Origin: Dokdonella sp.
GTDB taxonomy: Bacteria; Pseudomonadota; Gammaproteobacteria; Xanthomonadales; Rhodanobacteraceae
DNA: 64,000 nt
Direction: 5' to 3'
Assembly: GCA_016712865.1 (NCBI GenBank)
Contig: JADJQH010000002.1
Span: 1,397,800 to 1,461,799 of the forward strand
Numbering within the stretch: the stretch's first letter is position 1; each line of letters opens with the position of its first letter. This document shows positions 1 to 64,000 of the stretch, piece by piece. Both the position numbers and the translations under genes were made by a program. The notes beneath the pieces were generated by a model, which saw nothing but the letters and a program-made list of their open reading frames with translations, had not been told where the DNA came from and did no database searches.

Positions 1-2391
1 CAACTCGACCACCCCGGCATCGCGCGTCTGATCGAAGGCGGCGTTACCGAGTCGGGCATGGCTTACATCGTCCTCGAACTGATCGAAGGCACGCCACTGA
101 CCGAACACGCGCGAGAGCATCGGCTCGAACCGCGCGCGCGACTCGCCTTGTTCCTGCAAGTGTGCCGGGCGGTCGAAGCTGCGCACCGCGCGTTGATCGT
201 GCATCGCGACCTCAAGCCATCGAACGTGCTGGTCACGCGCGATGGCCAGGTCAAGCTGCTCGATTTCGGCATCGCCAAGCTCTTGCACAACGATGATGAA
301 ACGCAGACCCGACTTCCTGCATTTACCCCCTCTTATGCAGCGCCCGAGCAGCGGGTCGGCGGCCTCGTCACTACGGCAACCGACGTGTATGCACTGGGCG
401 TTCTGCTTGGCCAGCTGATGACGGGCGAGCGTATGAGCGGAGGCCAGACCCCATCCGGCCAGGTTCGCGAAGGCCATGATCCCGGCGTGCTGCCGGCGTC
501 AGCCCGCATCACGCGTCGCTTGTTGCGCGGCGATCTCGACAACATCGTGCTCAAGGCCATCGACGAGGATCCGGCGCGACGCTATGCGTCCGCGAGTGCG
601 TTTGCCGATGACGTCGAGCGCCTGCTCGATGGTCGCCCGGTCTCCGCCCACCCGCCGTCGCGCTGGTACCGGGCACGCAAGTTCGTTCTTCGACACAAGG
701 TCAGTGTCGCCAGTTCGCTGACGTTCCTGATCGTGATACTCGCCTCGCTGGGTTCCGCCATCTGGCAGGCGCGCATCGCAAACAATGCTTCCACGCGTGC
801 CAACGCCACGCTGGCATTTGTGGTTGACCTGCTCAAGACCGCCAATGCCGATCTTCCCGCCGACCAGCGGCCAACCCCGGCAGAACTCGTGGCCGAGGCG
901 GCAACCAAGGCCCGCACAGACGCCGACCTTGACCCGCGGGTCCGCGCGCAATTGCTGCTCACCCTGGCCGAAGTTTCGCGCAGCAATGGCGACACCACGC
1001 AAGCCGAAGCGCTGATCGATGATGCGATTGCGCGCATGCAGGCCTTGGGTGCGGACGCGTCATCGCCCGAATGGGTAGCGATGCTGGTCAGCAAGGGCAA
1101 TCTCCTGCATACCACGGGCCGCACCATGGAGGCCGACCGGTTGATGGAAGGCTTGCTGCCGGCACTCGATGGGGTCGATACGGATGGCGCCGTGTCGGCA
1201 CTGATGCTGTATGGCGCGACCCGCGCCTACGCGGCAGATGCGGATCGCGCGGTCGAGATCGCCAAGCAGGCATTGATCAAGGCAAAACGCGTATTTGGCG
1301 CGGATTCCACGAATGGCGTGGAAACGGCGACCTACCTCGGGCAGCTTTGTTCTTCGCTGCGGCGTTATCGCGAAGCGGAGGCCATGCTTGAGGAAGGTAT
1401 CCTGCGCTGGCGACGAGTGGGCCTTCCGCACAACGAGCAACTGGCCCGCAGTCTTTTCCACCTGGCCAGGTCAAAGCAGGCGCTGGGCCAGCGCAACGAG
1501 GTGGAGGCCCTCTACAAGGAAGGCATCGCCTTGATGCGCAGCATTCGCGAGGGACCGTTCCATCGCCTGCCCCAAGGTCTCCTCGGCTATGCCGATTTCC
1601 TGCTCGGCGAGGAACGCCACGAGGAAGCAAAATTGGCCCTTGATGAGGCGCTGCAGATCGACATGGCTACCCGCGGCGCCGAAGATGTTCGCACCGCCAT
1701 GACGCTCCATGCCCTGGCAAATTACCACCGCGCCCGTGGCGAGAGCTCGGAAGCCGAGCAGCGTGGACGCGCGGCAGTCGAGATTTTGCGCGCGCGTGCC
1801 AAGGCTGCGGGATATGAGCCGGAACTGGCTCGGGTCCAGTTGGATTTCGCCAGCAGCCTGATCGCAAAGGAAGAAATCGATGAGGCCGTCGCATTGCATC
1901 GCACCGTGCTGCCTGACTTGTCCAGGCTCTACGGAGCGCAAAGCGCCGAAATTGCCGACGGCCAATGTGTCGGCGCTGCGCTCTCCTCGTTGCGCGGTGA
2001 CTTTGCTGCGGCTTTGCGGGATGCCGATCAGGCCCTTGCCATCCTGCGTGCCCTGGATATTCCGGTTGCGTCTAGTGAAGTCCGCTGTCTGCAACTGCGC
2101 ACAAATGCCCTTCTCGGCCTGCAGCGCAGCGACGAAGCACGCGAAACCGCCGCGCTTGCCGTTGTCCGCCACCAGCAAGCCTATCCATCCGCCAGCACCC
2201 GGCTTGCCGGCCTACTCGCCTTGCGCGCACGCGCGGAACGCTCTGATGGCGACCTGGAAGCTGCCTCGTCCACGATTGCCCAGGCGCACCAGCTCGTTGT
2301 GCTGGCAGAGCTGCTTCCCACCGAAGACAGGGAAACCCTGCAGCTTGGCTTGCCACAAGCGCCCAAGAAGTCTGCGCGGCCAACCGACTGA
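1..2391 (+). CDS. Serine/threonine protein kinase with C-terminal TPR-like region, 5'-truncated by the window edge
   Basis: The frame is open from the first base, so the glycine-rich loop and ATP-binding lysine lie left of the window. The visible kinase part has the catalytic-loop motif HRDLKPSN (HRD at about 202-210), the metal-binding DFG (about 262-270) and the activation-segment end YAAPEQ. A single hydrophobic stretch at about 700-775 (SSLTFLIVILASLGSAIW) anchors the kinase in the inner membrane, with the kinase cytoplasmic and the rest periplasmic. About 520 residues of alanine-rich helical repeats follow, matching the TPR arrays of this bacterial Hanks-type family, where they are thought to bind a partner. 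Kinases of this build in gammaproteobacteria are often paired with an ECF sigma factor. None is visible here, but one could lie upstream. Substrate unknown. Confidence 0.9.
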   Translation, partial: QLDHPGIARLIEGGVTESGMAYIVLELIEGTPLTEHAREHRLEPRARLALFLQVCRAVEAAHRALIVHRDLKPSNVLVTRDGQVKLLDFGIAKLLHNDDETQTRLPAFTPSYAAPEQRVGGLVTTATDVYALGVLLGQLMTGERMSGGQTPSGQVREGHDPGVLPASARITRRLLRGDLDNIVLKAIDEDPARRYASASAFADDVERLLDGRPVSAHPPSRWYRARKFVLRHKVSVASSLTFLIVILASLGSAIWQARIANNASTRANATLAFVVDLLKTANADLPADQRPTPAELVAEAATKARTDADLDPRVRAQLLLTLAEVSRSNGDTTQAEALIDDAIARMQALGADASSPEWVAMLVSKGNLLHTTGRTMEADRLMEGLLPALDGVDTDGAVSALMLYGATRAYAADADRAVEIAKQALIKAKRVFGADSTNGVETATYLGQLCSSLRRYREAEAMLEEGILRWRRVGLPHNEQLARSLFHLARSKQALGQRNEVEALYKEGIALMRSIREGPFHRLPQGLLGYADFLLGEERHEEAKLALDEALQIDMATRGAEDVRTAMTLHALANYHRARGESSEAEQRGRAAVEILRARAKAAGYEPELARVQLDFASSLIAKEEIDEAVALHRTVLPDLSRLYGAQSAEIADGQCVGAALSSLRGDFAAALRDADQALAILRALDIPVASSEVRCLQLRTNALLGLQRSDEARETAALAVVRHQQAYPSASTRLAGLLALRARAERSDGDLEAASSTIAQAHQLVVLAELLPTEDRETLQLGLPQAPKKSARPTD

Positions 2392-2581
2392 ACAGTAGTT
2401 GCAACTCAGACAAGTCCGGCGGGGCGAGAACCCTGTAGCCGCCGCACAAAACCACGCGAACTCGACGTTGGGCGAGGCAACCTCCAAGGCCCTGTTGCCA
2501 GGGCATCCTTTCCCGCATGTCGCAAATTCAAGTCACTTGGCGTTCCTCGCCGTTGCCCTTGGCACGCAACGAGGAAATACC

Positions 2582-4960
2582 ATGAACCACCACGTGCGAA
2601 TTCACAGCAATCGGCTTGCCGCGCTGGCAATGCTGCTTGTATCCGTATCCCCTGTTCACGCCGCCATCTTCACGGTGGGTTCCCCGGTGGGCAGCGGCCA
2701 ATGCACACACGGCACCATCCAGTCGGCAATCAACGCCGCCGAAGCCAGCCCCGGCTTGGACACGATCCGGCTGACCCGTTCGCTGACCTATGAGCCGGAA
2801 GCCAACTCGATCAACACCAGCCAGGAACTCGTGTTGGAAGGGGGTTTTGCCACCTGCACACAGGCGAGTAGTGATTCGCAGAAGACCGTCGTCAGCGGCG
2901 CCGGCGGGGCAACAGAACCGGTATTCCGCATCACGGTCAACACTGGCGGCTTCGTGCGGTTGCGTTTCCTCACCCTCAGCGGAGGTGACGAGGACGGCAG
3001 TGGAAAAGGCGGCGGCATCTACTTCAACGGAAACGGCATCCTGGAGGTACGCGACAGCCTCATCACGCAAAACCTCGCCGGCTATGGCGGCGGCATTTAC
3101 GCTCAAGGCCTGGGGTCCGATGCAGAACTGGTGATTGGTGCCAACGTGATCGTTTCAAACAACACGGCTCGCTACAGCGGTGGCGGCATCGTGGCCGACC
3201 AGATTGAAATGTCGATGCTCGAACCCGGAAGCATCCTGTTCTATAACGAAGCACTTGGCATCGGCGGAAACGGTGGCTTTGGCGGTGGCCTCTACATCTT
3301 CGGTGGCACGCGTTCTTCGTATGCCTACATCGGCAGCGGCTCCGGCACACTGGGTGCCATCTATGGCAACAGCGCTGTCTATGGCGGTGGTGTATCAGTA
3401 GGTGGTTCCAGCGAGAATTTCAGCGAATTTGAATCCGCCCAGTTGCAAATGTTCACCAGCGACCCCGCGTATCAGGCAAAAATCTCCAACAACTTTGCTT
3501 CGGTCGCCGGTGGCGGCATTCATTTGCAATCCTTCGCCAGCGAATTTGATGGCCTGGTATATGCCTCTGCCGATCTATGGAATGCCGTGCTGGAATTCAA
3601 CGCCGCCCCGGAGGGGGCTGCCGTTTTCGTGCGCGGATCGGATGCGCCGCTGGTCAGCTTCGATTCGGGCGCGTCGTTCGGGCTCAATGCGGCGCCCTTT
3701 CCTGCCGACGCCGTTCAGTGCGTCGAAGGCAAGCCTTGCGGCGGCCTGATCGGCAACGTCGCGGAAAACATCAACGGTCAGCCCAGCCCCGGGTCGGTGA
3801 TATATGCCACCAACACGGCGGAAGTTGGAATTGGCCGGTCCGAGTCTTCTGCCCCGGTCCCGGCGGGCGGCGTGCTCATCCAGGCCAACGAAGGCGTTCA
3901 TCTGGTCAACGCCGCGGATGACGATGAGTGCCAGCTCTACCTGCACAACGCGCTGATCAGCGACAACCAGACCAGTCAGGCGCTGATTCGCATTGATTGC
4001 GAAGGCACGTTCTCGGTGGTCGACTCCACCATCACCAACAACACGATCGGTGGCAGCAAGTTGCTCACCAGCAACGATTCCACGGTCACCCTGGCACGCT
4101 CGATCCTGTGGCAACCCGGCCTGACCTCGCTCACGCGCAGTGGCGGATCACAGAGCATCACCGCCATGATTGCCAGTGAAGTCGGCAGTCTTGGCGGCGG
4201 TTTCGAGGCAACATTTGCCAATCCACGATTCATCGACCCCGCGCATGCCGACTTTCGCTTGCGTGCAGCCTCGCCAGCCGTCGACTTCGCCACGGCGGTC
4301 AGCGGCGATGATCGCGATGTGCTGGGCCTTCCGCGCGACCAGGATCTGCCGATCAAGGCCAACGTGCGCGGCGTGCGCGACGTGGGCGCGTTTGAACGCC
4401 AGTCCATCCAGCCCCTCGTTCTCAATGCCGACTTTGACTTTGCCGACCTTCGCCTGTGGACCTGGTTCGCCGGGGCATGGGACGGCACGCAGAACGTCGC
4501 CGGCGGCGCTGGCTCGGGCTCGTGGAAATTCCAGATTACCGACACCCAGACGCCGCGCTACTTCGTTGGTCAACAATGCATCCACCTGCCCGGACCGGGT
4601 CGTTACACCCTCAATGGCCGCGGCAAGGGCGGCGGCAACACGGTGGCCAATCGTGACTACGCAAAACTGGCTTGGGAATTGCGTACCAGCGGCACCGAGC
4701 AATGCAACGCCGGCGTTGCGAACGTTTCGGGCGAGTTGGGCATCGGTTCCGGCACAAGCTGGGGCCAGGCTGCGCAACCGGCCATCATCGACTTGGCACC
4801 GCAAGACTGGACGCCCACCAGTTCGATCACCGTCACCCTGATCGCAGAAGATGGCGGCGTCAGCTTCCCGCGCAACATCAGCGCATGGTTTGACGGCATC
4901 ACCCTGGAAGTGGATGGCAGCGACGTCATCTTTGCCGACGGCTTCGAGACATTCAATTGA
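2582..4960 (+). CDS. Secreted parallel-beta-helix (choice-of-anchor Q / Pmp-like repeat) protein with C-terminal IFADGFE tag
   Basis: I start it at the ATG at 2582 because GAGGAA lies just upstream and a signal peptide follows (MNHHVRIHSN, then a hydrophobic core ending PVHA). An open frame continues upstream to 2399 but has no leader character. Residues about 100-620 carry repeated GGGIY/GGGI segments with N-rich turns, typical of right-handed beta-helix proteins with polymorphic-outer-membrane-protein repeats. A PAVD segment and an RxVGAFE-like end of the helix domain follow, as in choice-of-anchor Q proteins. The last about 170 residues form a jelly-roll-like domain (starts VLNADFDFADLRLW), which is also found alone in the next gene. 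The protein ends DVIFADGFETFN, a tag shared with other secreted proteins here. No catalytic residues recognised; a surface or extracellular role is likely. Confidence 0.8.
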   Translation: MNHHVRIHSNRLAALAMLLVSVSPVHAAIFTVGSPVGSGQCTHGTIQSAINAAEASPGLDTIRLTRSLTYEPEANSINTSQELVLEGGFATCTQASSDSQKTVVSGAGGATEPVFRITVNTGGFVRLRFLTLSGGDEDGSGKGGGIYFNGNGILEVRDSLITQNLAGYGGGIYAQGLGSDAELVIGANVIVSNNTARYSGGGIVADQIEMSMLEPGSILFYNEALGIGGNGGFGGGLYIFGGTRSSYAYIGSGSGTLGAIYGNSAVYGGGVSVGGSSENFSEFESAQLQMFTSDPAYQAKISNNFASVAGGGIHLQSFASEFDGLVYASADLWNAVLEFNAAPEGAAVFVRGSDAPLVSFDSGASFGLNAAPFPADAVQCVEGKPCGGLIGNVAENINGQPSPGSVIYATNTAEVGIGRSESSAPVPAGGVLIQANEGVHLVNAADDDECQLYLHNALISDNQTSQALIRIDCEGTFSVVDSTITNNTIGGSKLLTSNDSTVTLARSILWQPGLTSLTRSGGSQSITAMIASEVGSLGGGFEATFANPRFIDPAHADFRLRAASPAVDFATAVSGDDRDVLGLPRDQDLPIKANVRGVRDVGAFERQSIQPLVLNADFDFADLRLWTWFAGAWDGTQNVAGGAGSGSWKFQITDTQTPRYFVGQQCIHLPGPGRYTLNGRGKGGGNTVANRDYAKLAWELRTSGTEQCNAGVANVSGELGIGSGTSWGQAAQPAIIDLAPQDWTPTSSITVTLIAEDGGVSFPRNISAWFDGITLEVDGSDVIFADGFETFN

Positions 4961-5193
4961 TCAATACCGATTGCATTCGATCTCGACGGTGGCGCACGGC
5001 ATCCGCCCATTGCTGGGCGCCACCGCGCAAAGGCCATTCCGCCCAACCACGGATCTGAGGAACGCACCGTGAGCCTGTTCATTCCACACAACCACGTGGT
5101 TGCCAGCATGCCGCCCGATACGGAGCTGACTGCGGGCTCCGAACTTCGTCCGCTCGTGCGGGATTGCCGTTTGCATTTGCACGGGAGACTTCC

Positions 5194-5925
5194 ATGATCC
5201 GAATTCCACTGATGCTTGTGCTGTGCCTGGCTTCGGCTTCCGCCGGAGCACAAAACCTCGCCCTCAATGGCGACTTCGACACCGATCTTTCCGGTTGGCT
5301 GATCGATCCACTGGTCACGCAACCAACGTGGGCCAACTTCGACATCGGTTCCGCCGCATCCGGTTCGGCGCGCCTGGACAACAGTTCGGCTACGGCGCTT
5401 GACCGCATCTATCCGCTTGAACAATGCATTGCGCTGACCCAACCGGGACGCTACGGAATTGTTGCCCACGGCTTCATCCCTCCCGGTCAAGCCGGTGGAA
5501 AACTGGTGGTGAGCTACTGGCTGTCGCTGAACAATCCCGACTGCCCGCTGTTCCAGGGTGTCCAGGCGGCGGGTGGCCAGTTCATCACCACGATCAACGC
5601 CTGGGGACGCTTCGAGCAGTGGCTGACCGTGGAGGTGCCATCACCGGTGCCAGCCAATGCGCGGATCAAGATCAGCCTTGGCATCGAAAAAGACAATGCC
5701 GGCGGCACTTTCCACGGCTACTTCGACGCCATATCGGTTGTTGCCGATTCTGTTTTCGCCAGCGGGTTGTTTGAATTAAGGACATCAACCAAGTTTGGCT
5801 GCCGGCATGCCGGGGCCATTGCCGGTACGCACAAGAAAACCCGCGATCGCTGCGAGGTTTCCCTGTTGCAATGTGACACCGCCCCACCACGCAGCCCGCG
5901 GCGCAGGCCAGAGACATGCCGATGA
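5194..5925 (+). CDS. Secreted stand-alone jelly-roll-like domain protein, C-terminus running into a repeat
   Basis: The ATG at 5194 follows a GGGAGA ribosome site and opens a clear signal peptide (MIRIPLMLVLCLASASAGAQ). The mature part (NLALNGDFDTDLSGW onward) resembles the C-terminal domain of the gene just upstream: both have an N(A/G)DFD-x-L-x-W opening, a conserved QCI(A/H)L...PGRY segment and a (Y/W)FD(A/G)I segment near the end. It then reads DSVFASGLFE, which looks like a damaged version of the IFADGFE tag. The last about 47 residues are encoded partly by a 37-bp direct repeat and are probably not native, so a frameshift or mutation near 5770 may have removed the original stop. Function unknown; probably a small extracellular binding protein duplicated from its neighbour. 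Confidence 0.65.
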   Translation: MIRIPLMLVLCLASASAGAQNLALNGDFDTDLSGWLIDPLVTQPTWANFDIGSAASGSARLDNSSATALDRIYPLEQCIALTQPGRYGIVAHGFIPPGQAGGKLVVSYWLSLNNPDCPLFQGVQAAGGQFITTINAWGRFEQWLTVEVPSPVPANARIKISLGIEKDNAGGTFHGYFDAISVVADSVFASGLFELRTSTKFGCRHAGAIAGTHKKTRDRCEVSLLQCDTAPPRSPRRRPETCR

Positions 5926-5960
5926 GGTTTCCCTGTTGCGATGTGACACCGCCCCACCAC
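5854..5960. repeat. 37-bp direct repeat, two copies
   Basis: A 37-bp sequence starting GAGGTTTCCCTGTTGC and ending GCCCCACCAC occurs at 5854-5890 and 5924-5960 with one mismatch (A/G). The first copy lies inside the extended tail of the preceding secreted-protein frame. Confidence 0.8.
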
Positions 5961-6063
5961 CCTCACCCCAACGCTCCTCTTCATGCCCTCGGATACGCTG
6001 GTCGAAGAGCGGGAAAGTGGGGTGCCGGGGGAGCAGCTCCATCGCGACGCGATGATCGAACAA

Positions 6064-6091
6064 AAGAAGGCCCGCTTGCGCGGGCCTTCTT
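6064..6091 (-). terminator. Rho-independent terminator of groES-groEL
   Basis: A perfect 12-bp stem (AAGAAGGCCCGC / GCGGGCCTTCTT) with a 4-base loop lies 27 bp past the groEL stop. Read on the minus strand the hairpin is followed by a short T run (TTTTG), as expected for an intrinsic terminator. Confidence 0.85.
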
Positions 6092-6117
6092 CATTACTGC
6101 AATGCTGCGATTGGGGC

Positions 6118-7905
<1,788 letters not shown>

Positions 7906-7909
7906 CGCC

Positions 7910-8197
7910 TTACTCAATCACCGCAACGATGTCTTCTTCGCGCATGACCAGCAGTTCTTCACCGTCCACCTTCACTTCGGTGCCGGAGTACTTGCCGAAC
8001 AGCACCTTGTCGCCGACCTTGACCGCCATGGGGCGGACCTTGCCGTCTTCGAGGATCTTGCCGGTGCCGGCGGCGACCACCTGGCCACGGATCGGCTTCT
8101 CGGCGGCCGAATCGGGGATGACGATGCCGCCGGCGGAAATCTTTTCTTCTTCCAGACGCTTGAGGATGACGCGATCGTGCAGCGGACGCAGTGCCAT
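7910..8197 (-). CDS. groS: Co-chaperonin GroES (10 kDa)
   Basis: GroES forms the heptameric lid of the GroEL chamber. The 95-residue product starts [18 protein letters not shown] and has the mobile-loop region ([15 protein letters not shown]), the [27 protein letters not shown] core and the [12 protein letters not shown] end. I choose the inner ATG at 8197 over an in-frame ATG five codons upstream because it matches the family start and has AAGGAA in the right place. It is the first gene of the groES-groEL unit, about 50 bp downstream of a CIRCE operator. Confidence 0.97.
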
Positions 8198-8245
8198 GGG
8201 AAATTCCTTCAACTGGTTGATTGGACTGAAAAGTTTATCGGGCTG

Positions 8246-8272
8246 TTAGCACTCAGGCCGAATGAGTGCCAA
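8246..8272 (-). promoter_or_regulatory. CIRCE operator (HrcA binding site) of groESL
   Basis: The 27-bp element is TTAGCACTC, nine bases, then GAGTGCCAA. It matches the CIRCE inverted repeat (TTAGCACTC-N9-GAGTGCTAA) with one mismatch. It lies about 49 bp upstream of the groES ATG, where HrcA represses groESL in many bacteria. hrcA itself is not in the window. Confidence 0.92.
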
Positions 8273-8287
8273 TTCTACCCGGCCAAA

Positions 8288-8313
8288 AATGCCCGGGGAA
8301 GTCCTCGGGCATT
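8288..8313 (-). terminator. Hairpin upstream of groESL, possible terminator
   Basis: AATGCCCG...CGGGCATT forms a stem of 8 bp or more. On the minus strand it is followed by TTTTT-like sequence (the plus strand reads CCAAAAATGCCC). It would stop transcripts entering groESL from the repeat array to its right. Confidence 0.45.
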
Positions 8314-8364
8314 GGCGTGACCGTCAAATTGGGCTGTGTGGGCTGGATTCAAGGCCGCATCGCT

Positions 8365-9397
8365 CCGTAGAGCGGAGCTTGCTCCGCTTGCCCCAACCGC
8401 ACCGCCAGCTCGGGCATTCAGCCGAGCAAGCTCGGCTCTACAAAAGCAGGCGATTCAAGGCAACGTTGAACAAGGCTGTCCGCGTTGAAGCAATAGACGG
8501 TGGATGCGCTGCGCTTATCCACCCTACCCACCCTGCCCTGTAGGGTGGATAAGCCCGCAGGGCGCATCCACCATGGCTGTCCGCGTTGAAGCAAAAGACG
8601 GTGGATGCACTGTGCTTATCCACCCTACCCACTCCGTAGAGCGGAGCTTGCTCCGCTTGCCCCAACCGCACCGCCAGCTCGGGCATTCAGCCGAGCAAGC
8701 TCGGCTCTACAAAAGCAGGCGATTCAAGGCAACGTTGAACAAGGCTGTCCGCGTTGAAGCAATAGACGGTGGATGCGCTGCGCTTATCCATCCTACCCAC
8801 TCCGTAGAGCGGAGCTTGCTCCGCTTGCCCCAACCGCACCGCCAGCTCGGGCATTCAGCCGAGCAAGCTCGGCTCTACAGAAGCAGGCGATTCAAGGCAA
8901 CGTTGAACATGGCTGTCCGCGTTGAAGCAAAAGACGGTGGATGCGCTGCGCTTATCCACCCTACCCACTCCGTAGAGCGGAGCTTGCCCGCTTGCCCAAC
9001 CGCACCCCAGCTCGGCATTCAGCCGAGCAAGCTGGCTCTACAAAAGCAGGCGATTCAAGGCAACGTTGAACAAGGCTGTCCGCGTTGAAGCAAAGACGGT
9101 GGATGCACTGGCTTATCCACCCTACCCACCCGTAGAGCGGAGCTTGCTCCGCTTGCCACCCACCGCCACGCATTCAGCCGAGCAAGCTCGGCTCTACAGA
9201 AGCAGGCGATTCAAGGCAACGTTGAACATGGCTGTCCGCGTTGAAGCAAAAGACGGTGGATGCACTGTGCTTATCCACCCTACCCACTCCGTAGAGCGGA
9301 GCTTGCTCCGCTTGCCCCAACCGCACCGCCAGCTCGGGCATTCAGCCGAGCAAGCTCGGCTCTACAAAAGCAGGCGATTCAAGGCAACGTTGAACAA
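8365..9397. repeat. Tandem array of about six 160-170-bp units carrying REP-like palindromes
   Basis: Units begin at CCGTAGAGCGGAGC near 8365, 8634, 8802, 8970, 9130 and 9289. Each holds a palindrome GTAGAGCGGAGCTTGCTCCGC, a spacer, its partner GCCGAGCAAGCTCGGCTCTAC, then AAGCAGGCGATTCAAGGCAACGT and a GACGGTGGATGC...TTATCCACCCTACCC block. The first unit is longer, by an extra inverted copy of the GGTGGATAAG block (about 8535-8580). Units four and five have several single-base deletions relative to the others. Open frames across the array are repeat translations, not genes. No coding sequence is seen between the CIRCE site and 9467. Confidence 0.9.
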
Positions 9398-9466
9398 GTG
9401 GCATTCCGAATATGCCGATCATCCGGGTTAAAGTTCGGGATTGCCTGCAACTGTGGTGACTTTCCA

Positions 9467-11707
9467 ATGCGCACACGCCTCGGCACTTCGGCGGCTTTGA
9501 TGGTTCTCGTACTGATTCTGTCCAGCACTCCGGCTTCGGCCCAATTTGTCTCCCTCGTGGGCGGTCCGCCGCCAGTGCAGGATTTCAACGCTTTGGCCGC
9601 GAGCGGAACCAGCTCGACACTGCCCAATGGCTGGTATCTGGCCGAAACCGACGACAACGCCAACAGCGAATACCGGGCTGGAGATGGTTCCAGCAACACC
9701 GGCGATACCTACAGCTTCGGCGCCGGCACGGACAGCGAGCGCGCCTTCGGCACCCTGCAGTCCAGCTCGCTGGTTTCGCGTATCGGCGCGCAATTGCGCA
9801 ACGACAGCGGCTTGGCGGTTACGGAAATCACGGTGAACTACACCGGCGAGCAATGGCGCCTGGGCGCAACCGGTCGTGCCGATACCTTGAAGTTCGAATA
9901 CAGCGCCAATGCAACCGGGCTGAATGATCCGGCCGCGAACTGGACGCCGGCCTTGGCGCTGGATTTTGATTCGCCAACCACCACTGGCGCGACCGGCGCA
10001 CTGGACGGCAATGCGAGCGCCAACCGCACTGCGATCAGCGCCGCCATCAATGGCTTGAACGTTGCGCCCAACGCAACGCTGTGGGTGCGCTGGAGTGATG
10101 TCGGCGTGGCCGGCTCGGATGATGGCCTGGCCATCGACGACGTCAGCTTTTCCGTTGATGGCGAACCGCCGGTCGACAATCCGCCCCAGGTGAGCAGCAC
10201 AGTCCCCGCCAACGGGGCCGTTGGCGTGGCGCTGAACGCAAGCATCAGCGTGACCTTCAGCGAAGCAGTCACCACGTCCGATCCGTGGTTCACCCTGGCC
10301 TGTACGGTGTCCGGCACACACACGGCAACGGTAAGTGGCGGCCCTGCCAACTACACGCTGACACCATCACCGATGTTTGCAGCCGTTGAAACCTGCACCT
10401 TCACCGTTCTTTCCAGCGGCGTGATGGATAACGACCCACCTGCGAATGCATTGCCCGCCAATGTCGCGGTCAGCTTCCAAACCGAAGACCCAAGCGCCTC
10501 GCCGCCTACCGTGGTTTCCATCCAGCCTGCCGATGGTGCAGTGAACGTGCCGCCTGCCGCCGACATCCGCGTGACATTCAGCGAATCGGTCAGCACCTTG
10601 CCTGGCGCGTTTTCCCTGAGCTGCGATGCCAGCCCGGTAACGCTGATTGAAACCGGCAGCGGTGCGCAACGCACGTTGACGCCGGATACCGTGTTGCCGC
10701 AGGGCGCCGCTTGCGTTTTCAACATCACGGCCAGCCAGGTCACCGACGCATTCAATGTGCCGATGACGACGAACGTGAGCAGCGATTTCACGGTCAGCGC
10801 CGGCACCAGCAGCTACTACGACCAGGTCAACACCAGCAGCCCCGGGCAATTGCGTTGCTCGCTGCACCACATCATCCGTGGCCACACGGCGTATCCCTAC
10901 TTCGGTTCCGGCACCAATGCCTGGACCATCCTGGAACTGGCCCAGGAAAACCCGGCCAACCCGAACCAGATCATCGACGTGTACCGCAACCGCGCCTATG
11001 CCACGGTCACCGATCGCGCCGGCGGCAGTTCGTCCATCACCTACAACCGCGAGCACACCTGGCCGAATTCGTTGGGCTTTCCCGGCAACACCGGCAACCT
11101 GGGCCTGCCGAATGCGCCCTACACCGACACCCACATGCTGTGGCTCTCGGATACCGGTTACAACTCGAACCGGGGCAACAAGCCCTATGCCAACTGTGAT
11201 GCGTCCTGTGGCGAACGCGTTACCGAAGTCAACGGCGGCGTCGGAGGTGGAAGCGGAGCCTATCCAGGCAATTCCAACTGGGTGCGCGGCCCCGATGGCA
11301 ACCAGGGCAGTTTCGAGGTGTGGAAGGAAATGAAGGGCGAGATGGCGCGCGCCATCTTCTACATGGCCATCCGTTACGAAGGCGGGGTGGATCCGACCAG
11401 TGGCCAGAACGAGCCGCAACTGGAGCTAACCGATATCCGCAGCAACATCGTGCAGATCAACAACTACTCGCAAACCGCCTACATGGGCCTGCTCGCCGAC
11501 CTGCTGGCCTGGCACCAGGCCGATCCGCCCAGCGCGGCCGAAGTCGCACGCAACGATGTCATCATGAGTTTCCAGGGCAACCGCAATCCGTTTGTCGATC
11601 ACCCGGAATGGGCCACCCGCGCGCTGTTCGAGTCGGTCAACCCGACTATCTGCGAGCTGGGCAATGATGTGATCTTTGCCGATGGCTTCGAAGTGTTTGT
11701 ACCGTGA
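9467..11707 (+). CDS. Secreted endonuclease I family nuclease with two bacterial Ig-like domains and C-terminal IFADGFE tag
   Basis: The chosen ATG at 9467 opens a signal peptide (MRTRLGTSAALMVLVLILSS...ASA). Upstream codons fall in the repeat array and are rejected. Residues about 25-235 form an N-terminal beta-rich module. Two SbsA-type Ig-like domains follow (each begins PP-x-V and contains NVPP/GVAL...ISVTFSE). A C-terminal endonuclease I domain (about 450-730) has the hallmark NREHTWPNS segment, THMLW and a RGNKPYANC stretch, in keeping with the His-metal finger nucleases EndA and NucM that degrade DNA or RNA outside the cell. The protein ends NDVIFADGFEVFVP. A role in using extracellular nucleic acid is likely. 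Confidence 0.85.
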   Translation: MRTRLGTSAALMVLVLILSSTPASAQFVSLVGGPPPVQDFNALAASGTSSTLPNGWYLAETDDNANSEYRAGDGSSNTGDTYSFGAGTDSERAFGTLQSSSLVSRIGAQLRNDSGLAVTEITVNYTGEQWRLGATGRADTLKFEYSANATGLNDPAANWTPALALDFDSPTTTGATGALDGNASANRTAISAAINGLNVAPNATLWVRWSDVGVAGSDDGLAIDDVSFSVDGEPPVDNPPQVSSTVPANGAVGVALNASISVTFSEAVTTSDPWFTLACTVSGTHTATVSGGPANYTLTPSPMFAAVETCTFTVLSSGVMDNDPPANALPANVAVSFQTEDPSASPPTVVSIQPADGAVNVPPAADIRVTFSESVSTLPGAFSLSCDASPVTLIETGSGAQRTLTPDTVLPQGAACVFNITASQVTDAFNVPMTTNVSSDFTVSAGTSSYYDQVNTSSPGQLRCSLHHIIRGHTAYPYFGSGTNAWTILELAQENPANPNQIIDVYRNRAYATVTDRAGGSSSITYNREHTWPNSLGFPGNTGNLGLPNAPYTDTHMLWLSDTGYNSNRGNKPYANCDASCGERVTEVNGGVGGGSGAYPGNSNWVRGPDGNQGSFEVWKEMKGEMARAIFYMAIRYEGGVDPTSGQNEPQLELTDIRSNIVQINNYSQTAYMGLLADLLAWHQADPPSAAEVARNDVIMSFQGNRNPFVDHPEWATRALFESVNPTICELGNDVIFADGFEVFVP

Positions 11708-11710
11708 AAG

Positions 11711-11900
11711 GTGTCGGCTCCGGCCTTCGGCCTTGAGCCGACCTGCGATTTCGAGGCGACCGCGCCGACCACGAATCGGCAATGCCATGGCGACGCATCA
11801 GGGTGTAGGTCGGTTCAAGCGGCAACGCCGCGGAACCGACACTCCCGCCCTGCGTCGGCTCCGGCCTTCGGCCTTGAACCGACCTACGATTTCTCCGGCT
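11711..11900. repeat. Palindromic repeat family with GTCGGCTCCGGCCTTCGGCC core
   Basis: GTCGGCTCCGGCCTTCGGCC followed by TTGAGCCGACCTGCGATTT at about 11711-11750 recurs as TTGAACCGACCTACGATTT at about 11845-11893. An inverted half (GTAGGTCGGTTCAAG) sits at about 11805. The 300 bp between the nuclease gene and cutA hold nothing else. Confidence 0.7.
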
Positions 11901-12006
11901 TGTGGCTTTGGGCCGACCTGCAACGGCGCGATGGCGCTTGCCGCGGATTTCGCGAAAGATAACGGCCTTGACGTGCGTCCTGCACGAACTGACGGGAAGA
12001 CCACGC

Positions 12007-12327
12007 ATGTCCATGCTGATCATCCACTGCACTTGCGCCGATCCTGAAAGCGCGGCGGCCATTGCCCGGTCACTGGTTGAGGAGCGTCTGGCAGCTTGCG
12101 TGTCCCAATTGCCGGGCGTGCGTTCGACCTACCGCTGGCAGGGTCAGGTGGAGTGCGCGGATGAGGTGTTGCTGCTGATCAAATCCACCCGCGAGCGCCA
12201 TCCGGCACTGGCCGCGCGCCTGCGTGAGCTGCACAGTTATGAACTGCCTGAGATAATTGCGGTCGATGTCAGCGTTGCCGATCCAGCCTATCAGGCCTGG
12301 GTCGAATCCCAGGTCAAACCCGACTGA
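12007..12327 (+). CDS. cutA: Divalent-cation tolerance protein CutA
   Basis: This small trimeric cytoplasmic protein (about 106 residues) belongs to the PII-like CutA1 family, linked to metal tolerance in E. coli though its exact role is unsettled. The start MSMLIIHCTCAD, the LVEERLAACVSQLPGVRSTYRWQG segment and the SYELPEIIAVDV end match the family. GGGAAGA lies upstream of the ATG at 12007; a second ATG two codons on is equally possible. It sits 49 bp upstream of dsbD, and the cutA-dsbD pairing is common in gammaproteobacteria, which supports both calls. Confidence 0.95.
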   Translation: MSMLIIHCTCADPESAAAIARSLVEERLAACVSQLPGVRSTYRWQGQVECADEVLLLIKSTRERHPALAARLRELHSYELPEIIAVDVSVADPAYQAWVESQVKPD

Positions 12328-12376
12328 TCGAATCACCGGTGCTGCCAAAGTGCCGCCCCGAACTTGGAGTCATCCC

Positions 12377-14593
12377 TTGTTTCGTCATCTTCTGGCTGCA
12401 CTTCTCGCATTCGGCGCGCTTTGCGCAAGCGCCAAGGCGCAGGAACAGGATGGCTTGCTGCCGGTCGAGCAGGCCTATGTGCTGAATGCGGAAATCGCCC
12501 CCAGCGGTGATCGCGTCAACCTGCATTGGCAGATCGCCAAGGATTATTTCCTCTACCGGGGTCGCACCAAGGTCAAGACGGATCAGCCCGGCCTCAACCT
12601 GGGCACGCTCGATTTGCCACCCGGAAAGCCGAAGCAGGACGAGTTTTTCGGTGCGGTGGAGATCTACCACGACGCGTTGAGCGGCAGTGTGCCCTTCACC
12701 CTGGACGATGCCACCGCGCAAACCGTGAACCTCACCGTCACCGTGCAGGGCTGTCACGAGACCGATCCGCAGATCTGCTATCCGCCGCATCCGGTGAAGC
12801 TCTCCTTGCCGCGCCCGAGTATTGCGCAAGGGGCAGCGCTGAGTCCGCTGGCCAGCAAGCTGATGGCAGCCAATTCGCCTTCGTCACTGCTCGAAGCTGC
12901 CGACGCCGACGTGACCCTGCCGCCGGAACAGGCGTTCGTTTTCGAAGCCATCGCCATGAGTCCCACCGAAATCCTGGCGCGCTGGACCATGCCCAAGGGC
13001 TACTACCTGTATCGCGACCGCAGTTCGGTTGCGGTCAGCGATGGGCGCGACGTGGTCGCTGGCAAGGCAACCTGGCCACAGGGCGTGGATCATGTCGACG
13101 AGCATTTCGGCAGCGTCGTCGTCTACTACGACCAGGTGGAATTGCCGGTTGCCATCCAGCGTGGTGATGGCAAGGCACAAACCATCCAGCTCACCGGCGA
13201 ATTCCAGGGCTGCAAGGAAAACGGCATCTGCTATCCGGTGATGCAGCGCACGGTCAGCATCGATCTGGAGACGGCCAGCGCCGAACAACTGGCTGCGGCG
13301 GCGAAGTCCTTTGTTCCGGCATCCCAAACAACGGCAGCCGATGCAGTCAAACCCCTGGCCGACAACGCGCTGCGCAGCCAAGCTCCGCACACGGCTTCGA
13401 TCAGCGTGCCCTTGGCCTTGCTGTTTGCCTTGCTTGGCGGACTCATCCTCAACCTGATGCCCTGCGTGTTGCCGGTGCTGTCGTTCAAGGTGATGGGCCT
13501 GGCCCAGAGTGGTGAAAGCCTGGCCAAGGCGCGCAGCCATGCGCTCTGGTACACGCTGGGCGTGCTGGTGTCGTTTGCCGCGCTGGGCTTGCTGGTGATT
13601 GCGCTGCGCGCGGCCGGCCAGGCCCTCGGCTGGGGTTTCCAGCTGCAGCAACCCGGATTCGTTGCCGTGCTGGTGTATGTGCTGATCGCGGTGGGTCTGA
13701 GTCTGTCCGGCGTATTCAGCATCGGCGCGGGCCTCGCCGGCAGTGGCCAGCAGTTGACTCAAAAGTCCGGCCCGGCCGGCGATTTCTTCACCGGCGTGCT
13801 GGCCTGCGTGGTGGCCAGCCCGTGCACGGCACCGTTCATGGGGCCGGCGCTGGCGCTGGCCTTTGCATCCTCGTCAGTGACTGCGCTTTTCATCTTCCTC
13901 GCATTGGGCCTGGGGCTGGCCCTGCCGTTCCTGTTGATCGGCTACATCCCCGCCCTGGCCTCGCGCCTGCCGAAACCCGGCGCATGGATGGAAACCTTCA
14001 AGCAGGTGCTGGCATTCCCGATGTATCTCACCGCCGTTTGGCTGGTGTGGGTGCTGGGCAAGCAGCGCGGCGTGGATGCGATCGGTTGGGTGCTGGCCGG
14101 TGCGGTGTTGCTGGCACTTGGCCTGTGGTGGTGGGAACGCAGGCGCTTCAAGGAGGGCTTCGTTTCGCGCGCATTGGCCGTGCTGGTGATCCTGGCCTCG
14201 CTGGCGCCGGTGTGGGTGGTCAGCCGCATGGCGCCGATGGCCACGCTCGCCCACGATGAATCCGCACTCGCCTATTCGAAACCCAGGCTGGCCGAGCTGC
14301 GTGAGGCAGGGCGCACCGTGTTCGTCAACATGACCGCCGACTGGTGCGTGACCTGCAAGGCCAACGAGAAAGCCGTGCTCGGTACCGCCCATTTCAACGA
14401 TCTGCTGCAACAGTCCAATGCCGTCTACATGAAAGGGGACTGGACCAATGTCGATCCGGAAATCACCGCCTTCCTGCAGGAGCATGGCGCGGTGGGCGTG
14501 CCGCTGTACGTGGTGTTTCATGGCGGCGAAGAAGGCGAAGTGCTGCCCACCGTGCTGACTTCGGACATCGTCGAAGCCGCGTTGGCGAAATAG
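12377..14593 (+). CDS. dsbD: Thiol:disulfide interchange protein DsbD with duplicated N-terminal domain
   Basis: DsbD carries electrons from cytoplasmic thioredoxin across the inner membrane to periplasmic thiol reductases. I start at TTG 12377 because GGAG lies 8 bases upstream and a signal peptide follows (MFRHLLAALLAFGALCASAKA). Two DsbD-alpha-like periplasmic domains occur in tandem, about residues 30-150 and 185-300. Each has a P-x-Q-A-(Y/F)-V-(L/F) opening, a DYFLYR / GYYLYR segment and a paired-cysteine end (QGCHETDPQICYPP / QGCKENGICYP). E. coli DsbD has one such domain. The membrane core holds the two redox cysteines (NLMPCVLPVLSF and VASPCTAPFMG), and the C-terminal thioredoxin domain has DWCVTCK. 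The next gene, 4 bp on, is a TlpA-like thioredoxin and a likely partner. Confidence 0.95.
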   Translation: MFRHLLAALLAFGALCASAKAQEQDGLLPVEQAYVLNAEIAPSGDRVNLHWQIAKDYFLYRGRTKVKTDQPGLNLGTLDLPPGKPKQDEFFGAVEIYHDALSGSVPFTLDDATAQTVNLTVTVQGCHETDPQICYPPHPVKLSLPRPSIAQGAALSPLASKLMAANSPSSLLEAADADVTLPPEQAFVFEAIAMSPTEILARWTMPKGYYLYRDRSSVAVSDGRDVVAGKATWPQGVDHVDEHFGSVVVYYDQVELPVAIQRGDGKAQTIQLTGEFQGCKENGICYPVMQRTVSIDLETASAEQLAAAAKSFVPASQTTAADAVKPLADNALRSQAPHTASISVPLALLFALLGGLILNLMPCVLPVLSFKVMGLAQSGESLAKARSHALWYTLGVLVSFAALGLLVIALRAAGQALGWGFQLQQPGFVAVLVYVLIAVGLSLSGVFSIGAGLAGSGQQLTQKSGPAGDFFTGVLACVVASPCTAPFMGPALALAFASSSVTALFIFLALGLGLALPFLLIGYIPALASRLPKPGAWMETFKQVLAFPMYLTAVWLVWVLGKQRGVDAIGWVLAGAVLLALGLWWWERRRFKEGFVSRALAVLVILASLAPVWVVSRMAPMATLAHDESALAYSKPRLAELREAGRTVFVNMTADWCVTCKANEKAVLGTAHFNDLLQQSNAVYMKGDWTNVDPEITAFLQEHGAVGVPLYVVFHGGEEGEVLPTVLTSDIVEAALAK

Positions 14594-14597
14594 GCGC

Positions 14598-15161
14598 ATG
14601 TTCAATCGCACCAACCTGCTGATCATCCTGCTGGCCTTTGCCAGCGCCGGCACGGGGCTCGGCTTGAGCTTTCTGCTGCGTCCCCATCCCGTGGCCCCGG
14701 CGGCGGAGGCCGGTTCGGCGCAGTCGCGCGTTGTCGCCATCGGCCAGCGCCCGGATGCCATCAGCCTGCCGGATCGCGAGGGAAGCACGCGCCGGCTCGA
14801 CGAATGGACGGGCAAACTGCTGGTGGTGAATTTCTGGGCCAGTTGGTGTGGTCCGTGTCGCGACGAAATGCCCCTGTTCGAAAACCTGCATCAGCAAATG
14901 GCCGAGCAGAAGCTGGCCGTGATCGGCATTGCCTCGGAATCGGCGGAAGACGCGCTTGGGTTCCTCGCCCAGAATCCGGTGAGCTACCCGATCCTCATCA
15001 ATGCGCCCGATGACCCGCGCGATGTTTCGCGACACCTCGGCAATACCCATAGCGTGCTGCCATACACGGTGCTGATCGATCGCAACGGCGTGCTCGCAGC
15101 GACACATATCGGCAGCTTCAGCGAACAATCGCTGCGCGACTGGATCGCGCCGTTTCTCTGA
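14598..15161 (+). CDS. Membrane-anchored TlpA/ResA-type thioredoxin
   Basis: The 187-residue protein begins with an uncleaved-looking hydrophobic anchor (LLIILLAFASAGTGLGLSFLL) and then a periplasmic thioredoxin fold with the redox motif WASWCGPCRDEMP. The C-terminal LPYTVLIDRNGVL segment provides the cis-proline. Such proteins reduce specific periplasmic disulfides, for example in cytochrome c maturation. It starts 4 bp after the dsbD stop, so the two are almost surely co-transcribed and DsbD probably supplies its electrons. The exact substrate cannot be told. Confidence 0.9.
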   Translation: MFNRTNLLIILLAFASAGTGLGLSFLLRPHPVAPAAEAGSAQSRVVAIGQRPDAISLPDREGSTRRLDEWTGKLLVVNFWASWCGPCRDEMPLFENLHQQMAEQKLAVIGIASESAEDALGFLAQNPVSYPILINAPDDPRDVSRHLGNTHSVLPYTVLIDRNGVLAATHIGSFSEQSLRDWIAPFL

Positions 15162-15177
15162 ACGACACGAAGGTAGC

Positions 15178-15404
15178 CAGCCGAGCAAGCTCGGCTCTAC
15201 CCAAGCGCCGGGGCTCCCGAACCCAAGGTAGAGCGGAGCTTGCTCCGCTTGCTGGACGTCACAAGCCGAGCAAGCTCGGCTCTACGAAAGCGACGCACCC
15301 TGTAGAGCGGAGCTTGCTCCGCTTGCTGGACGTCACAAGCCGAGCAAGCTCGGCACTACGAAAGCGACGCACCCTGTAGAGCGGAGCTTGCTCCGCTTGC
15401 GCCA
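15178..15404. repeat. Tandem REP-like palindromes, 76-bp period
   Basis: The same arms as in the 8.4-9.4 kb array recur here in a different arrangement. GTAGAGCGGAGCTTGCTCCGC and GCCGAGCAAGCTCGGCTCTAC alternate, separated by TTGCTGGACGTCACAA and GAAAGCGACGCACCCT. About three units are present. They fill the gap between the thioredoxin gene and the dehydrogenase. Confidence 0.88.
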
Positions 15405-15465
15405 CCTTGCGTCGCGGACACGCTTGGCGCAGGCTTTGGCGTCCATCGAATCGCGGAGCTTACAC

Positions 15466-16506
15466 TTGAGTACACCCGCCTATGCTGCGGCCAGCGCCGG
15501 CGCCGCGCTTGCTCCCTGGTCCATCGAACGGCGCGCACCCGGTGCGCACGATGTGCAAATCGAGATTGCCTACTGCGGCGTGTGCCATTCGGACATCCAC
15601 CAGGCCCGCGGCGAGTGGGGTGGCGGCATTTTCCCGATGGTGCCCGGCCACGAAATCGTCGGACATGTCGGTGCCGTGGGCAGCGCGGTCACCCGCTTCA
15701 AGGTGGGCGATGCGGTAGGCGTCGGCTGCTTTGTCGATTCCTGCCGCGAGTGCGCGTCCTGCCACGACGGTGTCGAGCAGTACTGCACGAACGGCATGAC
15801 CGTGACCTACAACGGTTACGAGCGCGGCACGCAGACACCGACCTATGGCGGCTATTCAACCCGCGTCGTGGTGGATGAAAACTATGTGCTGCGCGTTCCC
15901 GCCGGCATTCCGCTGGATCGCGCCGCACCGCTGCTGTGCGCGGGCATTACCGTGTACTCGCCCTTGCGCCACTATGGCCTGAAGGCAGGTCAGCAGATTG
16001 CCGTGGTGGGCCTCGGTGGCTTGGGTCACATGGGCGTGAAGATTGCGCGCGCCATGGGTGCCAAGGTCACCGTGCTCAGCACCTCGCCCGGCAAACGCGA
16101 CGATGCCCTTGCGCTTGGCGCCGATGGCTTTGCCGCGACCCGCGAGCCGGCCACCTTCCGCACGTTGGCGGGTCGCTTCGACTTCATTCTCGACACGGTT
16201 TCCGCGGCGCACGACTACAACGCCTACCTGAACTTGCTCAAGCGAGATGGCACGATGATCCTGGTCGGCATGCCCGATCAACCGGTGCCGCTTGCCGCCG
16301 GCGCGCTGATCATGGGGCGCAAGCGCCTGGTCGGTTCGCTCATCGGTGGCATCCGCGAAACCCAGGAGATGCTCGACTTCTGCGCCACCCACAATGTGGC
16401 TTCGGATATCGAACTGATCCCGGCGGCCCGGATCAACGAAGCCTACGAACGCATGATCAAGGGCGATGTGCGCTACCGCTTCGTCATCGACTGCGCGAGT
16501 TTCTGA
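15466..16506 (+). CDS. Zinc-dependent NADP alcohol/aldehyde dehydrogenase, YahK/cinnamyl-alcohol-dehydrogenase type
   Basis: The medium-chain dehydrogenase of 346 residues should reduce aldehydes with NADPH in the cytoplasm. Catalytic zinc ligands are in CGVCHSDIH and GHEIVG, and the structural-zinc cysteines are in DSCRECASCHDGVEQYC. The dinucleotide loop is GLGGLGHMGVK. The GTQTPTYGGYS segment is typical of the YahK/CAD branch. I start at TTG 15466, which has GGAG 8 bases upstream. The frame is open further left, but that part is a translation of the REP array. It stands alone after the array; no pathway partner is evident. Confidence 0.9.
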   Translation: MSTPAYAAASAGAALAPWSIERRAPGAHDVQIEIAYCGVCHSDIHQARGEWGGGIFPMVPGHEIVGHVGAVGSAVTRFKVGDAVGVGCFVDSCRECASCHDGVEQYCTNGMTVTYNGYERGTQTPTYGGYSTRVVVDENYVLRVPAGIPLDRAAPLLCAGITVYSPLRHYGLKAGQQIAVVGLGGLGHMGVKIARAMGAKVTVLSTSPGKRDDALALGADGFAATREPATFRTLAGRFDFILDTVSAAHDYNAYLNLLKRDGTMILVGMPDQPVPLAAGALIMGRKRLVGSLIGGIRETQEMLDFCATHNVASDIELIPAARINEAYERMIKGDVRYRFVIDCASF

Positions 16507-16581
16507 AGATCCATCCCAGCTATTGATTGCCAGAACGGGATTGAGTCCGAGTGCGCTGAAAGCAAGCGCTTCTCGGCTGAA

Positions 16582-17166
16582 TCAAACGCGCGTCCGGCGA
16601 GCGCTGGCGGCCGCAGCGACCAGCAATATAGCAAGCGACAGCAATGCGAATGATGACAAGGTTGGAATCGCGCGCGCTGAATCGACGCCACGGCGCAGCG
16701 TGACGACACTTACATTGTTGGCGGGATTGAGATCCTGATAGGAAGAAGGCAAGTACAGCCCAAACGTCCACATGTCGGGCGCGGCCGAACCCACTGGAAG
16801 GGTGAGGTGACAAGTTCTTGTTTCACCAATTCCAATGGGACCTCCGAACGTTGGAATCCAATTGTAGTAATAGTAAACGGTCTTTCCATCTGCAACGACT
16901 AGCCCTAGATGCTGACAGTCAGATGTGCCGAGACCAAGATTGAATTCGCTAGTAAATTGAGAACTGGTTGCAACAAACGTCGGGACGATTTCTGGGCCGT
17001 GGTTTGTAACAGATAACGTGAATACAACGGGTTGCCCTGTGACTAGCTCGCTGTTCGGCTCAGCGACGAGATGCACGGCTACATCAGAAGGAATTACAAC
17101 GGAGCCGCCCCAGGCCGACGCGGCGATACACAGCAGGACCAATCCGAGTGTGCTGCGGACGAACAT
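16582..17166 (-). CDS. Secreted protein with IPTL-CTERM sorting signal
   Basis: The 194-residue product has an N-terminal signal peptide (MFVRSTLGLVLLCIAASAWG) and a CARDB/DUF11-like beta-sandwich middle (QPVVFTLSVTNHGPE, LNPANNVSVV). Its C-terminus has the three parts of an IPTL-CTERM signal: the motif IPTLS, a hydrophobic helix (FALLSLAILLVAAAA) and a basic end (SARRTRV). Proteins with this tail are thought to be handled by an exosortase-like or rhombosortase-like system. Its ATG directly follows the TAG of the metalloprotease gene, so the two are translationally coupled and probably act together at the cell surface. Confidence 0.82.
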   Translation of the reverse strand: MFVRSTLGLVLLCIAASAWGGSVVIPSDVAVHLVAEPNSELVTGQPVVFTLSVTNHGPEIVPTFVATSSQFTSEFNLGLGTSDCQHLGLVVADGKTVYYYYNWIPTFGGPIGIGETRTCHLTLPVGSAAPDMWTFGLYLPSSYQDLNPANNVSVVTLRRGVDSARAIPTLSSFALLSLAILLVAAAASARRTRV

Positions 17167-18525
17167 CTATTCGAACCCATCCGCAAAAATACGATCCACA
17201 CTGCTCCGCCAATGCCAGGCGTACGGCGAGACCAATGCAATAACCCGCGCATTTTCTTCGTTGACGCCCCCCGTATGGAAAAGAACGCCATCCACGAAAA
17301 TGTCGACCTGGTCGTTGGCATAATGAAGCACCGTCGGGCACTCGCCCTCGCACTCGGGGTCGGGTGGCTGGGCATCGAACTTGTATGACAGCAGGCTACG
17401 ATGGCCCCCCTTCTTGGATGCCATGGGGTTCTCCCAATGGGCCTGCGCCCACGGTACCAGCGGCGTCGTATTGCTGTTGCTCTCGGGATTGTGGTTGCCG
17501 CCGAGGATATGCCCGAATTCATGCTGGAACGAATAATCGCCCAGATCGCAGTCACGCACGCTGACACCGAGAGCAAATTCGGCAAAGCCCGCCGGCTGCG
17601 GAGCACCGCCAAATCCAGGCGTGTAGGCTTTTCCGCAGTTGCCTTGCGACTTGGATTCCCGCACCAACATGACGATATCCGCGCCCCAGTAGTCGCGAAT
17701 ATTGACTGGCAGTGAAGTTCCGTCGAGGCCTTGCAAATACAGCAAGTCTTCACCCATCGTCTCCGTCTCGCCACGCGGCACTTCCTGCGCATGCACCAAG
17801 TGCACACCCGTCAACGGAAAGCCGGTTTGGCTGCTGGCACTGTTGATCATCGCCTGCTGGGTCTGGTCGGCGAGATGCTGCATTGCCATTTGCACGTTGG
17901 CGCTGCCGACGGTCTGGGTCACCGTCGGCGTGTACAAGATCAGCACATCGATGCGGTCGTCCAGCAATGGCGTGAACGGCTGATCCAGAGACGAGAATTC
18001 TTCCGGCAAGGCCATTGGCGGACTGCCGTTTACCGTCGCCACATCGTCCATGGCTTCTGGAGGCGTGTTCCCAAACACATGGCGGGTCAGGCGCGCGCCG
18101 GTTGGCGACAGGGCGATCCGGTAACTGCCATCCACGCAGGAAATGGTCCCCATCAGGCGATTCTGGTATGCCGTGAAGATGGCACTGCAGCCGTCACCGT
18201 GACCTGACCAGACGAACGCGCCCGGGCCTCGAATTTGTCCGCGATCTCGAGTGAGTGTGGAAATGCCTCGATCGGGCAGGTTCAGATCGATCCAGTCCGG
18301 CAAGTCCGCCAACCTATCCACGTTCATCTCAACCGGCCATTCCGTCGCCGCTGAGGGACTCGCCCATGCGCCAGGTATCTCGGAGACACCCACGCTTCTG
18401 AACACCAGCGATGATGGCGGCTCACCCAAGCCCACCCATTCCAGCTCGACCGTTGCCAAAATCGGCGTCGACGCCAGCGCGAACACGAGTCCGACGACCG
18501 ATGAAAATTTACGTTTCCTTTTCAT
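17167..18525 (-). CDS. Secreted metzincin-type zinc metalloprotease with C-terminal IFADGFE tag
   Basis: The zinc site HEFGHILGGNH fits HExxHxxGxxH of reprolysin-like metzincins (M12 type), with the three histidines as ligands and the glutamate as base. I start at the ATG at 18525, preceded by GGAGA, which opens a signal peptide (MKRKRKFSSVVGLVFALASTPILA). Residues about 25-180 look like a pro-region; the catalytic domain begins near VDVLILYTPTVTQT. The protein ends abruptly in DRIFADGFE, with nothing after the tag, so the tag is the true C-terminus. The TAG stop abuts the ATG of the IPTL-CTERM gene. Probably an extracellular protease with that protein as partner or substrate. Confidence 0.87.
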   Translation of the reverse strand: MKRKRKFSSVVGLVFALASTPILATVELEWVGLGEPPSSLVFRSVGVSEIPGAWASPSAATEWPVEMNVDRLADLPDWIDLNLPDRGISTLTRDRGQIRGPGAFVWSGHGDGCSAIFTAYQNRLMGTISCVDGSYRIALSPTGARLTRHVFGNTPPEAMDDVATVNGSPPMALPEEFSSLDQPFTPLLDDRIDVLILYTPTVTQTVGSANVQMAMQHLADQTQQAMINSASSQTGFPLTGVHLVHAQEVPRGETETMGEDLLYLQGLDGTSLPVNIRDYWGADIVMLVRESKSQGNCGKAYTPGFGGAPQPAGFAEFALGVSVRDCDLGDYSFQHEFGHILGGNHNPESNSNTTPLVPWAQAHWENPMASKKGGHRSLLSYKFDAQPPDPECEGECPTVLHYANDQVDIFVDGVLFHTGGVNEENARVIALVSPYAWHWRSSVDRIFADGFE

Positions 18526-18884
18526 CGCAATCTCCAGAGTGTTATATCTAGTCAGGCTACGCCGCAGGCTGGGCCCAAGCAAGCATGCGCTGCAAGGACA
18601 AGGCGATGACCCAATCCGCGCCCAAACCACACTTCACGTTTTGGCCCACCCCTCAGTCAGGCACCGACACGCTCCTTGACCGGACCGTGGCGGAATCCGC
18701 CGTGCTGGAGCGCAGTTCACGGCTATTCGTTATGAGGAATGCCGAGCGCATGCAATCCGTATACCCGGCGGAGCGATACACGCTGAATTTCGGCGATCTT
18801 CGCCGAACTGGACAGTATGGTTGACTTCCGGGACACTAGGCCGCTGTTTGAACGGGCCGGGTGTCGGCCCCGGCCGGAAACCCG
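18526..18884. other. Intergenic region with no recognised gene
   Basis: Between the divergent metalloprotease and aroQ starts I see no gene or repeat element. Short open frames here lack family features. The region should hold both promoters, but no clear -35/-10 pair stands out. Confidence 0.5.
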
Positions 18885-19328
18885 ATGGCAAGCATTCTCG
18901 TCCTGCATGGGCCCAACCTCAACCTGCTCGGCAGCCGCGAGCCGGACGTGTACGGCCGCACCAGTCTGGCTGTGATCGATGCCGCCCTGGCGGAGCGGGC
19001 GCGGCAGGCCGGGCATGCCCTTGCCAGTTTCCAGTCCAATGCCGAGCATGCCCTGATCGAACGGGTGCAGGCGGCGGCGCACGATGGCACCGACTGGATC
19101 CTGATCAACCCGGCCGGCTACACCCACACCAGCGTGGCCCTGCGCGATGCGCTGGCGGCGGTGGCCATTCCCTTCATCGAGGTGCACCTGTCCAACGTGC
19201 ACGCACGCGAGGCGTTCCGTCGACAGTCGTATTTCAGTGACATCGCCGCCGGCGTCATCTGCGGTTTCGGTGCCGACAGTTATTCCCTGGCGCTGGACGC
19301 GATCCTGCGCCGCCTGGGTTCTCCCTAA
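18885..19328 (+). CDS. aroQ: 3-dehydroquinate dehydratase, type II
   Basis: This enzyme converts 3-dehydroquinate to 3-dehydroshikimate in the shikimate pathway, working as a cytoplasmic dodecamer. The 147-residue product has the family start [18 protein letters not shown] with the catalytic tyrosine in the nearby DVYGRTS loop, [31 protein letters not shown], and the [12 protein letters not shown] segment with the catalytic histidine. I use the ATG at 18885; an in-frame GTG at 18861 adds eight residues without family support. It lies 60 bp upstream of accB, an arrangement conserved in many proteobacteria. Confidence 0.96.
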
Positions 19329-19388
19329 CGCATTCCCTTCAACCCGGCAACGCGCGTGGTCGCGCTGCCGCCCGTCAAGGCCATTCCC

Positions 19389-19865
19389 ATGGATCTACGC
19401 AAGATCAAGAAGCTCATCGACCTGCTGGAAGAGTCCAACCTTTCGGAACTGGAGATCAAGGAAGGCGAGGAAATCGTCCGTCTTTCGCGCTACCCGAAGA
19501 ACATGACGCCGGCCATGGCGCAGCCGCTTGCAGCGCCACCGGCAGTGAGCCACGCCGCAGCCGCACCGGCACCGGTGGCAGCCAGCGCCGGCCCCGCGCC
19601 TGCGGCGAGCCCCGCTGCCGACCTTCCCGCAGGCAACACCGTGCGTTCGCCCATGGTCGGCACCTTTTACGCCTCGGCCAATCCCGATGCGCCGCCATTC
19701 GTGAAAGTCGGCCAGAAGGTCAAGGTCGGCGACACCCTCGGCATCATCGAAGCCATGAAGATGTTCAACCAGATCGAAGCCGATGTGGCCGGTACCGTGC
19801 TGGCGGTGCTGGTGGAAAGCGGTCACCCGGTGGAATTCGACGAACCGTTGTTTGTGATTGGCTGA
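19389..19865 (+). CDS. accB: Biotin carboxyl carrier protein of acetyl-CoA carboxylase
   Basis: AccB carries biotin between the carboxylase and transferase parts of acetyl-CoA carboxylase, the first step of fatty acid synthesis. The start [16 protein letters not shown], a long Ala/Pro linker (about residues 48-85) and the biotinyl domain with [12 protein letters not shown] (the lysine is biotinylated) are all present. Length (158) is normal. accB and accC are usually adjacent and co-transcribed. Here they are separated by a 440-bp element carrying an S23 gene. Confidence 0.97.
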
Positions 19866-20309
19866 ACAGCCGGGAATGGGGAATGGAGAATGGGGAATCG
19901 TTCAAGCGGGCCCACGAACGGCTCGAAGTTTGGCGAGACGCCATGACTCTTGTCGAGAAGGCTAATGGCTTGACGTCGGATTTTCCGGCCGATGAACGAT
20001 TCGGATTGACTGCGCAGATTCGCCGCTCTGCCGTCAGCATCCCAACCAACATCGCAGAAGGAGCCGCGCGTCGATCTACCCAGGAGTACCTTCGGTTTCT
20101 CTCCATTGCGCGCGGTTCGCTCTCAGAAATGTCCACGCAGATCCAGATCGCGTCACGTCTCGGAAACATGAGTCCGGCATTGGAACTTGACGCCTTGATT
20201 GACAGCACTTTCGCCAAACTCACGGCCCTCATGAATGCCTTGAACAAGCGGAGAGACTGAAGATGACCGCCGCTTCAAACCCATTCCCCATTCCCCATTC
20301 CCGATTCCC
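19866..20309. mobile_element. GGGAAT-arm element carrying a four-helix-bundle (S23) gene, inserted between accB and accC
   Basis: The left arm (CCGGGAATGGGGAATGGAGA from about 19870) begins directly after the accB stop. The right arm (CCATTCCCCATTCCCGATTC...) ends flush against the accC ATG. Between them is a complete S23 gene, whose start codon is part of the left arm. The left junction GGGGAATCGTTCAAGCG closely matches the core border of the gene-less elements at 26.1 and 27.5 kb (GGGGAATCGCTCAAGCG, GAGAATCGCTCAGGCG). No target-site duplication is obvious. Confidence 0.65.
19883..20260 (+). CDS. Four-helix-bundle protein of the S23 (23S rRNA intervening sequence) family
   Basis: The 125-residue product has the family core [18 protein letters not shown], the [21 protein letters not shown] segment and [16 protein letters not shown]. 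Relatives are encoded in rRNA intervening sequences and, as bAvd, beside diversity-generating retroelements. They bind nucleic acid, but no cellular function is established. The ATG lies inside the left GGGAAT arm of the element, and the GGGA runs upstream may serve as ribosome site. No reverse transcriptase is nearby. Whether it helps move or maintain the repeat family is an inference raised in the findings. Confidence 0.9.
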
Positions 20310-21671
20310 ATGCTAGACAAAATCGTCATCGCCAATCGCGGCGAAATCGCCTTGCGCATCCTGCGTGCCTGCCATGTGCTCGGCATCAAGACCGTGGCCG
20401 TGCATTCCACGGTTGATCGCAACCTCAAGCATGTCGGCATGGCCGATGAGTCGGTTTGCATCGGTCCGGCGCCTGCGGCGGAGAGTTATCTCAACGTACC
20501 GGCGATCATTGCCGCGGCCGAGGTCACCGACGCCCAGGCCATACATCCCGGTTACGGGTTTCTTTCCGAGAACGCGGATTTCGCCGAGCGCGTGGAGCAG
20601 TCCGGTTTCATCTTCATCGGTCCGCGCGCCGACACCATCCGCATGATGGGCGACAAGGTCGAAGCGATCCGCGCCATGAAATCGGCCGGGGTGCCTTGCG
20701 TGCCAGGATCGGGCGGGCCGCTCGGCGATGACATCGTCGAGAACACGCGCATCGCGCGCGACATCGGCTACCCGGTGATCATCAAGGCAGCCGGTGGTGG
20801 TGGTGGTCGCGGCATGCGCGTGGTGCACACCGAGGCGCATCTGGGCAATGCCATCGGCATGACCAAGACCGAAGCCAAGGCCGCGTTCGGCAACGATCAG
20901 GTGTACATGGAGAAATTCCTGGAGAACCCGCGCCACGTGGAAATCCAGGTGCTCGCCGACGGACAAGGCAACGCCATCCATCTGGGCGAGCGTGATTGCT
21001 CGATGCAGCGTCGCCACCAGAAGGTGGTCGAGGAAGCACCCGCCCCCGGCATCAGCGAAGACGCGCGCCAGGCGATCGGCAAGGTTTGCGTCGATGCCTG
21101 CCTGCGCATCGGTTATCGCGGCGCCGGCACCTTCGAATTCCTCTACGAGGATGGCCGCTTCTACTTCATCGAGATGAACACGCGCATCCAGGTGGAGCAT
21201 CCGGTCACCGAGATGATCACCGGCGTGGACCTGGTGCGTGAGCAATTGCTGATTGCCGCGGGCGAAAAACTTTCCATTCGCCAGGAAGACATCCACATCA
21301 CCGGCCACGCCATCGAATGCCGCATCAATGCCGAAGATCCGGACACCTTCATGCCCAGTCCGGGCCTGGTCAAGCGCTTCCTCGCCGCCGGCGGCCCCGG
21401 CGTGCGTACCGATACCCACATCTACGACGGCTACCGCATTCCACCCAACTACGATTCCATGATCGGCAAGCTGATCGTGCACGGGCGTGACCGCGCCACC
21501 GCCGTCGCGCGCATGCGCCAGGCGCTGGCCGAAGTGGTGATCGAAGGCGTCAAGACCAACCTGCCGCTGCAGATGCGCATCATGTCCGACGGCGGCTTCC
21601 ACAGCGGCGGCATGAATATCCATTACCTGGAAAAACGCATCGCCGAGAGCCGCGAATCGAGAATGGCTTGA
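20310..21671 (+). CDS. accC: Biotin carboxylase subunit of acetyl-CoA carboxylase
   Basis: AccC carboxylates the biotin of AccB using ATP and bicarbonate. The 453-residue product starts [20 protein letters not shown] and has the ATP-grasp glycine loop [10 protein letters not shown], the [16 protein letters not shown] and [19 protein letters not shown] segments, and the catalytic [16 protein letters not shown]. The GGGAAT element ends at the base before the ATG, so the usual Shine-Dalgarno position is filled with ATTCCCGATTCCC. Translation may therefore depend on an unusual leader or on upstream transcription from accB. Confidence 0.97.
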
Positions 21672-21705
21672 AGGCCGGGATTCGGGATTCGAGGATCTGC
21701 TTGTC

Positions 21706-21833
21706 CCCTCTCCCGCTGGCGGGAGAGGGTTGGGGTGAGGGTGGTGCAGGACGCAAGCGCACGCCTTCGCACACGCTGGAACCCCCACCCTCACCCGCGC
21801 CTTTGGCGCGACCTCTCCCGCCAGCGGGAGAGG
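21706..21833. repeat. CCTCTCCCGC...GGGTGAGGG palindromic repeat
   Basis: CCCCTCTCCCGCTGGCGGGA, GAGGGTTGGGGTGAGGGTGG, a spacer, and the inverted half (CCACCCTCACCCGC...CTCTCCCGCCAGCGGGAGAG) form a long inverted repeat. The same family recurs at 32.6-32.9, 49.5, 53.7-54.3 and 55.5 kb. Confidence 0.8.
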
Positions 21834-21879
21834 TGATTCAAGGCACGGTGCTCCGGGCCGGGACATGCATTGAAGTGTC

Positions 21880-22057
21880 AGGATTCGAGAATCGTGAATG
21901 GCCTGAGGGCCGGGAATCGGGATTGGGGAATGGTTGCAAGGCCGAGAGTCGGGAATCGGGAATAGGGAATAGGGAATCGTGAAAGACAAGAACAAGAGCA
22001 AGGGCGAGGCGCGTTCCGCTTCAACTATTCCCCACTCCCCATTCCCGACTCCCGGCT
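21880..22057. repeat. GGGAAT paired-arm element overlapping the 5' end of prmA
   Basis: Single arms (CGGGAATCGGGATTGGGGAA) are followed by a full element: GGGAATAGGGAATAGGGAAT (from about 21957), a core GTGAAAGACAAGAACAAGAG onward, then CCCCACTCCCCATTCCCGAC ending about 22055. The core is the reverse complement of the core of the next element (22938-23127). prmA is therefore bracketed by two copies in opposite orientation. Confidence 0.85.
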
Positions 22058-22977
22058 TCATCGAACTCTCCCTCAGCCTGCGCGCCGATCAGCAGGAGAG
22101 CGTGGAGGCGGCGCTTGAGGACGTCGGCGCATTGGCGGTGACCTTGCTCGATGCCGATGCCGATACCAGCAACGAGCAGGCCATCCTCGAACCCGGCGTT
22201 GGCGAAACGCCCTTGTGGTCGCAGATCGTGCTGACGGCGCTGTTCGAAGCGGACACCGATCGCAGCGGCCTGCTGCTGGTTCTCGCTGAATTGTTGCCGG
22301 ATCTTGATCCCGCGCAGATCACGTTCCGCGAAGTCGCCGACCAGGACTGGACGCGGGTGTGGATGGACCAGTTCAAGCCCATGCAGTTTGGCCGCAGGCT
22401 GTGGGTGTATCCGTGGAACATCGAGCCGCCGCAATCTGCCGACAACGTCTTTATTCGTCTGGATCCCGGCCTGGCCTTCGGCACCGGCACGCACCCCACG
22501 ACGGCGCTGTGCCTGGAATGGTTGGATCGCATGGATCTTGCCGGCAAGTTCATCATCGACTACGGATGCGGTTCCGGCATTCTCGCCATTGCCGCCGCCC
22601 TGCTCGGCGCAAGCCAGGTGCAGGGCGTGGACAATGATCCGCAAGCCATCGAATCGAGCCTGAGCAATGCGATGCGCAACGGCGTGGCCGAACGCATCAG
22701 CCTGCACCTGCCGGGCGCGGAAGATCCCGCACCCGTCGACCTGCTGGTCGCCAACATCCTTGCCGGCCCGCTGCACACACTGGCCCCAGTGTTTGCCGCG
22801 CGCCTCAAACCCGGTGGACGCATGGCCTTGTCGGGAATCCTGCACGGACAGCATGTGGAACTGCTCGAACGTTATGCCGAGTGGTTCGACGATCTGGTCG
22901 TGAGTCAACGGGACGACTGGGTGCGGATTGAGGGGATACGGGCCGGGAATCGGGAATGGAGAGTGGGGAATAGTTGA
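21979..22977 (+). CDS. prmA: Ribosomal protein L11 methyltransferase PrmA with repeat-encoded ends
   Basis: PrmA trimethylates ribosomal protein L11 with S-adenosylmethionine. The SAM-binding site IIDYGCGSGILAIAAALLGA, VDNDPQAIESS and the LLVANILAGPL motif are intact, and the N-terminal L11-binding domain starts FIELSLSLRADQQESVEAAL. The first in-frame start is a GTG at 21979 inside a GGGAAT element, which adds about 26 foreign residues (KDKNKSKGEARSAS...FPTPG) before the family start. The stop is in the next element, giving a repeat-encoded tail GNREWRVGNS. No ATG, GTG or TTG in frame lies closer to the domain. The enzyme core looks functional. Confidence 0.93.
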   Translation: MKDKNKSKGEARSASTIPHSPFPTPGFIELSLSLRADQQESVEAALEDVGALAVTLLDADADTSNEQAILEPGVGETPLWSQIVLTALFEADTDRSGLLLVLAELLPDLDPAQITFREVADQDWTRVWMDQFKPMQFGRRLWVYPWNIEPPQSADNVFIRLDPGLAFGTGTHPTTALCLEWLDRMDLAGKFIIDYGCGSGILAIAAALLGASQVQGVDNDPQAIESSLSNAMRNGVAERISLHLPGAEDPAPVDLLVANILAGPLHTLAPVFAARLKPGGRMALSGILHGQHVELLERYAEWFDDLVVSQRDDWVRIEGIRAGNREWRVGNS

Positions 22978-23127
22978 AGCGGAGCGCGCCTCGCCCTTGC
23001 TCTTGTTCTTGTCTTTCACGATTCCCAATTCTCGGCTTCGCAACCATTCCCTATTCCCTATTCCCTATTCCCTATTCCCTATTCCCTATTCCCTATTCCC
23101 CATTCCCGATTCCCGGCCTTCACCACC
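22938..23127. repeat. GGGAAT paired-arm element between prmA and the DUF3426 gene
   Basis: The left arm (CCGGGAATCGGGAATGGAGA) encodes the end of PrmA. The core (TTGAAGCGGAGCGCGCC...TTGTCTTTCACGATTC) is inverted relative to the 21.9 kb copy. The right side carries an unusually long run of ATTCCCN heptads. Confidence 0.85.
23046..23115. repeat. Heptanucleotide microsatellite (ATTCCCT)n
   Basis: Seven perfect ATTCCCT units (23046-23094) are followed by one ATTCCCC and two ATTCCCG units. It lies 26 bp upstream of the DUF3426 gene start and is the longest uninterrupted run of this heptad in the window. Confidence 0.9.
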
Positions 23128-23140
23128 TACAATCCCCACC

Positions 23141-23935
23141 ATGTACAGCCAATGCCCGGAATGCATGACGATCTTCAAGCTCGGCGGTGCCGAGCTTGCC
23201 GCTGCGCATGGCAGCGTGCGCTGTTCGCACTGCAACGCGATTTTTGATGCGCTGCCGAGCCTGAGCGAGCAGCTTCCGCCCGAGCCGATCGGCAAGTTGC
23301 CACGGCATGCCACTCAAGCCGCACCGCCGCAGTTGGACCTGCCGGTGTTCCGGCCCAATCGCGGCGATCAAGGCGCGCTGTTTGCCGATCCGCAGGATCG
23401 ATCGCGCACGCACGAGCGACCGGCTTCGGTTCCGCAGTTCACGCGCAGGCACCGGCCACGCCAGGCCGGTGGCAATGGTCGCTGGGTGCTGGGCTCATTC
23501 GTGCTGCTGCTGCTTTTGGGCGGCGAGATTGCATGGGCCAAGCGCAGCCTGTGGCTGGATGATTCTGGTTTGCGACCGATGCTCGAGGATGTCTGCGCCA
23601 ACCTGCATTGCCAGCTGCCGCTGCGCCGCGATGACAACCTCCTGCAACTGGCCTCGCGCGACATCCGTCCACATCCCTCGGTTGCCGGCGCCCTGATCAT
23701 TTCCGCGACCCTGCAGAATGTCGCCGACTTCGCCCAGCCCTTCCCGACCGTCGAGATCACCCTTTCCAACCTGGACGAACAGCGCATCGCCATGCGCCGC
23801 TTCCGCCCCGGCGAATACGTGAACGATCCGCGCAGCCTGGAACGCGGCCTCGCACCGCAAGCCAAGGCTGCGCTCGTGTTCGAAGTGGCGGATCCCGGCA
23901 AGGATGCCGTCGCATTTGAATTCAGCTTCCACTGA
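23141..23935 (+). CDS. Zinc-ribbon (MJ0042-type) and DUF3426 membrane protein
   Basis: The 264-residue protein starts MYSQCPECMTIFKLG, and the CxxC...CSHC pairs (C5, C8, C26, C29 approximately) form the MJ0042 zinc ribbon. A variable linker and one transmembrane helix (FVLLLLLGGEIAWA, about residues 118-135) lead into a periplasmic DUF3426 domain (LRPMLEDVCANLHCQLPLRR to the end). Function is unknown. Its place between prmA and fis is conserved in Xanthomonadales and related orders. The start at 23141 is set by the zinc ribbon; open frame further upstream is heptad repeat. Confidence 0.88.
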   Translation: MYSQCPECMTIFKLGGAELAAAHGSVRCSHCNAIFDALPSLSEQLPPEPIGKLPRHATQAAPPQLDLPVFRPNRGDQGALFADPQDRSRTHERPASVPQFTRRHRPRQAGGNGRWVLGSFVLLLLLGGEIAWAKRSLWLDDSGLRPMLEDVCANLHCQLPLRRDDNLLQLASRDIRPHPSVAGALIISATLQNVADFAQPFPTVEITLSNLDEQRIAMRRFRPGEYVNDPRSLERGLAPQAKAALVFEVADPGKDAVAFEFSFH

Positions 23936-24166
23936 GTTCCCGCCAACACCGTGAAGTGGCTCGCGTGTGCGCGGCAATCACCCCATCCGGCAAAACGCGC
24001 GCTGAAACAGACCCGCATTGCAGCAATGCGCGGCATTTCGCGCAATCAGTCGTTGTCGGTACTTATCAAGCGAAGCGGCCAGCGCTATGATGACCGACCC
24101 GCGTAATCGAAATTGCATTTGCGCGGACCTTGCCGTGATTCAACCTGACCTCGGGGATCCGCTCCA

Positions 24167-24445
24167 GTGAATGCCGTCAGCATGCTGCGCGCAGAAGATG
24201 CACAGGAAGTCGTCTTGCAACCCGCATTGGGCGAATGCGTCTCGCGGGCGGTGCGCCGCTATCTTGCGGACGTCGATTCGCAACCCTCGGAAGGCCTGCA
24301 TGCGCTGGTCGTTGGCGAGGTCGAGTTGTCGATGCTGCGTGAGGTGCTGTCCTGGTACGGCGGCAACCAGAGCCGGGCTGCGGCTGCGCTCGGTATCAAC
24401 CGCGCCACCTTGCGCAAGAAGCTCCAGCACTACGGCTTGAGCTGA
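24167..24445 (+). CDS. fis: DNA-binding protein Fis
   Basis: Fis is a small nucleoid-associated dimer that bends DNA and activates rRNA and other promoters. The 92-residue product has the C-terminal helix-turn-helix [22 protein letters not shown] and a final QHYGLS typical of Fis. The start is taken as GTG at 24167; an ATG at 24182 is possible, and neither has a strong ribosome site. It lies in the conserved prmA-DUF3426-fis-purH order. Confidence 0.93.
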
Positions 24446-24539
24446 AGCCGGCGCGGATTCGGGCCCGGGCAGGAATATCCGCCGGGCGCCCGCTTCATGG
24501 CTATACTGCGCGACCGTCCAATGGTTAGCGGCTGCTGCA

Positions 24540-26117
24540 ATGTTTGAAAGCTCACTGGTTCCCGTTCGTCGAGCCTTGCTCAGCGTTTCCGACAAGTCCG
24601 GTTTGCAGGATTTCGCGCGCGGCCTCGATGCCCTCGGCATCAACCTCATTTCCACCGGCGGAACGGCGCAGAGCCTGCGCGAGGCGCGTTTGCCGGTTGC
24701 CGAAGTCAGCGCCTTGACCGGCTTTCCCGAGATCATGGACGGCCGCGTCAAGACCCTGCATCCGGTCGTGCATGCCGGCCTGCTCTGCCGACGCGGTACC
24801 GACGACGAAGTGATGCAGGAACACGGCATCAGCCCCATCGACTTGCTCGTGGTCAACCTGTATCCCTTCGAGGCGGTCACCGCGCAACCCGATTGCAGCC
24901 TGGTCAAGGGCATCGAGCACATCGACATTGGCGGTCCTGCCATGTTGCGCGCGGCAGCCAAGAACCATGATCACGTGGTGGTGGTTTGCGATCCCGCCGA
25001 CTATGCGGAAGTGCTGGAGGCGCTGGCCCAGGGTGGTTCGGCATTGAACCTGCGCCGTCGCCTGGCGGCGAAGGCGTTTGCGCATACCGCGCGCTACGAT
25101 GGCCGCGTTGCCAATTGGCTGGGCGCGCGCGTACACGGTGGTTCGACGGAGCCGTTTGCTCCCAGCCTGCACCTGTCTTTCGAGCGCAAGCAGTTGCTGC
25201 GCTATGGCGAGAATCCGCACCAGTCCGGCGCCCTTTATGTCGAGAGCAATGCGCCAGCCGGCACCATCGCGCGTTCCGAGTTGCTGGCCGGCAAGGAACT
25301 GTCCTTCAACAACATCGCCGATGCCGATGCCGCGCTCGAATGCGTCAAGGCTTTCCAGCGCACGCCGGCCTGCGTCATCGTCAAGCACGCCAATCCCTGT
25401 GGCGTGGCCTTGGCCGCAAGCGCCGGCAAGGCGTATGAACTGGCCTACGCGTGTGATCCGGTTTCCGCATTCGGCGGCATCATCGCCTTCAACCATCGCC
25501 TGGACGAGTCCACCGCTGCGGCCATCCTCGAGCGCCAGTTTGTCGAAGTCGTGATTGCACCGGCGGTCGATGAAGCCGCGTTGGCACTGTTTGCGCAGAA
25601 ACCCAATGTGCGCGTGCTGGCCACCGGAGAGTGGCCCGAACAGGCAGCGCAATCGACCGACTACAAGCGCATTGCCGGTGGCCTGCTGGCCCAGGACGCC
25701 GATCGCGACACCTTGATGTTGAGCGATCTGAAAGTGGTCTCGAAGCGCGTGCCCGACACCGATGAATTGCGCGACCTTCTGTTTGCCTGGCATGTGGCCA
25801 TGTTCGTCAAGTCCAACGCCATCGTCTATGCGCGCGACAGCCGCACCATCGGCATCGGCGCGGGCCAGATGAGCCGCGTGATCAGCGCGCGCATCGCCGC
25901 CATCAAGGCCGAAGAAGCGGGACTTGCCGTACGCGGCTGCGTGATGGCCTCGGATGCGTTCTTCCCATTCCGCGACAGCATCGATGCGGCAGCCGCCGCC
26001 GGCATCCGCGCCGTCATCCAGCCCGGCGGCTCCATGCGCGACAAGGAAGTGATCGCCGCCGCCGACGAAAACGACATGGCCATGGTGTTCACCGGCGTAA
26101 GGCATTTCAGGCATTAG
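24540..26117 (+). CDS. purH: Bifunctional AICAR transformylase / IMP cyclohydrolase
   Basis: PurH carries out the last two steps of IMP synthesis. The N-terminal MGS-like cyclohydrolase domain ([43 protein letters not shown]) and the C-terminal transformylase domain ([51 protein letters not shown]) are complete. Length 525 is normal. A TATACT hexamer at about 24502 may belong to its promoter. It is followed by purD with a GGGAAT element in between. Confidence 0.98.
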
Positions 26118-26118
26118 A

Positions 26119-26267
26119 GCCGGGAACAGGGAATAGGGAGCGGGGAATCGCTCAAGCGAAGCACGCATCGTCGTTGCTTTTGTTCCTGCTCCCAGACCAT
26201 TCCCGACTCTCCATTCTCCACTCCCGGCTACCAAACCATTCCCGATTCCCCATTCCCGATTCCCGAC
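26119..26267. repeat. GGGAAT paired-arm element between purH and purD
   Basis: The element starts 2 bp after the purH stop (CCGGGAACAGGGAATAGGGA) and has the core GAATCGCTCAAGCGAAGCAC continuing to CTGCTCCCAGACC. A double right arm (ATTCCCGACTCTCC... and ATTCCCGATTCCCCATTCCC) ends just before purD. The core is nearly identical to that of the 27.55 kb copy. Confidence 0.88.
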
Positions 26268-26270
26268 CAA

Positions 26271-27548
26271 ATGAAAATCCTCGTTATCGGCGGCGGTGGC
26301 CGCGAACATGCACTGGCCTGGAAACTGGCGTCGTCCAGGCGAGTCAGCGAGGTGATCGTCGCTCCTGGCAATGCCGGCACCGCGCGCGAGTCGCGCATGC
26401 GCAATGCCGAGGTCGCCGCGGACGACATCGAGGGCTTGCTGGCGTTGGCGAAGCGTGAATCGGTGGCGTTGACCGTGGTCGGTCCGGAGACACCGCTGGT
26501 GCTCGGCATCGTCGACCGCTTTCGCGCCGAAGGACTCGCCTGCTTCGGCCCCCGCAAGATTGCCGCGCAACTGGAAGGCTCCAAGGCGTACGCCAAGTCA
26601 TTCCTGCATCGCCACAACATTCCCACCGCGCGCCACGCGGTTTTCTCGGAGATCAATCCGGCGCTGGCCTATGTGCGCAAGCATGGCGCGCCCATCGTCA
26701 TCAAGGCCGATGGACTCGCGGCGGGCAAGGGCGTGGTGGTGGCGCTGACACTCGGCGATGCCGAACAAGCACTCCACGACATGCTGGGTGCGCACGTCTT
26801 TGGCGATGCTTCCGCACGCGTGGTCATCGAGGAATTCCTCGAAGGCGAGGAAGCCAGCTTCATCGTGATCTCCGACGGCCAACACGCCCTGCCCATGGCG
26901 ACCAGCCAGGATCACAAGCGGGTTGGCGAAGCCGACACCGGACCCAACACCGGCGGCATGGGCGCCTATTCACCCGCGCCCGTGGTCACGCCCGCCATCG
27001 AGCGCCGCATCATGGACGAAGTGATCCGTCCCACCCTGGCCGGCATGGCCAGCGAAGGCGCGCCATTCATCGGCTTCCTCTATGCGGGCCTGATGATCTC
27101 CCGCGACGGCACGCCCAAGGTCATCGAATTCAATGTGCGCTTGGGTGATCCAGAAACGCAACCGATCATGCTGCGCCTGAAGTCGGACCTGTTGGAACTG
27201 ATCGAAGCGGCATTGTCCGGACGCATCCGCGAGGCGCATGCCAGCTGGGACCCGCGACCGGCAATGGCCGTGGTGATGGCAGCCAAGGGTTACCCCGGCA
27301 AGGTGCGCGTGGGCGATGAAATCGAGGGACTGGATGGTCCATGCGGAACGGAGGTGAAGGTTTTCCACGCCGGCACACGGCTAGTCGCAGGCAAGGTGGT
27401 CAGTGCCGGTGGTCGCGTGTTGACGGTTTGTGGACTCGGTGCGGATTTCTCCGCTGCCCGCAAGCATGCCTACGCCGCCGTGGACAAGATCCATTTCGCC
27501 GGCGGCTTCCATCGACGCGATATTGGCCATCGAGCATTGGCGCGATAG
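26271..27548 (+). CDS. purD: Phosphoribosylamine-glycine ligase (GAR synthetase)
   Basis: PurD joins phosphoribosylamine and glycine using ATP, the second step of purine synthesis. The start MKILVIGGGGREHALAWKLA, the ATP-grasp segments KADGLAAGKGVVVA and EEFLEGEEASFIV, and DHKRVGEADTGPNTGGMGAYSP are intact, as is the C-terminal GRVLTVCG region. Length 425 is normal. The ATG lies 4 bp past the preceding GGGAAT element, whose C-rich right arm replaces any Shine-Dalgarno sequence. Confidence 0.97.
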   Translation: MKILVIGGGGREHALAWKLASSRRVSEVIVAPGNAGTARESRMRNAEVAADDIEGLLALAKRESVALTVVGPETPLVLGIVDRFRAEGLACFGPRKIAAQLEGSKAYAKSFLHRHNIPTARHAVFSEINPALAYVRKHGAPIVIKADGLAAGKGVVVALTLGDAEQALHDMLGAHVFGDASARVVIEEFLEGEEASFIVISDGQHALPMATSQDHKRVGEADTGPNTGGMGAYSPAPVVTPAIERRIMDEVIRPTLAGMASEGAPFIGFLYAGLMISRDGTPKVIEFNVRLGDPETQPIMLRLKSDLLELIEAALSGRIREAHASWDPRPAMAVVMAAKGYPGKVRVGDEIEGLDGPCGTEVKVFHAGTRLVAGKVVSAGGRVLTVCGLGADFSAARKHAYAAVDKIHFAGGFHRRDIGHRALAR

Positions 27549-27549
27549 T

Positions 27550-27667
27550 CGGGAATGGGGAATAGAGAATCGCTCAGGCGAAGCACGCTTCGTGGTTGCT
27601 TCTGCTCCCAGACCATTCCCGATTCCCCATTCTCCGTTCCCGGCTTCACAATCCCCAATCCCGAATC
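27550..27667. repeat. GGGAAT paired-arm element after purD
   Basis: It begins 2 bp after the purD stop. The left arm is CGGGAATGGGGAATAGAGAA, and the core TCGCTCAGGCGAAGCACGCT onward matches the purH-purD copy with a 6-bp gap. The right arm ends about 27660 and abuts the REP-type element at 27669. Confidence 0.87.
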
Positions 27668-27668
27668 C

Positions 27669-27785
27669 AAGGAAACTCTGAACAAGTACGGAACTCATTC
27701 GTCGCGAGCAAGCTCGCTCCCACAAAATCAAGCAATGGTGGGAGCGAGCTTGCTCGCGACAATATTTGTTCAGACCTTCCCTAAA
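27669..27785. mobile_element. MITE-like REP element, copy A
   Basis: The ends are inverted repeats (AAGGAAACTCTGAACAAG and CTTGTTCAGA-like TTTGTTCAGACCTTCCC). Inside is a pair of REP palindromes, GTCGCGAGCAAGCTCGCTCC and GGGAGCGAGCTTGCTCGCGAC, around CACAAAATCAAGCAATGGT. Related copies lie at 58978-59096 and 63203-63315. The right end supplies the stop codon of the minus-strand ATPase gene. Confidence 0.85.
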
Positions 27786-28227
27786 GCGCCAAGCGCACGC
27801 GCAAGTGGTTTTCGCCGCGCCGGTACTGGTAGGAAAACTCCTCGGTCATGGCGCGCACCATGGCGATGCCGACTCCACCCAGTTTTGCGGCGGCAATGCT
27901 GGTCGGCAGATGGGTTGCCGCAATGGCCGTGGGATCGAAGGCATGTGCGCAGTAGCGCAGGCGCGCCACCAATTCTTCGTGGGTCACCCGCATGCGCACG
28001 TGGATCGGACCGTTTGCACCCTGCGCATGCATGATCACATTGGCGAGCAGTTCATCGAGCACCGTGGCCAGCGATTGACGCACGGATTCGGCGACGCCCG
28101 CTTCGCTCAGGTCCTTTTCCATGGCGTCGGCGAATGTGCCCACTGCAGAACGTTCGCGAGGCACCACGTAGCGCCAGCGGCGCACGGTTCCGATCCGGAT
28201 CTGACGCAACGTGGCCAGCTCATGCAT
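27781..28227 (-). CDS. Anti-sigma-factor-type ATP-binding protein (RsbW-like HATPase)
   Basis: The 148-residue protein has the N box LDELLANVIMHAQG and the G box KLGGVGIAMVRAM of the small GHKL ATPases that act as serine kinases and anti-sigma factors (RsbW, SpoIIAB). I start at the ATG at 28227 (MHELATLRQIRIG), which has GGGAGGG upstream. The frame reaches 28317 but without features. No antagonist STAS gene or sigma factor is adjacent, so its partner is unknown. Its stop codon lies in the right end of the REP-type element. Confidence 0.82.
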   Translation of the reverse strand: MHELATLRQIRIGTVRRWRYVVPRERSAVGTFADAMEKDLSEAGVAESVRQSLATVLDELLANVIMHAQGANGPIHVRMRVTHEELVARLRYCAHAFDPTAIAATHLPTSIAAAKLGGVGIAMVRAMTEEFSYQYRRGENHLRVRLAL

Positions 28228-28416
28228 GCGCCAACCCTCCCGCCGCGCATCGTGGCGGAACTCGTTGCATCTGGCAATGTTGCACGCTTTGCATTCCGGC
28301 CAGGGCCCAGCCTGCACTGTTGACGAACGTCGCGGGCCAACCCCCGCGACGGACGGGTACGCTACCTGATTCGGGTTGGCCTAAACTGCGCTGACCATCC
28401 CACGGAAATGGATTCG

Positions 28417-30300
28417 ATGTCCGAGCAAAGCCAGTTCAGCCTGCTGCGTGCCCGTCGCTTCGCGCCGTTTTTCGCCACCCAGGCGCTGGGGGCTTTCAAC
28501 GACAACGCTTTTCGCCAGGCGATGATCGTGCTGGTTGCCTTTCACCTGGGCTTGAGTGACCAGGATGTGGGCTTCTATTCCAACATCGCACCGGCCTTGT
28601 TCATCCTTCCGTTTTTCCTGTTTTCGGCAAGTGCCGGACAACTGGCCGAGAAGTACGAGAAGACCCGCCTGATCCGTTACGTGAAGCTGTTCGAGATCGG
28701 CGCGATGGCGCTGGCCGCCTACGCCTTCCATGCGCACAACGTCTGGCTGTTGTTCTGCGTGCTGTTCCTGATGGGTCTGCATTCCACGATATTCGGCCCG
28801 ATCAAGTACGCGATCCTGCCGCAGGCGCTCACGCGCGAGGAGCTGGTCGGCGGCAATGGCCTGATTGAAATGGGTACGTCGCTGGCGATCCTGTTCGGCA
28901 TGATTGCCGGCGGCGCCTTGATGGCACTTGGCCAGGGCGGGCCGACGGCGGCGTCCATCCTGGTGATCGGCATCGCCGTTGCAGGTTATTGGGTCAGCCG
29001 CGAAATCCCCCCGGCACCGGCCACGGCGCCCGATCTCAAGTTCAACTGGAACATTTTCAGCGAGACCGCGCGCGTGTTCGGTTTCGTGCGCAAGAATCGT
29101 GTCGTGTTCAATGCCGTGCTCGGCATTTCCTGGTTCTGGTTTTTTGGCGGCGTGTTCACCGCGCAGTTGCCGAACTACACCAAATTGTTTCTCGGTGGCG
29201 GCGAGTCGGTCGCCATCCTTGTACTGGCCCTGTTCTCGATTGGTGTTGGCGCCGGTTCGCTGCTGTGCGAGCGCATGTCCGGGCACAAGATCGAGATTGG
29301 CCTGGTGCCGTTCGGGTCCATTGGCCTGAGCATGTTTGGAATTGATCTCTACTTTGCGCGACCGGAGCTTTCCGTGGCGCAGGGGCTGGATGCGCTTGCG
29401 TTCCTCACCGCGGCAGGCAACTGGCGCATAGCCCTGGACCTCACCCTGATCGGCGTGTTTGCCGGCTTCTACATCGTTCCGCTGTTCGCCCTGGTGCAAA
29501 GCCGCGCTCCGCGCAACGAACTTTCGCGCGTGATTGCCGGCAACAACATCATCAATGCCTTGTTCATGGTCGGCGCGGCTGCCTTCGGCATCGGCCTTGC
29601 CAAGCTGGGATTCACGATTCCGCAGATCTTCCTCGCCACCGCCGTGCTCAACGTGCTGGTGGCCATCTACATCTACACCCTGGTGCCGGAATTCCTGATG
29701 CGGTTCCTGTCGTGGATCCTCATCAACACCCTTTACCGGATCCGCACCGATGGCCTGGACAACATTCCCGAGCGCGGCCCCGCCCTGCTGGTCTGCAACC
29801 ACGTCAGTTTCATGGACGCCCTGATTGTCGGCGGCAGCGTGCGCAGGCCGGCGCGCTTCGTCATGTACTACAAGATTTTCCGGATACCGGTGTTGAGTTT
29901 CATCTTCAAGACCGCGAAGGCCATCCCGATCGCGTCGGCAAAGGAAGATCCGGCGCTGCTGGAATCGGCATTCGATGCCGTCGACCAGGCACTCGCGGAG
30001 GGTGAGATCGTGTGCATTTTCCCCGAGGGCGGCTTGACCTCGGACGGTGAAATTGCGCCGTTCCGCCAGGGCGTCGAGCGCATCCTGGCCCGACGCCAGG
30101 TGCCGGTCGTGCCGCTGGCCATCCGCGGCCTGTGGGGCAGCATCTTCAGCCGCCGCGACAGTGCGCCCGGCCGCATGCGCCTGCCGCGCCGCTTCTGGTC
30201 GCGCATCGTGCTGGCCGTGGGTGAACCGGTTGCGCCTGCCGATGCCAGCGCGGCCATGCTGGAGCAGCGCGTGCGCACGTTGCGCGGCAACTGGGCCTGA
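28417..30300 (+). CDS. LplT-type lysophospholipid transporter fused to a PlsC-type acyltransferase
   Basis: Residues about 1-420 form a twelve-helix MFS module of the LplT type (FFATQALGAFNDNAFRQAM, GFYSNIAPALFILPFFLFSA). The C-terminal about 200 residues are a glycerolipid acyltransferase with NHVSFMDAL (NHxSxxD), FPEGG and PVVPLAIRG motifs. In E. coli, LplT and the acyltransferase-synthetase Aas are separate neighbours that recycle lysophosphatidylethanolamine. Other bacteria have three-part fusions. This one has transporter and acyltransferase but no acyl-ACP synthetase domain. The start at 28417 has GGA 10 bases upstream; an ATG at 28408 has no room for a ribosome site. Confidence 0.88.
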   Translation: MSEQSQFSLLRARRFAPFFATQALGAFNDNAFRQAMIVLVAFHLGLSDQDVGFYSNIAPALFILPFFLFSASAGQLAEKYEKTRLIRYVKLFEIGAMALAAYAFHAHNVWLLFCVLFLMGLHSTIFGPIKYAILPQALTREELVGGNGLIEMGTSLAILFGMIAGGALMALGQGGPTAASILVIGIAVAGYWVSREIPPAPATAPDLKFNWNIFSETARVFGFVRKNRVVFNAVLGISWFWFFGGVFTAQLPNYTKLFLGGGESVAILVLALFSIGVGAGSLLCERMSGHKIEIGLVPFGSIGLSMFGIDLYFARPELSVAQGLDALAFLTAAGNWRIALDLTLIGVFAGFYIVPLFALVQSRAPRNELSRVIAGNNIINALFMVGAAAFGIGLAKLGFTIPQIFLATAVLNVLVAIYIYTLVPEFLMRFLSWILINTLYRIRTDGLDNIPERGPALLVCNHVSFMDALIVGGSVRRPARFVMYYKIFRIPVLSFIFKTAKAIPIASAKEDPALLESAFDAVDQALAEGEIVCIFPEGGLTSDGEIAPFRQGVERILARRQVPVVPLAIRGLWGSIFSRRDSAPGRMRLPRRFWSRIVLAVGEPVAPADASAAMLEQRVRTLRGNWA

Positions 30301-30383
30301 AGGCCGGGAACGGGGAATCGCAGACCGGCGCTCCGTTTGGCTTTGACTATTCCCGATTCTCCATTCCCTGTTCCCGGCTTTAC
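30301..30383. repeat. Short GGGAAT paired-arm element
   Basis: CCGGGAACGGGGAATCGCAG, a core of about 25 bp and ATTCCCGATTCTCCATTCCC then TGTTCCCGGC form a compact inverted repeat. It lies between the stop codons of the two convergent genes and overlaps the end of ampE, where it may act as a bidirectional hairpin. Confidence 0.8.
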
Positions 30384-31258
30384 CCCACCCAGCCGCCAAG
30401 GACGACGATGGCGATCAAGGCAATCCAGCCGAACAGCACGCGACGCAGCAGCAGGCGTGAATCCGCCAGTTCGGCGAGCGGATCGCCGACGCGACCATCA
30501 TCACCATCCTCGGCAATGACGTCCGCATCGACGCCGGCACGGGCGATGACGGCGAGGAAGCCGAGGTCCAGGGTGAAATACCCGCGCCCCTGGTTGGCGT
30601 GGTAATCACGCCAGGCGCGCAGCGTGGCATCGAAGTCCGAAACCAGGGCCACCGAGAAGGCGAGCAGATGCGCGGGCGCCCAGTCGAGCACCAGCGCCGC
30701 ACGCTCGAAGCGGGGCTGGCTGGCGCCGACACACTCGGCAAATGCGCCCGAGCGCGCAAGCAGTTGCACAAGCCGGTAGCCGACGGCACCCACCGGACCC
30801 AGTACGGCAAACCAGAACAGCACGCCAAACTGGCGCGACAGGGCCGCAGCAAAGCTGGACTCCACGAGACCAGCCGCGGTGAACGTCACCGCCTGCGCAC
30901 TGATTCCATCATGCAAGGCTTGCGCAGCGGCGCGGCGCTGCTCGCTGTCGGGTGCCTTGGCGATGGCATCCAGATCGCTGTCGAGATCACGTGGTCCCCA
31001 ACTGAGGAACAGGGTGACGACCATGAATGCCAGTTCCAGCAAACCAAACCAGTGTCGGTGCAGGACCGACTGCAGCAGCGCCGTCAGGATGAGGATGAGT
31101 GCGCCAACCAGCAGGGTGCGGGAAAGTTCGTCGCCCGGCTTGCCATCGCCGCCGCCAAAGGCATCCTTCAACCAGGCAAAACGCCGCGCACGCGCAAGGT
31201 CGGGAATCGCATGCGTACCCAGCAGCACAATCAGTATCGCGATCAGTGTCGTGGCCAT
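30380..31258 (-). CDS. ampE: Inner-membrane protein AmpE
   Basis: The 292-residue protein has four or five hydrophobic helices and belongs to the CobD/CbiB-related AmpE family. The family signature is VLFWFAVLGPVGAVGYRL, with AERRFAWL-like RARRFAWLKD near the N-terminus. In enterobacteria AmpE is coded with the amidase AmpD and affects beta-lactamase induction, but its activity is not defined. No ampD is adjacent here. Confidence 0.85.
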   Translation of the reverse strand: MATTLIAILIVLLGTHAIPDLARARRFAWLKDAFGGGDGKPGDELSRTLLVGALILILTALLQSVLHRHWFGLLELAFMVVTLFLSWGPRDLDSDLDAIAKAPDSEQRRAAAQALHDGISAQAVTFTAAGLVESSFAAALSRQFGVLFWFAVLGPVGAVGYRLVQLLARSGAFAECVGASQPRFERAALVLDWAPAHLLAFSVALVSDFDATLRAWRDYHANQGRGYFTLDLGFLAVIARAGVDADVIAEDGDDGRVGDPLAELADSRLLLRRVLFGWIALIAIVVLGGWVG

Positions 31259-31316
31259 GGGATCCGACGAAAACGACAGACCGGTGGATTGTAGCCCGTG
31301 CCGCTGCGCCGTCCAG

Positions 31317-32282
31317 TCATCCCTTTGCAGAGGGTCGCTTCAGCTCGGCAAGCTCGAGGCCACCGGCCATGCGCAACCAGTGTGCGATCAGGCGCCAGGA
31401 CACGGACAGCGGTGGCGGCAACTTCAGCTCACCGCGTTCAACGCCACGCACGAAATCATCCACCTCGAACCATCGCGCTTCGTCGATTTCCTCACCCACC
31501 TTGATGCTCGGATCCTCTGCCCGTGCCGTGAACGCCAGCATCAGCGACGAAGGAAATGGCCAGGGCTGCGAGGAGTGATAGTCACAATCCACCACGCGCA
31601 CGCCGGCTTCCTCGAACACTTCGCGGCGCACCGCATCTTCCAGGGTTTCGCCCGGCTCGACGAACCCGGCCAGGGTCGAGAAACGACCCGCTGGCCAGGA
31701 TGCCTGGCGACCGAGCAGGCAGGCATCGCGCCAACTCACGATCACGATGATGGCCGGATCCGTTCGCGGATAGTGCTCCAGTGCGCAGGCCGGATTGCTG
31801 CAACGGGCGCGATGACCGGCCCACTCCAGCACCAGCGCGTGCCCGCAGGTACCACACCAGCGCGTGCGCGACTGCCAGTGCAGGAGGCCGCGCGCATAGG
31901 CAAACAACCCGGCCTCGAAGGCCGGCAGTTCAAGGCCGGCGCGGCGCAGGTCCAGTTGTGCGCAGCCGCAGGCGGCAGCAAGGGTTTCGCCCTGCACGGA
32001 ATCCGAAGCGAGGGCAAAGTATGGAACGTGGTGCGTATCGACCCCAAGCAGCACCGGCTGCGCATCGGCAAACCAGCGCTGGCGCTCGTTGCCATCCAGC
32101 AGATGCAGCGCGCTGTGCGCGGCATTGGCCAGAGTCTTGCCTTCCGCATCGACAAGGACAAAGCGCGCCTCCTGCGAATGCCATGCCTGTTCAACCCAGT
32201 TGGTGTCGGCTCGGCGCTCGCTGCAGCGATCCAGTTGCATGCCGGCAAACACGTTTTGACGGCTTCGTTCAGAGGCACTCAT
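31317..32282 (-). CDS. nudC: NAD(+) diphosphatase / RNA deNADding enzyme
   Basis: NudC cleaves NADH/NAD and removes NAD caps from RNA. The product has an N-terminal domain, the zinc ribbon CGTCG...CSNPAC, and the Nudix box GFVEPGETLEDAVRREVFEEAG, quoted here by its key parts GFVEPGETLE and REVFEEAG. It also has the NADH-specific SQPWPFPSS motif just after it. An ATG three codons upstream (32291) is an alternative start. It shares the strand with ampE, 58 bp away. Confidence 0.95.
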   Translation of the reverse strand: MSASERSRQNVFAGMQLDRCSERRADTNWVEQAWHSQEARFVLVDAEGKTLANAAHSALHLLDGNERQRWFADAQPVLLGVDTHHVPYFALASDSVQGETLAAACGCAQLDLRRAGLELPAFEAGLFAYARGLLHWQSRTRWCGTCGHALVLEWAGHRARCSNPACALEHYPRTDPAIIVIVSWRDACLLGRQASWPAGRFSTLAGFVEPGETLEDAVRREVFEEAGVRVVDCDYHSSQPWPFPSSLMLAFTARAEDPSIKVGEEIDEARWFEVDDFVRGVERGELKLPPPLSVSWRLIAHWLRMAGGLELAELKRPSAKG

Positions 32283-32303
32283 GCTGCGCATCGTATGCCC
32301 GAA

Positions 32304-32390
32304 AGGGGAATTGGAGAATCATCAGGTCGGCTGCGACGGATTGTTGCCCTTCAACCATTCCCTGTTCCCGAATCCCGATTCCCGATTCCC
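32304..32390. repeat. GGGAAT paired-arm element, degenerate
   Basis: GGGGAATTGGAGAATCATCA, then a core of about 30 bp, then ATTCCCTGTTCCCGAATCCC and GATTCCCGATTCCC. It lies directly upstream of the nudC start. Confidence 0.7.
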
Positions 32391-32400
32391 AACGACAAAT

Positions 32401-32490
32401 CCACCGTCGCCCCTGCGAAGGCAGGGGCCCAGCGCCTTTGTGCGAAATCCCGGGAAATCACTGGGTCCCGGCCTGCGCCGGGACGACAGC
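32401..32490. repeat. GGGACCCAGTG / CCGGCCTGCGCCGG-type palindromic repeat
   Basis: CCCCTGCGAAGGCAGGGGCC and CTGGGTCCCGGCCTGCGCCG then GGACGAC are two short palindromes separated by about 30 bp, in the arrangement of a common xanthomonad intergenic repeat. Confidence 0.6.
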
Positions 32491-32506
32491 AGAAAAAGCC
32501 CGAATC

Positions 32507-32945
32507 CCGGCTTTCAGCAGCCGAACGGCTGGTCATCTCGAATTTTTTCTACCGCGACAGTGAATTCCCCCTGTCCCGCTGGCGTACCTAGAGGGCATAA
32601 AGGAGAGGGTTGGGGTGAGGGTGGTGCAACTCGCAAGCGAAAGGTTTCGAGCAAGCCCAAGCTCCACCCTCACCCGCCGCTTCGCGTCGGCCTCTCCCGC
32701 CAGCGGGAGAGGCGGAACAGCAACGACTCCCGGCTTTCAACAGCCGAACGGCTGGTCATCTCGAATTTTTTTCCACCGCAACAGTGAATTCCCCCTGTCC
32801 CGCTGGCGTACCTAGAGGGCATAAAGGAGAGGGTTGGGGTGAGGGTGGTGCAACTCGCAAGCGAAAGGTTTCGAGCAAGCCCAAGCTCCACCCTCATCCG
32901 CCCTACGGGCACCTTCTCCCGCAAGCGGGAGAAGGGAAAGCACTC
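32507..32945. repeat. 222-bp direct duplication of a CTCTCCCGC-type repeat block
   Basis: Two copies (about 32507-32728 and 32729-32945) share CCCGGCTTTCARCAGCCGAA, CGGCTGGTCATCTCGAATTT, GAATTCCCCCTGTCCCGCTG, TACCTAGAGGGCATAAAGGA and GGGTTGGGGTGAGGG. They end in different CTCTCCCGC hairpins. The 670 bp between nudC and erpA are all repeat; I see no gene there. Confidence 0.88.
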
Positions 32946-32954
32946 CGATTCCCG

Positions 32955-33323
32955 TTAGACAGTGAACGACGACCCGCAGCCGCAGGTGGTCTTGGCATTC
33001 GGATTGCGGATCACGAACTGGGCGCCGCTGAGGGATTCGGAGTAGTCGATCTCGGCACCCGCGAGGTACTGGAGGCTCAGGGGATCCACCAGCAGGAACA
33101 CGCCATCGCGCTCGATCTGAAGATCGTCTTCTGCGCGCTCCTCGTCGAACGTGAAGCCATACTGGAAGCCGGAACAACCGCCACCGCTGATGTAGACGCG
33201 CAGCTTGAGCTGCGGATTGCCTTCCTCGGCAATCAGTTCAGTCACCTTGCCTGCTGCCGCTGCCGTGAATTGCAGCGGGGCTTCGGTGCTGTCGAGGTAG
33301 GTGGGTGTGGCGATGTCCGACAT
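32955..33323 (-). CDS. erpA: Iron-sulfur cluster insertion protein ErpA (A-type carrier)
   Basis: ErpA hands Fe-S clusters to apoproteins, including those of isoprenoid synthesis. The 122-residue product has the three cluster-binding cysteines of A-type carriers: one in [12 protein letters not shown] and two in [10 protein letters not shown] at the C-terminus. A 61-bp gap separates it from the bactofilin gene upstream on the same strand. Confidence 0.94.
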
Positions 33324-33384
33324 GGTGCTGGGTGGAATCCGGGCTCAGGGGCGATTGATCAAGATCGTGGCGAACAAGGCCAAT

Positions 33385-33831
33385 TCAAGCACTGGCTGCT
33401 TCTGCCTCGGCCTCGGCAGATGCCGACTCGCCGGCCTTCGTGCCAGGCCCGCTCAACTGGCGGGGTGGTTCGGCCTGGTAGACCATCTTGCCGCTCAATT
33501 TCGCGCCCGCGGCCATCTCCAGAACCTTGTAGTAGACATTGCCGTCGATCCGCGCCTGTGGCGCCAGTTCCAGGCGCTCGGATACGACGATGTCGCCCTT
33601 GACCACGCCATTGATGACCGCGTTCGGGGCACGAATCTCGCCACTGACACGCCCCTTGTCGCTCAAGGTCAACACCGCCTTGTCGCCGCGCGCGGCGATT
33701 GCCCCCTCGACTTCGCCATCCAGATGCAGGCCGCCCTCGAACTCGATGTCACCGCGGATCGTGGTGCCTTCGGCAATCAGGGTGGTGATCGCCGCCATGC
33801 CGTTGTGGCCTTTCTTGTCACTGCCGAACAT
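33385..33831 (-). CDS. Bactofilin
   Basis: Bactofilins polymerise without nucleotide into filaments that shape cells or position other proteins. The 148-residue product starts MFGSDKKGHNG, then has the beta-helix repeats TTLIAEGTTIRGDIEFEGGL, GEVEGAI, KGRVSGEIRAPNAVINGVVK and ARIDGNVYYKVLEMAAGAKL. It ends in a disordered Glu/Ala tail. AGGAGA lies 8 bases before the ATG. The start overlaps the end of the DUF6776 gene by 14 bp, so the two are coupled, an association seen widely in Xanthomonadales. Confidence 0.9.
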   Translation of the reverse strand: MFGSDKKGHNGMAAITTLIAEGTTIRGDIEFEGGLHLDGEVEGAIAARGDKAVLTLSDKGRVSGEIRAPNAVINGVVKGDIVVSERLELAPQARIDGNVYYKVLEMAAGAKLSGKMVYQAEPPRQLSGPGTKAGESASAEAEAEAASA

Positions 33832-34537
33832 TGTCTTGTGTCTCCTCGGTCCTGGCTGCCCCACCCCAGGGAAAATCCTGTTCACTGTGGCCACCTTCGC
33901 CATCGGCCACGGCGTGAACACGGTTCGGCTCGAATCCGGCCGGGAGCATGATGATGCCGTTGATCTTCTGAAAATACTTGAACGCGTAGCCGATTCCGGA
34001 ACCATCGGACTGCTGGGCCAGGTCTTTCCAGTTGAGGGTTTCCAGCTTGCCATCGCGAATGCCGGTCACCGACAGGGTCAGACGCCCGGTGGTTTCCTGG
34101 CCGCGCTTGAAGTTCTGCGTCAGGGTGGCGGTGAAATTCCACGCATTGGAACCGGCCACCTGAGCAAAGACCAGGTCGTGCACGGCCAACGCCTCGCGCT
34201 TGGCGCCACCGACCAGCCGGCCATAGAACGCCAGATCGGCGCGCAAACCGGCAATTTCCTCATCCTTGTCGCGCAAGGTGCCCTGCAATTCGCCCAGCGC
34301 AGCCTTGGCCACTTGTTCGGAGCGTTCGAGCACGGCAATACGCTTGCGCAATTCATCGGTATCCATAGCCGACACCGGCAGCGAGGCACCGGTATTGGCC
34401 AAGCGCGGCGCCAGCCACAGGCTGCTGAACACCACGGCCAGGATCAGCGAGCCGATCCAGATCAGGATCGCAAACACCCATGCGCGACGGGCGCGACCGG
34501 GATCCAACTGGCGGATGACGAAACGCGGCGGACTCAT
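33818..34537 (-). CDS. DUF6776 membrane protein, coupled to bactofilin
   Basis: The 239-residue protein has one N-terminal transmembrane helix (WVFAILIWIGSLILAVVFSS). A coiled coil follows (about residues 60-105, DELRKRIAVLERSEQVAKAA), then a periplasmic beta-rich domain (FTATLTQNFKRGQETTGRLT, KYFQKINGIIMLPAGFEP). This matches the family called DUF6776, whose function is unknown. The start MSPPRFVIRQLDPGRARR is chosen over an upstream ATG. Overlap with the bactofilin start suggests it links the filament to the envelope. Confidence 0.78.
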   Translation of the reverse strand: MSPPRFVIRQLDPGRARRAWVFAILIWIGSLILAVVFSSLWLAPRLANTGASLPVSAMDTDELRKRIAVLERSEQVAKAALGELQGTLRDKDEEIAGLRADLAFYGRLVGGAKREALAVHDLVFAQVAGSNAWNFTATLTQNFKRGQETTGRLTLSVTGIRDGKLETLNWKDLAQQSDGSGIGYAFKYFQKINGIIMLPAGFEPNRVHAVADGEGGHSEQDFPWGGAARTEETQDNVRQ

Positions 34538-34698
34538 CGGTTTGCCAGTTGCGGCCAGTCCAGCTGGAAACGGGACTCCGCTTATAGCCATCCCCACGCG
34601 GCATCGTCAAGCCTGTCGCCCGCCCAGGCAGCCGCCCTGCGCGGCCCGCCGATGCAGCCGGCCTATACTTGCGCCCTTTCCGCCGCAGGAACCCCAAC

Positions 34699-35130
34699 GT
34701 GCTCTGGCTCAAGGCTTTTCACATCGTCTTCATGGTGACCTGGTTTGCCGGGCTGTTTTACCTGCCGCGCTTGCTCGTCTATTTCGTGGAGGCCGCAGAG
34801 CCCGACGTGCGTGGGCGCCTGAAAGTGATGCAGCGTCGCTTGCTGGTGATGACCCACATCGGCATGGCCCTGGCCGTCGGCTTCGGGCTGGCCCTGACGG
34901 CATGGTGGATGAAGCAGGCACCCGACTATCTTGTGCAGGGGCACTGGTTCCACGCCAAGATGACGCTGGTGGTCGCCTTGCTTGGCTACCACGCCATGTT
35001 GGCGCGTCTGGTGGCGCAAGCACGCCAGGATCAATTGCGACGCTCCAGCCGCTGGTTGCGCTGGTTCAACGAAGTGCCGAGCGTGCTGCTGATCGGCATC
35101 GTCATCCTGGTCGTGGTCAAGCCGTTCTGA
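34699..35130 (+). CDS. hemJ: Protoporphyrinogen IX oxidase HemJ (CopD-family membrane protein)
   Basis: HemJ oxidises protoporphyrinogen IX late in heme synthesis in bacteria lacking HemG and HemY. The 143-residue, four-helix protein has the conserved KAFHIVFMVTWFAGLFYLPR with its essential histidine, VMTHIGMA, and HAKMTLVVALLGYH with the conserved lysine. It starts at GTG 34699 with AGGA 7 bases upstream. Other CopD-like proteins are possible, but this sequence fits HemJ best. Confidence 0.88.
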   Translation: MLWLKAFHIVFMVTWFAGLFYLPRLLVYFVEAAEPDVRGRLKVMQRRLLVMTHIGMALAVGFGLALTAWWMKQAPDYLVQGHWFHAKMTLVVALLGYHAMLARLVAQARQDQLRRSSRWLRWFNEVPSVLLIGIVILVVVKPF

Positions 35131-35276
35131 GACGGCGCTGGTATAGTCGGGACGGGATCCGGGGGGACCATGCCAGCCGATTCGTTCGCAACAAACGCAT
35201 TCCGGGTTGAACCCACTGTCAGCGCAGTGCGCCGGACGCATGCGGACGTTTGCCGGATGTCAGGAACGTTGCTGCC

Positions 35277-37973
35277 GTGAACGCGCTCAGCTCCCGCCAC
35301 CACGATCCCGACCAGCGTCGCGAATCCCTGGTCCAGCAGATTCCCAAACGGGCGGGTGCATTGCGTCGTCGCGGCGAGCAGTTGTGCCAGAACGACTGGG
35401 ACATCAATGCCGCTCTGGTGCTGGCCGAGGACGCCGAAGCCCTGGCCAGTACCTGCCGCGTTCTGCAGAGCACGCACGTTGCGGCACGCCTCGAGAACGT
35501 TGCCGAATGCCTTTGGGACCTGCTCGATCCGCCGGTGATCCCGGACGAGGATGCACGCAGGGACATTCGCGACCTGTTGCTGGCCCTGTTCGAAGACGGT
35601 GACGCGGCAGCCGTGGCCCACGCCGACACCGGCAGTTGGGCCAGCCTGCAAGCCCAGGTGGCCGAGGCCGACAACGGCTATCCGCTGTTGACCCGCCCAC
35701 CTGCCGAATACTGGAAAAAGTTCGCCGATCCGGGCCAGCCCGTTGCACAGGTACGCCTCGAGAGCACGGCCCCGGCCCGGCAGGAAGCACCGACACCGCC
35801 TCCTGCACCCATCGAGGCACCACCGCCGCCCTCGACACCCGAGCCGTCCGTCGAAACCGCAAGCCGCGCCCTGCATTCGGTCACCGAAGATGCCGCAGCG
35901 GAAGCGCCGGCCGCCGAAGTCGCCGATGTCCACAATCTGGCCTGTCATCTGGGTGATCACACCGCGTTGTCCAGCGATATTGACCTGCAATTGCGCGCGG
36001 AAGGGTATGTGCTCGATCGCGTGCGCGGCGTGGATGGCCTCAAGGTCACCCTGAGCCGCCTTGCGCCGGCGCTGATCGTGCTGGGCAGCGCGCACAGCGC
36101 CGTCATCGAGGAAATCGGTGCACTGGTGCAGTCGGCACGCGCGCGCAGCAAGCAGCGCGTCATTTTCATTGCGTTGTCCGCACAGCCGATTGATCTGGCC
36201 GCGCGCTTGCGCGCCATGCGCTCGGGCTGCGATGTCTTCATGGTCGAACCGGAGCGAGCCGACGAGGTGCTGGCGCGCGTGCGCGAGCTGAAGGTCGCCG
36301 AGGACGCCGATCCCTATCGCATCATGATCGTCGAGGATGACCGCTCGCAGGCCTTGTTCGCCGAATCGATCCTGCGCAAGAACGGCATGCAGGCGATTGC
36401 GGTCGGCGAGGCGTCCCTGGTTCTGGACAAGCTCGATGAGTTCCATCCCGACCTGATCCTGATGGACCTCAACATGCCGGTGTGCGATGGCATGGAACTG
36501 ACCGCCCTGATCCGCGAACGCGAAGCCTACATTTCAACGCCGATCGTTTTCCTTTCCGGAGAAGGCGACACGGAAAAACACTTTGCCGCACTGAGCATCG
36601 GCGGCGATGATTTCCTGACCAAACCCATCGCTCCGCGACATTTGATTGCGGCGGTGAAGAGTCGGGTCAAGCGCGCCCGCATGGTCGATAGTCGCCGTCG
36701 CCAGAAACCTGCGCGCGAGGCAGTCAAGGGCCTGCACGATTCGGCCCAACTCAGTCGTCGCCTCGCCGAAATGCTGGCCATGGAAGACGCGGCAACCCGT
36801 GCCGGCGGCCTCGTCCACCTGGAACTGGCCGATGCGCGCGAGCTTTCCCGCCAGCTTTCCGGTCGCGCGATGCAGGGCCTGCTCGAATCCCTGACCCGAC
36901 ACCTCGCTTCCCGCATCGGTGCCAACGACATGCTGGCCCGATGTGGCGAGCATGGCTTCCTGCTGCTCAATCCGGATCGCGCAACGCCGGCGCTGGAGAC
37001 CCTGGTCAACGACCTGCGCGAAAGCATTGCCGCCGAGTCGTTCGGCGATGCCGCCGCACCGGTGCACGTCGATGTGCTGGCCGGTATCTGCCCGTTCAAC
37101 ATTGCCGCCGGTGACGCCAAGGCCATGATCGATTCGGCCGAGGAGGCGCTGCTCGCCGCGCGTGCGCCCGGCAGTCGCGGCGTCGTGGTCAGCACGCGCG
37201 ATGAAGGCACGGGCGGCAGCGCGCACATTGCCGATGTCATTCGCCACGCGCTCAACCAGTCTTCGTTCCGCGTGCTGTTCCAGCCGATCATTTCCCTGCA
37301 AGGCGACACCGAGGAACAATTCCAGGCCCTGCTGCGCCTGCCCGCCGAGGACGAACGCATCTACGCGGCGAGCGAAGTGATTCCGGTGGCCGAGGAAGTC
37401 GGCCTCATTGCCGAGGTCGATCGCTGGATGATCCAGAGCTGCCTCAACACCATTGCCGAGCACCTGCGCGAAGGTCGCAACCTGCGCTTGTTTGTCAGCC
37501 AGTCAAGCAGCAGCGTGTGTGCGCACGATGCCATCGAATGGATGCGCGGCGCCCTCGACAGCCTGCGCATTCCGGCCAACCAGATTTCCATCGAGCTGCG
37601 CATGAGCGATGCCAGCGCCGCATTGTCGCCATTCGTTGGCTATTGCCTGGGCATGAAGCAACTCGGCGTCAGCCTGACGTTGTCGGGGTTCGAAGCCGGC
37701 GAACAGGGCAGCGAGTTGCTGCGCCACCTTCCCGTGGACTACGTCAAGCTGTCTTCGCGCTACACGCGCACCAACGATGATGCCATCCGCATGGAACTGC
37801 GACGCCTGGTCGAACTGGCGCATGCCAATGAGCGCCTGGTGATTGCCCCGCGCGTCGAGGAAGCACGGGTTGCGGCCGCGCTGTGGTCCAGTGGCATCGA
37901 TCTGATCCAGGGCAACTTCGTGCGCGAGGCCGCGCGCGACACCACCTTTGATTTCCAGATGGGAAGCGCCTGA
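35277..37973 (+). CDS. Response regulator with degenerate GGDEF and EAL domains
   Basis: This 898-residue cytoplasmic protein has an N-terminal helical region (about 1-100), a Pro-rich linker, a receiver-like domain without clear active site (about 225-335), and an intact receiver (IMIVEDD, LILMDLNMPVCDGMEL, FLTKPI at about 345-460). A GGDEF-like domain and an EAL-like domain follow. Both output domains lack catalytic residues: CGEHGF stands where GGDEF should be, FQALLR replaces E-A-L-L-R, and LSGFEAG replaces the DDFGTG-type loop. It probably senses or binds c-di-GMP without making or breaking it, like FimX or FilP. GTG 35277 has AGGAA upstream. The hybrid kinase 12 bp downstream is the likely partner. 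Confidence 0.85.
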   Translation: MNALSSRHHDPDQRRESLVQQIPKRAGALRRRGEQLCQNDWDINAALVLAEDAEALASTCRVLQSTHVAARLENVAECLWDLLDPPVIPDEDARRDIRDLLLALFEDGDAAAVAHADTGSWASLQAQVAEADNGYPLLTRPPAEYWKKFADPGQPVAQVRLESTAPARQEAPTPPPAPIEAPPPPSTPEPSVETASRALHSVTEDAAAEAPAAEVADVHNLACHLGDHTALSSDIDLQLRAEGYVLDRVRGVDGLKVTLSRLAPALIVLGSAHSAVIEEIGALVQSARARSKQRVIFIALSAQPIDLAARLRAMRSGCDVFMVEPERADEVLARVRELKVAEDADPYRIMIVEDDRSQALFAESILRKNGMQAIAVGEASLVLDKLDEFHPDLILMDLNMPVCDGMELTALIREREAYISTPIVFLSGEGDTEKHFAALSIGGDDFLTKPIAPRHLIAAVKSRVKRARMVDSRRRQKPAREAVKGLHDSAQLSRRLAEMLAMEDAATRAGGLVHLELADARELSRQLSGRAMQGLLESLTRHLASRIGANDMLARCGEHGFLLLNPDRATPALETLVNDLRESIAAESFGDAAAPVHVDVLAGICPFNIAAGDAKAMIDSAEEALLAARAPGSRGVVVSTRDEGTGGSAHIADVIRHALNQSSFRVLFQPIISLQGDTEEQFQALLRLPAEDERIYAASEVIPVAEEVGLIAEVDRWMIQSCLNTIAEHLREGRNLRLFVSQSSSSVCAHDAIEWMRGALDSLRIPANQISIELRMSDASAALSPFVGYCLGMKQLGVSLTLSGFEAGEQGSELLRHLPVDYVKLSSRYTRTNDDAIRMELRRLVELAHANERLVIAPRVEEARVAAALWSSGIDLIQGNFVREAARDTTFDFQMGSA

Positions 37974-37985
37974 GCGCGATCTGGC

Positions 37986-40382
37986 ATGCGCACTTCGCGA
38001 TCAACGCCAACACGCAGCATGGATAGCCCCAAGCCGGCGGCGTGGCCTTGGCTGGTTCTGGGATTGCTCGGTACCGGCGCCCTGGTCGTTTCCGTGTTCG
38101 TGCTGCTGGATCCAGCCATCGGCAGCGGATCGATGATGCTCCTGCTCGCGTTGCTTGTGGCGCTGGTGCCGGTGGTTGCCCTGCTTGGCTGGTTGCGCTC
38201 ACGTGCGCTGGTGGTTCCCGCCGTGCCCACGGCAACCGAAACCACGCGCCTGACCCGCGAGCCGGACCCGATGTTGAACGAGCTTGCGTCGCTGCGCGCC
38301 ATGCAGCGCGAGCTGATCGCCGCCAAGCAGGAAGCGGAAGCGGCGACCATGGCCAAGGGCGAGTTCCTCGCCACCATGAGTCATGAAATCCGCACACCCT
38401 TGAACGGCATCGTGCCGCTGCTCGACTTGCTGCGTTCAACGCCCTTGCGCTCGGACCAGCGCGACTATCTGTCCACCGCGCACCAGTCGGCCATTGAACT
38501 GCTGCGCATCGTTGACGACATCCTCGACTACTCCAAGCTGGAGGCCAGCAAACTCGAGATCGAGAGCGTTGGCGTCAACCTCAAGGAAGTGGTCGATTCG
38601 GTGGCCATGCTCATGGAAAGCAGCGCGACCGGAAAAGGTCTTCGGCTTGGCGTGGTCATCGATCCGGCCGTGCGCCTGGCCGTGCGCGGTGATCCGGTTC
38701 GCCTGCGCCAGATCCTGACCAACCTGGTCAGCAACGCCATCAAGTTCACCGAACGTGGCAGCGTGACCATCCAGATCGGCAAGCGCGGCGAATCACGCAG
38801 CCACCACGAGATCACCTTTGCCGTGCGCGACACCGGCATCGGCCTCAGTGACGAGGCTGCTGCCAAGTTGTTCCAGCCGTTCTCGCAGGCGGATGCCTCC
38901 ACCACGCGTGTGTACGGCGGCACCGGCCTTGGCCTGGTCATCTGCAAGCGCCTGGTCGAGCTCATGCAAGGCAAGATCGGCGTGCGCTCGGAACTGGGCA
39001 AAGGCTCGACGTTCTGGTTCAACGTACCGCTGCAGAAAGCCATTGGTGATATCCAGGCGCGTACCGATCTGGTCGGCATCCGCGCCCTGATGCTCAGTGG
39101 CAACGATGCCTTCCTGCAGCGCGCGGGCGGGATGCTCACCCAATTGGGATTGAGCTGCCTGCACAGCAATCTGGCTGTCGATGCGTTGAGCAAGCTGCGC
39201 GCCGGTTCCAAGGCAGGCGAGCGCGGCAGCTACGAAGTGTTGTTGATCGATGTTGCCACCGCCGCTGCCGCAACCGCAGCCTTGTTGCGCAACATCCGCC
39301 GCGATCCGGCGCTCGACAACCTGCGCATTCTTGTCGCCGGTCGCGACGAGGCCGTGCAGGACCTGCGTTCGGACGAGCGCCTTTCCGCCCTCAGCGAGAA
39401 TTTCGACGAGCGCGAACTGCGCGAGACCCTGAACCGCGTGCTGGGTGTCGGCAGTCGCGAACTGCAACGCGACAAACCGATGCTCGCGACAAGCGCGGAC
39501 GAGCGCGACGAAATCAGGCGCGACGACGGCAGCACGCGCAGTTTCCTCGGACAGGTGTTGCTGGTCGAGGACAATCCGGTGAATGCCCGCGTGGCTTCAC
39601 GCTTGCTGTCCTTGCACGGCATCAACGTGGACCATGCACTCGACGGTTCCATCGCCCTGCGCCTGCTCGGTGAAAAGCGCTACGACCTGGTCTTGATGGA
39701 TTGCCAGATGCCGGTGATGGATGGCTATACCGCAACGCGCACGCGGCGCGCGGCGGAGGTGGCGGAAAAGCTCCCGCGCCTGCCCATCGTTGCAATGACC
39801 GCCAACGCCATGATGGGCGATCGCGAAAAGTGCCTGTCCGCAGGCATGGACGACTACCTGACCAAACCGCTGGATCGCCGCCTGCTGGAAGCCACCCTCG
39901 CCAAATGGTTGCGGGAAGGCGTTGCCACGCCGACAGCTTCCGCGGCGCCTATGGTCGCAGCCGAAGCATCCGCCCCGAAAGCAGCCGTAGCCGTGCAGGA
40001 AAGTGCCGTGATGGCACAGGCGGTGAGCCAGGGCCTGCGCGATGCGGTGGATCAGTCGGTGGTGCAGGAACTGCTTGAGGTGATGGGCGATGGCTTCGGC
40101 GATCTCGTCCAGGTGTATTTCGAGGACACCCCGAAACTGCTTGCCCGCCTGCGTGAGGCCGCCTCGCGCGTCGACCATGCGGGCATCGCCGAGATTGCGC
40201 ATTCGCTCAAGTCATCCAGCGCCAACCTGGGTGCCATGCCGCTGGCCGAGTTGGCCAAACGCGCGGAAATCGATGCGCGCGTGCGTCGTGATGAGGAACT
40301 TGCGTCCTTGCCGGATCGCTTGCAGGACGAATACCAACGCGTCGTTGGCGCGTTCGTTACCTTGGGATTGATGGCGTCCTGA
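37986..40382 (+). CDS. Hybrid sensor histidine kinase with C-terminal receiver and HPt domains
   Basis: Two transmembrane helices lie near the N-terminus ([20 protein letters not shown] and [20 protein letters not shown]) with almost no periplasmic loop. The HisKA domain has [18 protein letters not shown], and the ATPase domain has [20 protein letters not shown] and [10 protein letters not shown]. Next come a receiver-like domain lacking the phospho-aspartate pocket (about 355-480), a good receiver ([36 protein letters not shown]) and an HPt with [12 protein letters not shown]. The layout resembles RpfC/BarA. The start could also be the ATG at 38019. It follows the degenerate GGDEF/EAL regulator by 12 bp, so a phosphorelay to that protein is likely. 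Confidence 0.92.
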
Positions 40383-40445
40383 GCGCGCAGGCCAATGTGC
40401 GCCCAGCGCGTCAGGCATCGGCTCGGTACGGCGCTGACCAGGTAA

Positions 40446-40640
40446 TTTCCGTTCATGGTTCGACAGGCTCACCACGAACGGAATTTTTTGCTCAGAGCTG
40501 GTTGACCGGCAACATGGAATCTCACCACGAACGGAATTTCTTGCTCAGAGCTGGCTGACCGGCAACATGAAGTCTCACCATGAACGGAATTTTTTGCTCA
40601 GAGCTGGTTGACCGGCAACATGGAATCCCACCGCGAACGG
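40446..40640. repeat. GTTCGTGGTGAGCC...CCATGAACGG family: one palindrome plus 53-bp tandem units
   Basis: CCGTTCATGGTTCGACAGGC then TCACCACGAACGG is a palindromic repeat. It is followed by three 53-bp tandem units (starting 40469, 40522, 40575), each TCACCACGAACGGAATTTTT...GACCGGCAACATGGAATC, and a partial fourth. Related copies lie at 59.1-59.3 and 63.0 kb. Confidence 0.85.
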
Positions 40641-40662
40641 AAACGCCTTTTACAGCGTTGCC

Positions 40663-41133
40663 TCAGCTACCGATCTTGGTCTGCAGATAATTCGCCTCAC
40701 CCAATTGGGCAATCAGTCCAAGCTGGGTCTCCAGCCAGTCGATGTGTTCTTCCTCCGATGCGAGGATATCGACAAACAATTGGCGACTGACGAAATCACC
40801 CGCCGACTCGCAATAGGCAATGGCGGCCTTGAGGTCCGGCATCGCCTGTTGTTCCAGGCGCAGGTCGCAGGCCATCACTTCGCTGGGTTTTTCGCCGATC
40901 AAGAGCTTGCCGAGTTGCTGAAGATTGGGCAGGCCATCGAGAAACAGGATGCGCTCGATGAGCTTGTCGGCATGCTTCATTTCGTCAATCGATTCCTTGT
41001 ATTCGTGCTCCGCCAACTCGGCATAACCCCAGTTGCGATACATGCGCGAATGCAGGAAATACTGGTTGATCGCAGTCAGCTCGTTGAACAGGGACTTGTT
41101 CAGGTGCTCAATGACTTTGGCATCGCCCTTCAT
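40663..41133 (-). CDS. bfr: Bacterioferritin
   Basis: Bacterioferritin stores iron in a 24-mer shell. The 156-residue product starts [20 protein letters not shown]. It carries the ferroxidase ligands in the [24 protein letters not shown] and [10 protein letters not shown] segments, with the methionine of EMKHAD as the heme ligand. The ATG at 41133 has GGAGAG upstream; earlier in-frame ATGs do not. bfd lies 140 bp upstream on the same strand, pairing iron storage with iron release. Confidence 0.96.
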
Positions 41134-41272
41134 GCTGCTTCTCTCCATGCAGGAATCGTGGTGCAACGCGCGAATGCGTGCAGGCCGCGACTATAGCGCC
41201 GCAGGCAATTTCATGAAGAAACGAGAATCGCACGCATTGGGCGCGCAGCAGTCCCCCAGACAAACAGGGCAA

Positions 41273-41482
41273 TCAGGCGGCGATGCGCACCAGGGGAAGG
41301 CCGAACTCGCGAACGCTGGCGCTGTGGGTTTCGCTCAGGATTTCCCGCGCCAGATCGGCGCAACTGCCACAACCACTGCCGCAACCGGTTCGCATGGTGA
41401 GTTCCTCAAGCGAACGCACGCCACGCGATGCCGCATCGCGGATGGCGTGATCGGTAATGCCGTTGCAGATACAGACGTACAT
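41273..41482 (-). CDS. bfd: Bacterioferritin-associated ferredoxin
   Basis: Bfd is a 69-residue [2Fe-2S] protein that reduces the bacterioferritin core so iron can leave. The ligand cysteines appear as MYVCICNGITDHAIRDA and RTGCGSGCGSCADLA, the BFD-like (2Fe-2S) pattern. The family start sets the ATG at 41482. A good Fur-box match lies about 40 bp upstream, in keeping with iron-controlled expression. Confidence 0.93.
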   Translation of the reverse strand: MYVCICNGITDHAIRDAASRGVRSLEELTMRTGCGSGCGSCADLAREILSETHSASVREFGLPLVRIAA

Positions 41483-41519
41483 CGTCGGAACCCGGTTGTG
41501 GACGGGCCCATTCCATCGC

Positions 41520-41538
41520 AAATGCGAATGATTGTCAA
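41520..41538 (-). promoter_or_regulatory. Putative Fur box upstream of bfd
   Basis: On the minus strand the site reads TTGACAATCATTCGCATTT, close to the 19-bp Fur consensus (GATAATGATAATCATTATC), with the central AATCATT-C-CATT half clear. It is about 38 bp upstream of the bfd ATG, so bfd is probably induced in low iron. Confidence 0.65.
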
Positions 41539-41561
41539 CAACGATCCGATTCCGTACCCGA

Positions 41562-42104
41562 TCAGCGCGAGAACAGGGGTTCCTTGGTGGCGGAATCCAC
41601 GGCCGACAGCGGTCGCAGGGGCATCTGGCACAAGGCTTCGGCCATCGGCAGCAAATGACGCAGGGCGCGCAGATACACATCGCGCTTGAACGCGACCACA
41701 TGCTCGCCGGGATACCAGAAATCCACCCAGCGCCAGATGTCGAACTCCGGCTTTTCATTGGCATCAAGGCGAAAATGGGCTTCCTCGCCCGTGAAGCGCA
41801 GCAGGAACCAGACCTGCTTCTGGCCCAGGCACGTTGGCCGTTCATTGCGACGCACATAGCGATTGGGCAGCTTGTAGCGCAGCCAGCCCGGCGTTGCCCC
41901 GAGCACCTCGACATGCTCCGCACGCAAGCCGGTTTCTTCCTCCAGCTCGCGATACATCGCCTCCAGCGGGGTTTCGTCGGTGCGCATGCCGCCCTGCGGA
42001 AACTGCCAGCCATCACGACTGACGCGACGCGCCCAGAACACGCGGCCGTCGTCGCGCATCAGGATGATGCCGACATTCGGGCGATAGCCATCGGGATCGA
42101 TCAC
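41562..42104 (-). CDS. rppH: RNA pyrophosphohydrolase RppH
   Basis: RppH removes pyrophosphate from the 5' end of mRNAs to start decay. The GTG start at 42104 gives the family N-terminus (M)[18 protein letters not shown] and has GGAG 6 bases upstream; the longer open frame is rejected. The Nudix box [20 protein letters not shown] then TGL is intact, as are WQFPQGG and the C-terminal WVDFWYP. Length 180 is typical. Confidence 0.95.
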
Positions 42105-42273
42105 GGCAAACTCCAATCCGGTTCGCCACACTGCCCATCGCGAGCCCGACCGCGCCTGTGCATGCGCAAGATCGGCCCGCCGCAAGGCACGGCGCGGCGT
42201 CAATGGAACCGATTTTTCCACAGGGCCCGCGAAACCGGCAAGGCAAGCGGTCAATCAACCGAATCGATTCGGC

Positions 42274-42301
42274 TTGACAGACGTAGTCCAGGCTCTAGAA
42301 T
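42274..42301 (+). promoter_or_regulatory. Sigma-70-type promoter for the tRNA-Met region
   Basis: TTGACA, a 16-bp spacer and TAGAAT form a strong -35/-10 pair. Transcription would start near 42308, about 85 bp before the first tRNA-like copy. Confidence 0.7.
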
Positions 42302-42330
42302 CCGTCCCCCCTCGCGCATCGCGCGCGAAG

Positions 42331-42381
42331 GTGCTGATCGCCGGCTCGTCCGTCACGCGCGCAACGACTCGCGATCAGCAC
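42331..42381 (+). other. Inverted repeat in the tRNA leader
   Basis: GTGCTGATCGC (42331-42341) and GCGATCAGCAC (42371-42381) are perfect 11-bp inverted arms with a 29-base loop. They lie between the promoter and the tRNA copies and may fold as a leader hairpin in the precursor. Confidence 0.6.
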
Positions 42382-42393
42382 GATCAGTTTCTT

Positions 42394-42466
42394 GGCTATG
42401 TAGCTCAGCCGGTTAGAGCACAGCACTCATAAGGCTGGGGTCATTGCGGGTACAATTCGAGTTTCT
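42394..42466 (+). pseudogene. Degenerate tRNA-Met copy
   Basis: The first about 45 bases (GGCTATGTAGCTCAGCCGGT onward through CTCATAA) match the intact tRNA-Met that follows. The anticodon stem then has a mismatch (AAGGCTG for AATGCTG), the T arm is replaced (ATTGCGGGTACAATTCGAGT), and there is no 3' acceptor strand or CCA. It could be a true decayed duplicate or a local sequence error. Confidence 0.7.
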
Positions 42467-42543
42467 GGCTATGTAGCTCAGCCGGTTAGAGCACAGCACT
42501 CATAATGCTGGGGTCGGTGGTTCGAGTCCACCCATAGCCACCA
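42467..42543 (+). tRNA. tRNA-Met (CAT), elongator type
   Basis: The 77-base gene folds with acceptor GGCTATG/CATAGCC, D arm GCTC...GAGC, anticodon stem CAGCA/TGCTG around the loop CTCATAA, T arm GGTGG TTCGAGT CCACC, discriminator A and encoded CCA. The anticodon stem lacks the three G-C pairs of initiator tRNA, so it is the elongator. Confidence 0.95.
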
Positions 42544-42580
42544 GAATTTGCGAATAAAATCAGCAAATTACGATAGATCA

Positions 42581-42606
42581 AGCCCGCCATCGTCGCGGGC
42601 TTTTTT
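42581..42606 (+). terminator. Rho-independent terminator after tRNA-Met
   Basis: AGCCCGC, the loop CATCGTC, then GCGGGCT followed by TTTTTT gives a 7-bp GC-rich stem and U run, 38 bp past the tRNA. Confidence 0.92.
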
Positions 42607-42779
42607 GTGCCAGTTCGACTGCCACAATCTCGTTTGCTCCCTATACATATTTGTGCCTTGCAGGATTGGCTTGCGAGCCACCAGGAGTGCGTTGAATTCT
42701 GCGGATCAGGTCAGTTTGACACGCCAATAGTTCAGCCTTATAAAGCACGTAATGAAATTTAATGTGTCTTTTAAAGCGC

Positions 42780-43142
42780 ATGTCAAAAGCCAATCTCCTG
42801 CGTTCCACGCCCCCTTTTGAAGTGGAATCGGCATTGCAACGATTGGGCGCGAACCTTAAAACGGCTCGTCTGCGCCGTGGACTTACCGTGGCCGAGGTGG
42901 CGGAGAAGATCGGCACGGGATCGCGTGCGGTGGCCGATGCGGAGAAGGGTAGGCCCGGCACTGCCATCGCCACACATCTTGCGTTGCTGTGGGCCTATGA
43001 CTTGTTGCAACAAGCTGATGACCTGGCAGCACCGGGCAGCGATGAGATTGGGCTGGCGCTATCCGATCGTCGCGAGCGTGGTCGCACCAAGCGTCGCCTC
43101 GACAATGATTTTTTGACGCCGAGGCACAGCGACCATGAGTGA
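42780..43142 (+). CDS. HipB-type antitoxin, helix-turn-helix regulator
   Basis: The 120-residue protein has an Xre-type helix-turn-helix (LGANLKTARLRRGLTVAEVA, EKIGTGSRAVADAEKG) and is the DNA-binding antitoxin partner of the HipA kinase encoded next. The ATG at 42780 matches the family start (MSKANLLRSTPPFEVESALQ); an ATG six codons upstream is possible. The leader is AT-rich compared with its surroundings, as in autoregulated toxin-antitoxin promoters. Its stop overlaps the hipA start by 8 bp. Confidence 0.88.
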   Translation: MSKANLLRSTPPFEVESALQRLGANLKTARLRRGLTVAEVAEKIGTGSRAVADAEKGRPGTAIATHLALLWAYDLLQQADDLAAPGSDEIGLALSDRRERGRTKRRLDNDFLTPRHSDHE

Positions 43143-44391
43143 GTGCTTCGTCTACATCACCCTGCCCGGACACGTGCAAGCGGTGACGGTAGGGAAGTTT
43201 GCACTGGAGCTTGGACGCAACGGCGTGCCGCTCGGGCGTTTCGTCTATGGCCGTCGCTATCTGCAACGCGATGACGCCGTGGAGATCGATCCGGTCGAAC
43301 TTCGCCTGAGCGAACGTGAGTACCAAACGATCCACCACAGGGGTGTGTTCGGCGCGCTGCGCGATGCCGGTCCGGATTACTGGGGTCGCCTGGTGATCGA
43401 TCGCCATGCAGGAAGGCCTCCTGCGGACGAGCTCGGCTATTTGCTGGAATCGGCCGACGACCGCGCCAGGGCCCTGGGTTTCGGCTTGAACGTGCAGCCG
43501 CCCGCACCGCGCCGCAACTACAACCAGACCCTGCAACTGGCCAAGCTCCAGCAGATTGCCGAAGCGCTGCTGGATGAGGGTAAACAAGCACGCGGCGTGA
43601 CTGCTACGCAGGTCGCCGAGCTGATTCGTGCCGGAACCTCAATGGGTGGCGCGCGCCCGAAGGTGGTGGTCGAAGATGAGAATGCGCTGTGGCTGGCCAA
43701 GTTCAACCTCAAGGATGATCGGTGGAACATGGCTCGGGTCGAGCACGCCATGCTGCGCCTGGCTGCAACATGTGGGCTTGACGCTGCACACAGCAAGCTG
43801 GTGTCCGTCGGCGGACGCGATGTGCTGCTGGTACGTCGTTTCGATCGCGACAAGGCCGAGCAAGGATACTTTCGCCACCGCATGGTCAGCGGCTTGAGTA
43901 TGCTGCGCGCAGACGAGGGCTATCAGGATCGACCGCGCTGGTCGTATTTGTTGCTGGCCGAGGAAGTCAGGCGCGCGTGTCTTGAGGCCGAGAAAGATGT
44001 GCGGGAGCTGTTCCGGCGCATGTGCTTCAACGCGATGATCTCGAACAACGACGACCACCCGCGCAATCACGCAGTGTTGGCGCGCAGCGGTCACTGGAGT
44101 CTGTCGCCAGCGTATGACCTCACACCCAATCCGCAGGTGAGCGTCGAGCGACGCGACCTTGCACTGACGGTCGGTGATTTCGGTCGCGCCGCCACCGTCG
44201 GAAACCTGCTCTCACAAGCACCGCGCTTCGGATTGCAACGCGAGGATGCGGCAAACATCATCGAAGCGATGCGGATGACCGTGCAATCGCAATGGTTCGC
44301 CACTGCGCGCGCAAGTGGAGTGAGCGATGCCGATTGCGAGAGGATTGCCGGCGCGTTCGTGTATGCGGGTTTGGTTGCCTCGCAGGACTAG
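43135..44391 (+). CDS. HipA-type serine/threonine kinase toxin
   Basis: The 418-residue protein matches the HipA family, whose members phosphorylate targets such as glutamyl-tRNA synthetase to induce dormancy. It has GTSMGGARPKVVVEDE (phosphate-binding loop region), the lysine in LWLAKFNLKDD, the catalytic loop NNDDHPRNHAVL and the metal-binding SPAYDLTPN. It starts within hipB (8-bp overlap), as is usual for translationally coupled pairs. The gene is intact, unlike those further right. Confidence 0.92.
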   Translation: MSECFVYITLPGHVQAVTVGKFALELGRNGVPLGRFVYGRRYLQRDDAVEIDPVELRLSEREYQTIHHRGVFGALRDAGPDYWGRLVIDRHAGRPPADELGYLLESADDRARALGFGLNVQPPAPRRNYNQTLQLAKLQQIAEALLDEGKQARGVTATQVAELIRAGTSMGGARPKVVVEDENALWLAKFNLKDDRWNMARVEHAMLRLAATCGLDAAHSKLVSVGGRDVLLVRRFDRDKAEQGYFRHRMVSGLSMLRADEGYQDRPRWSYLLLAEEVRRACLEAEKDVRELFRRMCFNAMISNNDDHPRNHAVLARSGHWSLSPAYDLTPNPQVSVERRDLALTVGDFGRAATVGNLLSQAPRFGLQREDAANIIEAMRMTVQSQWFATARASGVSDADCERIAGAFVYAGLVASQD

Positions 44392-44417
44392 GGAACGCAG
44401 TCGCTGATCGTCACCGA

Positions 44418-46132
44418 TCAGGCGCTGACTTGGTTCCATTCGAGCCCTTGCGCCTGATTCACGGCCCGCTGCAATGCGAGCCGCTGCCGGCCAGTTCGCC
44501 AAAGCGCACGGTCGGCAACTTCTTCCCTGCGGCGGTGGCGCGCAAGGATCGCAGGGGGTTCAAGCGTTGCGGCCGGATCGAAACCATCGGCAAACAGCAG
44601 GTCGGACGCAGCCTGTGACGAATAGGCGAGCTCCACTTCCATGCGATCGATATAGAATCCGGGATCCAGTTGCAGTTGGATGGCGTTGTTTGCCGCGATG
44701 GCCGCAACCGGAATGGACAACGCACTGCGCACCCATGCCTGCGTTTCTGCGCCAGGCACGCTTGCGGGCGTGCTCAACTGACCCACCAGGGCACCGCCAA
44801 TGCGCAAGGTAGCGCGTGCGTTGCTGCCCGCCGCCGCGCGACCGTCGTGGACAAAGCGCGCATGTGCGACGTCATGACCGGCCAGTGGCGGAATCGAAAG
44901 TGCAAGGTTCACGCTGGCATCGTTGTCAAAGCACGGATATCCCGGGTCATTGCACCAGGCGCCGGGATGCGCAACCGAATACTCCGTTTGATTCGGCTGC
45001 GGCACGCCATTGATCGGTGGTCCGGAAACGCTGGATGTCGCGCAGGTCATACGCGCGCCAGCCGGTTTTCGGTGGGTACCTGTTGCGCACCCGCGTTCTT
45101 GGGGAAAACATCCGTCGCCGCATATTTGACCGGCCACGCACGCAGGTCGCGCCAGCGCATTTCCCGCATGTGGCCGAGGAAGCAGGGCTCCTGCGGATGA
45201 TGGTCCGCCTGGTAGGCAACACCCAGCAGGTGCAGGTGCACTTCATTCCAGGGAATTGAAAGCGCCCACTGTTCGACAAGTTCGAAGGTGCCATCCTCTT
45301 CCGGATCAGAGCGAAGGATCACGCCATCCGTACGAAACTCCACTTCCCAATGCAGCAGCGTTTCAGCCAGTGCCGGATCGCTTTGCATGAGGTCGTCCAA
45401 CGAGCTTGCCGTATTCACGAACTGCTGGGTGACGCCCGCCACGCTGCGCGTGACGGCGGCGCGCACTTGCCAGCCGGTCGTGCACGGCACGTCACTGGCA
45501 CCGAACATGACCAGATTGATGGAATCCTCGGCGGGCGAATGGCCCGGCCCGGGTTGGCGATTCGTGCTGCCGGGCCAGGGCTCCAAGCAAGCCTGCATCA
45601 CCTTGACCCGGAACACCGGTGTACTCGCCCGCCACAACCCGGTCCGCGGGCGTCAGGAAAGCTCCCACCAATGCCCGGTCGTGTTGAAGCTGGAAGCGTA
45701 GAAGCGCACCCGCGCCGGACGTTGCGGCGAGATGAGCAGCGGATTGCGCAAGCGGGCATCGAGGATGTCCTGATAATCCAGATGCATCACGCCGACACCG
45801 GCGCTGCCATCACCGCCAACGATGGCGTCGTCGTTGTCGAGGCGGGCATCGCGCGGGTCGCCTGACAGCGCCTTGTGGATGTCGATGTGAAACCGGTTGC
45901 TGATGCTGGCGTCGATAGGCGTCACCGCGATGTAGGCGGAATCGCCGCGCACATCCCAGGCGCGCTCGTCCCACCACACCGTGGTGCCGCCCGCGCCGAG
46001 CGTGGCCGCATGGCTGCCTGACCAGGCGAAGCGCTCGCGCAACTCGTATCCGCCTTCGCCCTGAACCACTTCGGCGCCCTGCACGGATGTGGATGCCGCA
46101 AGAATCACAAGGATGAGCGCAATGCGTTGCAT
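44418..46132 (-). pseudogene. Secreted protein with FADGFD tag, interrupted by an in-frame stop and a frameshift
   Basis: The ATG at 46132 (after GAGGGG) opens a signal peptide ([20 protein letters not shown]). The first part runs to a TGA at 45653-45655 (...GHWWELS), beyond which the same frame continues cleanly (RPRTGLWRASTPVFRVKVMQ...). Near 45050 the frame shifts by one at a TATGACC overlap, and the last part ends with SDLLFADGFD at about 44577-44594. The FADGFD motif places it with the other tagged secreted proteins here. No enzyme domain recognised. One nonsense change (TGG to TGA would restore Trp) and one indel are needed; sequencing error is as likely as decay. Confidence 0.7.
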
Positions 46133-46288
46133 GCCGTTGACCCCTCGAGCCATTGAATGGCAAGCCACCGAACCGGCGGCACAGCCCAGATCAGCTTCTT
46201 ACGCAAAGTGTGCGGAAAACCCAACCGAAGTCTTGATCGGCGACGCATCGCGGGTTGGCAATGGTACGGCCAGGCGTCCGGGCAAGCC

Positions 46289-49200
46289 TCATGCCACGGC
46301 CGCACCAAACGCCTGGAACAGGTCTCCGGGTAGCGGCTGCTCAAGTTCCCAATGAATGGCCATCGGTCGCTCGCCTTGATGGGACATGTAGCGCGCCGGG
46401 CCGAGAAACCAGAACGCACGATCATCCGGCGAGAGGCGCGCAAACAGCAGGACGATGCTGCCTTGTTGAACGTGGTGCTGATAACGCGTTCCTGTTGGAC
46501 TCGCGGCGGACGTCGTTGATTGGCTTTCCCAATGGATGATGCGCGGGCTCACCGCGTAGTCGCGGTAGCGCGTGGTCGGCGAGAAGCGCTTGCCGGATTT
46601 ATCCAGCGTGAACACAAACACGTCGGCATTTTGCTCCGGCATCCATTTGACGCCCTCCCTCCACGAAGTCGCCGTCTTGACCTTCGTCTCGCCAAGCGCC
46701 ATCAGGATTTCCGGTCGTGTGTAGCGCGCATGCAATTGCAAGGGCGCATCCGGCCGACAGTCGAGCGGTTGGTGGATGTGATCAATGCGCGATTCCAGCA
46801 CATCCATCAACTGGCCCAATTCGTCGAGCACCTGTGGATGCTTCCACAGCTCGGCGGCGCCGGCTTCCAGCGACTCTCCTTCCCGCTGCGCAGATTGCAG
46901 GATCTGCGCCAACAACATGTGCAGCAAACAACGCTGGCGAGATACCAGGCTGGCTGCGTCAGGTGGATTGGGTGAACGCGCCCAATCGCGGTAAGTACAG
47001 ATGCGCTCGTTGTCGTCCAGGTGCAGCAGGCGGCCCATGGCCTTGCGCAAGGTTCGCTCTTGCGGCCCCTCGGCCAGAATGGGAATACCCGCGGCGTGCA
47101 AGAGATCGGACCATGCGTAGTTGCCCGAATAGATGTCCGTCAGTTCCAACCCGGATTCCTGGAGGAATGCCGCAAGGGTGGGTCGCTCAGGGATTGTTGC
47201 GGCGAACCGGCGCAGTTCACTGGCACGCGCAGCGGGGTCCGTGGCAGGCATTCCCGCAGATTGCGCAGAACCTCGGCGGATGCCACGGCATCCAACTGCA
47301 TGTGGCATCCAGAGGGAAGGAATGGAAAACCCTGCTCCACCTGCTTTTCAGTCTGGGCTCGCGTGCCGCCCAGCAATGCACCCAAGCGCCGACTGAAGCG
47401 AAACTCCTTGCGATGGCGACCCACGAAATCGAGCACCGTGCATACGGTCTTGTTCGGAAAGCGTCGCAGGCCGCGTCCCAGTTGCTGCAGGAAAAGTGTG
47501 GCGCTGTCGGTGGGTCGCAAAACAACAGGGTGTCCACACTGGGAATGTCCACCCCTTCATTGAACAAGTCCACGGTAAATACAATCTGCAGCTTCCCCGA
47601 TTCCAGATCACGCAGCGCTGCTTCTCGATCGAGCATGGGCGTTTGGCTGGTCAGCGCCAGCGCGGATACACCGGCTGCTTCGAACTGCGCTGCCATGAAC
47701 TGCGCATGCGTGATCGATACGCAAAAACCCAGCGCACGCATACTTGCCATGTCGCTGACGTGGCGTCGCGTCTGCTCGATGACCAGCCTCGCCACAACGC
47801 CATCACCAGTGACCAGGTTGGTGAGCTGCTGAATGTCGTATCCGCTGCCCCGACGCCAACCGATGCGGGTGAGATCGGTCCCGTCGCTGATGCCGTAGTA
47901 GGCAAACGGGCAGAGCCGGTGTTGATCGATGGCGTCCCAAAGCCTGAGTTCCGCCGCAATGCTTTCGTCAAACCAGTGCAGGATGGGTTCGCCGTCACCG
48001 CGTTCCGGCGTTGCGGTCAGCCCCAGCATTTCCCAGGGTTCGAGATGGTCGATGAGTGCTTTGTACGTATCCGCAGCGGCGTGGTGGAATTCATCGATGA
48101 TCAGCACATCGAACCAATCGGCATCCAGATGCTGGAGGTTGGCAACGGCGAGGCTCTGGATGGAGGCGAACACGTGTTGGAACGCATTCGGCTTTTGTCC
48201 ATCAACCCAGAGCTCGCCAAATGCCGCGTCGCGCAACGCGTGGCGGAAAGTGAGAAGACTCTGGTTCAGGATTTCCTTGCGGTGGGCGACAAACAGCAAT
48301 CGCGCCCTCGGCAGGCGTGCGCGCAGTCGCTGGTGGTCGAGAGTGCCGCCATCACCGTCTTGCCGGTGCCAGTCGCCGCAACCAGCAGGTTGCGATGCCT
48401 TCCGCGTTGCCGAGACAGCTCGATCAGTTCCAGCAATCGCACCTGGAAGGGCTCGGGCCTGATCTCCACCGGACTGGGCATCAGGTCCAACCCGGGGCTT
48501 TTCTCCCTTTGCGCCATCTCGCGAAACTCGTTGACGTCGAAGGGGCGAAAATCTTCGTTGTTCCAGTAGCTTTCAAACACCGCACAGAACTTGTCGATCA
48601 CATCAGGATTGCGTGCGCCGGACACACGCACGTTCCATTTCAAGCCCGGTCACCTGGGCCGAATGCGTGAGGTTGGATGATCCAATGTAGGCGGTGGAAA
48701 AACCCGAGTCGCGATGAAACAGCCAGGCTTTGGCGTGCAGGCGCGTACTGGTCGTGTCATACGAGATGCGGATGTTTGCGCCGGCTTGCTGGAGATCCTG
48801 CAGTGCAGCGAGTTCGGTCGATCCGGTGTAGGTGGTGGTGAGTACGCGCAAGCTTCGCCCGATGTCGCCATGGCGGTGCAGCAGTTCCAGCAACGGGCGG
48901 ATGCCGGACCTTCGAACAAATGCCATCAGCACGTCGATCCGATCGGCGGATGGAATTTCGGTGCGTAGTTGGTGGCCGATGTTGGGTTCTCCCTGCGCAT
49001 TGGTCAGCAAGGTGGTATCCAGCAAGGGCGTATCGGGCAAAGGAACCTTCGCCACGCCGCCGGTTGGCAGGAGCGCCGAGATCGAGCGCAGGATGTTGGT
49101 GCTATCGAGCAGCTGATCCGAGTCATTGGTGCCGGAGGCATCACTGAGCCATCAACAGCCCAATGATCCTGCGCGCGAGTTCAAGTCCCTTCCAGCGCTC

Positions 49201-49389
49201 GTGCGTCGTCATCCAGACTTTCCACTGCGCGCTTGATCAATCGCGCAAGGTGCAGGAAATCCGGTCCGGCGCTTCGGCAGGATGCAAGCGGTCGAGTTCG
49301 GCGTGGTGCCGAGCCGACAGTGCATCCAGCTCGCGCTTCAGGCTGAGGCTGAGCAACTGTTCGTAGAGTCCTGGCTTCAGTCCAGCCAC
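46289..49389 (-). pseudogene. PLD-nuclease/DEAD-box helicase/DUF3427 protein, broken by frameshifts
   Basis: Pieces in successive frames form one protein of about 1,000 residues. The GTG start at 49389 has GGAG 7 bases upstream (AGLKPGLYEQLLS). A PLD-like nuclease domain follows, with the HxK motif (RLHAKAWLFHRD...SSNLT). Then come helicase motifs: Walker A AATGTGKTVMAA (about 48350), DEFHHAAADT, LGLTATPERGDG, and QLGRGLRR of motif VI (about 47480). A C-terminal DUF3427 region ends at 46289 (RPMAIHWELEQPLPGDLF). At least five single-base shifts separate the pieces. The intact family is typical of accessory and defence-associated loci; its role is not firmly known. The gene next to hipBA suggests a small accessory island. 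Confidence 0.82.
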
Positions 49390-49540
49390 TGCGGTTCTCC
49401 ATGTGCACGACCATCGCGTTATCGTTCCGAGGTCACGGTTTCGCACAAGGGTAAACCGGATCGGGCATCACGCCCACTTCCGGTTTGCCGCCGCAACGAT
49501 GCGCATCCCTCGCATGTGTACAGACGCAGACAAGGTCAGA

Positions 49541-49660
49541 TGGAACCCAGCCCTCACCCTAGCCATTTCCTTTATGCCCTCTGAGTACGCCAGCGGGGAG
49601 AGGGGCATCAACGAGCCTAAAGCTGGGTTTCTCCCGCCCGCGGTGGAGGAAGCCAAGGTC
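49541..49660. repeat. CTCTCC...TTTATGCCCTCTGAGTACGCCAG repeat variant
   Basis: CCCTCACCCTAGCCATTTCC then TTTATGCCCTCTGAGTACGC and CAGCGGGGAGAGGGG is the variant of the CTCTCCCGC family with a TTTATGCCC...GTAC insert. The rest of 49390-49690 shows no gene. Confidence 0.7.
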
Positions 49661-49689
49661 GAGTGAAGTCTGCACTTCAACCGCAAGTG

Positions 49690-51111
49690 ACAGAGCTTCG
49701 GAAACTGCCTCACACCCAACCCGTCCAGATAGAACAGCGCGATCACGAAGAACACCGCCAGGGTCTTGATGAGGGTGATGGCGAAGATGTCCTTGTAGGC
49801 CTGGCGGTGGGTCAGGCCGGTGACGGCGAGCAGGGGTGATGACGGCGCCGTTGTGCGGCTAGCGTATCCATGCCGCCAGAGGCCATCGCGGCGATGCGGT
49901 GCAGGACCTCCATCGGGATGCCTGCGGCGTGGGCGTTGGCAATGAAGGTTTCCGACATCGCTGCCAGCGCAATGCTCATGCCGCCGGAGGCCGAGCCGGT
50001 GATGCCGGCCAGTGCGGTAACGGTGACCGCTTCGTTGACCAGCGGATCGGGAATCGCCGAGAGCGCGCTGGCCACGACGAGAAACCCCGGCAGGGCCGCG
50101 ATCACCGCACCAAAGCCGTATTCGGATGCGGTGTTCATCGAAGCCAGCAGGGCGCCGCCGATGGCGGTTTTGGTTCCTTCGGCGAAACTCGCAAGCACCG
50201 GCTTCCAGGCAAACAGCAGCACGCACAGGATACCGAGCAGCAAGGCACCTTCCACTGCCCAGATCGCGGCCACCTTGGAAATCTCCTGCACGACTTCGGG
50301 GGCGCTGCCGATCACCGCCGGATCAAAACGGTGTTCGGTTCCATAGACCTGCGGAATCCACACCGTCAGCAGTTTGTTGGCGACGCCGACCAGGAGCAGT
50401 GGCAACAGCGCGAGCAGCGGATGGGCCAATCGCTCACCGACAAACGGCGCAGGCTCGTTGACCAGATTGTCGCCACAGCCTTCGCCCGCGGTGCATGCCC
50501 GGCGACGACGCCATTCCAGATAGCTCATGCCGAGGATCGGGATGAACACGCCGCCCAGGGTGCCGAGCACGGGAGCGGCCCAGGCATTGGTGCCGAAGAG
50601 GGAGGCCGGAATGATGTTCTGGATCTGCGGTGTGCCCGGCAACGCATCCATGGTGAAGGTGAATGCGCCAACGCAATGGTGCCGGGGATCAGGCGTTTGG
50701 GAATGTCGCTCTGGCGAAACAGTTCGGCGGCAAACGGGTAAACCGCAAACACCACCACGAACAGTACACTCCCGCCGTAGGTGAGCAAGGCGCACACCAC
50801 GACGATGGACAACATCGCCCGCTGCGGGCCGAACAGGCGGATGACCGCGGCGACGATGGATTTGGAGAATCCCGAGATCTCGATCAGCTTGCCGAAGATG
50901 GCGCCCAGCAGGAACACGGGAAATACAGCTTGAGGAAGCCGACCATCTTGTCCATGAACAGGCCGGTGAACATGGGCGCGACCAGCCACGGATCGGTCAA
51001 CAACACCGCACCCAGGCCGCGACCGGCGCAAACAGGATCACGCCCCGCTATAGCCGCGGTAGGCCACCAGCATCGAGAAAGCACAGCGGCAAGGACAATC
51101 AGGAACGACAT
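49690..51111 (-). pseudogene. GntP-family permease (possible 3-hydroxybutyrate/gluconate transporter), frameshifted
   Basis: The ATG near 51111 (MSFLIVLAAV) begins a membrane protein readable in several frames: TDPWLVAPMFTGLFMDKMVG, FLLGAIFGKLIEISGFSKSI, LTYGGSVLFVVVFAVYPFAA, then AFTFTMDALPGTPQIQNIIP, EYGFGAVIAALPGFLVVASA and SGSASGG-like GSASGGMSIALAAM. It ends near LIKTLAVFFVIALFYL. This is the GntP family of proton-coupled carboxylate importers. A relative in Pseudomonas sits with 3-hydroxybutyrate dehydrogenase genes. With PHB-degrading enzymes nearby, 3-hydroxybutyrate is a reasonable substrate, but this is inference. At least three indels interrupt it; ends are approximate. Confidence 0.75.
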
Positions 51112-51247
51112 GCCGGCTCCATCGGCAAAGTTGCACGCAGTGTCCGCAATCGCGGGGTGCCCGGCCCACTGTACCACAGGTACAGGTTACAGCCCGTCGC
51201 GCGAGCACGAAGATGCGCACCCAGAGGCATAAGCCCGTGGAGACCCG

Positions 51248-53552
51248 ATGAATACCGTACGCAAGAACCGCTTGACCACCGCCCTGCTCGCCGCCTTGTT
51301 GCTGCCGGCGGCCGCCGTTGCGCAACAGACCGATGCCGCCAACGAAAAATCCGAAAAACAGGTCGCGGCCGATGAGCGCAGCAAGACCGAAGTCCAGCAA
51401 CTGACTGGCATCACCGTCACCGCGCGCAAGCGCGAGGAATCCCTGCAAACGGTGCCGGTGGCGGTCACCGCCTACTCGGCGGCATCACCTCGACAACCTC
51501 GACGTGCAGGACCTTGGCGATCTCGATGCCTTCGTGCCCAACCTCACCGTGTATGCGGCGCGCGGATCCAACAGCACGGTCACTGCCTACATCCGTGGCG
51601 TCGGCCAGGCCGATCCGCTGTGGGGCGTGGATCCGGGTGTCGGCATTTATCTGGATGATGTGTACATTGCGCGTCCGCAGGGTGCACTGCTCGATGTGTT
51701 CGACGTGGAGCGCATCGAAGTTTTGCGCGGCCCGCGAAGGCACGCTGTACGGCAAGAACACCATCGGCGGCGCCATCAGGTATGTGTCGGCGCCGCTGGA
51801 CGAGGATTTCTACGGCCAGGCCTCGGTGACCGCCGGCAGCTACAGCCAGGCCGACGTTGAAGGCCAGCGTGAATGCGCCACCGGCGATTCCGGCTGGGTC
51901 ATGCGCGTAGCCGCCGCTTCGCTCAATCACGACGGCTTTGGCGAGATCATCGATACCAACCAGCCGGTGTCGGACAAGGAAATCCTCGCTGCACGCGCCA
52001 CCCTGGGCTGCGTCGGCAATCCGGATTTCTGGGCACGCATCAGCGTTGACTGGATGGACGACCAATCCGGCGTGCGCGGCGCGAAAGATGCTTGCACCCA
52101 ACACCAATGCGCTCATCAATGTCGCCAACGTGCCGCCACTGGATGACCGCTACGACATGCGCAACGGCATGCCCAACATCAACGACACCTCGATGGATGG
52201 TGCATCGCTGAGCATGGGCTGGAATCTGAATGACGCCTGGACCCTGAAGTCGATCACCGCCTTCCGCGAGTCGGATACCGAAACCAATATCGACTTCGAC
52301 ACCCTGCCGCAGAAGATCGCCGACGTGAAGGCGTTCTACAGCGACGAGCAGACCTCGCAGGAGTTCCAGCTCAACTACGATGCCGGCGGACGCTTCCGCG
52401 GTGTCGGCGGCTTTTTGTACTGGTTCACCGGCGAAGCCGGCGGCGAGGTGCTCAACAACTTCTTCAACCTGTCCTTTGGCGATACCCAGGGCACGGTCGA
52501 CACCGACAGCATCGCGGTCTATGGCGAAGGCACCTTCGACATCAACGACAAGTGGTCGGTGACCGGCGGCATCCGCTACACCGATGAGGAAAAGAGCGCC
52601 CGACGTGCTCAACCGCGCTGCCACACCGACGCCACCTACACTACGCTGAGCTGGCCTTGTACGCGCGGCCAAACCTGACTCCGATCGCTGGCCGACTTCG
52701 AGGACTCCGAGCGCTAAAGAACTTTTCGCCCAAGCTCTCGCTCTCGACTACCGCATGGACGAGAACACCTTGCTCTATGCGCTGGTCTCGCAGGGCTTCA
52801 AGTCCGGCGGATTCTAACATCCGCGCCCAGGCCACTGCAGTTCCCCGCGCTCGCGCCTGCCATTTCGATGACGAGAAGGTGACCAGTTACCTGAATTTGC
52901 CAAGAATGCGTTTTCTCGACGACAAGCTGTTCCCTGAACCTCGCCTTTACTTTCTTCACGACTACAAGGACATCCAGCTGTCGGTGTTCACCTCGTTCGA
53001 TTCCAACGGCGATGGCGTGAACGATGCCTCCTTCGGCGACTTCACCAACGCCGGCGCCGGTACCGTGCAGGGCATCGAACTGGAATACGCCTGGCAGATG
53101 TCGGAGTTCTTCAGCCTGCGGGCAACATTCCGTGGTTGGATGCCGGAGCTCTGACGAGTTCCCCACCGAATCGGCGAACGGCACCGTCAACAACATCGCC
53201 GACCAGCAGAAATTCACCAATGCGCCGGAATACTCGGGCTCGATCAGCGCGGTGTATGCACGCCCGCTGGCCAGCGGCGGCAGGATCACCGGGCGCGCCA
53301 CTGGACGCACCAGAGCGAGGTCTATCCCAACCACCGATCTTCCGGGAAGCCACGCAGGCAGGACGGTTACAGCCTGCTCTCGGCGGGCGTGATCTGGCAG
53401 ACCGCAGGCCCATGGAGCTTCGCGCCGGAAGGCAAGAACCTACCGACAAGGAATATCGCACCAGCGGCTGCAACATCGCGGCTCTCGGTGTTGCTTTGAC
53501 CGGCTTCTACGGCGCCCCGCGTACCTTCAGCCTGAGCGCACGCTACGATTTC
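51248..53552 (+). pseudogene. TonB-dependent outer-membrane receptor, frameshifted
   Basis: A signal peptide (MNTVRKNRLTTALLAALLLP...AVAQ) is followed by a TonB-box-like segment (LTGITVTARKREESLQTVPV) and a plug domain (DLDAFVPNLTVYAARGSNST, YLDDVYIARPQGALLDVFDV, ERIEVLRGP then GTLYGKNTIGGAIRY in the next frame). The barrel follows with SVTGGIRYTDEEKSARR, FKSGGF-like and a C-terminal FSLSARYDF. The plug layout is of the FyuA/CirA-like type with YGKNTIGG. Substrate not evident; its position between the permease and PHB depolymerase suggests a related carbon source. At least five indels; the end is approximate. Confidence 0.85.
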
Positions 53553-53639
53553 GGATGGCGGTCAATGGCCTGGCAAACCGAATCTCCAATGTGTGCCACG
53601 CGATTTACGGGCCGCGCAAGCGCCCGCTTTTGGCCGGGG

Positions 53640-54190
53640 ATGGCCGGTATGCCTGCAATGCAGGAAGAATTGCAGGCGATGGCCATGGATGGCATTCTCC
53701 CCTCACCCCAACCCTCTCCCGCCAGCGGGAGAGGGGGGACGGAAGAGGAGCAATTGCAGGCAATGGCCATGGATAGCGTGTTGCACATTCCGCCTCTCCC
53801 GCCAGCGGGAGAGGCCGACGCGTAGCGGCGGGTGAGGTGGCACCTCGTCATGCGGACCACCTTCACCCCACCCTCTCATTTATGCGCCCCCAGGTACGCC
53901 AGCGTGAGAGGGGGGAGGAAGTAGGAGCAATTGCGGCGATGGCTATGGATGGCATTCACCACCCTCACCCCAACCCTCTCCTTTATGCCCCCTGGGTACG
54001 CCAGCCGGGAGAGGGGCGAGGAAGTAGGAGGACATTGCAGGCGATGGCGGTGCAATGGGGCTGACCGCCTGCAATGCAGAGCAATTGCAGGCGATGGCTG
54101 TACGTAATGGACTGACAGCCTGCAATGCAGGACAATTGCAGGCGATGGCCATGGATTGCATGGTCGAGTGCGCCTCCGCAAGCGGGAGAG
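53640..54190. repeat. Composite repeat: six copies of a GCAATTGCAGGCGATGGCCA unit interleaved with CTCTCCCGC repeats
   Basis: Units near 53664, 53748, 53925, 54030, 54085 and 54131 read (G/A)CAATTGCAGGCGATGGC with GCCATGGAT following in most. Some are preceded by the inverted half CCTGCAATGCAG. Between them lie CTCTCCCGCCAGCGGGAGAG copies and variants with TTTATGCCCCCTGGGTACGC. The 790 bp between the receptor and the esterase hold no gene that I can support. Confidence 0.82.
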
Positions 54191-54344
54191 GCAGACACGC
54201 GGGGTGAGGGTGGCACCTCGTCATGCCCGGACCACCCCCACCCCCACCCTCTCCTTATGCCCCTCTGGGTACGCCAGTTAAGGAGGGGAGACAATGCCGG
54301 AGCATTTGCCGATGATTGCCATCGTTCGCAACAAGAAGCAGAAA

Positions 54345-55340
54345 ATGAACAGGTTGCTGGCTGCGTGCATCGCCATACTGCTTGGCGCATGTGGCGCTGA
54401 TTCGAATCCCCCATTGCCGAAACTCACGCTCGATCCTGAGCGCGTTGCCGTCGTCGGCATTTCCTCCGGTGCAATCATGGCCCATCAGATGCACCTGGCG
54501 TATTCGGATCATCTGCGCGGCGCGGCGCTGCTGTCCGGCCCGCCCTACCAGTGCGCCTAAGGCTCGCTGGAACGTGCGTTGGGCTATTGTCAAGGCGGCC
54601 GGTGCAACACCGGACATGGAGAAGCTCGCCGCGGAAATCACCGCGCGGGCACAGCGCGGTGATCTTGCCCGCTGCGCGGCTTGCGCGGCGACCATGTGCT
54701 GGGTCACCCACGGCAAGAACGACACACTGGTGCCGGAATCCATGTCCGCGCCTCGCTTGCGCTGTGACCGGGCCCTGCCCGAGGCATCCTCGATGACCCC
54801 TGCGCTTCGACGGCGACGGTGCATTCCGCACCTAAAGCCAACCAGTGTGCTGGCGGAGATTGCCTGACCACGGCCACGCCCCACAGTGGCAATTGAAACC
54901 GGGGATTACGCTCGCGCGAAGTGATGTAGGCGATGGTTCCGGTGATGCGCCGGCGGCGCACCGGGGCGCGGGCCGGTGGCCGCTTGAGCGCGTTTGACCA
55001 GGATGCCTACCGGCCGGACGAAGAGGATGCGTTGCTCGACAGCGCCGGCCTGGCCTCTACCAACCCCGCCTTGCACAGGGGCGAGGTGCGGCCTGTTGAT
55101 CGCGTTCCACGGCTGCGAACAGAACCCGTGCCGCTCTTGGCGAAACCTTGCCCGCGAAAATGGATTGCCCGTTGGGACGACGTGTATGGCACCGTGGTCC
55201 TGTATCCTCAAACGCGTTCGAGTTATCTGCCGCTGAATCCAAAGGCACGCTGGGACTGGTGGGGCTATCCGGGCCACTAGACACGCGCAGCGGCGGGCAA
55301 CTGCGTGCCGTTGCCAACATGGCGCTGCCTTGGGCGCGCC
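54345..55340 (+). pseudogene. PHB depolymerase-family esterase (lipoprotein), frameshifted
   Basis: The ATG at 54345 opens a lipoprotein signal (MNRLLAACIAILLGACGADS, lipobox LGAC). The nucleophile elbow GISSGAIMAHQMHLAYSDHL carries the catalytic serine. Later pieces give HGKNDTLVPE (near the catalytic acid), LLIAFHGCEQN (oxyanion-hole loop), VVLYPQT and WDWWGYPG, all typical of poly(3-hydroxybutyrate) depolymerase-family esterases. The oxyanion loop lies after the serine in this sequence order, as in the periplasmic/extracellular depolymerase branch. Several indels and one in-frame stop (54560) break it. It belongs with the 3HB-oligomer hydrolase at 60.2-62.0 kb. Confidence 0.8.
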
Positions 55341-55532
55341 GTTGGAAGCAAAGACGGGGAAGCGGGAATGGCGGAACGTTCGGAATCGGGAAATCGGCCG
55401 GCATCAGGCGACCACGACGCCCGCGCTCGACACCTCGTGAGGCATGCACACTCCACCCGGTGTTGGTGACGCGTGCTTTCCCCTCTCCCTCGACGGAGAG
55501 GGCAGGGAGAGGGTGAAGAAGCCCGCTGCGCC

Positions 55533-58500
55533 ATGTTGAACGCCACTGTCATCTGATCGCCGCCCTGCTCTGGCTTGGGCTGCTGTTCGGGTGCCGCCTT
55601 GTGGGGCGAGCGCCGACCGCACCTGCGGCGCGGCGCTGGGGTGTCGTCTATGCGCTTGTCGCTCGCCGTTTACCGACCCATGGACCTTCTACGGAACGGT
55701 CACCCAGGCCGCGCGCTCCGGGCTGGCCCCTGCCGCCCACCCCTTCGTCGGCACCCATCGTGCTGTATGTGTCTCGGCACCGGCGTGCTGCTGCGCCTGG
55801 TGCGCGTGGCGCGCGAACACAACAGCAGCTCACTCGGCCGACCCAAGTTTGCCACGCGCTTGGGGCAAAAGCTCCGGACTTGACTCCGCAGCGGTGACTG
55901 CAGTGGCCCCTGCCGGGCATGATTCCGTACCTGGCCCTGCAACTGAAGGCCGTTGCGATGAGCCATGGCCTGCTCGCGCACGGCGGCCAGTCCAGCGCGG
56001 CACCGTGGGAAGACAGCGCGCTCACGTAGCGCTGGCGATGGCCGTGTTTGCCATGCTGTTTCGCGCAGCACCACCGCCGCCGAGCACAATCGCGGTCTGG
56101 TGCTGGCGATGGGTGGAATCGCTTGCTCAAGCTCACCGCCATGCTCGCCCTCGGCGCCTTTGTCCGGTTCGGAATCGATGCCGCTGATCAAGCTGCCGAT
56201 CCGCGACGATGGAGCCGATGGATTCCGGCATTGATCATGCCTCGGCGTGCTGGCCATGTTCACCTGCCAGCACCAGTTCCATGTCGGCGTGGTGGAATGC
56301 CAGGACGAAAGCATCTGCGCACGGCACGCTGGCTGTTTCCGCTGTACATGGTGGTCATCGCCCTGCCGCCGCTGCCGCTGTTTGCGCGCGCCGGGCACGC
56401 GCAGCTCGACACCCCCGCTGGGCGTACCTTCGGATCTGTACGTGCTGGCTCTGCCACTGGCCAATGATGCACACGGTCTGGCCTTGCTTGCCTTCCCTTG
56501 GCGCTTAGAGCGGGGCAACCGGCATGGTGATCCTGCGCCACGCTTTCGCTCAGCTTCGATGATCGGCAAAATCACTGGCTTGCGCCCTTGCGCGCGCGCG
56601 GCGCCTGGGCGCAACCGGAGTGGGCCCGAACCGAGCAACGAAGTGCTCCTGCAACGACGCCTCGGCATCCTTGCCGTGCTTCTGGCCAGGGGCTACGCCG
56701 CGGGATTGCCGGCAGCATGCACTGGCCGACAGCGGCGCGGTGTCGTTCTCGGCGCTGGCAACCCTGGCACCGGCGTTGGGCTAGGTAGCTGCGGCGCACG
56801 GCGGCGACACGCCGCCGCGCGCGGTACTCCCGGGCTTGATCTGCGCGGTCGCCGTCTGGTTGTGGAACCCTGCTGCGCGCCGACCCTCGCGCCCCCTCTC
56901 GCCGCGGCGGTACGCGCTGGCTCAAGAGGAAGGTCCGTTCGGCACCGCCTGGCTTGCACCCGATTCCTTCCTTGGCCTGCGCGACTGGGGCGCTTACGCG
57001 CGCGCCGTGGTCCTCCAGGCTTGCGGCCGGCACGCTGCTGACCTGGTTGCTCGCGCTGCGTTGGCAAAGCACGCCGGCATCGGCACGACGCGGCTCCATC
57101 GAGTGGCCGCTCTGCGCGAACTTGCGACACGCTTCCCGCCCGATGCGCGGGTCACCAGTTGTTCGTCGAGGGCATCAGCGCCAGCGCGCTGGAGAGGGCG
57201 AGGTGAGGTCCGAACTGGCCGCGGTTTGGTGCCGCATCGGCGCGCCTGTTGCTCGACACCGCGTGCGGAAGGAGCCGGGCTCCGGCCTCAGCGGTGGCCA
57301 CCCTGGTCTATCAGCGCGTCCCGGCGCTAGGCTTCAACCACGCGCGTGCTGGAAGCCGCCCGGAGAACATGAGCCAGGGCACCAGCGTGGTTGATCGGCA
57401 ACCTGCAACTGGTGGCCTGGAAACCCAGGCGCTACGCCGAGCTGTACGGGTTTCCGCCCCCAACTGTTGCGGGTCGGCCAGCCGGCAGGAACCTGCACAC
57501 TGGGCAGTCGCACGTGGCTTGGCGGCCTGCCACCGGCAACATCGAGCCAGCGTGGCCAAGCGCCTGGTGCACATGAAATCCGGCGCGCGCATCTGAGCGA
57601 CGCCGTTTTCCGAATGGCAGCGTGGTCGAGATTCGCGGCAACCCCATGCCCGGACGGCTCGTCGCCACCTTCACCGACGTCACCGCTTTCCGTCGCCGAG
57701 CAGGAATTGATCCTCCCAACGCGAAACCCTGGGCAGCAAGTCCGATGAGCCACCGCGGAGGCTGGCCAATGCCAGTGCCAAAGGCAGATCGCGCCAGTCG
57801 GACCGGAACACGATGCGCCGCCGCGGTCAGCCACGAGCCCCGCCCAACGGCTCAACGCAGCGCGCCTTTTTACCTACGCCCTGGGCCGAGGGCAAGACGA
57901 GCCACCCGCAAGCGCGAGCTGAAAGACGCTGATCGAAGGCGCGCTCGGTTCCGCCGGAACCCTGCTCTGCAAACGCCTGCAGGAAATCTCCCGACTCCGA
58001 TGCCGGCGGCTGCGTCCGCAGCGATGCGTGTTCCGCATCGACGATGTGTCGCAGAACCTGGCGGCCGAGTTCCGCGTGCTGGCGCATGACAAAAAAAAAA
58101 GAAAAAGGAGGGAACCTCGAATTGCATTGCTTGGCAGCCGCGCCTGGGTGCGCGGAGGATCCGAACCTGCTGCGCCGCATCCTGCAGGAATTCCTTCCAA
58201 CGCCGTGCGCTACACCGGAAGGGTCGCGTCCTCTGGGTTGGCGACGGGACGCCGAGCCAATTGCGCATCCAGGTGCTGGATACCGGCATCGGAATTGACG
58301 AGGCCGATCACGAACTGATCTTCGGAGTTCCGCCACCCCGATCGCAGCGAGCCAGGGCCTGGAGGCTGGACTCTCGATTGCCGAACCGCTGGCGCGATTG
58401 CTCGGCCACCGGATCGGATTCCGGCCCCGCCCCGGGAAAGGGAACCGCATTTCTCGGATCGACGTCGAGCGCGCCACGGTTCTGGCCGAGTCCGGCGAGA

Positions 58501-58921
58501 CCTCCCCGTCCCCTGGAACCCCAAACCCACTTGCGCGGTCGCATGCTGGTGGTCGATGATGATGTCGCCGTGCGCGATGCCATGCGCCTGATGGCACGGA
58601 AACCTGGGGCCTGCGAGGGACGGAAACCGCTGCCTTCAGCGAATCGGTGCATCGCACGCGTTCAAACGCACGCAGCCGGAGTTGCTGCTGTTCAACTCCA
58701 CCCTCGACGATGGCGTCACCGGCCTCCAGTTGCACGCAAGAACTCGGCCTGGAGGCGGATTCAGGCCGTAGCATCATCATCACGGCCGATCATGATCCGG
58801 CGATCCCGCGCCGCCGCCGAGGCGCCGGGTGCTTTCTCCTCTACAAACCGCTCAAGCCACTGGCACTCAAAGGCGACCGATGGCGCGGCTGCTCACCCAT
58901 GCTGACCAAGGTCAACGCTGA
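55533..58921 (+). pseudogene. Hybrid histidine kinase with sodium:solute symporter sensor domain (CrbS/MxtR-like), frameshifted
   Basis: Pieces in all three frames give the SSF-type N-terminus (SLAVYxxPWTFYGTVTQAAR, GTGVLLRLVRVAREHNSSSL, YLALQLKAVAMSHGLL, RWLFPLYMVVIALPPLPLFA). The kinase part has VSHEPRPTAQR for the H box, QNLAAEFRVLAHD, NLLRRILQEFL and QVLDTGIGIDEADHELIFG. A C-terminal receiver follows (GRMLVVDDDVAVRDAMRLM to LYKPLKPLAL). This is the layout of CrbS/MxtR, which with a LuxR-type regulator controls acetyl-CoA synthetase and acetate use. Many indels occur, plus an A-rich run at 58088-58106 that does not fit the gene. Confidence 0.8.
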
Positions 58922-58977
58922 CGTTCGAGTGGATGCTGCGACTGCGCTGCGCTTCAGCGCAGCTGACAGCCTTCGCA

Positions 58978-59096
58978 TTAGGGAAGGTCTGGCAGGTATT
59001 ATCGCGAGCAAGCTCACCCCTCCATTGCTTGATTTTGTGGCGGGGAGGCTTGCCTCGCGACGTGAATGAGTTCCATGCCTGTTCAGAGTTTCCTTA
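58978..59096. mobile_element. MITE-like REP element, copy B
   Basis: Inverted relative to copy A: TTAGGGAAGGTCTGGCAGG at the left, ATCGCGAGCAAGCTCACCCC and CGGGGAGGCTTGCCTCGCGA inside, and CTGTTCAGAGTTTCCTTAAG at the right. The central ATTGCTTGATTTTGTG equals the centre of copy A in reverse. Confidence 0.82.
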
Positions 59097-59111
59097 AGGC
59101 AACGCTGATTG

Positions 59112-59345
59112 GTCCGCTTCCGTTCGTGGTGGCGCCCTTCGACCTGCTCAGGACAGGCCCGTCGAACCATGAACGGAAATTTTCTAGTTCAGCGCCGCCT
59201 TGGTTTGGCAAGACGCCCGCGGCGAGCCTCCTTGATCCATTCGTGGTGCTTGTCACTATCCGTTCGTGGCGTCTTTCCATATTCCGTTCGTGGCATCTTT
59301 CCATATTCCGTTCGTGGTGGAGCTTGTCGAGCCATGAACGGAAAA
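59112..59345. repeat. GTTCGTGG...CCATGAACGG repeat cluster
   Basis: CCGTTCGTGGTGGCGCCCTT...GTCGAACCATGAACGGAAAT at the left is followed by three half units (CCGTTCGTGGCGTCTTTCCA, CCGTTCGTGGCATCTTTCCA, CCGTTCGTGGTGGAGCTTGT) and a closing GAGCCATGAACGG. No gene is seen between 58922 and about 59420. Confidence 0.82.
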
Positions 59346-59419
59346 CACCACACAACCATCATCTGTTCGAAGTGCGGACAACAAGCGAGCCACTTCCAGC
59401 ATCCCCCGATTGAGCCAAC

Positions 59420-60154
59420 AGATCGAAACGTCGTGCACCAGTCCTGGGCCACGCTGACGCGCCGGATCAGCCAGTTGCAGCGAGCGCAACCTAGGCCGCT
59501 GGCCTGGGGTGCGTTGCGTACGTCGAGCTTCCCCGAATAGGGCGGTCATGTGCGCTTCACGGTGCGCAGGGAGATGCCAGCGCATCGGCAATCTGCTGCT
59601 TTGTTGAGCTGACCTTCGGCCACGCGCACCAGCACCTTGAACTGCTGGGGGGTAGGGCTGGCAGGCGCGCCGCATTGTTGGCATCCCGCACGCTTGCCGG
59701 GCTGGCATTGACCTGCGCCGCGAGATCGGCGGGTAACCTCGCCGCCAGCACCGCGACGCAAGGCTTTGCGCAATGGTTCTCACTGCGCTTCCGGGATGAA
59801 TGCAATGGCTCCGTAGGCCAGCGCGCGCCGGATGGGTGCGGATCATCGTGGGCGGAGATCATCGCCGCCCATCACGCCCGGATGTTCGGCGCGCAATGCG
59901 GCCAGCCCCCATCAGACCCTGGCTATCGGGCATGAGAAAGTCGGCAGGATCACGTCGATGTCCGCGAACTGCGCGAGCTGTTCCTGCAACTCCGCCAGCG
60001 AACCGGCTTCCAGCACCACTGCTTCGGGCGACGCCGCGGCGCGCTTTGCGCCAGGGCCAGGCGATTCAGGAGGTGGTCATCGGCGTCAACGAAGGCGCGG
60101 CATGCGCCACTGTACACAGGGTGTCGTCTCCACGAGGAACAGACGCTTCGGCAT
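59420..60154 (-). pseudogene. LuxR/NarL-type response regulator (CrbR/ErdR-like), frameshifted
   Basis: The start near 60154 reads MPKRLFLV then, in shifted frames, HPVYSGACRAFVDADDHLLN, VVLEAGSLAELQEQLAQFAD, LAALRAEHPGVMGGDD and ETIAQSLASVLA. The C-terminal helix-turn-helix is readable as TPQQFKVLVRVAEGQLNK, ISLRTVK, HMTALFGE. Receiver plus GerE-type HTH is the CrbR/ErdR layout, the partner of SSF-type kinases. It lies next to such a kinase and divergent from the 3HB-oligomer hydrolase, so it may control that gene. Several indels; the C-terminal end is uncertain. Confidence 0.7.
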
Positions 60155-60209
60155 CGCGTGTGGTACCAAAGTACGATGCAGGCCGCGGAGGTTCTGTTAG
60201 CGTCGAGGG

Positions 60210-62048
60210 ATGCCCAGGAGACGATTCCGACGTGCCGCCATTTGTGCTGGGGTCGCTTACGCTGGCCTCCTGCGCAACCGATGCTGTCCGCCAATCTGAA
60301 AAGGACACCGCCAGCTGTCCATTCCCCCGCCGGCATTCACTGCATGCCGACCTGCTGAGTGCCGGCCTGGGCCTTGAAGGGCTGGCAACGGGACGACGCC
60401 ACCGGCCATCGCCAACCCCGCGGCGGCAACGACGGCAGAGGGGTGCAGGCGTGCGCTGTGGACCAATGACGCGGCATTGCCGACTTCCGAAGTCCGGGCG
60501 GCGGATTCACCGAGATCTATGGATCACTTGCCGCAGTCGCCGGGCACGAGTGCACCGGCAATGCGCCGCATTCCCGGCGCAAGCCAGCCGCATCGGGTGA
60601 TGGCGCAGGTTCCCGATGGCTTCGATGCCAGGGCGCGCGCTGCCTGGTGGTGGCGGTTTCCTCCGGCTCGCGCGCGGTGTCTACGGTGCCACCGCCTGGC
60701 GGTGCCTGGGGCCTGCCGCGCGGTTGTGCGGTGGCCTCCACCGACAAGGGCGCTGGCAGCGACTGGATTGAACTGGGCAGCGTGAACGCCACGCGATTGA
60801 TGGTCGCCTCGGCGGCGGAGCAGCCGGGCGTTCGATCCCGCCGGCAGCGCACGCAGCCGCCGTCGCCTTTGAAGGACGCGCACTCGCAGGACAACCCGAA
60901 GCCGACTGGGGACGCGCCTCCCAAACCGCACAGCTCGGACTCGACGCCGACTCAACGAGGTAGCGCTGCCGGGACAGGCACCTTTCACCTTCGACAACAC
61001 GCGCATCATTGCCACCGGACTTCCAACGGCGGCGCCGCGGTGTTGCGCGCTGCCGGCATGCAAGGCGACTGGCTGGATGGCGCAGTCGCCATCGCCGCCA
61101 ACACGTTTCCGGCGGAAGATGGTCGCCCCGGCGTTTGATTACGCCACCGAAGCGGCGATCCTGATGCCGTGTGCTGCATCCGCGCTTTGATGGCGTTGCC
61201 CTGGCGCACCGGGTGGCAACAAGTCGCCCACCGCAATGCGCGTTGCGCGCGCCTGCACGCGCAGGGACTCCTCGCTGGCGCGTCGTGGAAGCACAGGCCG
61301 GAGGATGCCTACGCGCGCATGCGTGCTTCCGGCTGGCGCGATGGTGCGCTCGAAGCCGGCGCCATCAGCACGGGCTTGACCTGGGGCGAGCGATTGCCGC
61401 GGCCTGGCATCCGCCTGCTACGCACCACTGCCGATGCCATGCCTGCGGCTATGCCTTTGCCGCGCGCTACGACAAGGGCCAACCAACGCGTGCGAGCCTG
61501 GAGATGCGCGCATCGTGGTGGGCGTTCCTCCGGCATTCCACCGGGCACCGGCGTCAGCCTCATCCGACAGCATGGCCGATGGCGAAAGCGGGGATCCGGC
61601 ATTGCCAACCTGCAATGCCTGCGGCGCGCTGGACGGGGACGACGTTCCAAAGGCGCAGTCCTTGCACGCCGGGTCGAAGCCACCCGCGCCGCGGTTCCCT
61701 GCGACGGGCTTGCCACTGATCGTGATTCACGGCGCCGATGATGGCCTGATACCGGATGCCTTCCCAGCGCGGCCCGGCGCGTAACGTGCAACGCGCGCAC
61801 GGCCGCGATCCGCGCTTTACTGGCGCATCGCCAACGCGCAGGATTTCTGATGCCTTTCTCGGCCTGCCATGCTCGCCGCTATGTTCCGCTGATGCCTTAC
61901 GCCTACCGCCGCACCCGATGGACATGGGCCCACCTCCGGAACGATACGCCCCTTGCCCGCCAGCGCCGAAGTCGATGCAACGCCGCGCAAGGCCGAAATG
62001 CATCCGGCATTGCCGCCGGTGCCTCCGGACAACGTGCCGATGCCGTGA
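60210..62048 (+). pseudogene. D-(-)-3-hydroxybutyrate oligomer hydrolase, frameshifted
   Basis: Successive frames give the landmarks of the 3HB-oligomer hydrolase family: GLEGLATGR, ATTAELRR-like, VMAQVPDGFDARA, VVAVSSGSRGVYGAT, EGRALAGQPEADWG, DNTRIIATGLPTAA (SNGG elbow damaged), LDGAVAIAANTFPAEDGRP, RMRASGWRDGALEAGAISTG, PLIVIHGADDGLIPDAF and IANAQHFDAFLGLP-like, ending PPDNVPMP before TGA 62046-62048. These enzymes split 3-hydroxybutyrate oligomers left by PHB depolymerases. The N-terminus (MPRRRFRRAAICAGVAYAGL) looks like a signal peptide. Together with the esterase at 54.3 kb it marks a PHB-use locus. At least ten indels. Confidence 0.78.
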
Positions 62049-62129
62049 GACCGGCCGTGCATCGTGACGGGGCGTGCCTTCGACGGCTGATCGGCGTTGG
62101 TTTCGATAAGGATCCCGCCGTGCCCGTCA

Positions 62130-62758
62130 AGCCAGCGCAGCCTCAAGGATCGACATCTGCCAGTTGCGTGATCCACGCAATCGGAGAACGCGCAGCGCCT
62201 GCATCGTGCACCAGTTGGCGCGTTCCGAAGCTGAATCAGCGGATGCCGATGCCTGCTTCGCCCTCCAGTGGGTGGCCTGAACGCGGCGTATGCGCGAGAG
62301 TTTAGCCGTGACGAAAACGTAGCGTGAACGCTTTCGCCAGCCTTCGACTGCGCTGTGGTGCAACTCGATGCCAGGCGCAGTCTGCGATAAACGCTTTTCG
62401 AACGGTTCACCGGGCCGATCCGCACCCTCATCGACAACAAGTTCGTGTTCGAGCCGTTCTGGGTTGCCTTGCGCGAGCACGATTCCAGCGAACAGTGGGA
62501 ACGGCAGTTTGCGGCAAGTCGCAAAAAGCGCTGGCGGCCGTCCTCGCGGCAAACCCTGTCGTGCTCATCGTCTTTGATCGGCTGGTAACGTGCTGCGCTA
62601 CCAGCTGCATGGCGGCGCCACCTGGAACAGCAGCGTCAACCGCGAACAATTGAAAGACGCCGTTGCCATCCTTGGCACCCTGTTTTGCGGATGGTTTCGG
62701 TAATGCTCGACTACCTCCGACCACGGAATTTTGGCAGGTGTTGTATCCGGTGGTTTAA
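62130..62758 (+). pseudogene. HEPN-like hypothetical protein, frameshifted
   Basis: Joined frames read CFALQWV then LNAAYAREFSRDE, PIRTLIDNKFVFEPFWVALR, EHDSSEQWERQFAASRK, and QLHGGATWNSSVNREQLKDA then VAILGTL, ending FWQVLYPVV. The R-x4-H-like segment (LRYQLHGG, probably LRNQLxHGG) with a following GGATWN is typical of small HEPN-fold proteins found in many accessory regions, some of them RNases. The call is tentative because the frame must be corrected several times; the start is a guess. Confidence 0.5.
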
Positions 62759-62984
62759 TGATCCGGCACTGAAATTGTCCAACCAGGGTCGGTTCAGCGC
62801 GCAGGCTGGAACCGATATTTCCCGAAAACCCTGCCCGGTTCCGCCGCTTCGCGGCTTGAACCCGACCTTTCACGAAGCATCGAGATCATTTTCGGGCCGG
62901 ATCAATAGGCCAATGCGCAGGCAGTCGGGAGTGCGAGAAAGTCTGACGCTGGACTTTTTTCGCCAGCGCGCTTGCCCAAGTAGT

Positions 62985-63070
62985 TTACGTTCGTGGTGGG
63001 CCTGAAGTTTCCATTCGGGGTGAACCAGAAGTTTCCGTTCGTGGTGAGCCAGTCGAACCATGAACGGAAT
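62985..63070. repeat. GTTCGTGG...CCATGAACGG repeat copy
   Basis: CGTTCGTGGTGGGCCTGAAG, CCATTCGGGGTGAACCAGAA and CCGTTCGTGGTGAGCCAGTC then GAACCATGAACGGAAT are units of the family at 40.5 and 59.2 kb. Confidence 0.8.
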
Positions 63071-63202
63071 CAAGACGCTGCGCGTTACTTTCTCGACATC
63101 ATCCGCAGTCCGAACCACATGACCGCACAGGCGCGCGACAAGCGATCCCGCGTCTGCATCTTTCGGTGATCGTCGCCGCAGGAAAAAAGCTGAAGCCACG
63201 AT

Positions 63203-63315
63203 TTAGGGAAGGTCTGAACAAATATTCGCGGCGAGCAAGCCCGCTCCCACCATTGCCCGTTTGGGGGAGCGAGCTTGCTCGCGACGAATGACTTCCGTAC
63301 TTGTTCAGAGTTCCC
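63203..63315. mobile_element. MITE-like REP element, copy C
   Basis: TTAGGGAAGGTCTGAACAAA at the left, REP palindromes GCGAGCAAGCCCGCTCCCAC and GGGAGCGAGCTTGCTCGCGA inside, and GTACTTGTTCAGAGTTCCC at the right. Same orientation as copy B. Apart from repeats, 62760-63566 shows no gene I can identify. Confidence 0.84.
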
Positions 63316-63566
63316 GGCAATGCGCTCCAGCGCTCATCGGTTTCAACATGCACGGCCGGCTGCGTTTCCTGCTGGCAACGACCACGGACGGTGTGAGTGC
63401 AGGAAACGCATGGAGCAGTTTCCACGCCTCGCGGGTCTTTTGCCCAGCGCTGCGTTGCTTGTCGCCCCCCCAATGGAACGACCATTGCGGACCCTGCGCC
63501 TTGCGATTGGGGCAAAATTCTCCGCGATCATCTGCGCCCACTCATGAATAATGCAGGCTGGGCAGC

Positions 63567-64000
63567 TCAGGCAAACAGGCCCACGCCGGGCACCAGCCAC
63601 ATTGGACACCAGCCGGGGAGGGTGGAACCGATCACGGTGAGCGGCCGGCACATCGCGGGGTAGTGCAGGCCGAGCACCGCGCGAAGACCGCTACGCTGGC
63701 GGTGAATGGCACCAGCAGCCGTACCAGCACCGGGTAATGCGCCATCGCCGCAGGCTAAAACCAGCGGCGTACGGGGTGTGCCCGGACCCGGGAAACTGAA
63801 TTCATCCAGCAGGTGCAGCAGGCGCGGATGCGCGGATAGCTTTGACTTAAACTGGACGCGCGGACGCCGAGTCAGCGTTTGAGCCCCTTGTACAGAAGCG
63901 GTGCAACCAGGCCGGTCAATGCCAAGGTGCCCGGATGCCTCGAAGCCCGCGCGTTCCATCGCAGAAGAGAATCCAACAGGGCCCCCATCAAGGCGTACCA
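63567..64000 (-). pseudogene. Phosphatase PAP2 family protein, frameshifted and cut by the window edge
   Basis: From the right edge the minus strand reads MGALLDSLLRWNARASRHPG, LALTGLVAPLLYKGLKR and then an apparent TGA (63872-63874). Restoring one C gives KRLTRRPR(P), the first PAP2 phosphatase motif (Kx6RP). Next come LLHLLDEFSFP (the SFPSGH motif, damaged), YPVLVRLLVPFTASVAV and VLGLHYPA (the third motif, normally LHYPSD). These are integral-membrane phosphatases acting on lipid phosphates such as undecaprenyl pyrophosphate. The N-terminus lies outside the window. Confidence 0.65.

Follow-up and report, generated by a model that had tools for sequence, protein, structure and literature searches.

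Heptamer repeats and the S23 family

To our knowledge, the S23 or four helix bundle family is widespread in bacteria and has a solved structure, and it has no known function. A member of this family in a repeat context was described by Warrier 2016 (PMC4990558), who reported, in the part of the paper accessible to us, three GACAGAT heptads preceding the S23 ORF of the Coxiella rRNA intervening sequence (IVS), variable between strains; according to the same part of that source, the S23 protein is a ring-shaped pentamer, and the Coxiella S23p is probably not translated. Heptamer repeats were treated by Rehm 2015 (PMC4692102), where, within the accessible portion, heptamers and their inverted pairs (70 in Xcc and 75 in Xac) are described, sequence variation between species at the same places is noted and the function is left open; the main text of that paper holds no match for S23 or four helix. 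The same terms had no match in the accessible portion of PMC4679880, which deals with TAACTGA heptads in Beggiatoaceae, and a literature search that left most subscription papers and bioRxiv outside returned no paper tying S23 to heptad arms in general.

The present analysis starts from a stretch of 64,000 nucleotides of a Dokdonella genome, referred to in full as the window, in which an S23 gene lies between inverted heptad arms. This observation is confirmed and is much wider than first described, while the interpretation attached to it by an earlier, sequence-only reading of the window is partly supported. The finding joins two orphans, the xanthomonad and cyanobacterial heptamer repeats and the S23 / four helix bundle family, and it suggests a DNA system, so far unrecognised, that spreads or maintains itself. 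Genomes are given below by G numbers (G000 being that of the window) and loci by L numbers.

The S23-bearing element between accB and accC

The element and its neighbours, which we take to be accB and accC on recognising the encoded proteins, are arranged as follows.

19389..19865, plus strand: accB, upstream neighbour; start read from the sequence, stop at 19865
19871..19898, plus strand: 5' arm of the S23-bearing element; tandem heptads GGGAATG, containing the ATG of the S23 gene
19883..20260, plus strand: S23 / four helix bundle protein gene, 125 aa; matches to PF05635, TIGR02436 and 2gsc
20280..20309, minus strand: 3' arm; ATTCCCC heptads abutting the accC start codon
20310..21671, plus strand: accC, downstream neighbour; ATG at 20310

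The two arms form a 27-nt pair that is 93% complementary with 384 nt between, and the whole element measures 439 nt. Its ORF belongs to the S23 family, with 108.5 bits against PF05635 (E 2.5e-31; curated cut-off 33.8) and 105.1 bits against TIGR02436 (cut-off 24), and the solved Xanthomonas homologue 2gsc/XCC0516 matches it over nearly the full length (E 1.7e-43). As this alignment starts at residue 1, with MENRES against MENGES, the start codon located in the arm is credible and probably shared. The element lies between protein genes and not inside a 16S or 23S rRNA gene; Rfam gave no match at gathering score over positions 7000-33500, and the PADLOC profiles of known defence systems gave no family at E 0.001.

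The surroundings offered two further observations. In the window the accC ATG stands directly at the 3' arm, and the GGAG that precedes the ATG in the empty gap of G001 is absent. On the minus strand, at 17167-18630, a 487-aa ORF carries the motif HEFGHxxGxxH and is presumably zinc-protease-like.

Gene-less doublets in the window

The window contains 78 copies of GGGAAT where 28.9 are expected (2.7-fold), a number reached by none of 100 shuffles. At all eight paired-arm places that had been proposed, GGGAAT was found on opposite strands, with one exact GGGAAT each in the left arms at 30.3 and 32.3 kb. As had been claimed, the accB-accC copy carries a gene with its ATG inside the left arm; the other seven are gene-less pairs, listed here without strand.

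7786..7903: gene-less heptad doublet
21911..22046: gene-less heptad doublet; 5' arms apparently nested
22944..23114: gene-less heptad doublet; 3' arms apparently nested, inner ends those of the 21.9-kb doublet in inverse order
26123..26264: gene-less heptad doublet; site filled in 6/6 same-genus genomes with readable flanks, with various units
27551..27627: gene-less heptad doublet
30309..30368: gene-less heptad doublet
32306..32390: gene-less heptad doublet; left arm common to G003

By eye, the doublets at 21.9, 22.9 and 26.1 kb have a nested or composite look. The junction GGGGAATCGYTCAAGCG, thought to be shared by the S23-bearing copy and the short copies at 26.1 and 27.5 kb, is exact at 26.1 kb, and the 27.5-kb copy reads AGAGAATCGCTCAGGCG, with three differences. 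Coding and gene-less elements have an inner motif in common, AAGC or AGAGC no farther than 16 nt from the arm, which is present at 18 of 35 ends against a background of 6.5%, for a motif picked after looking and with three of 38 ends yielding no sequence. The proposal that the short copies are internal deletions of the full element fits this motif and a 3' remnant in the accB-accC gap of G003; on reading, no S23 coding sequence beyond the inner motif was seen in the short copies.

A second short repeat, with inverted arms CCCTCTCCCGC / GCGGGAGAGGG, lies beside heptad doublets near 946 kb and 1190 kb of G000 (L207, L210), and a like sequence is present in G003 too.

Arms around S23 genes in general

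PF05635 is present in 28 of 60 relatives. When the flanks of 30 fetched loci from these relatives were read by eye, many showed inverted tandem repeats of about seven bases whose word varied (GGGGACC, GGGACTC, AGATCNG, GGGATTC, GGGAGCA, GTGACGC, GGGGAAC, GGTTTCA and GGCGAAT were seen); the unit varies among loci and is common to both arms of a locus. It had been expected that GGGAAT arms flank S23 genes more often than other genes. Inverted arms are indeed far commoner around S23, and their presence is general, but GGGAAT is one dialect among others, found by eye at about 6 of 31 relative loci.

The comparison was made on 200-nt flanks of distinct gene sequences, against 1,383 ORFs that all came from the sampled relative genomes and that serve as clean controls, since neighbouring ORFs used earlier may share the S23 arms. 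For the 139 S23 loci, taken from relatives, viral contigs and many phyla, the arm match exceeded the 99th percentile of the controls at 107 and the control maximum at 89; 32 loci had no arms above the 99% level. By source, the 99th percentile was passed by 23 of 31 loci from relatives, 61 of 79 named loci (the best 80 of at least 585 GTDB relatives, ranked by likeness to one query, one being dropped for too little flank) and 23 of 29 viral loci (the distinct ones of 33, L111-L143, near-identical loci still being within the 29), and the control maximum by 21, 46 and 22, respectively. The median arm score was 18 for matched arms (n=143) and 7 for arms paired across loci (n=1,702). Among 109 armed loci, 56 had a single clear period, which was 7 in 49 of them, 8 in five, 9 in one and 6 in one. 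In the inward reading direction, G is abundant and C scarce in both arms (37% G, 14% C).

Several observations concern the settings in which these genes occur. Armed S23 elements are present on viral-classed contigs, with the 23 of 29 given above; 22 plasmid records have an S23 match, and a phage record collection searched with one S23 query gave none. Two plasmids of one Calothrix brevissima strain (L224, L225) carry an alike S23 gene beside a gene of the phage integrase family; their annotated neighbours are alike on both sides, so this is not a clean insertion. In the arms of the S23 locus L015, GGGGAACG words alternate with small hairpins of varying sequence, at a period of about 23 nt (by eye), which differs from a plain heptad array. 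In PMC10910872, a figure legend names a 23S rRNA IVP in a figure of CRISPR-linked genes, where, at a guess, tandem heptad arms were taken for arrays.

Arm words as genome dialects

Six S23 words, from five genomes of the order, were each found dispersed 16-376 times in their own genome when two tandem units were counted on both strands. GGGAATN and AGATCNG, the latter being the word of a second S23 copy, were counted in G000 only, where they occur 234 and 16 times (reversed-pattern control 0); the other four words were counted across 60 genomes. Three of these four are nearly confined to a genome or genus, namely GTGACGN (327 in G042 and 114 in G052 of the same genus, no more than 3 in any of the other 58), GGTTTCA (376 in G044, the largest of the dialects counted, at most 1 in 59 others) and GGCGAAT (80 in G058, no more than 2 in any of 59 others). 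GGGACTC is not: it has 73 matches in G033 and 224, 66, 56, 47, 36, 34 and 10 in seven other genomes, among which only G032 (56) lacks S23, and it is frequent also where S23 has another unit (224 in G048, 47 in G025). Reversed-pattern controls of the four-word scans gave 0-3 matches per genome, G052 (15 and 22) and G058 (18) excepted; these two genomes presumably contain words of that kind themselves. Farther afield, the word of L090 (Bacteroidota) has 173 matches in its own genome, where the control gives 7, and 3-20 matches in each of 14 others (controls up to 39), and that of L088 has 11 in its own genome against 9 in one other and 0-1 in the rest.

On the scale of single loci, at least one further copy of the own word (at most two mismatches) lies within 23 of 55 testable S23 loci; over the 55 loci the own word has a density of 0.57 per kb, compared with 0.017 per kb in other loci. 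In G007 the doubles of GGGATT, its S23 word, are matched in frequency by those of GGGAAT (0.067 and 0.083 per kb).

Whether heptads as such go with the gene was addressed in 40 kb each of 24 of the 28 S23-positive and 24 of the 32 S23-negative genomes, away from known S23 matches (G008 and G039 left out). Heptad arrays numbered 31 in the positive and 4 in the negative genomes (Mann-Whitney P=0.0017), a count that may split single arrays and a contrast that is not independent, since the sampled genomes are related and P ignores relatedness. Seven inverted heptad pairs were found in five S23-positive genomes and none in the negative ones; an eighth, in G042, was rejected as one long direct array. 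Stricter detection left 13 arrays against 0 and one pair against 0. Other periods gave no pairs, and their arrays, in positive and negative genomes, numbered 18 and 13 for period 5, 6 and 2 for 8, 5 and 6 for 10, 8 and 3 for 11, and 10 and 7 for 13. Within the genus, doubles of GGGAAT and of GGGATT were lacking in the 40 kb sampled from each of the S23-negative G001 and G005; six S23-positive genomes had 0.03-0.29 GGGAAT doubles per kb, and G004, whose S23 is decayed, had 0.05.

The same sites in related species, and transfer

The accB-accC gap was read in 50 of the 60 genomes: 11 hold an S23 gene and five a gene-less doublet or single arm (G003, G033, G034, G035, G058); in G049 the gap is long and free of heptads, and the remaining 33 are short. 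Thus empty sites, whose absence had been named as a refutation, occur among relatives beside gene-less and filled ones. Two of the 11 genes are decayed, one being missed by the profile (G004) and the other having a broken frame (G022). The words at this site include GGGAAT, GGGATTC, mixed GGGAAC/GGGAAT, GGGACTC, GGGCTGA and GGGCCCA; at a second site, between carA and carB (named by reading the flanks), they include GGGGACC, GGGACTC, GGGAGCA and GGCCAGA. In the tree, S23 genes from the acc site and from the carA-carB site stand apart (one change, support 80/92); the car genes form no supported clade, and eight genes from other sites lie among those of the acc site without resolved placement, so that a single long residence at the acc site is a possibility.

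At a same site, both arms differ together between species, and either a change of the arms in place or replacement by new insertions may have produced the differing words. The 26.1-kb site reads GGGAAT, GGGATTC or AGATCN in six same-genus genomes; in G002 the S23 element has this same word, and outside the AGATC units of G003 there are remnants of GGGAATT. The 22.9- and 27.6-kb sites are empty in most same-genus relatives.

Between G002 and G007 the S23 element is identical at 429 of 439 positions, against 85% in the 3' part of accB and 91% in the first 900 nt of accC, with a steep rise in identity at the 5' arm that is kept up until about 150 nt into accC. On this pattern, the element has passed between these two species and entered the same site, either through homologous recombination or through a process akin to homing. 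No movement within one species was seen, and no target-site duplication was noticed by eye in filled and empty gaps, which could be compared across species only, at sites too diverged.

Mechanism and alternatives

It appears to us just probable that S23 genes and dispersed inverted heptad doublets are one two-part system, with S23 acting in trans in a RAYT/REPIN-like manner. The low-copy S23 gene would sit within one doublet, and its pentameric product, putatively nucleic-acid-binding, would recognise heptads of its own dialect in trans and work with the replication and recombination enzymes of the host. The simplest route would be annealing of heptad single strands combined with template switching, by which doublets could be copied to new places, old ones replaced and the arms kept alike. 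What the data show is that S23 goes with arms, that the dialect is common to gene and dispersed copies in the genomes tested, that arms differ jointly between species at one site, that an element crossed between species, and that a site may be filled, gene-less or empty. Against the system count the 32 of 139 loci without arms above the 99% level, the heptads of S23-negative genomes, the frequency of GGGACTC and, in G007, of GGGAAT where S23 has another word, and the probable lack of translation of the Coxiella S23p. The role of S23 as the agent, its action in trans and the annealing step are inferred; for heptad binding and for annealing with template switching, we infer this from the ring-shaped pentamer and the likeness to Avd.

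The heptads might also be driven by the host alone, slippage and gene conversion making and homogenising the doublets, with S23 surviving inside them as a passenger that does not act on them. Slippage by 7 nt was proposed for heptamers in the accessible part of PMC4692102, and heptads persist in genomes without S23, G032 with its 56 GGGACTC matches and G034 with a GGGCTGA doublet. Such a scheme would not predict one protein family within doublets across phyla, nor the scarcity of heptad arrays in S23-negative relatives (4 against 31) when other periods differ far less, and we regard it as rather doubtful. A different account draws on the rRNA IVSs, which carry S23 ORFs and inverted repeats and, in Coxiella, the three heptads before the ORF (PMC4990558, accessible part): the arms would pair in the transcript, RNase III would excise the S23 RNA, and pairing would maintain the arms. 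The direction of the genes speaks on both sides, since in tandem gaps the named S23 loci share the orientation of the two flanking genes 42 times against 6, and the viral ones once against 20, counts that are unreliable owing to crude ORF calls and near-repeat viral contigs. The arm mismatches keep a G:U pair in 130 cases and break pairing in 128 (108 loci), and this lack of a G:U bias is evidence against the arms being selected to pair as RNA and in favour of their being copied as DNA; many doublets, moreover, have no gene. Maintenance by RNA pairing is improbable in our judgement.

Should the doublets be moved by a transposase encoded elsewhere, of the Y1/RAYT kind, or by a reverse transcriptase, S23 would be cargo. 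REPINs are thought to be moved by such enzymes (PMC3116915, accessible part), and G000 has four Y1_Tnp matches. On the other hand, G044, with its 376 GGTTTCA matches, has neither Y1_Tnp nor RVT_1, the two families tested, and Y1_Tnp had no match in three further S23-positive genomes (G015, G022, G037) either, by which a Y1 transposase is rejected as a required partner. A reverse transcriptase is rejected in that role as well, its presence being unlinked to S23: RVT_1 is found in 7 of 28 S23-positive and 5 of 32 negative genomes (P=0.52), is absent from 21 of the 28 and has no match in G000. Taken together, movement by an enzyme from elsewhere is distinctly improbable. The published reading of GGGAATC in Xanthomonas as G-quadruplex regulatory repeats has in its favour that such oligonucleotides form G4 structures in vitro (PMC4692102, accessible part); with no GGG in either aligned arm at 50 of 109 armed loci, and the four-run pattern present in the 5' arm of 9, G4 formation fails as a general cause, and we consider this reading very unlikely.

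Beyond the two-part system, a wider proposition is put forward tentatively and would be a less than probable one: S23 might define a bacteria-wide class of elements with rewritable ends, which use many seven-letter words, whose arms are rewritten together and whose doublets follow the dialects of their genomes. A broken doublet may gain new repeats, inward, at each of its two 3' ends, in a telomerase-like manner without a reverse transcriptase. A hint at inward addition comes from 11 AGATC arrays, in five of which a GGGAAT/GGGATT word stands outside, in one inside and in five neither. If this proposition is true, the rRNA intervening sequences are the special case that landed in rRNA.

The two-part system, if true, would supply a cause for the heptamer repeats, a first testable function for S23 and an origin for the rRNA intervening sequences, together with a rule checkable in any genome, namely that the arm word of an S23 gene is a dialect of its genome. 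It would also be a repeat system without any fixed terminal sequence, and this, as far as we know, familiar transposition schemes do not explain.

Comparison with known systems

Insertion sequences and their MITEs resemble the present elements in having coding and non-coding members with like ends. They differ in that no terminal sequence is fixed here, the unit varying by locus and between species at one site, in that a known transposase is absent, and in that no target duplication was found in the cross-species gaps. Avd of the diversity-generating retroelements (DGR) is resembled by PF05635 in sequence and structure (PMC10053308, accessible part); for the reverse transcriptase expected of a DGR, RVT_1 has no match in G000 or in 21 of 28 S23-positive genomes.

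The Xanthomonas and Nostoc heptamers (GGGAATC and GGGGA(C/T)T; PMC4692102) are, in the GGGAAT dialect, the same repeat, inverted pairs included; the accessible part of that paper makes no link to S23, and its G4 reading does not generalise. The rRNA IVS with S23p shares the protein family, the inverted arms and nearly the size (428 nt in Coxiella, 439 nt here), and heptads have been published for the Coxiella IVS (PMC4990558, accessible part); these GACAGAT heptads are an independent instance. The present element differs by its position between protein genes, by its dispersed gene-less copies and by showing no sign of selection for RNA pairing.

The closest parallel is found in REPIN-RAYT, in which a low-copy gene is flanked by a repeat that recurs as many dispersed inverted doublets in the same genome, and in which several repeat types each stand beside their own gene (PMC3116915, accessible part). 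The sequence-only reading had suggested that the S23-bearing element could be the full-length form of a family of small parasites; dispersed doublets together with an S23 gene in low copy number have a closer resemblance to REPINs and their RAYT. Dispersed inverted doublets bearing the repeat of the associated gene are present here, but that gene does not encode a Y1 transposase: the flanked protein is a four helix bundle unrelated to the Y1 (HUH) enzymes, and Y1 genes are not required in G044, which has no Y1_Tnp match. Furthermore, the arms are tandem heptads of varying word, in contrast to the one palindrome family of REPIN-RAYT.
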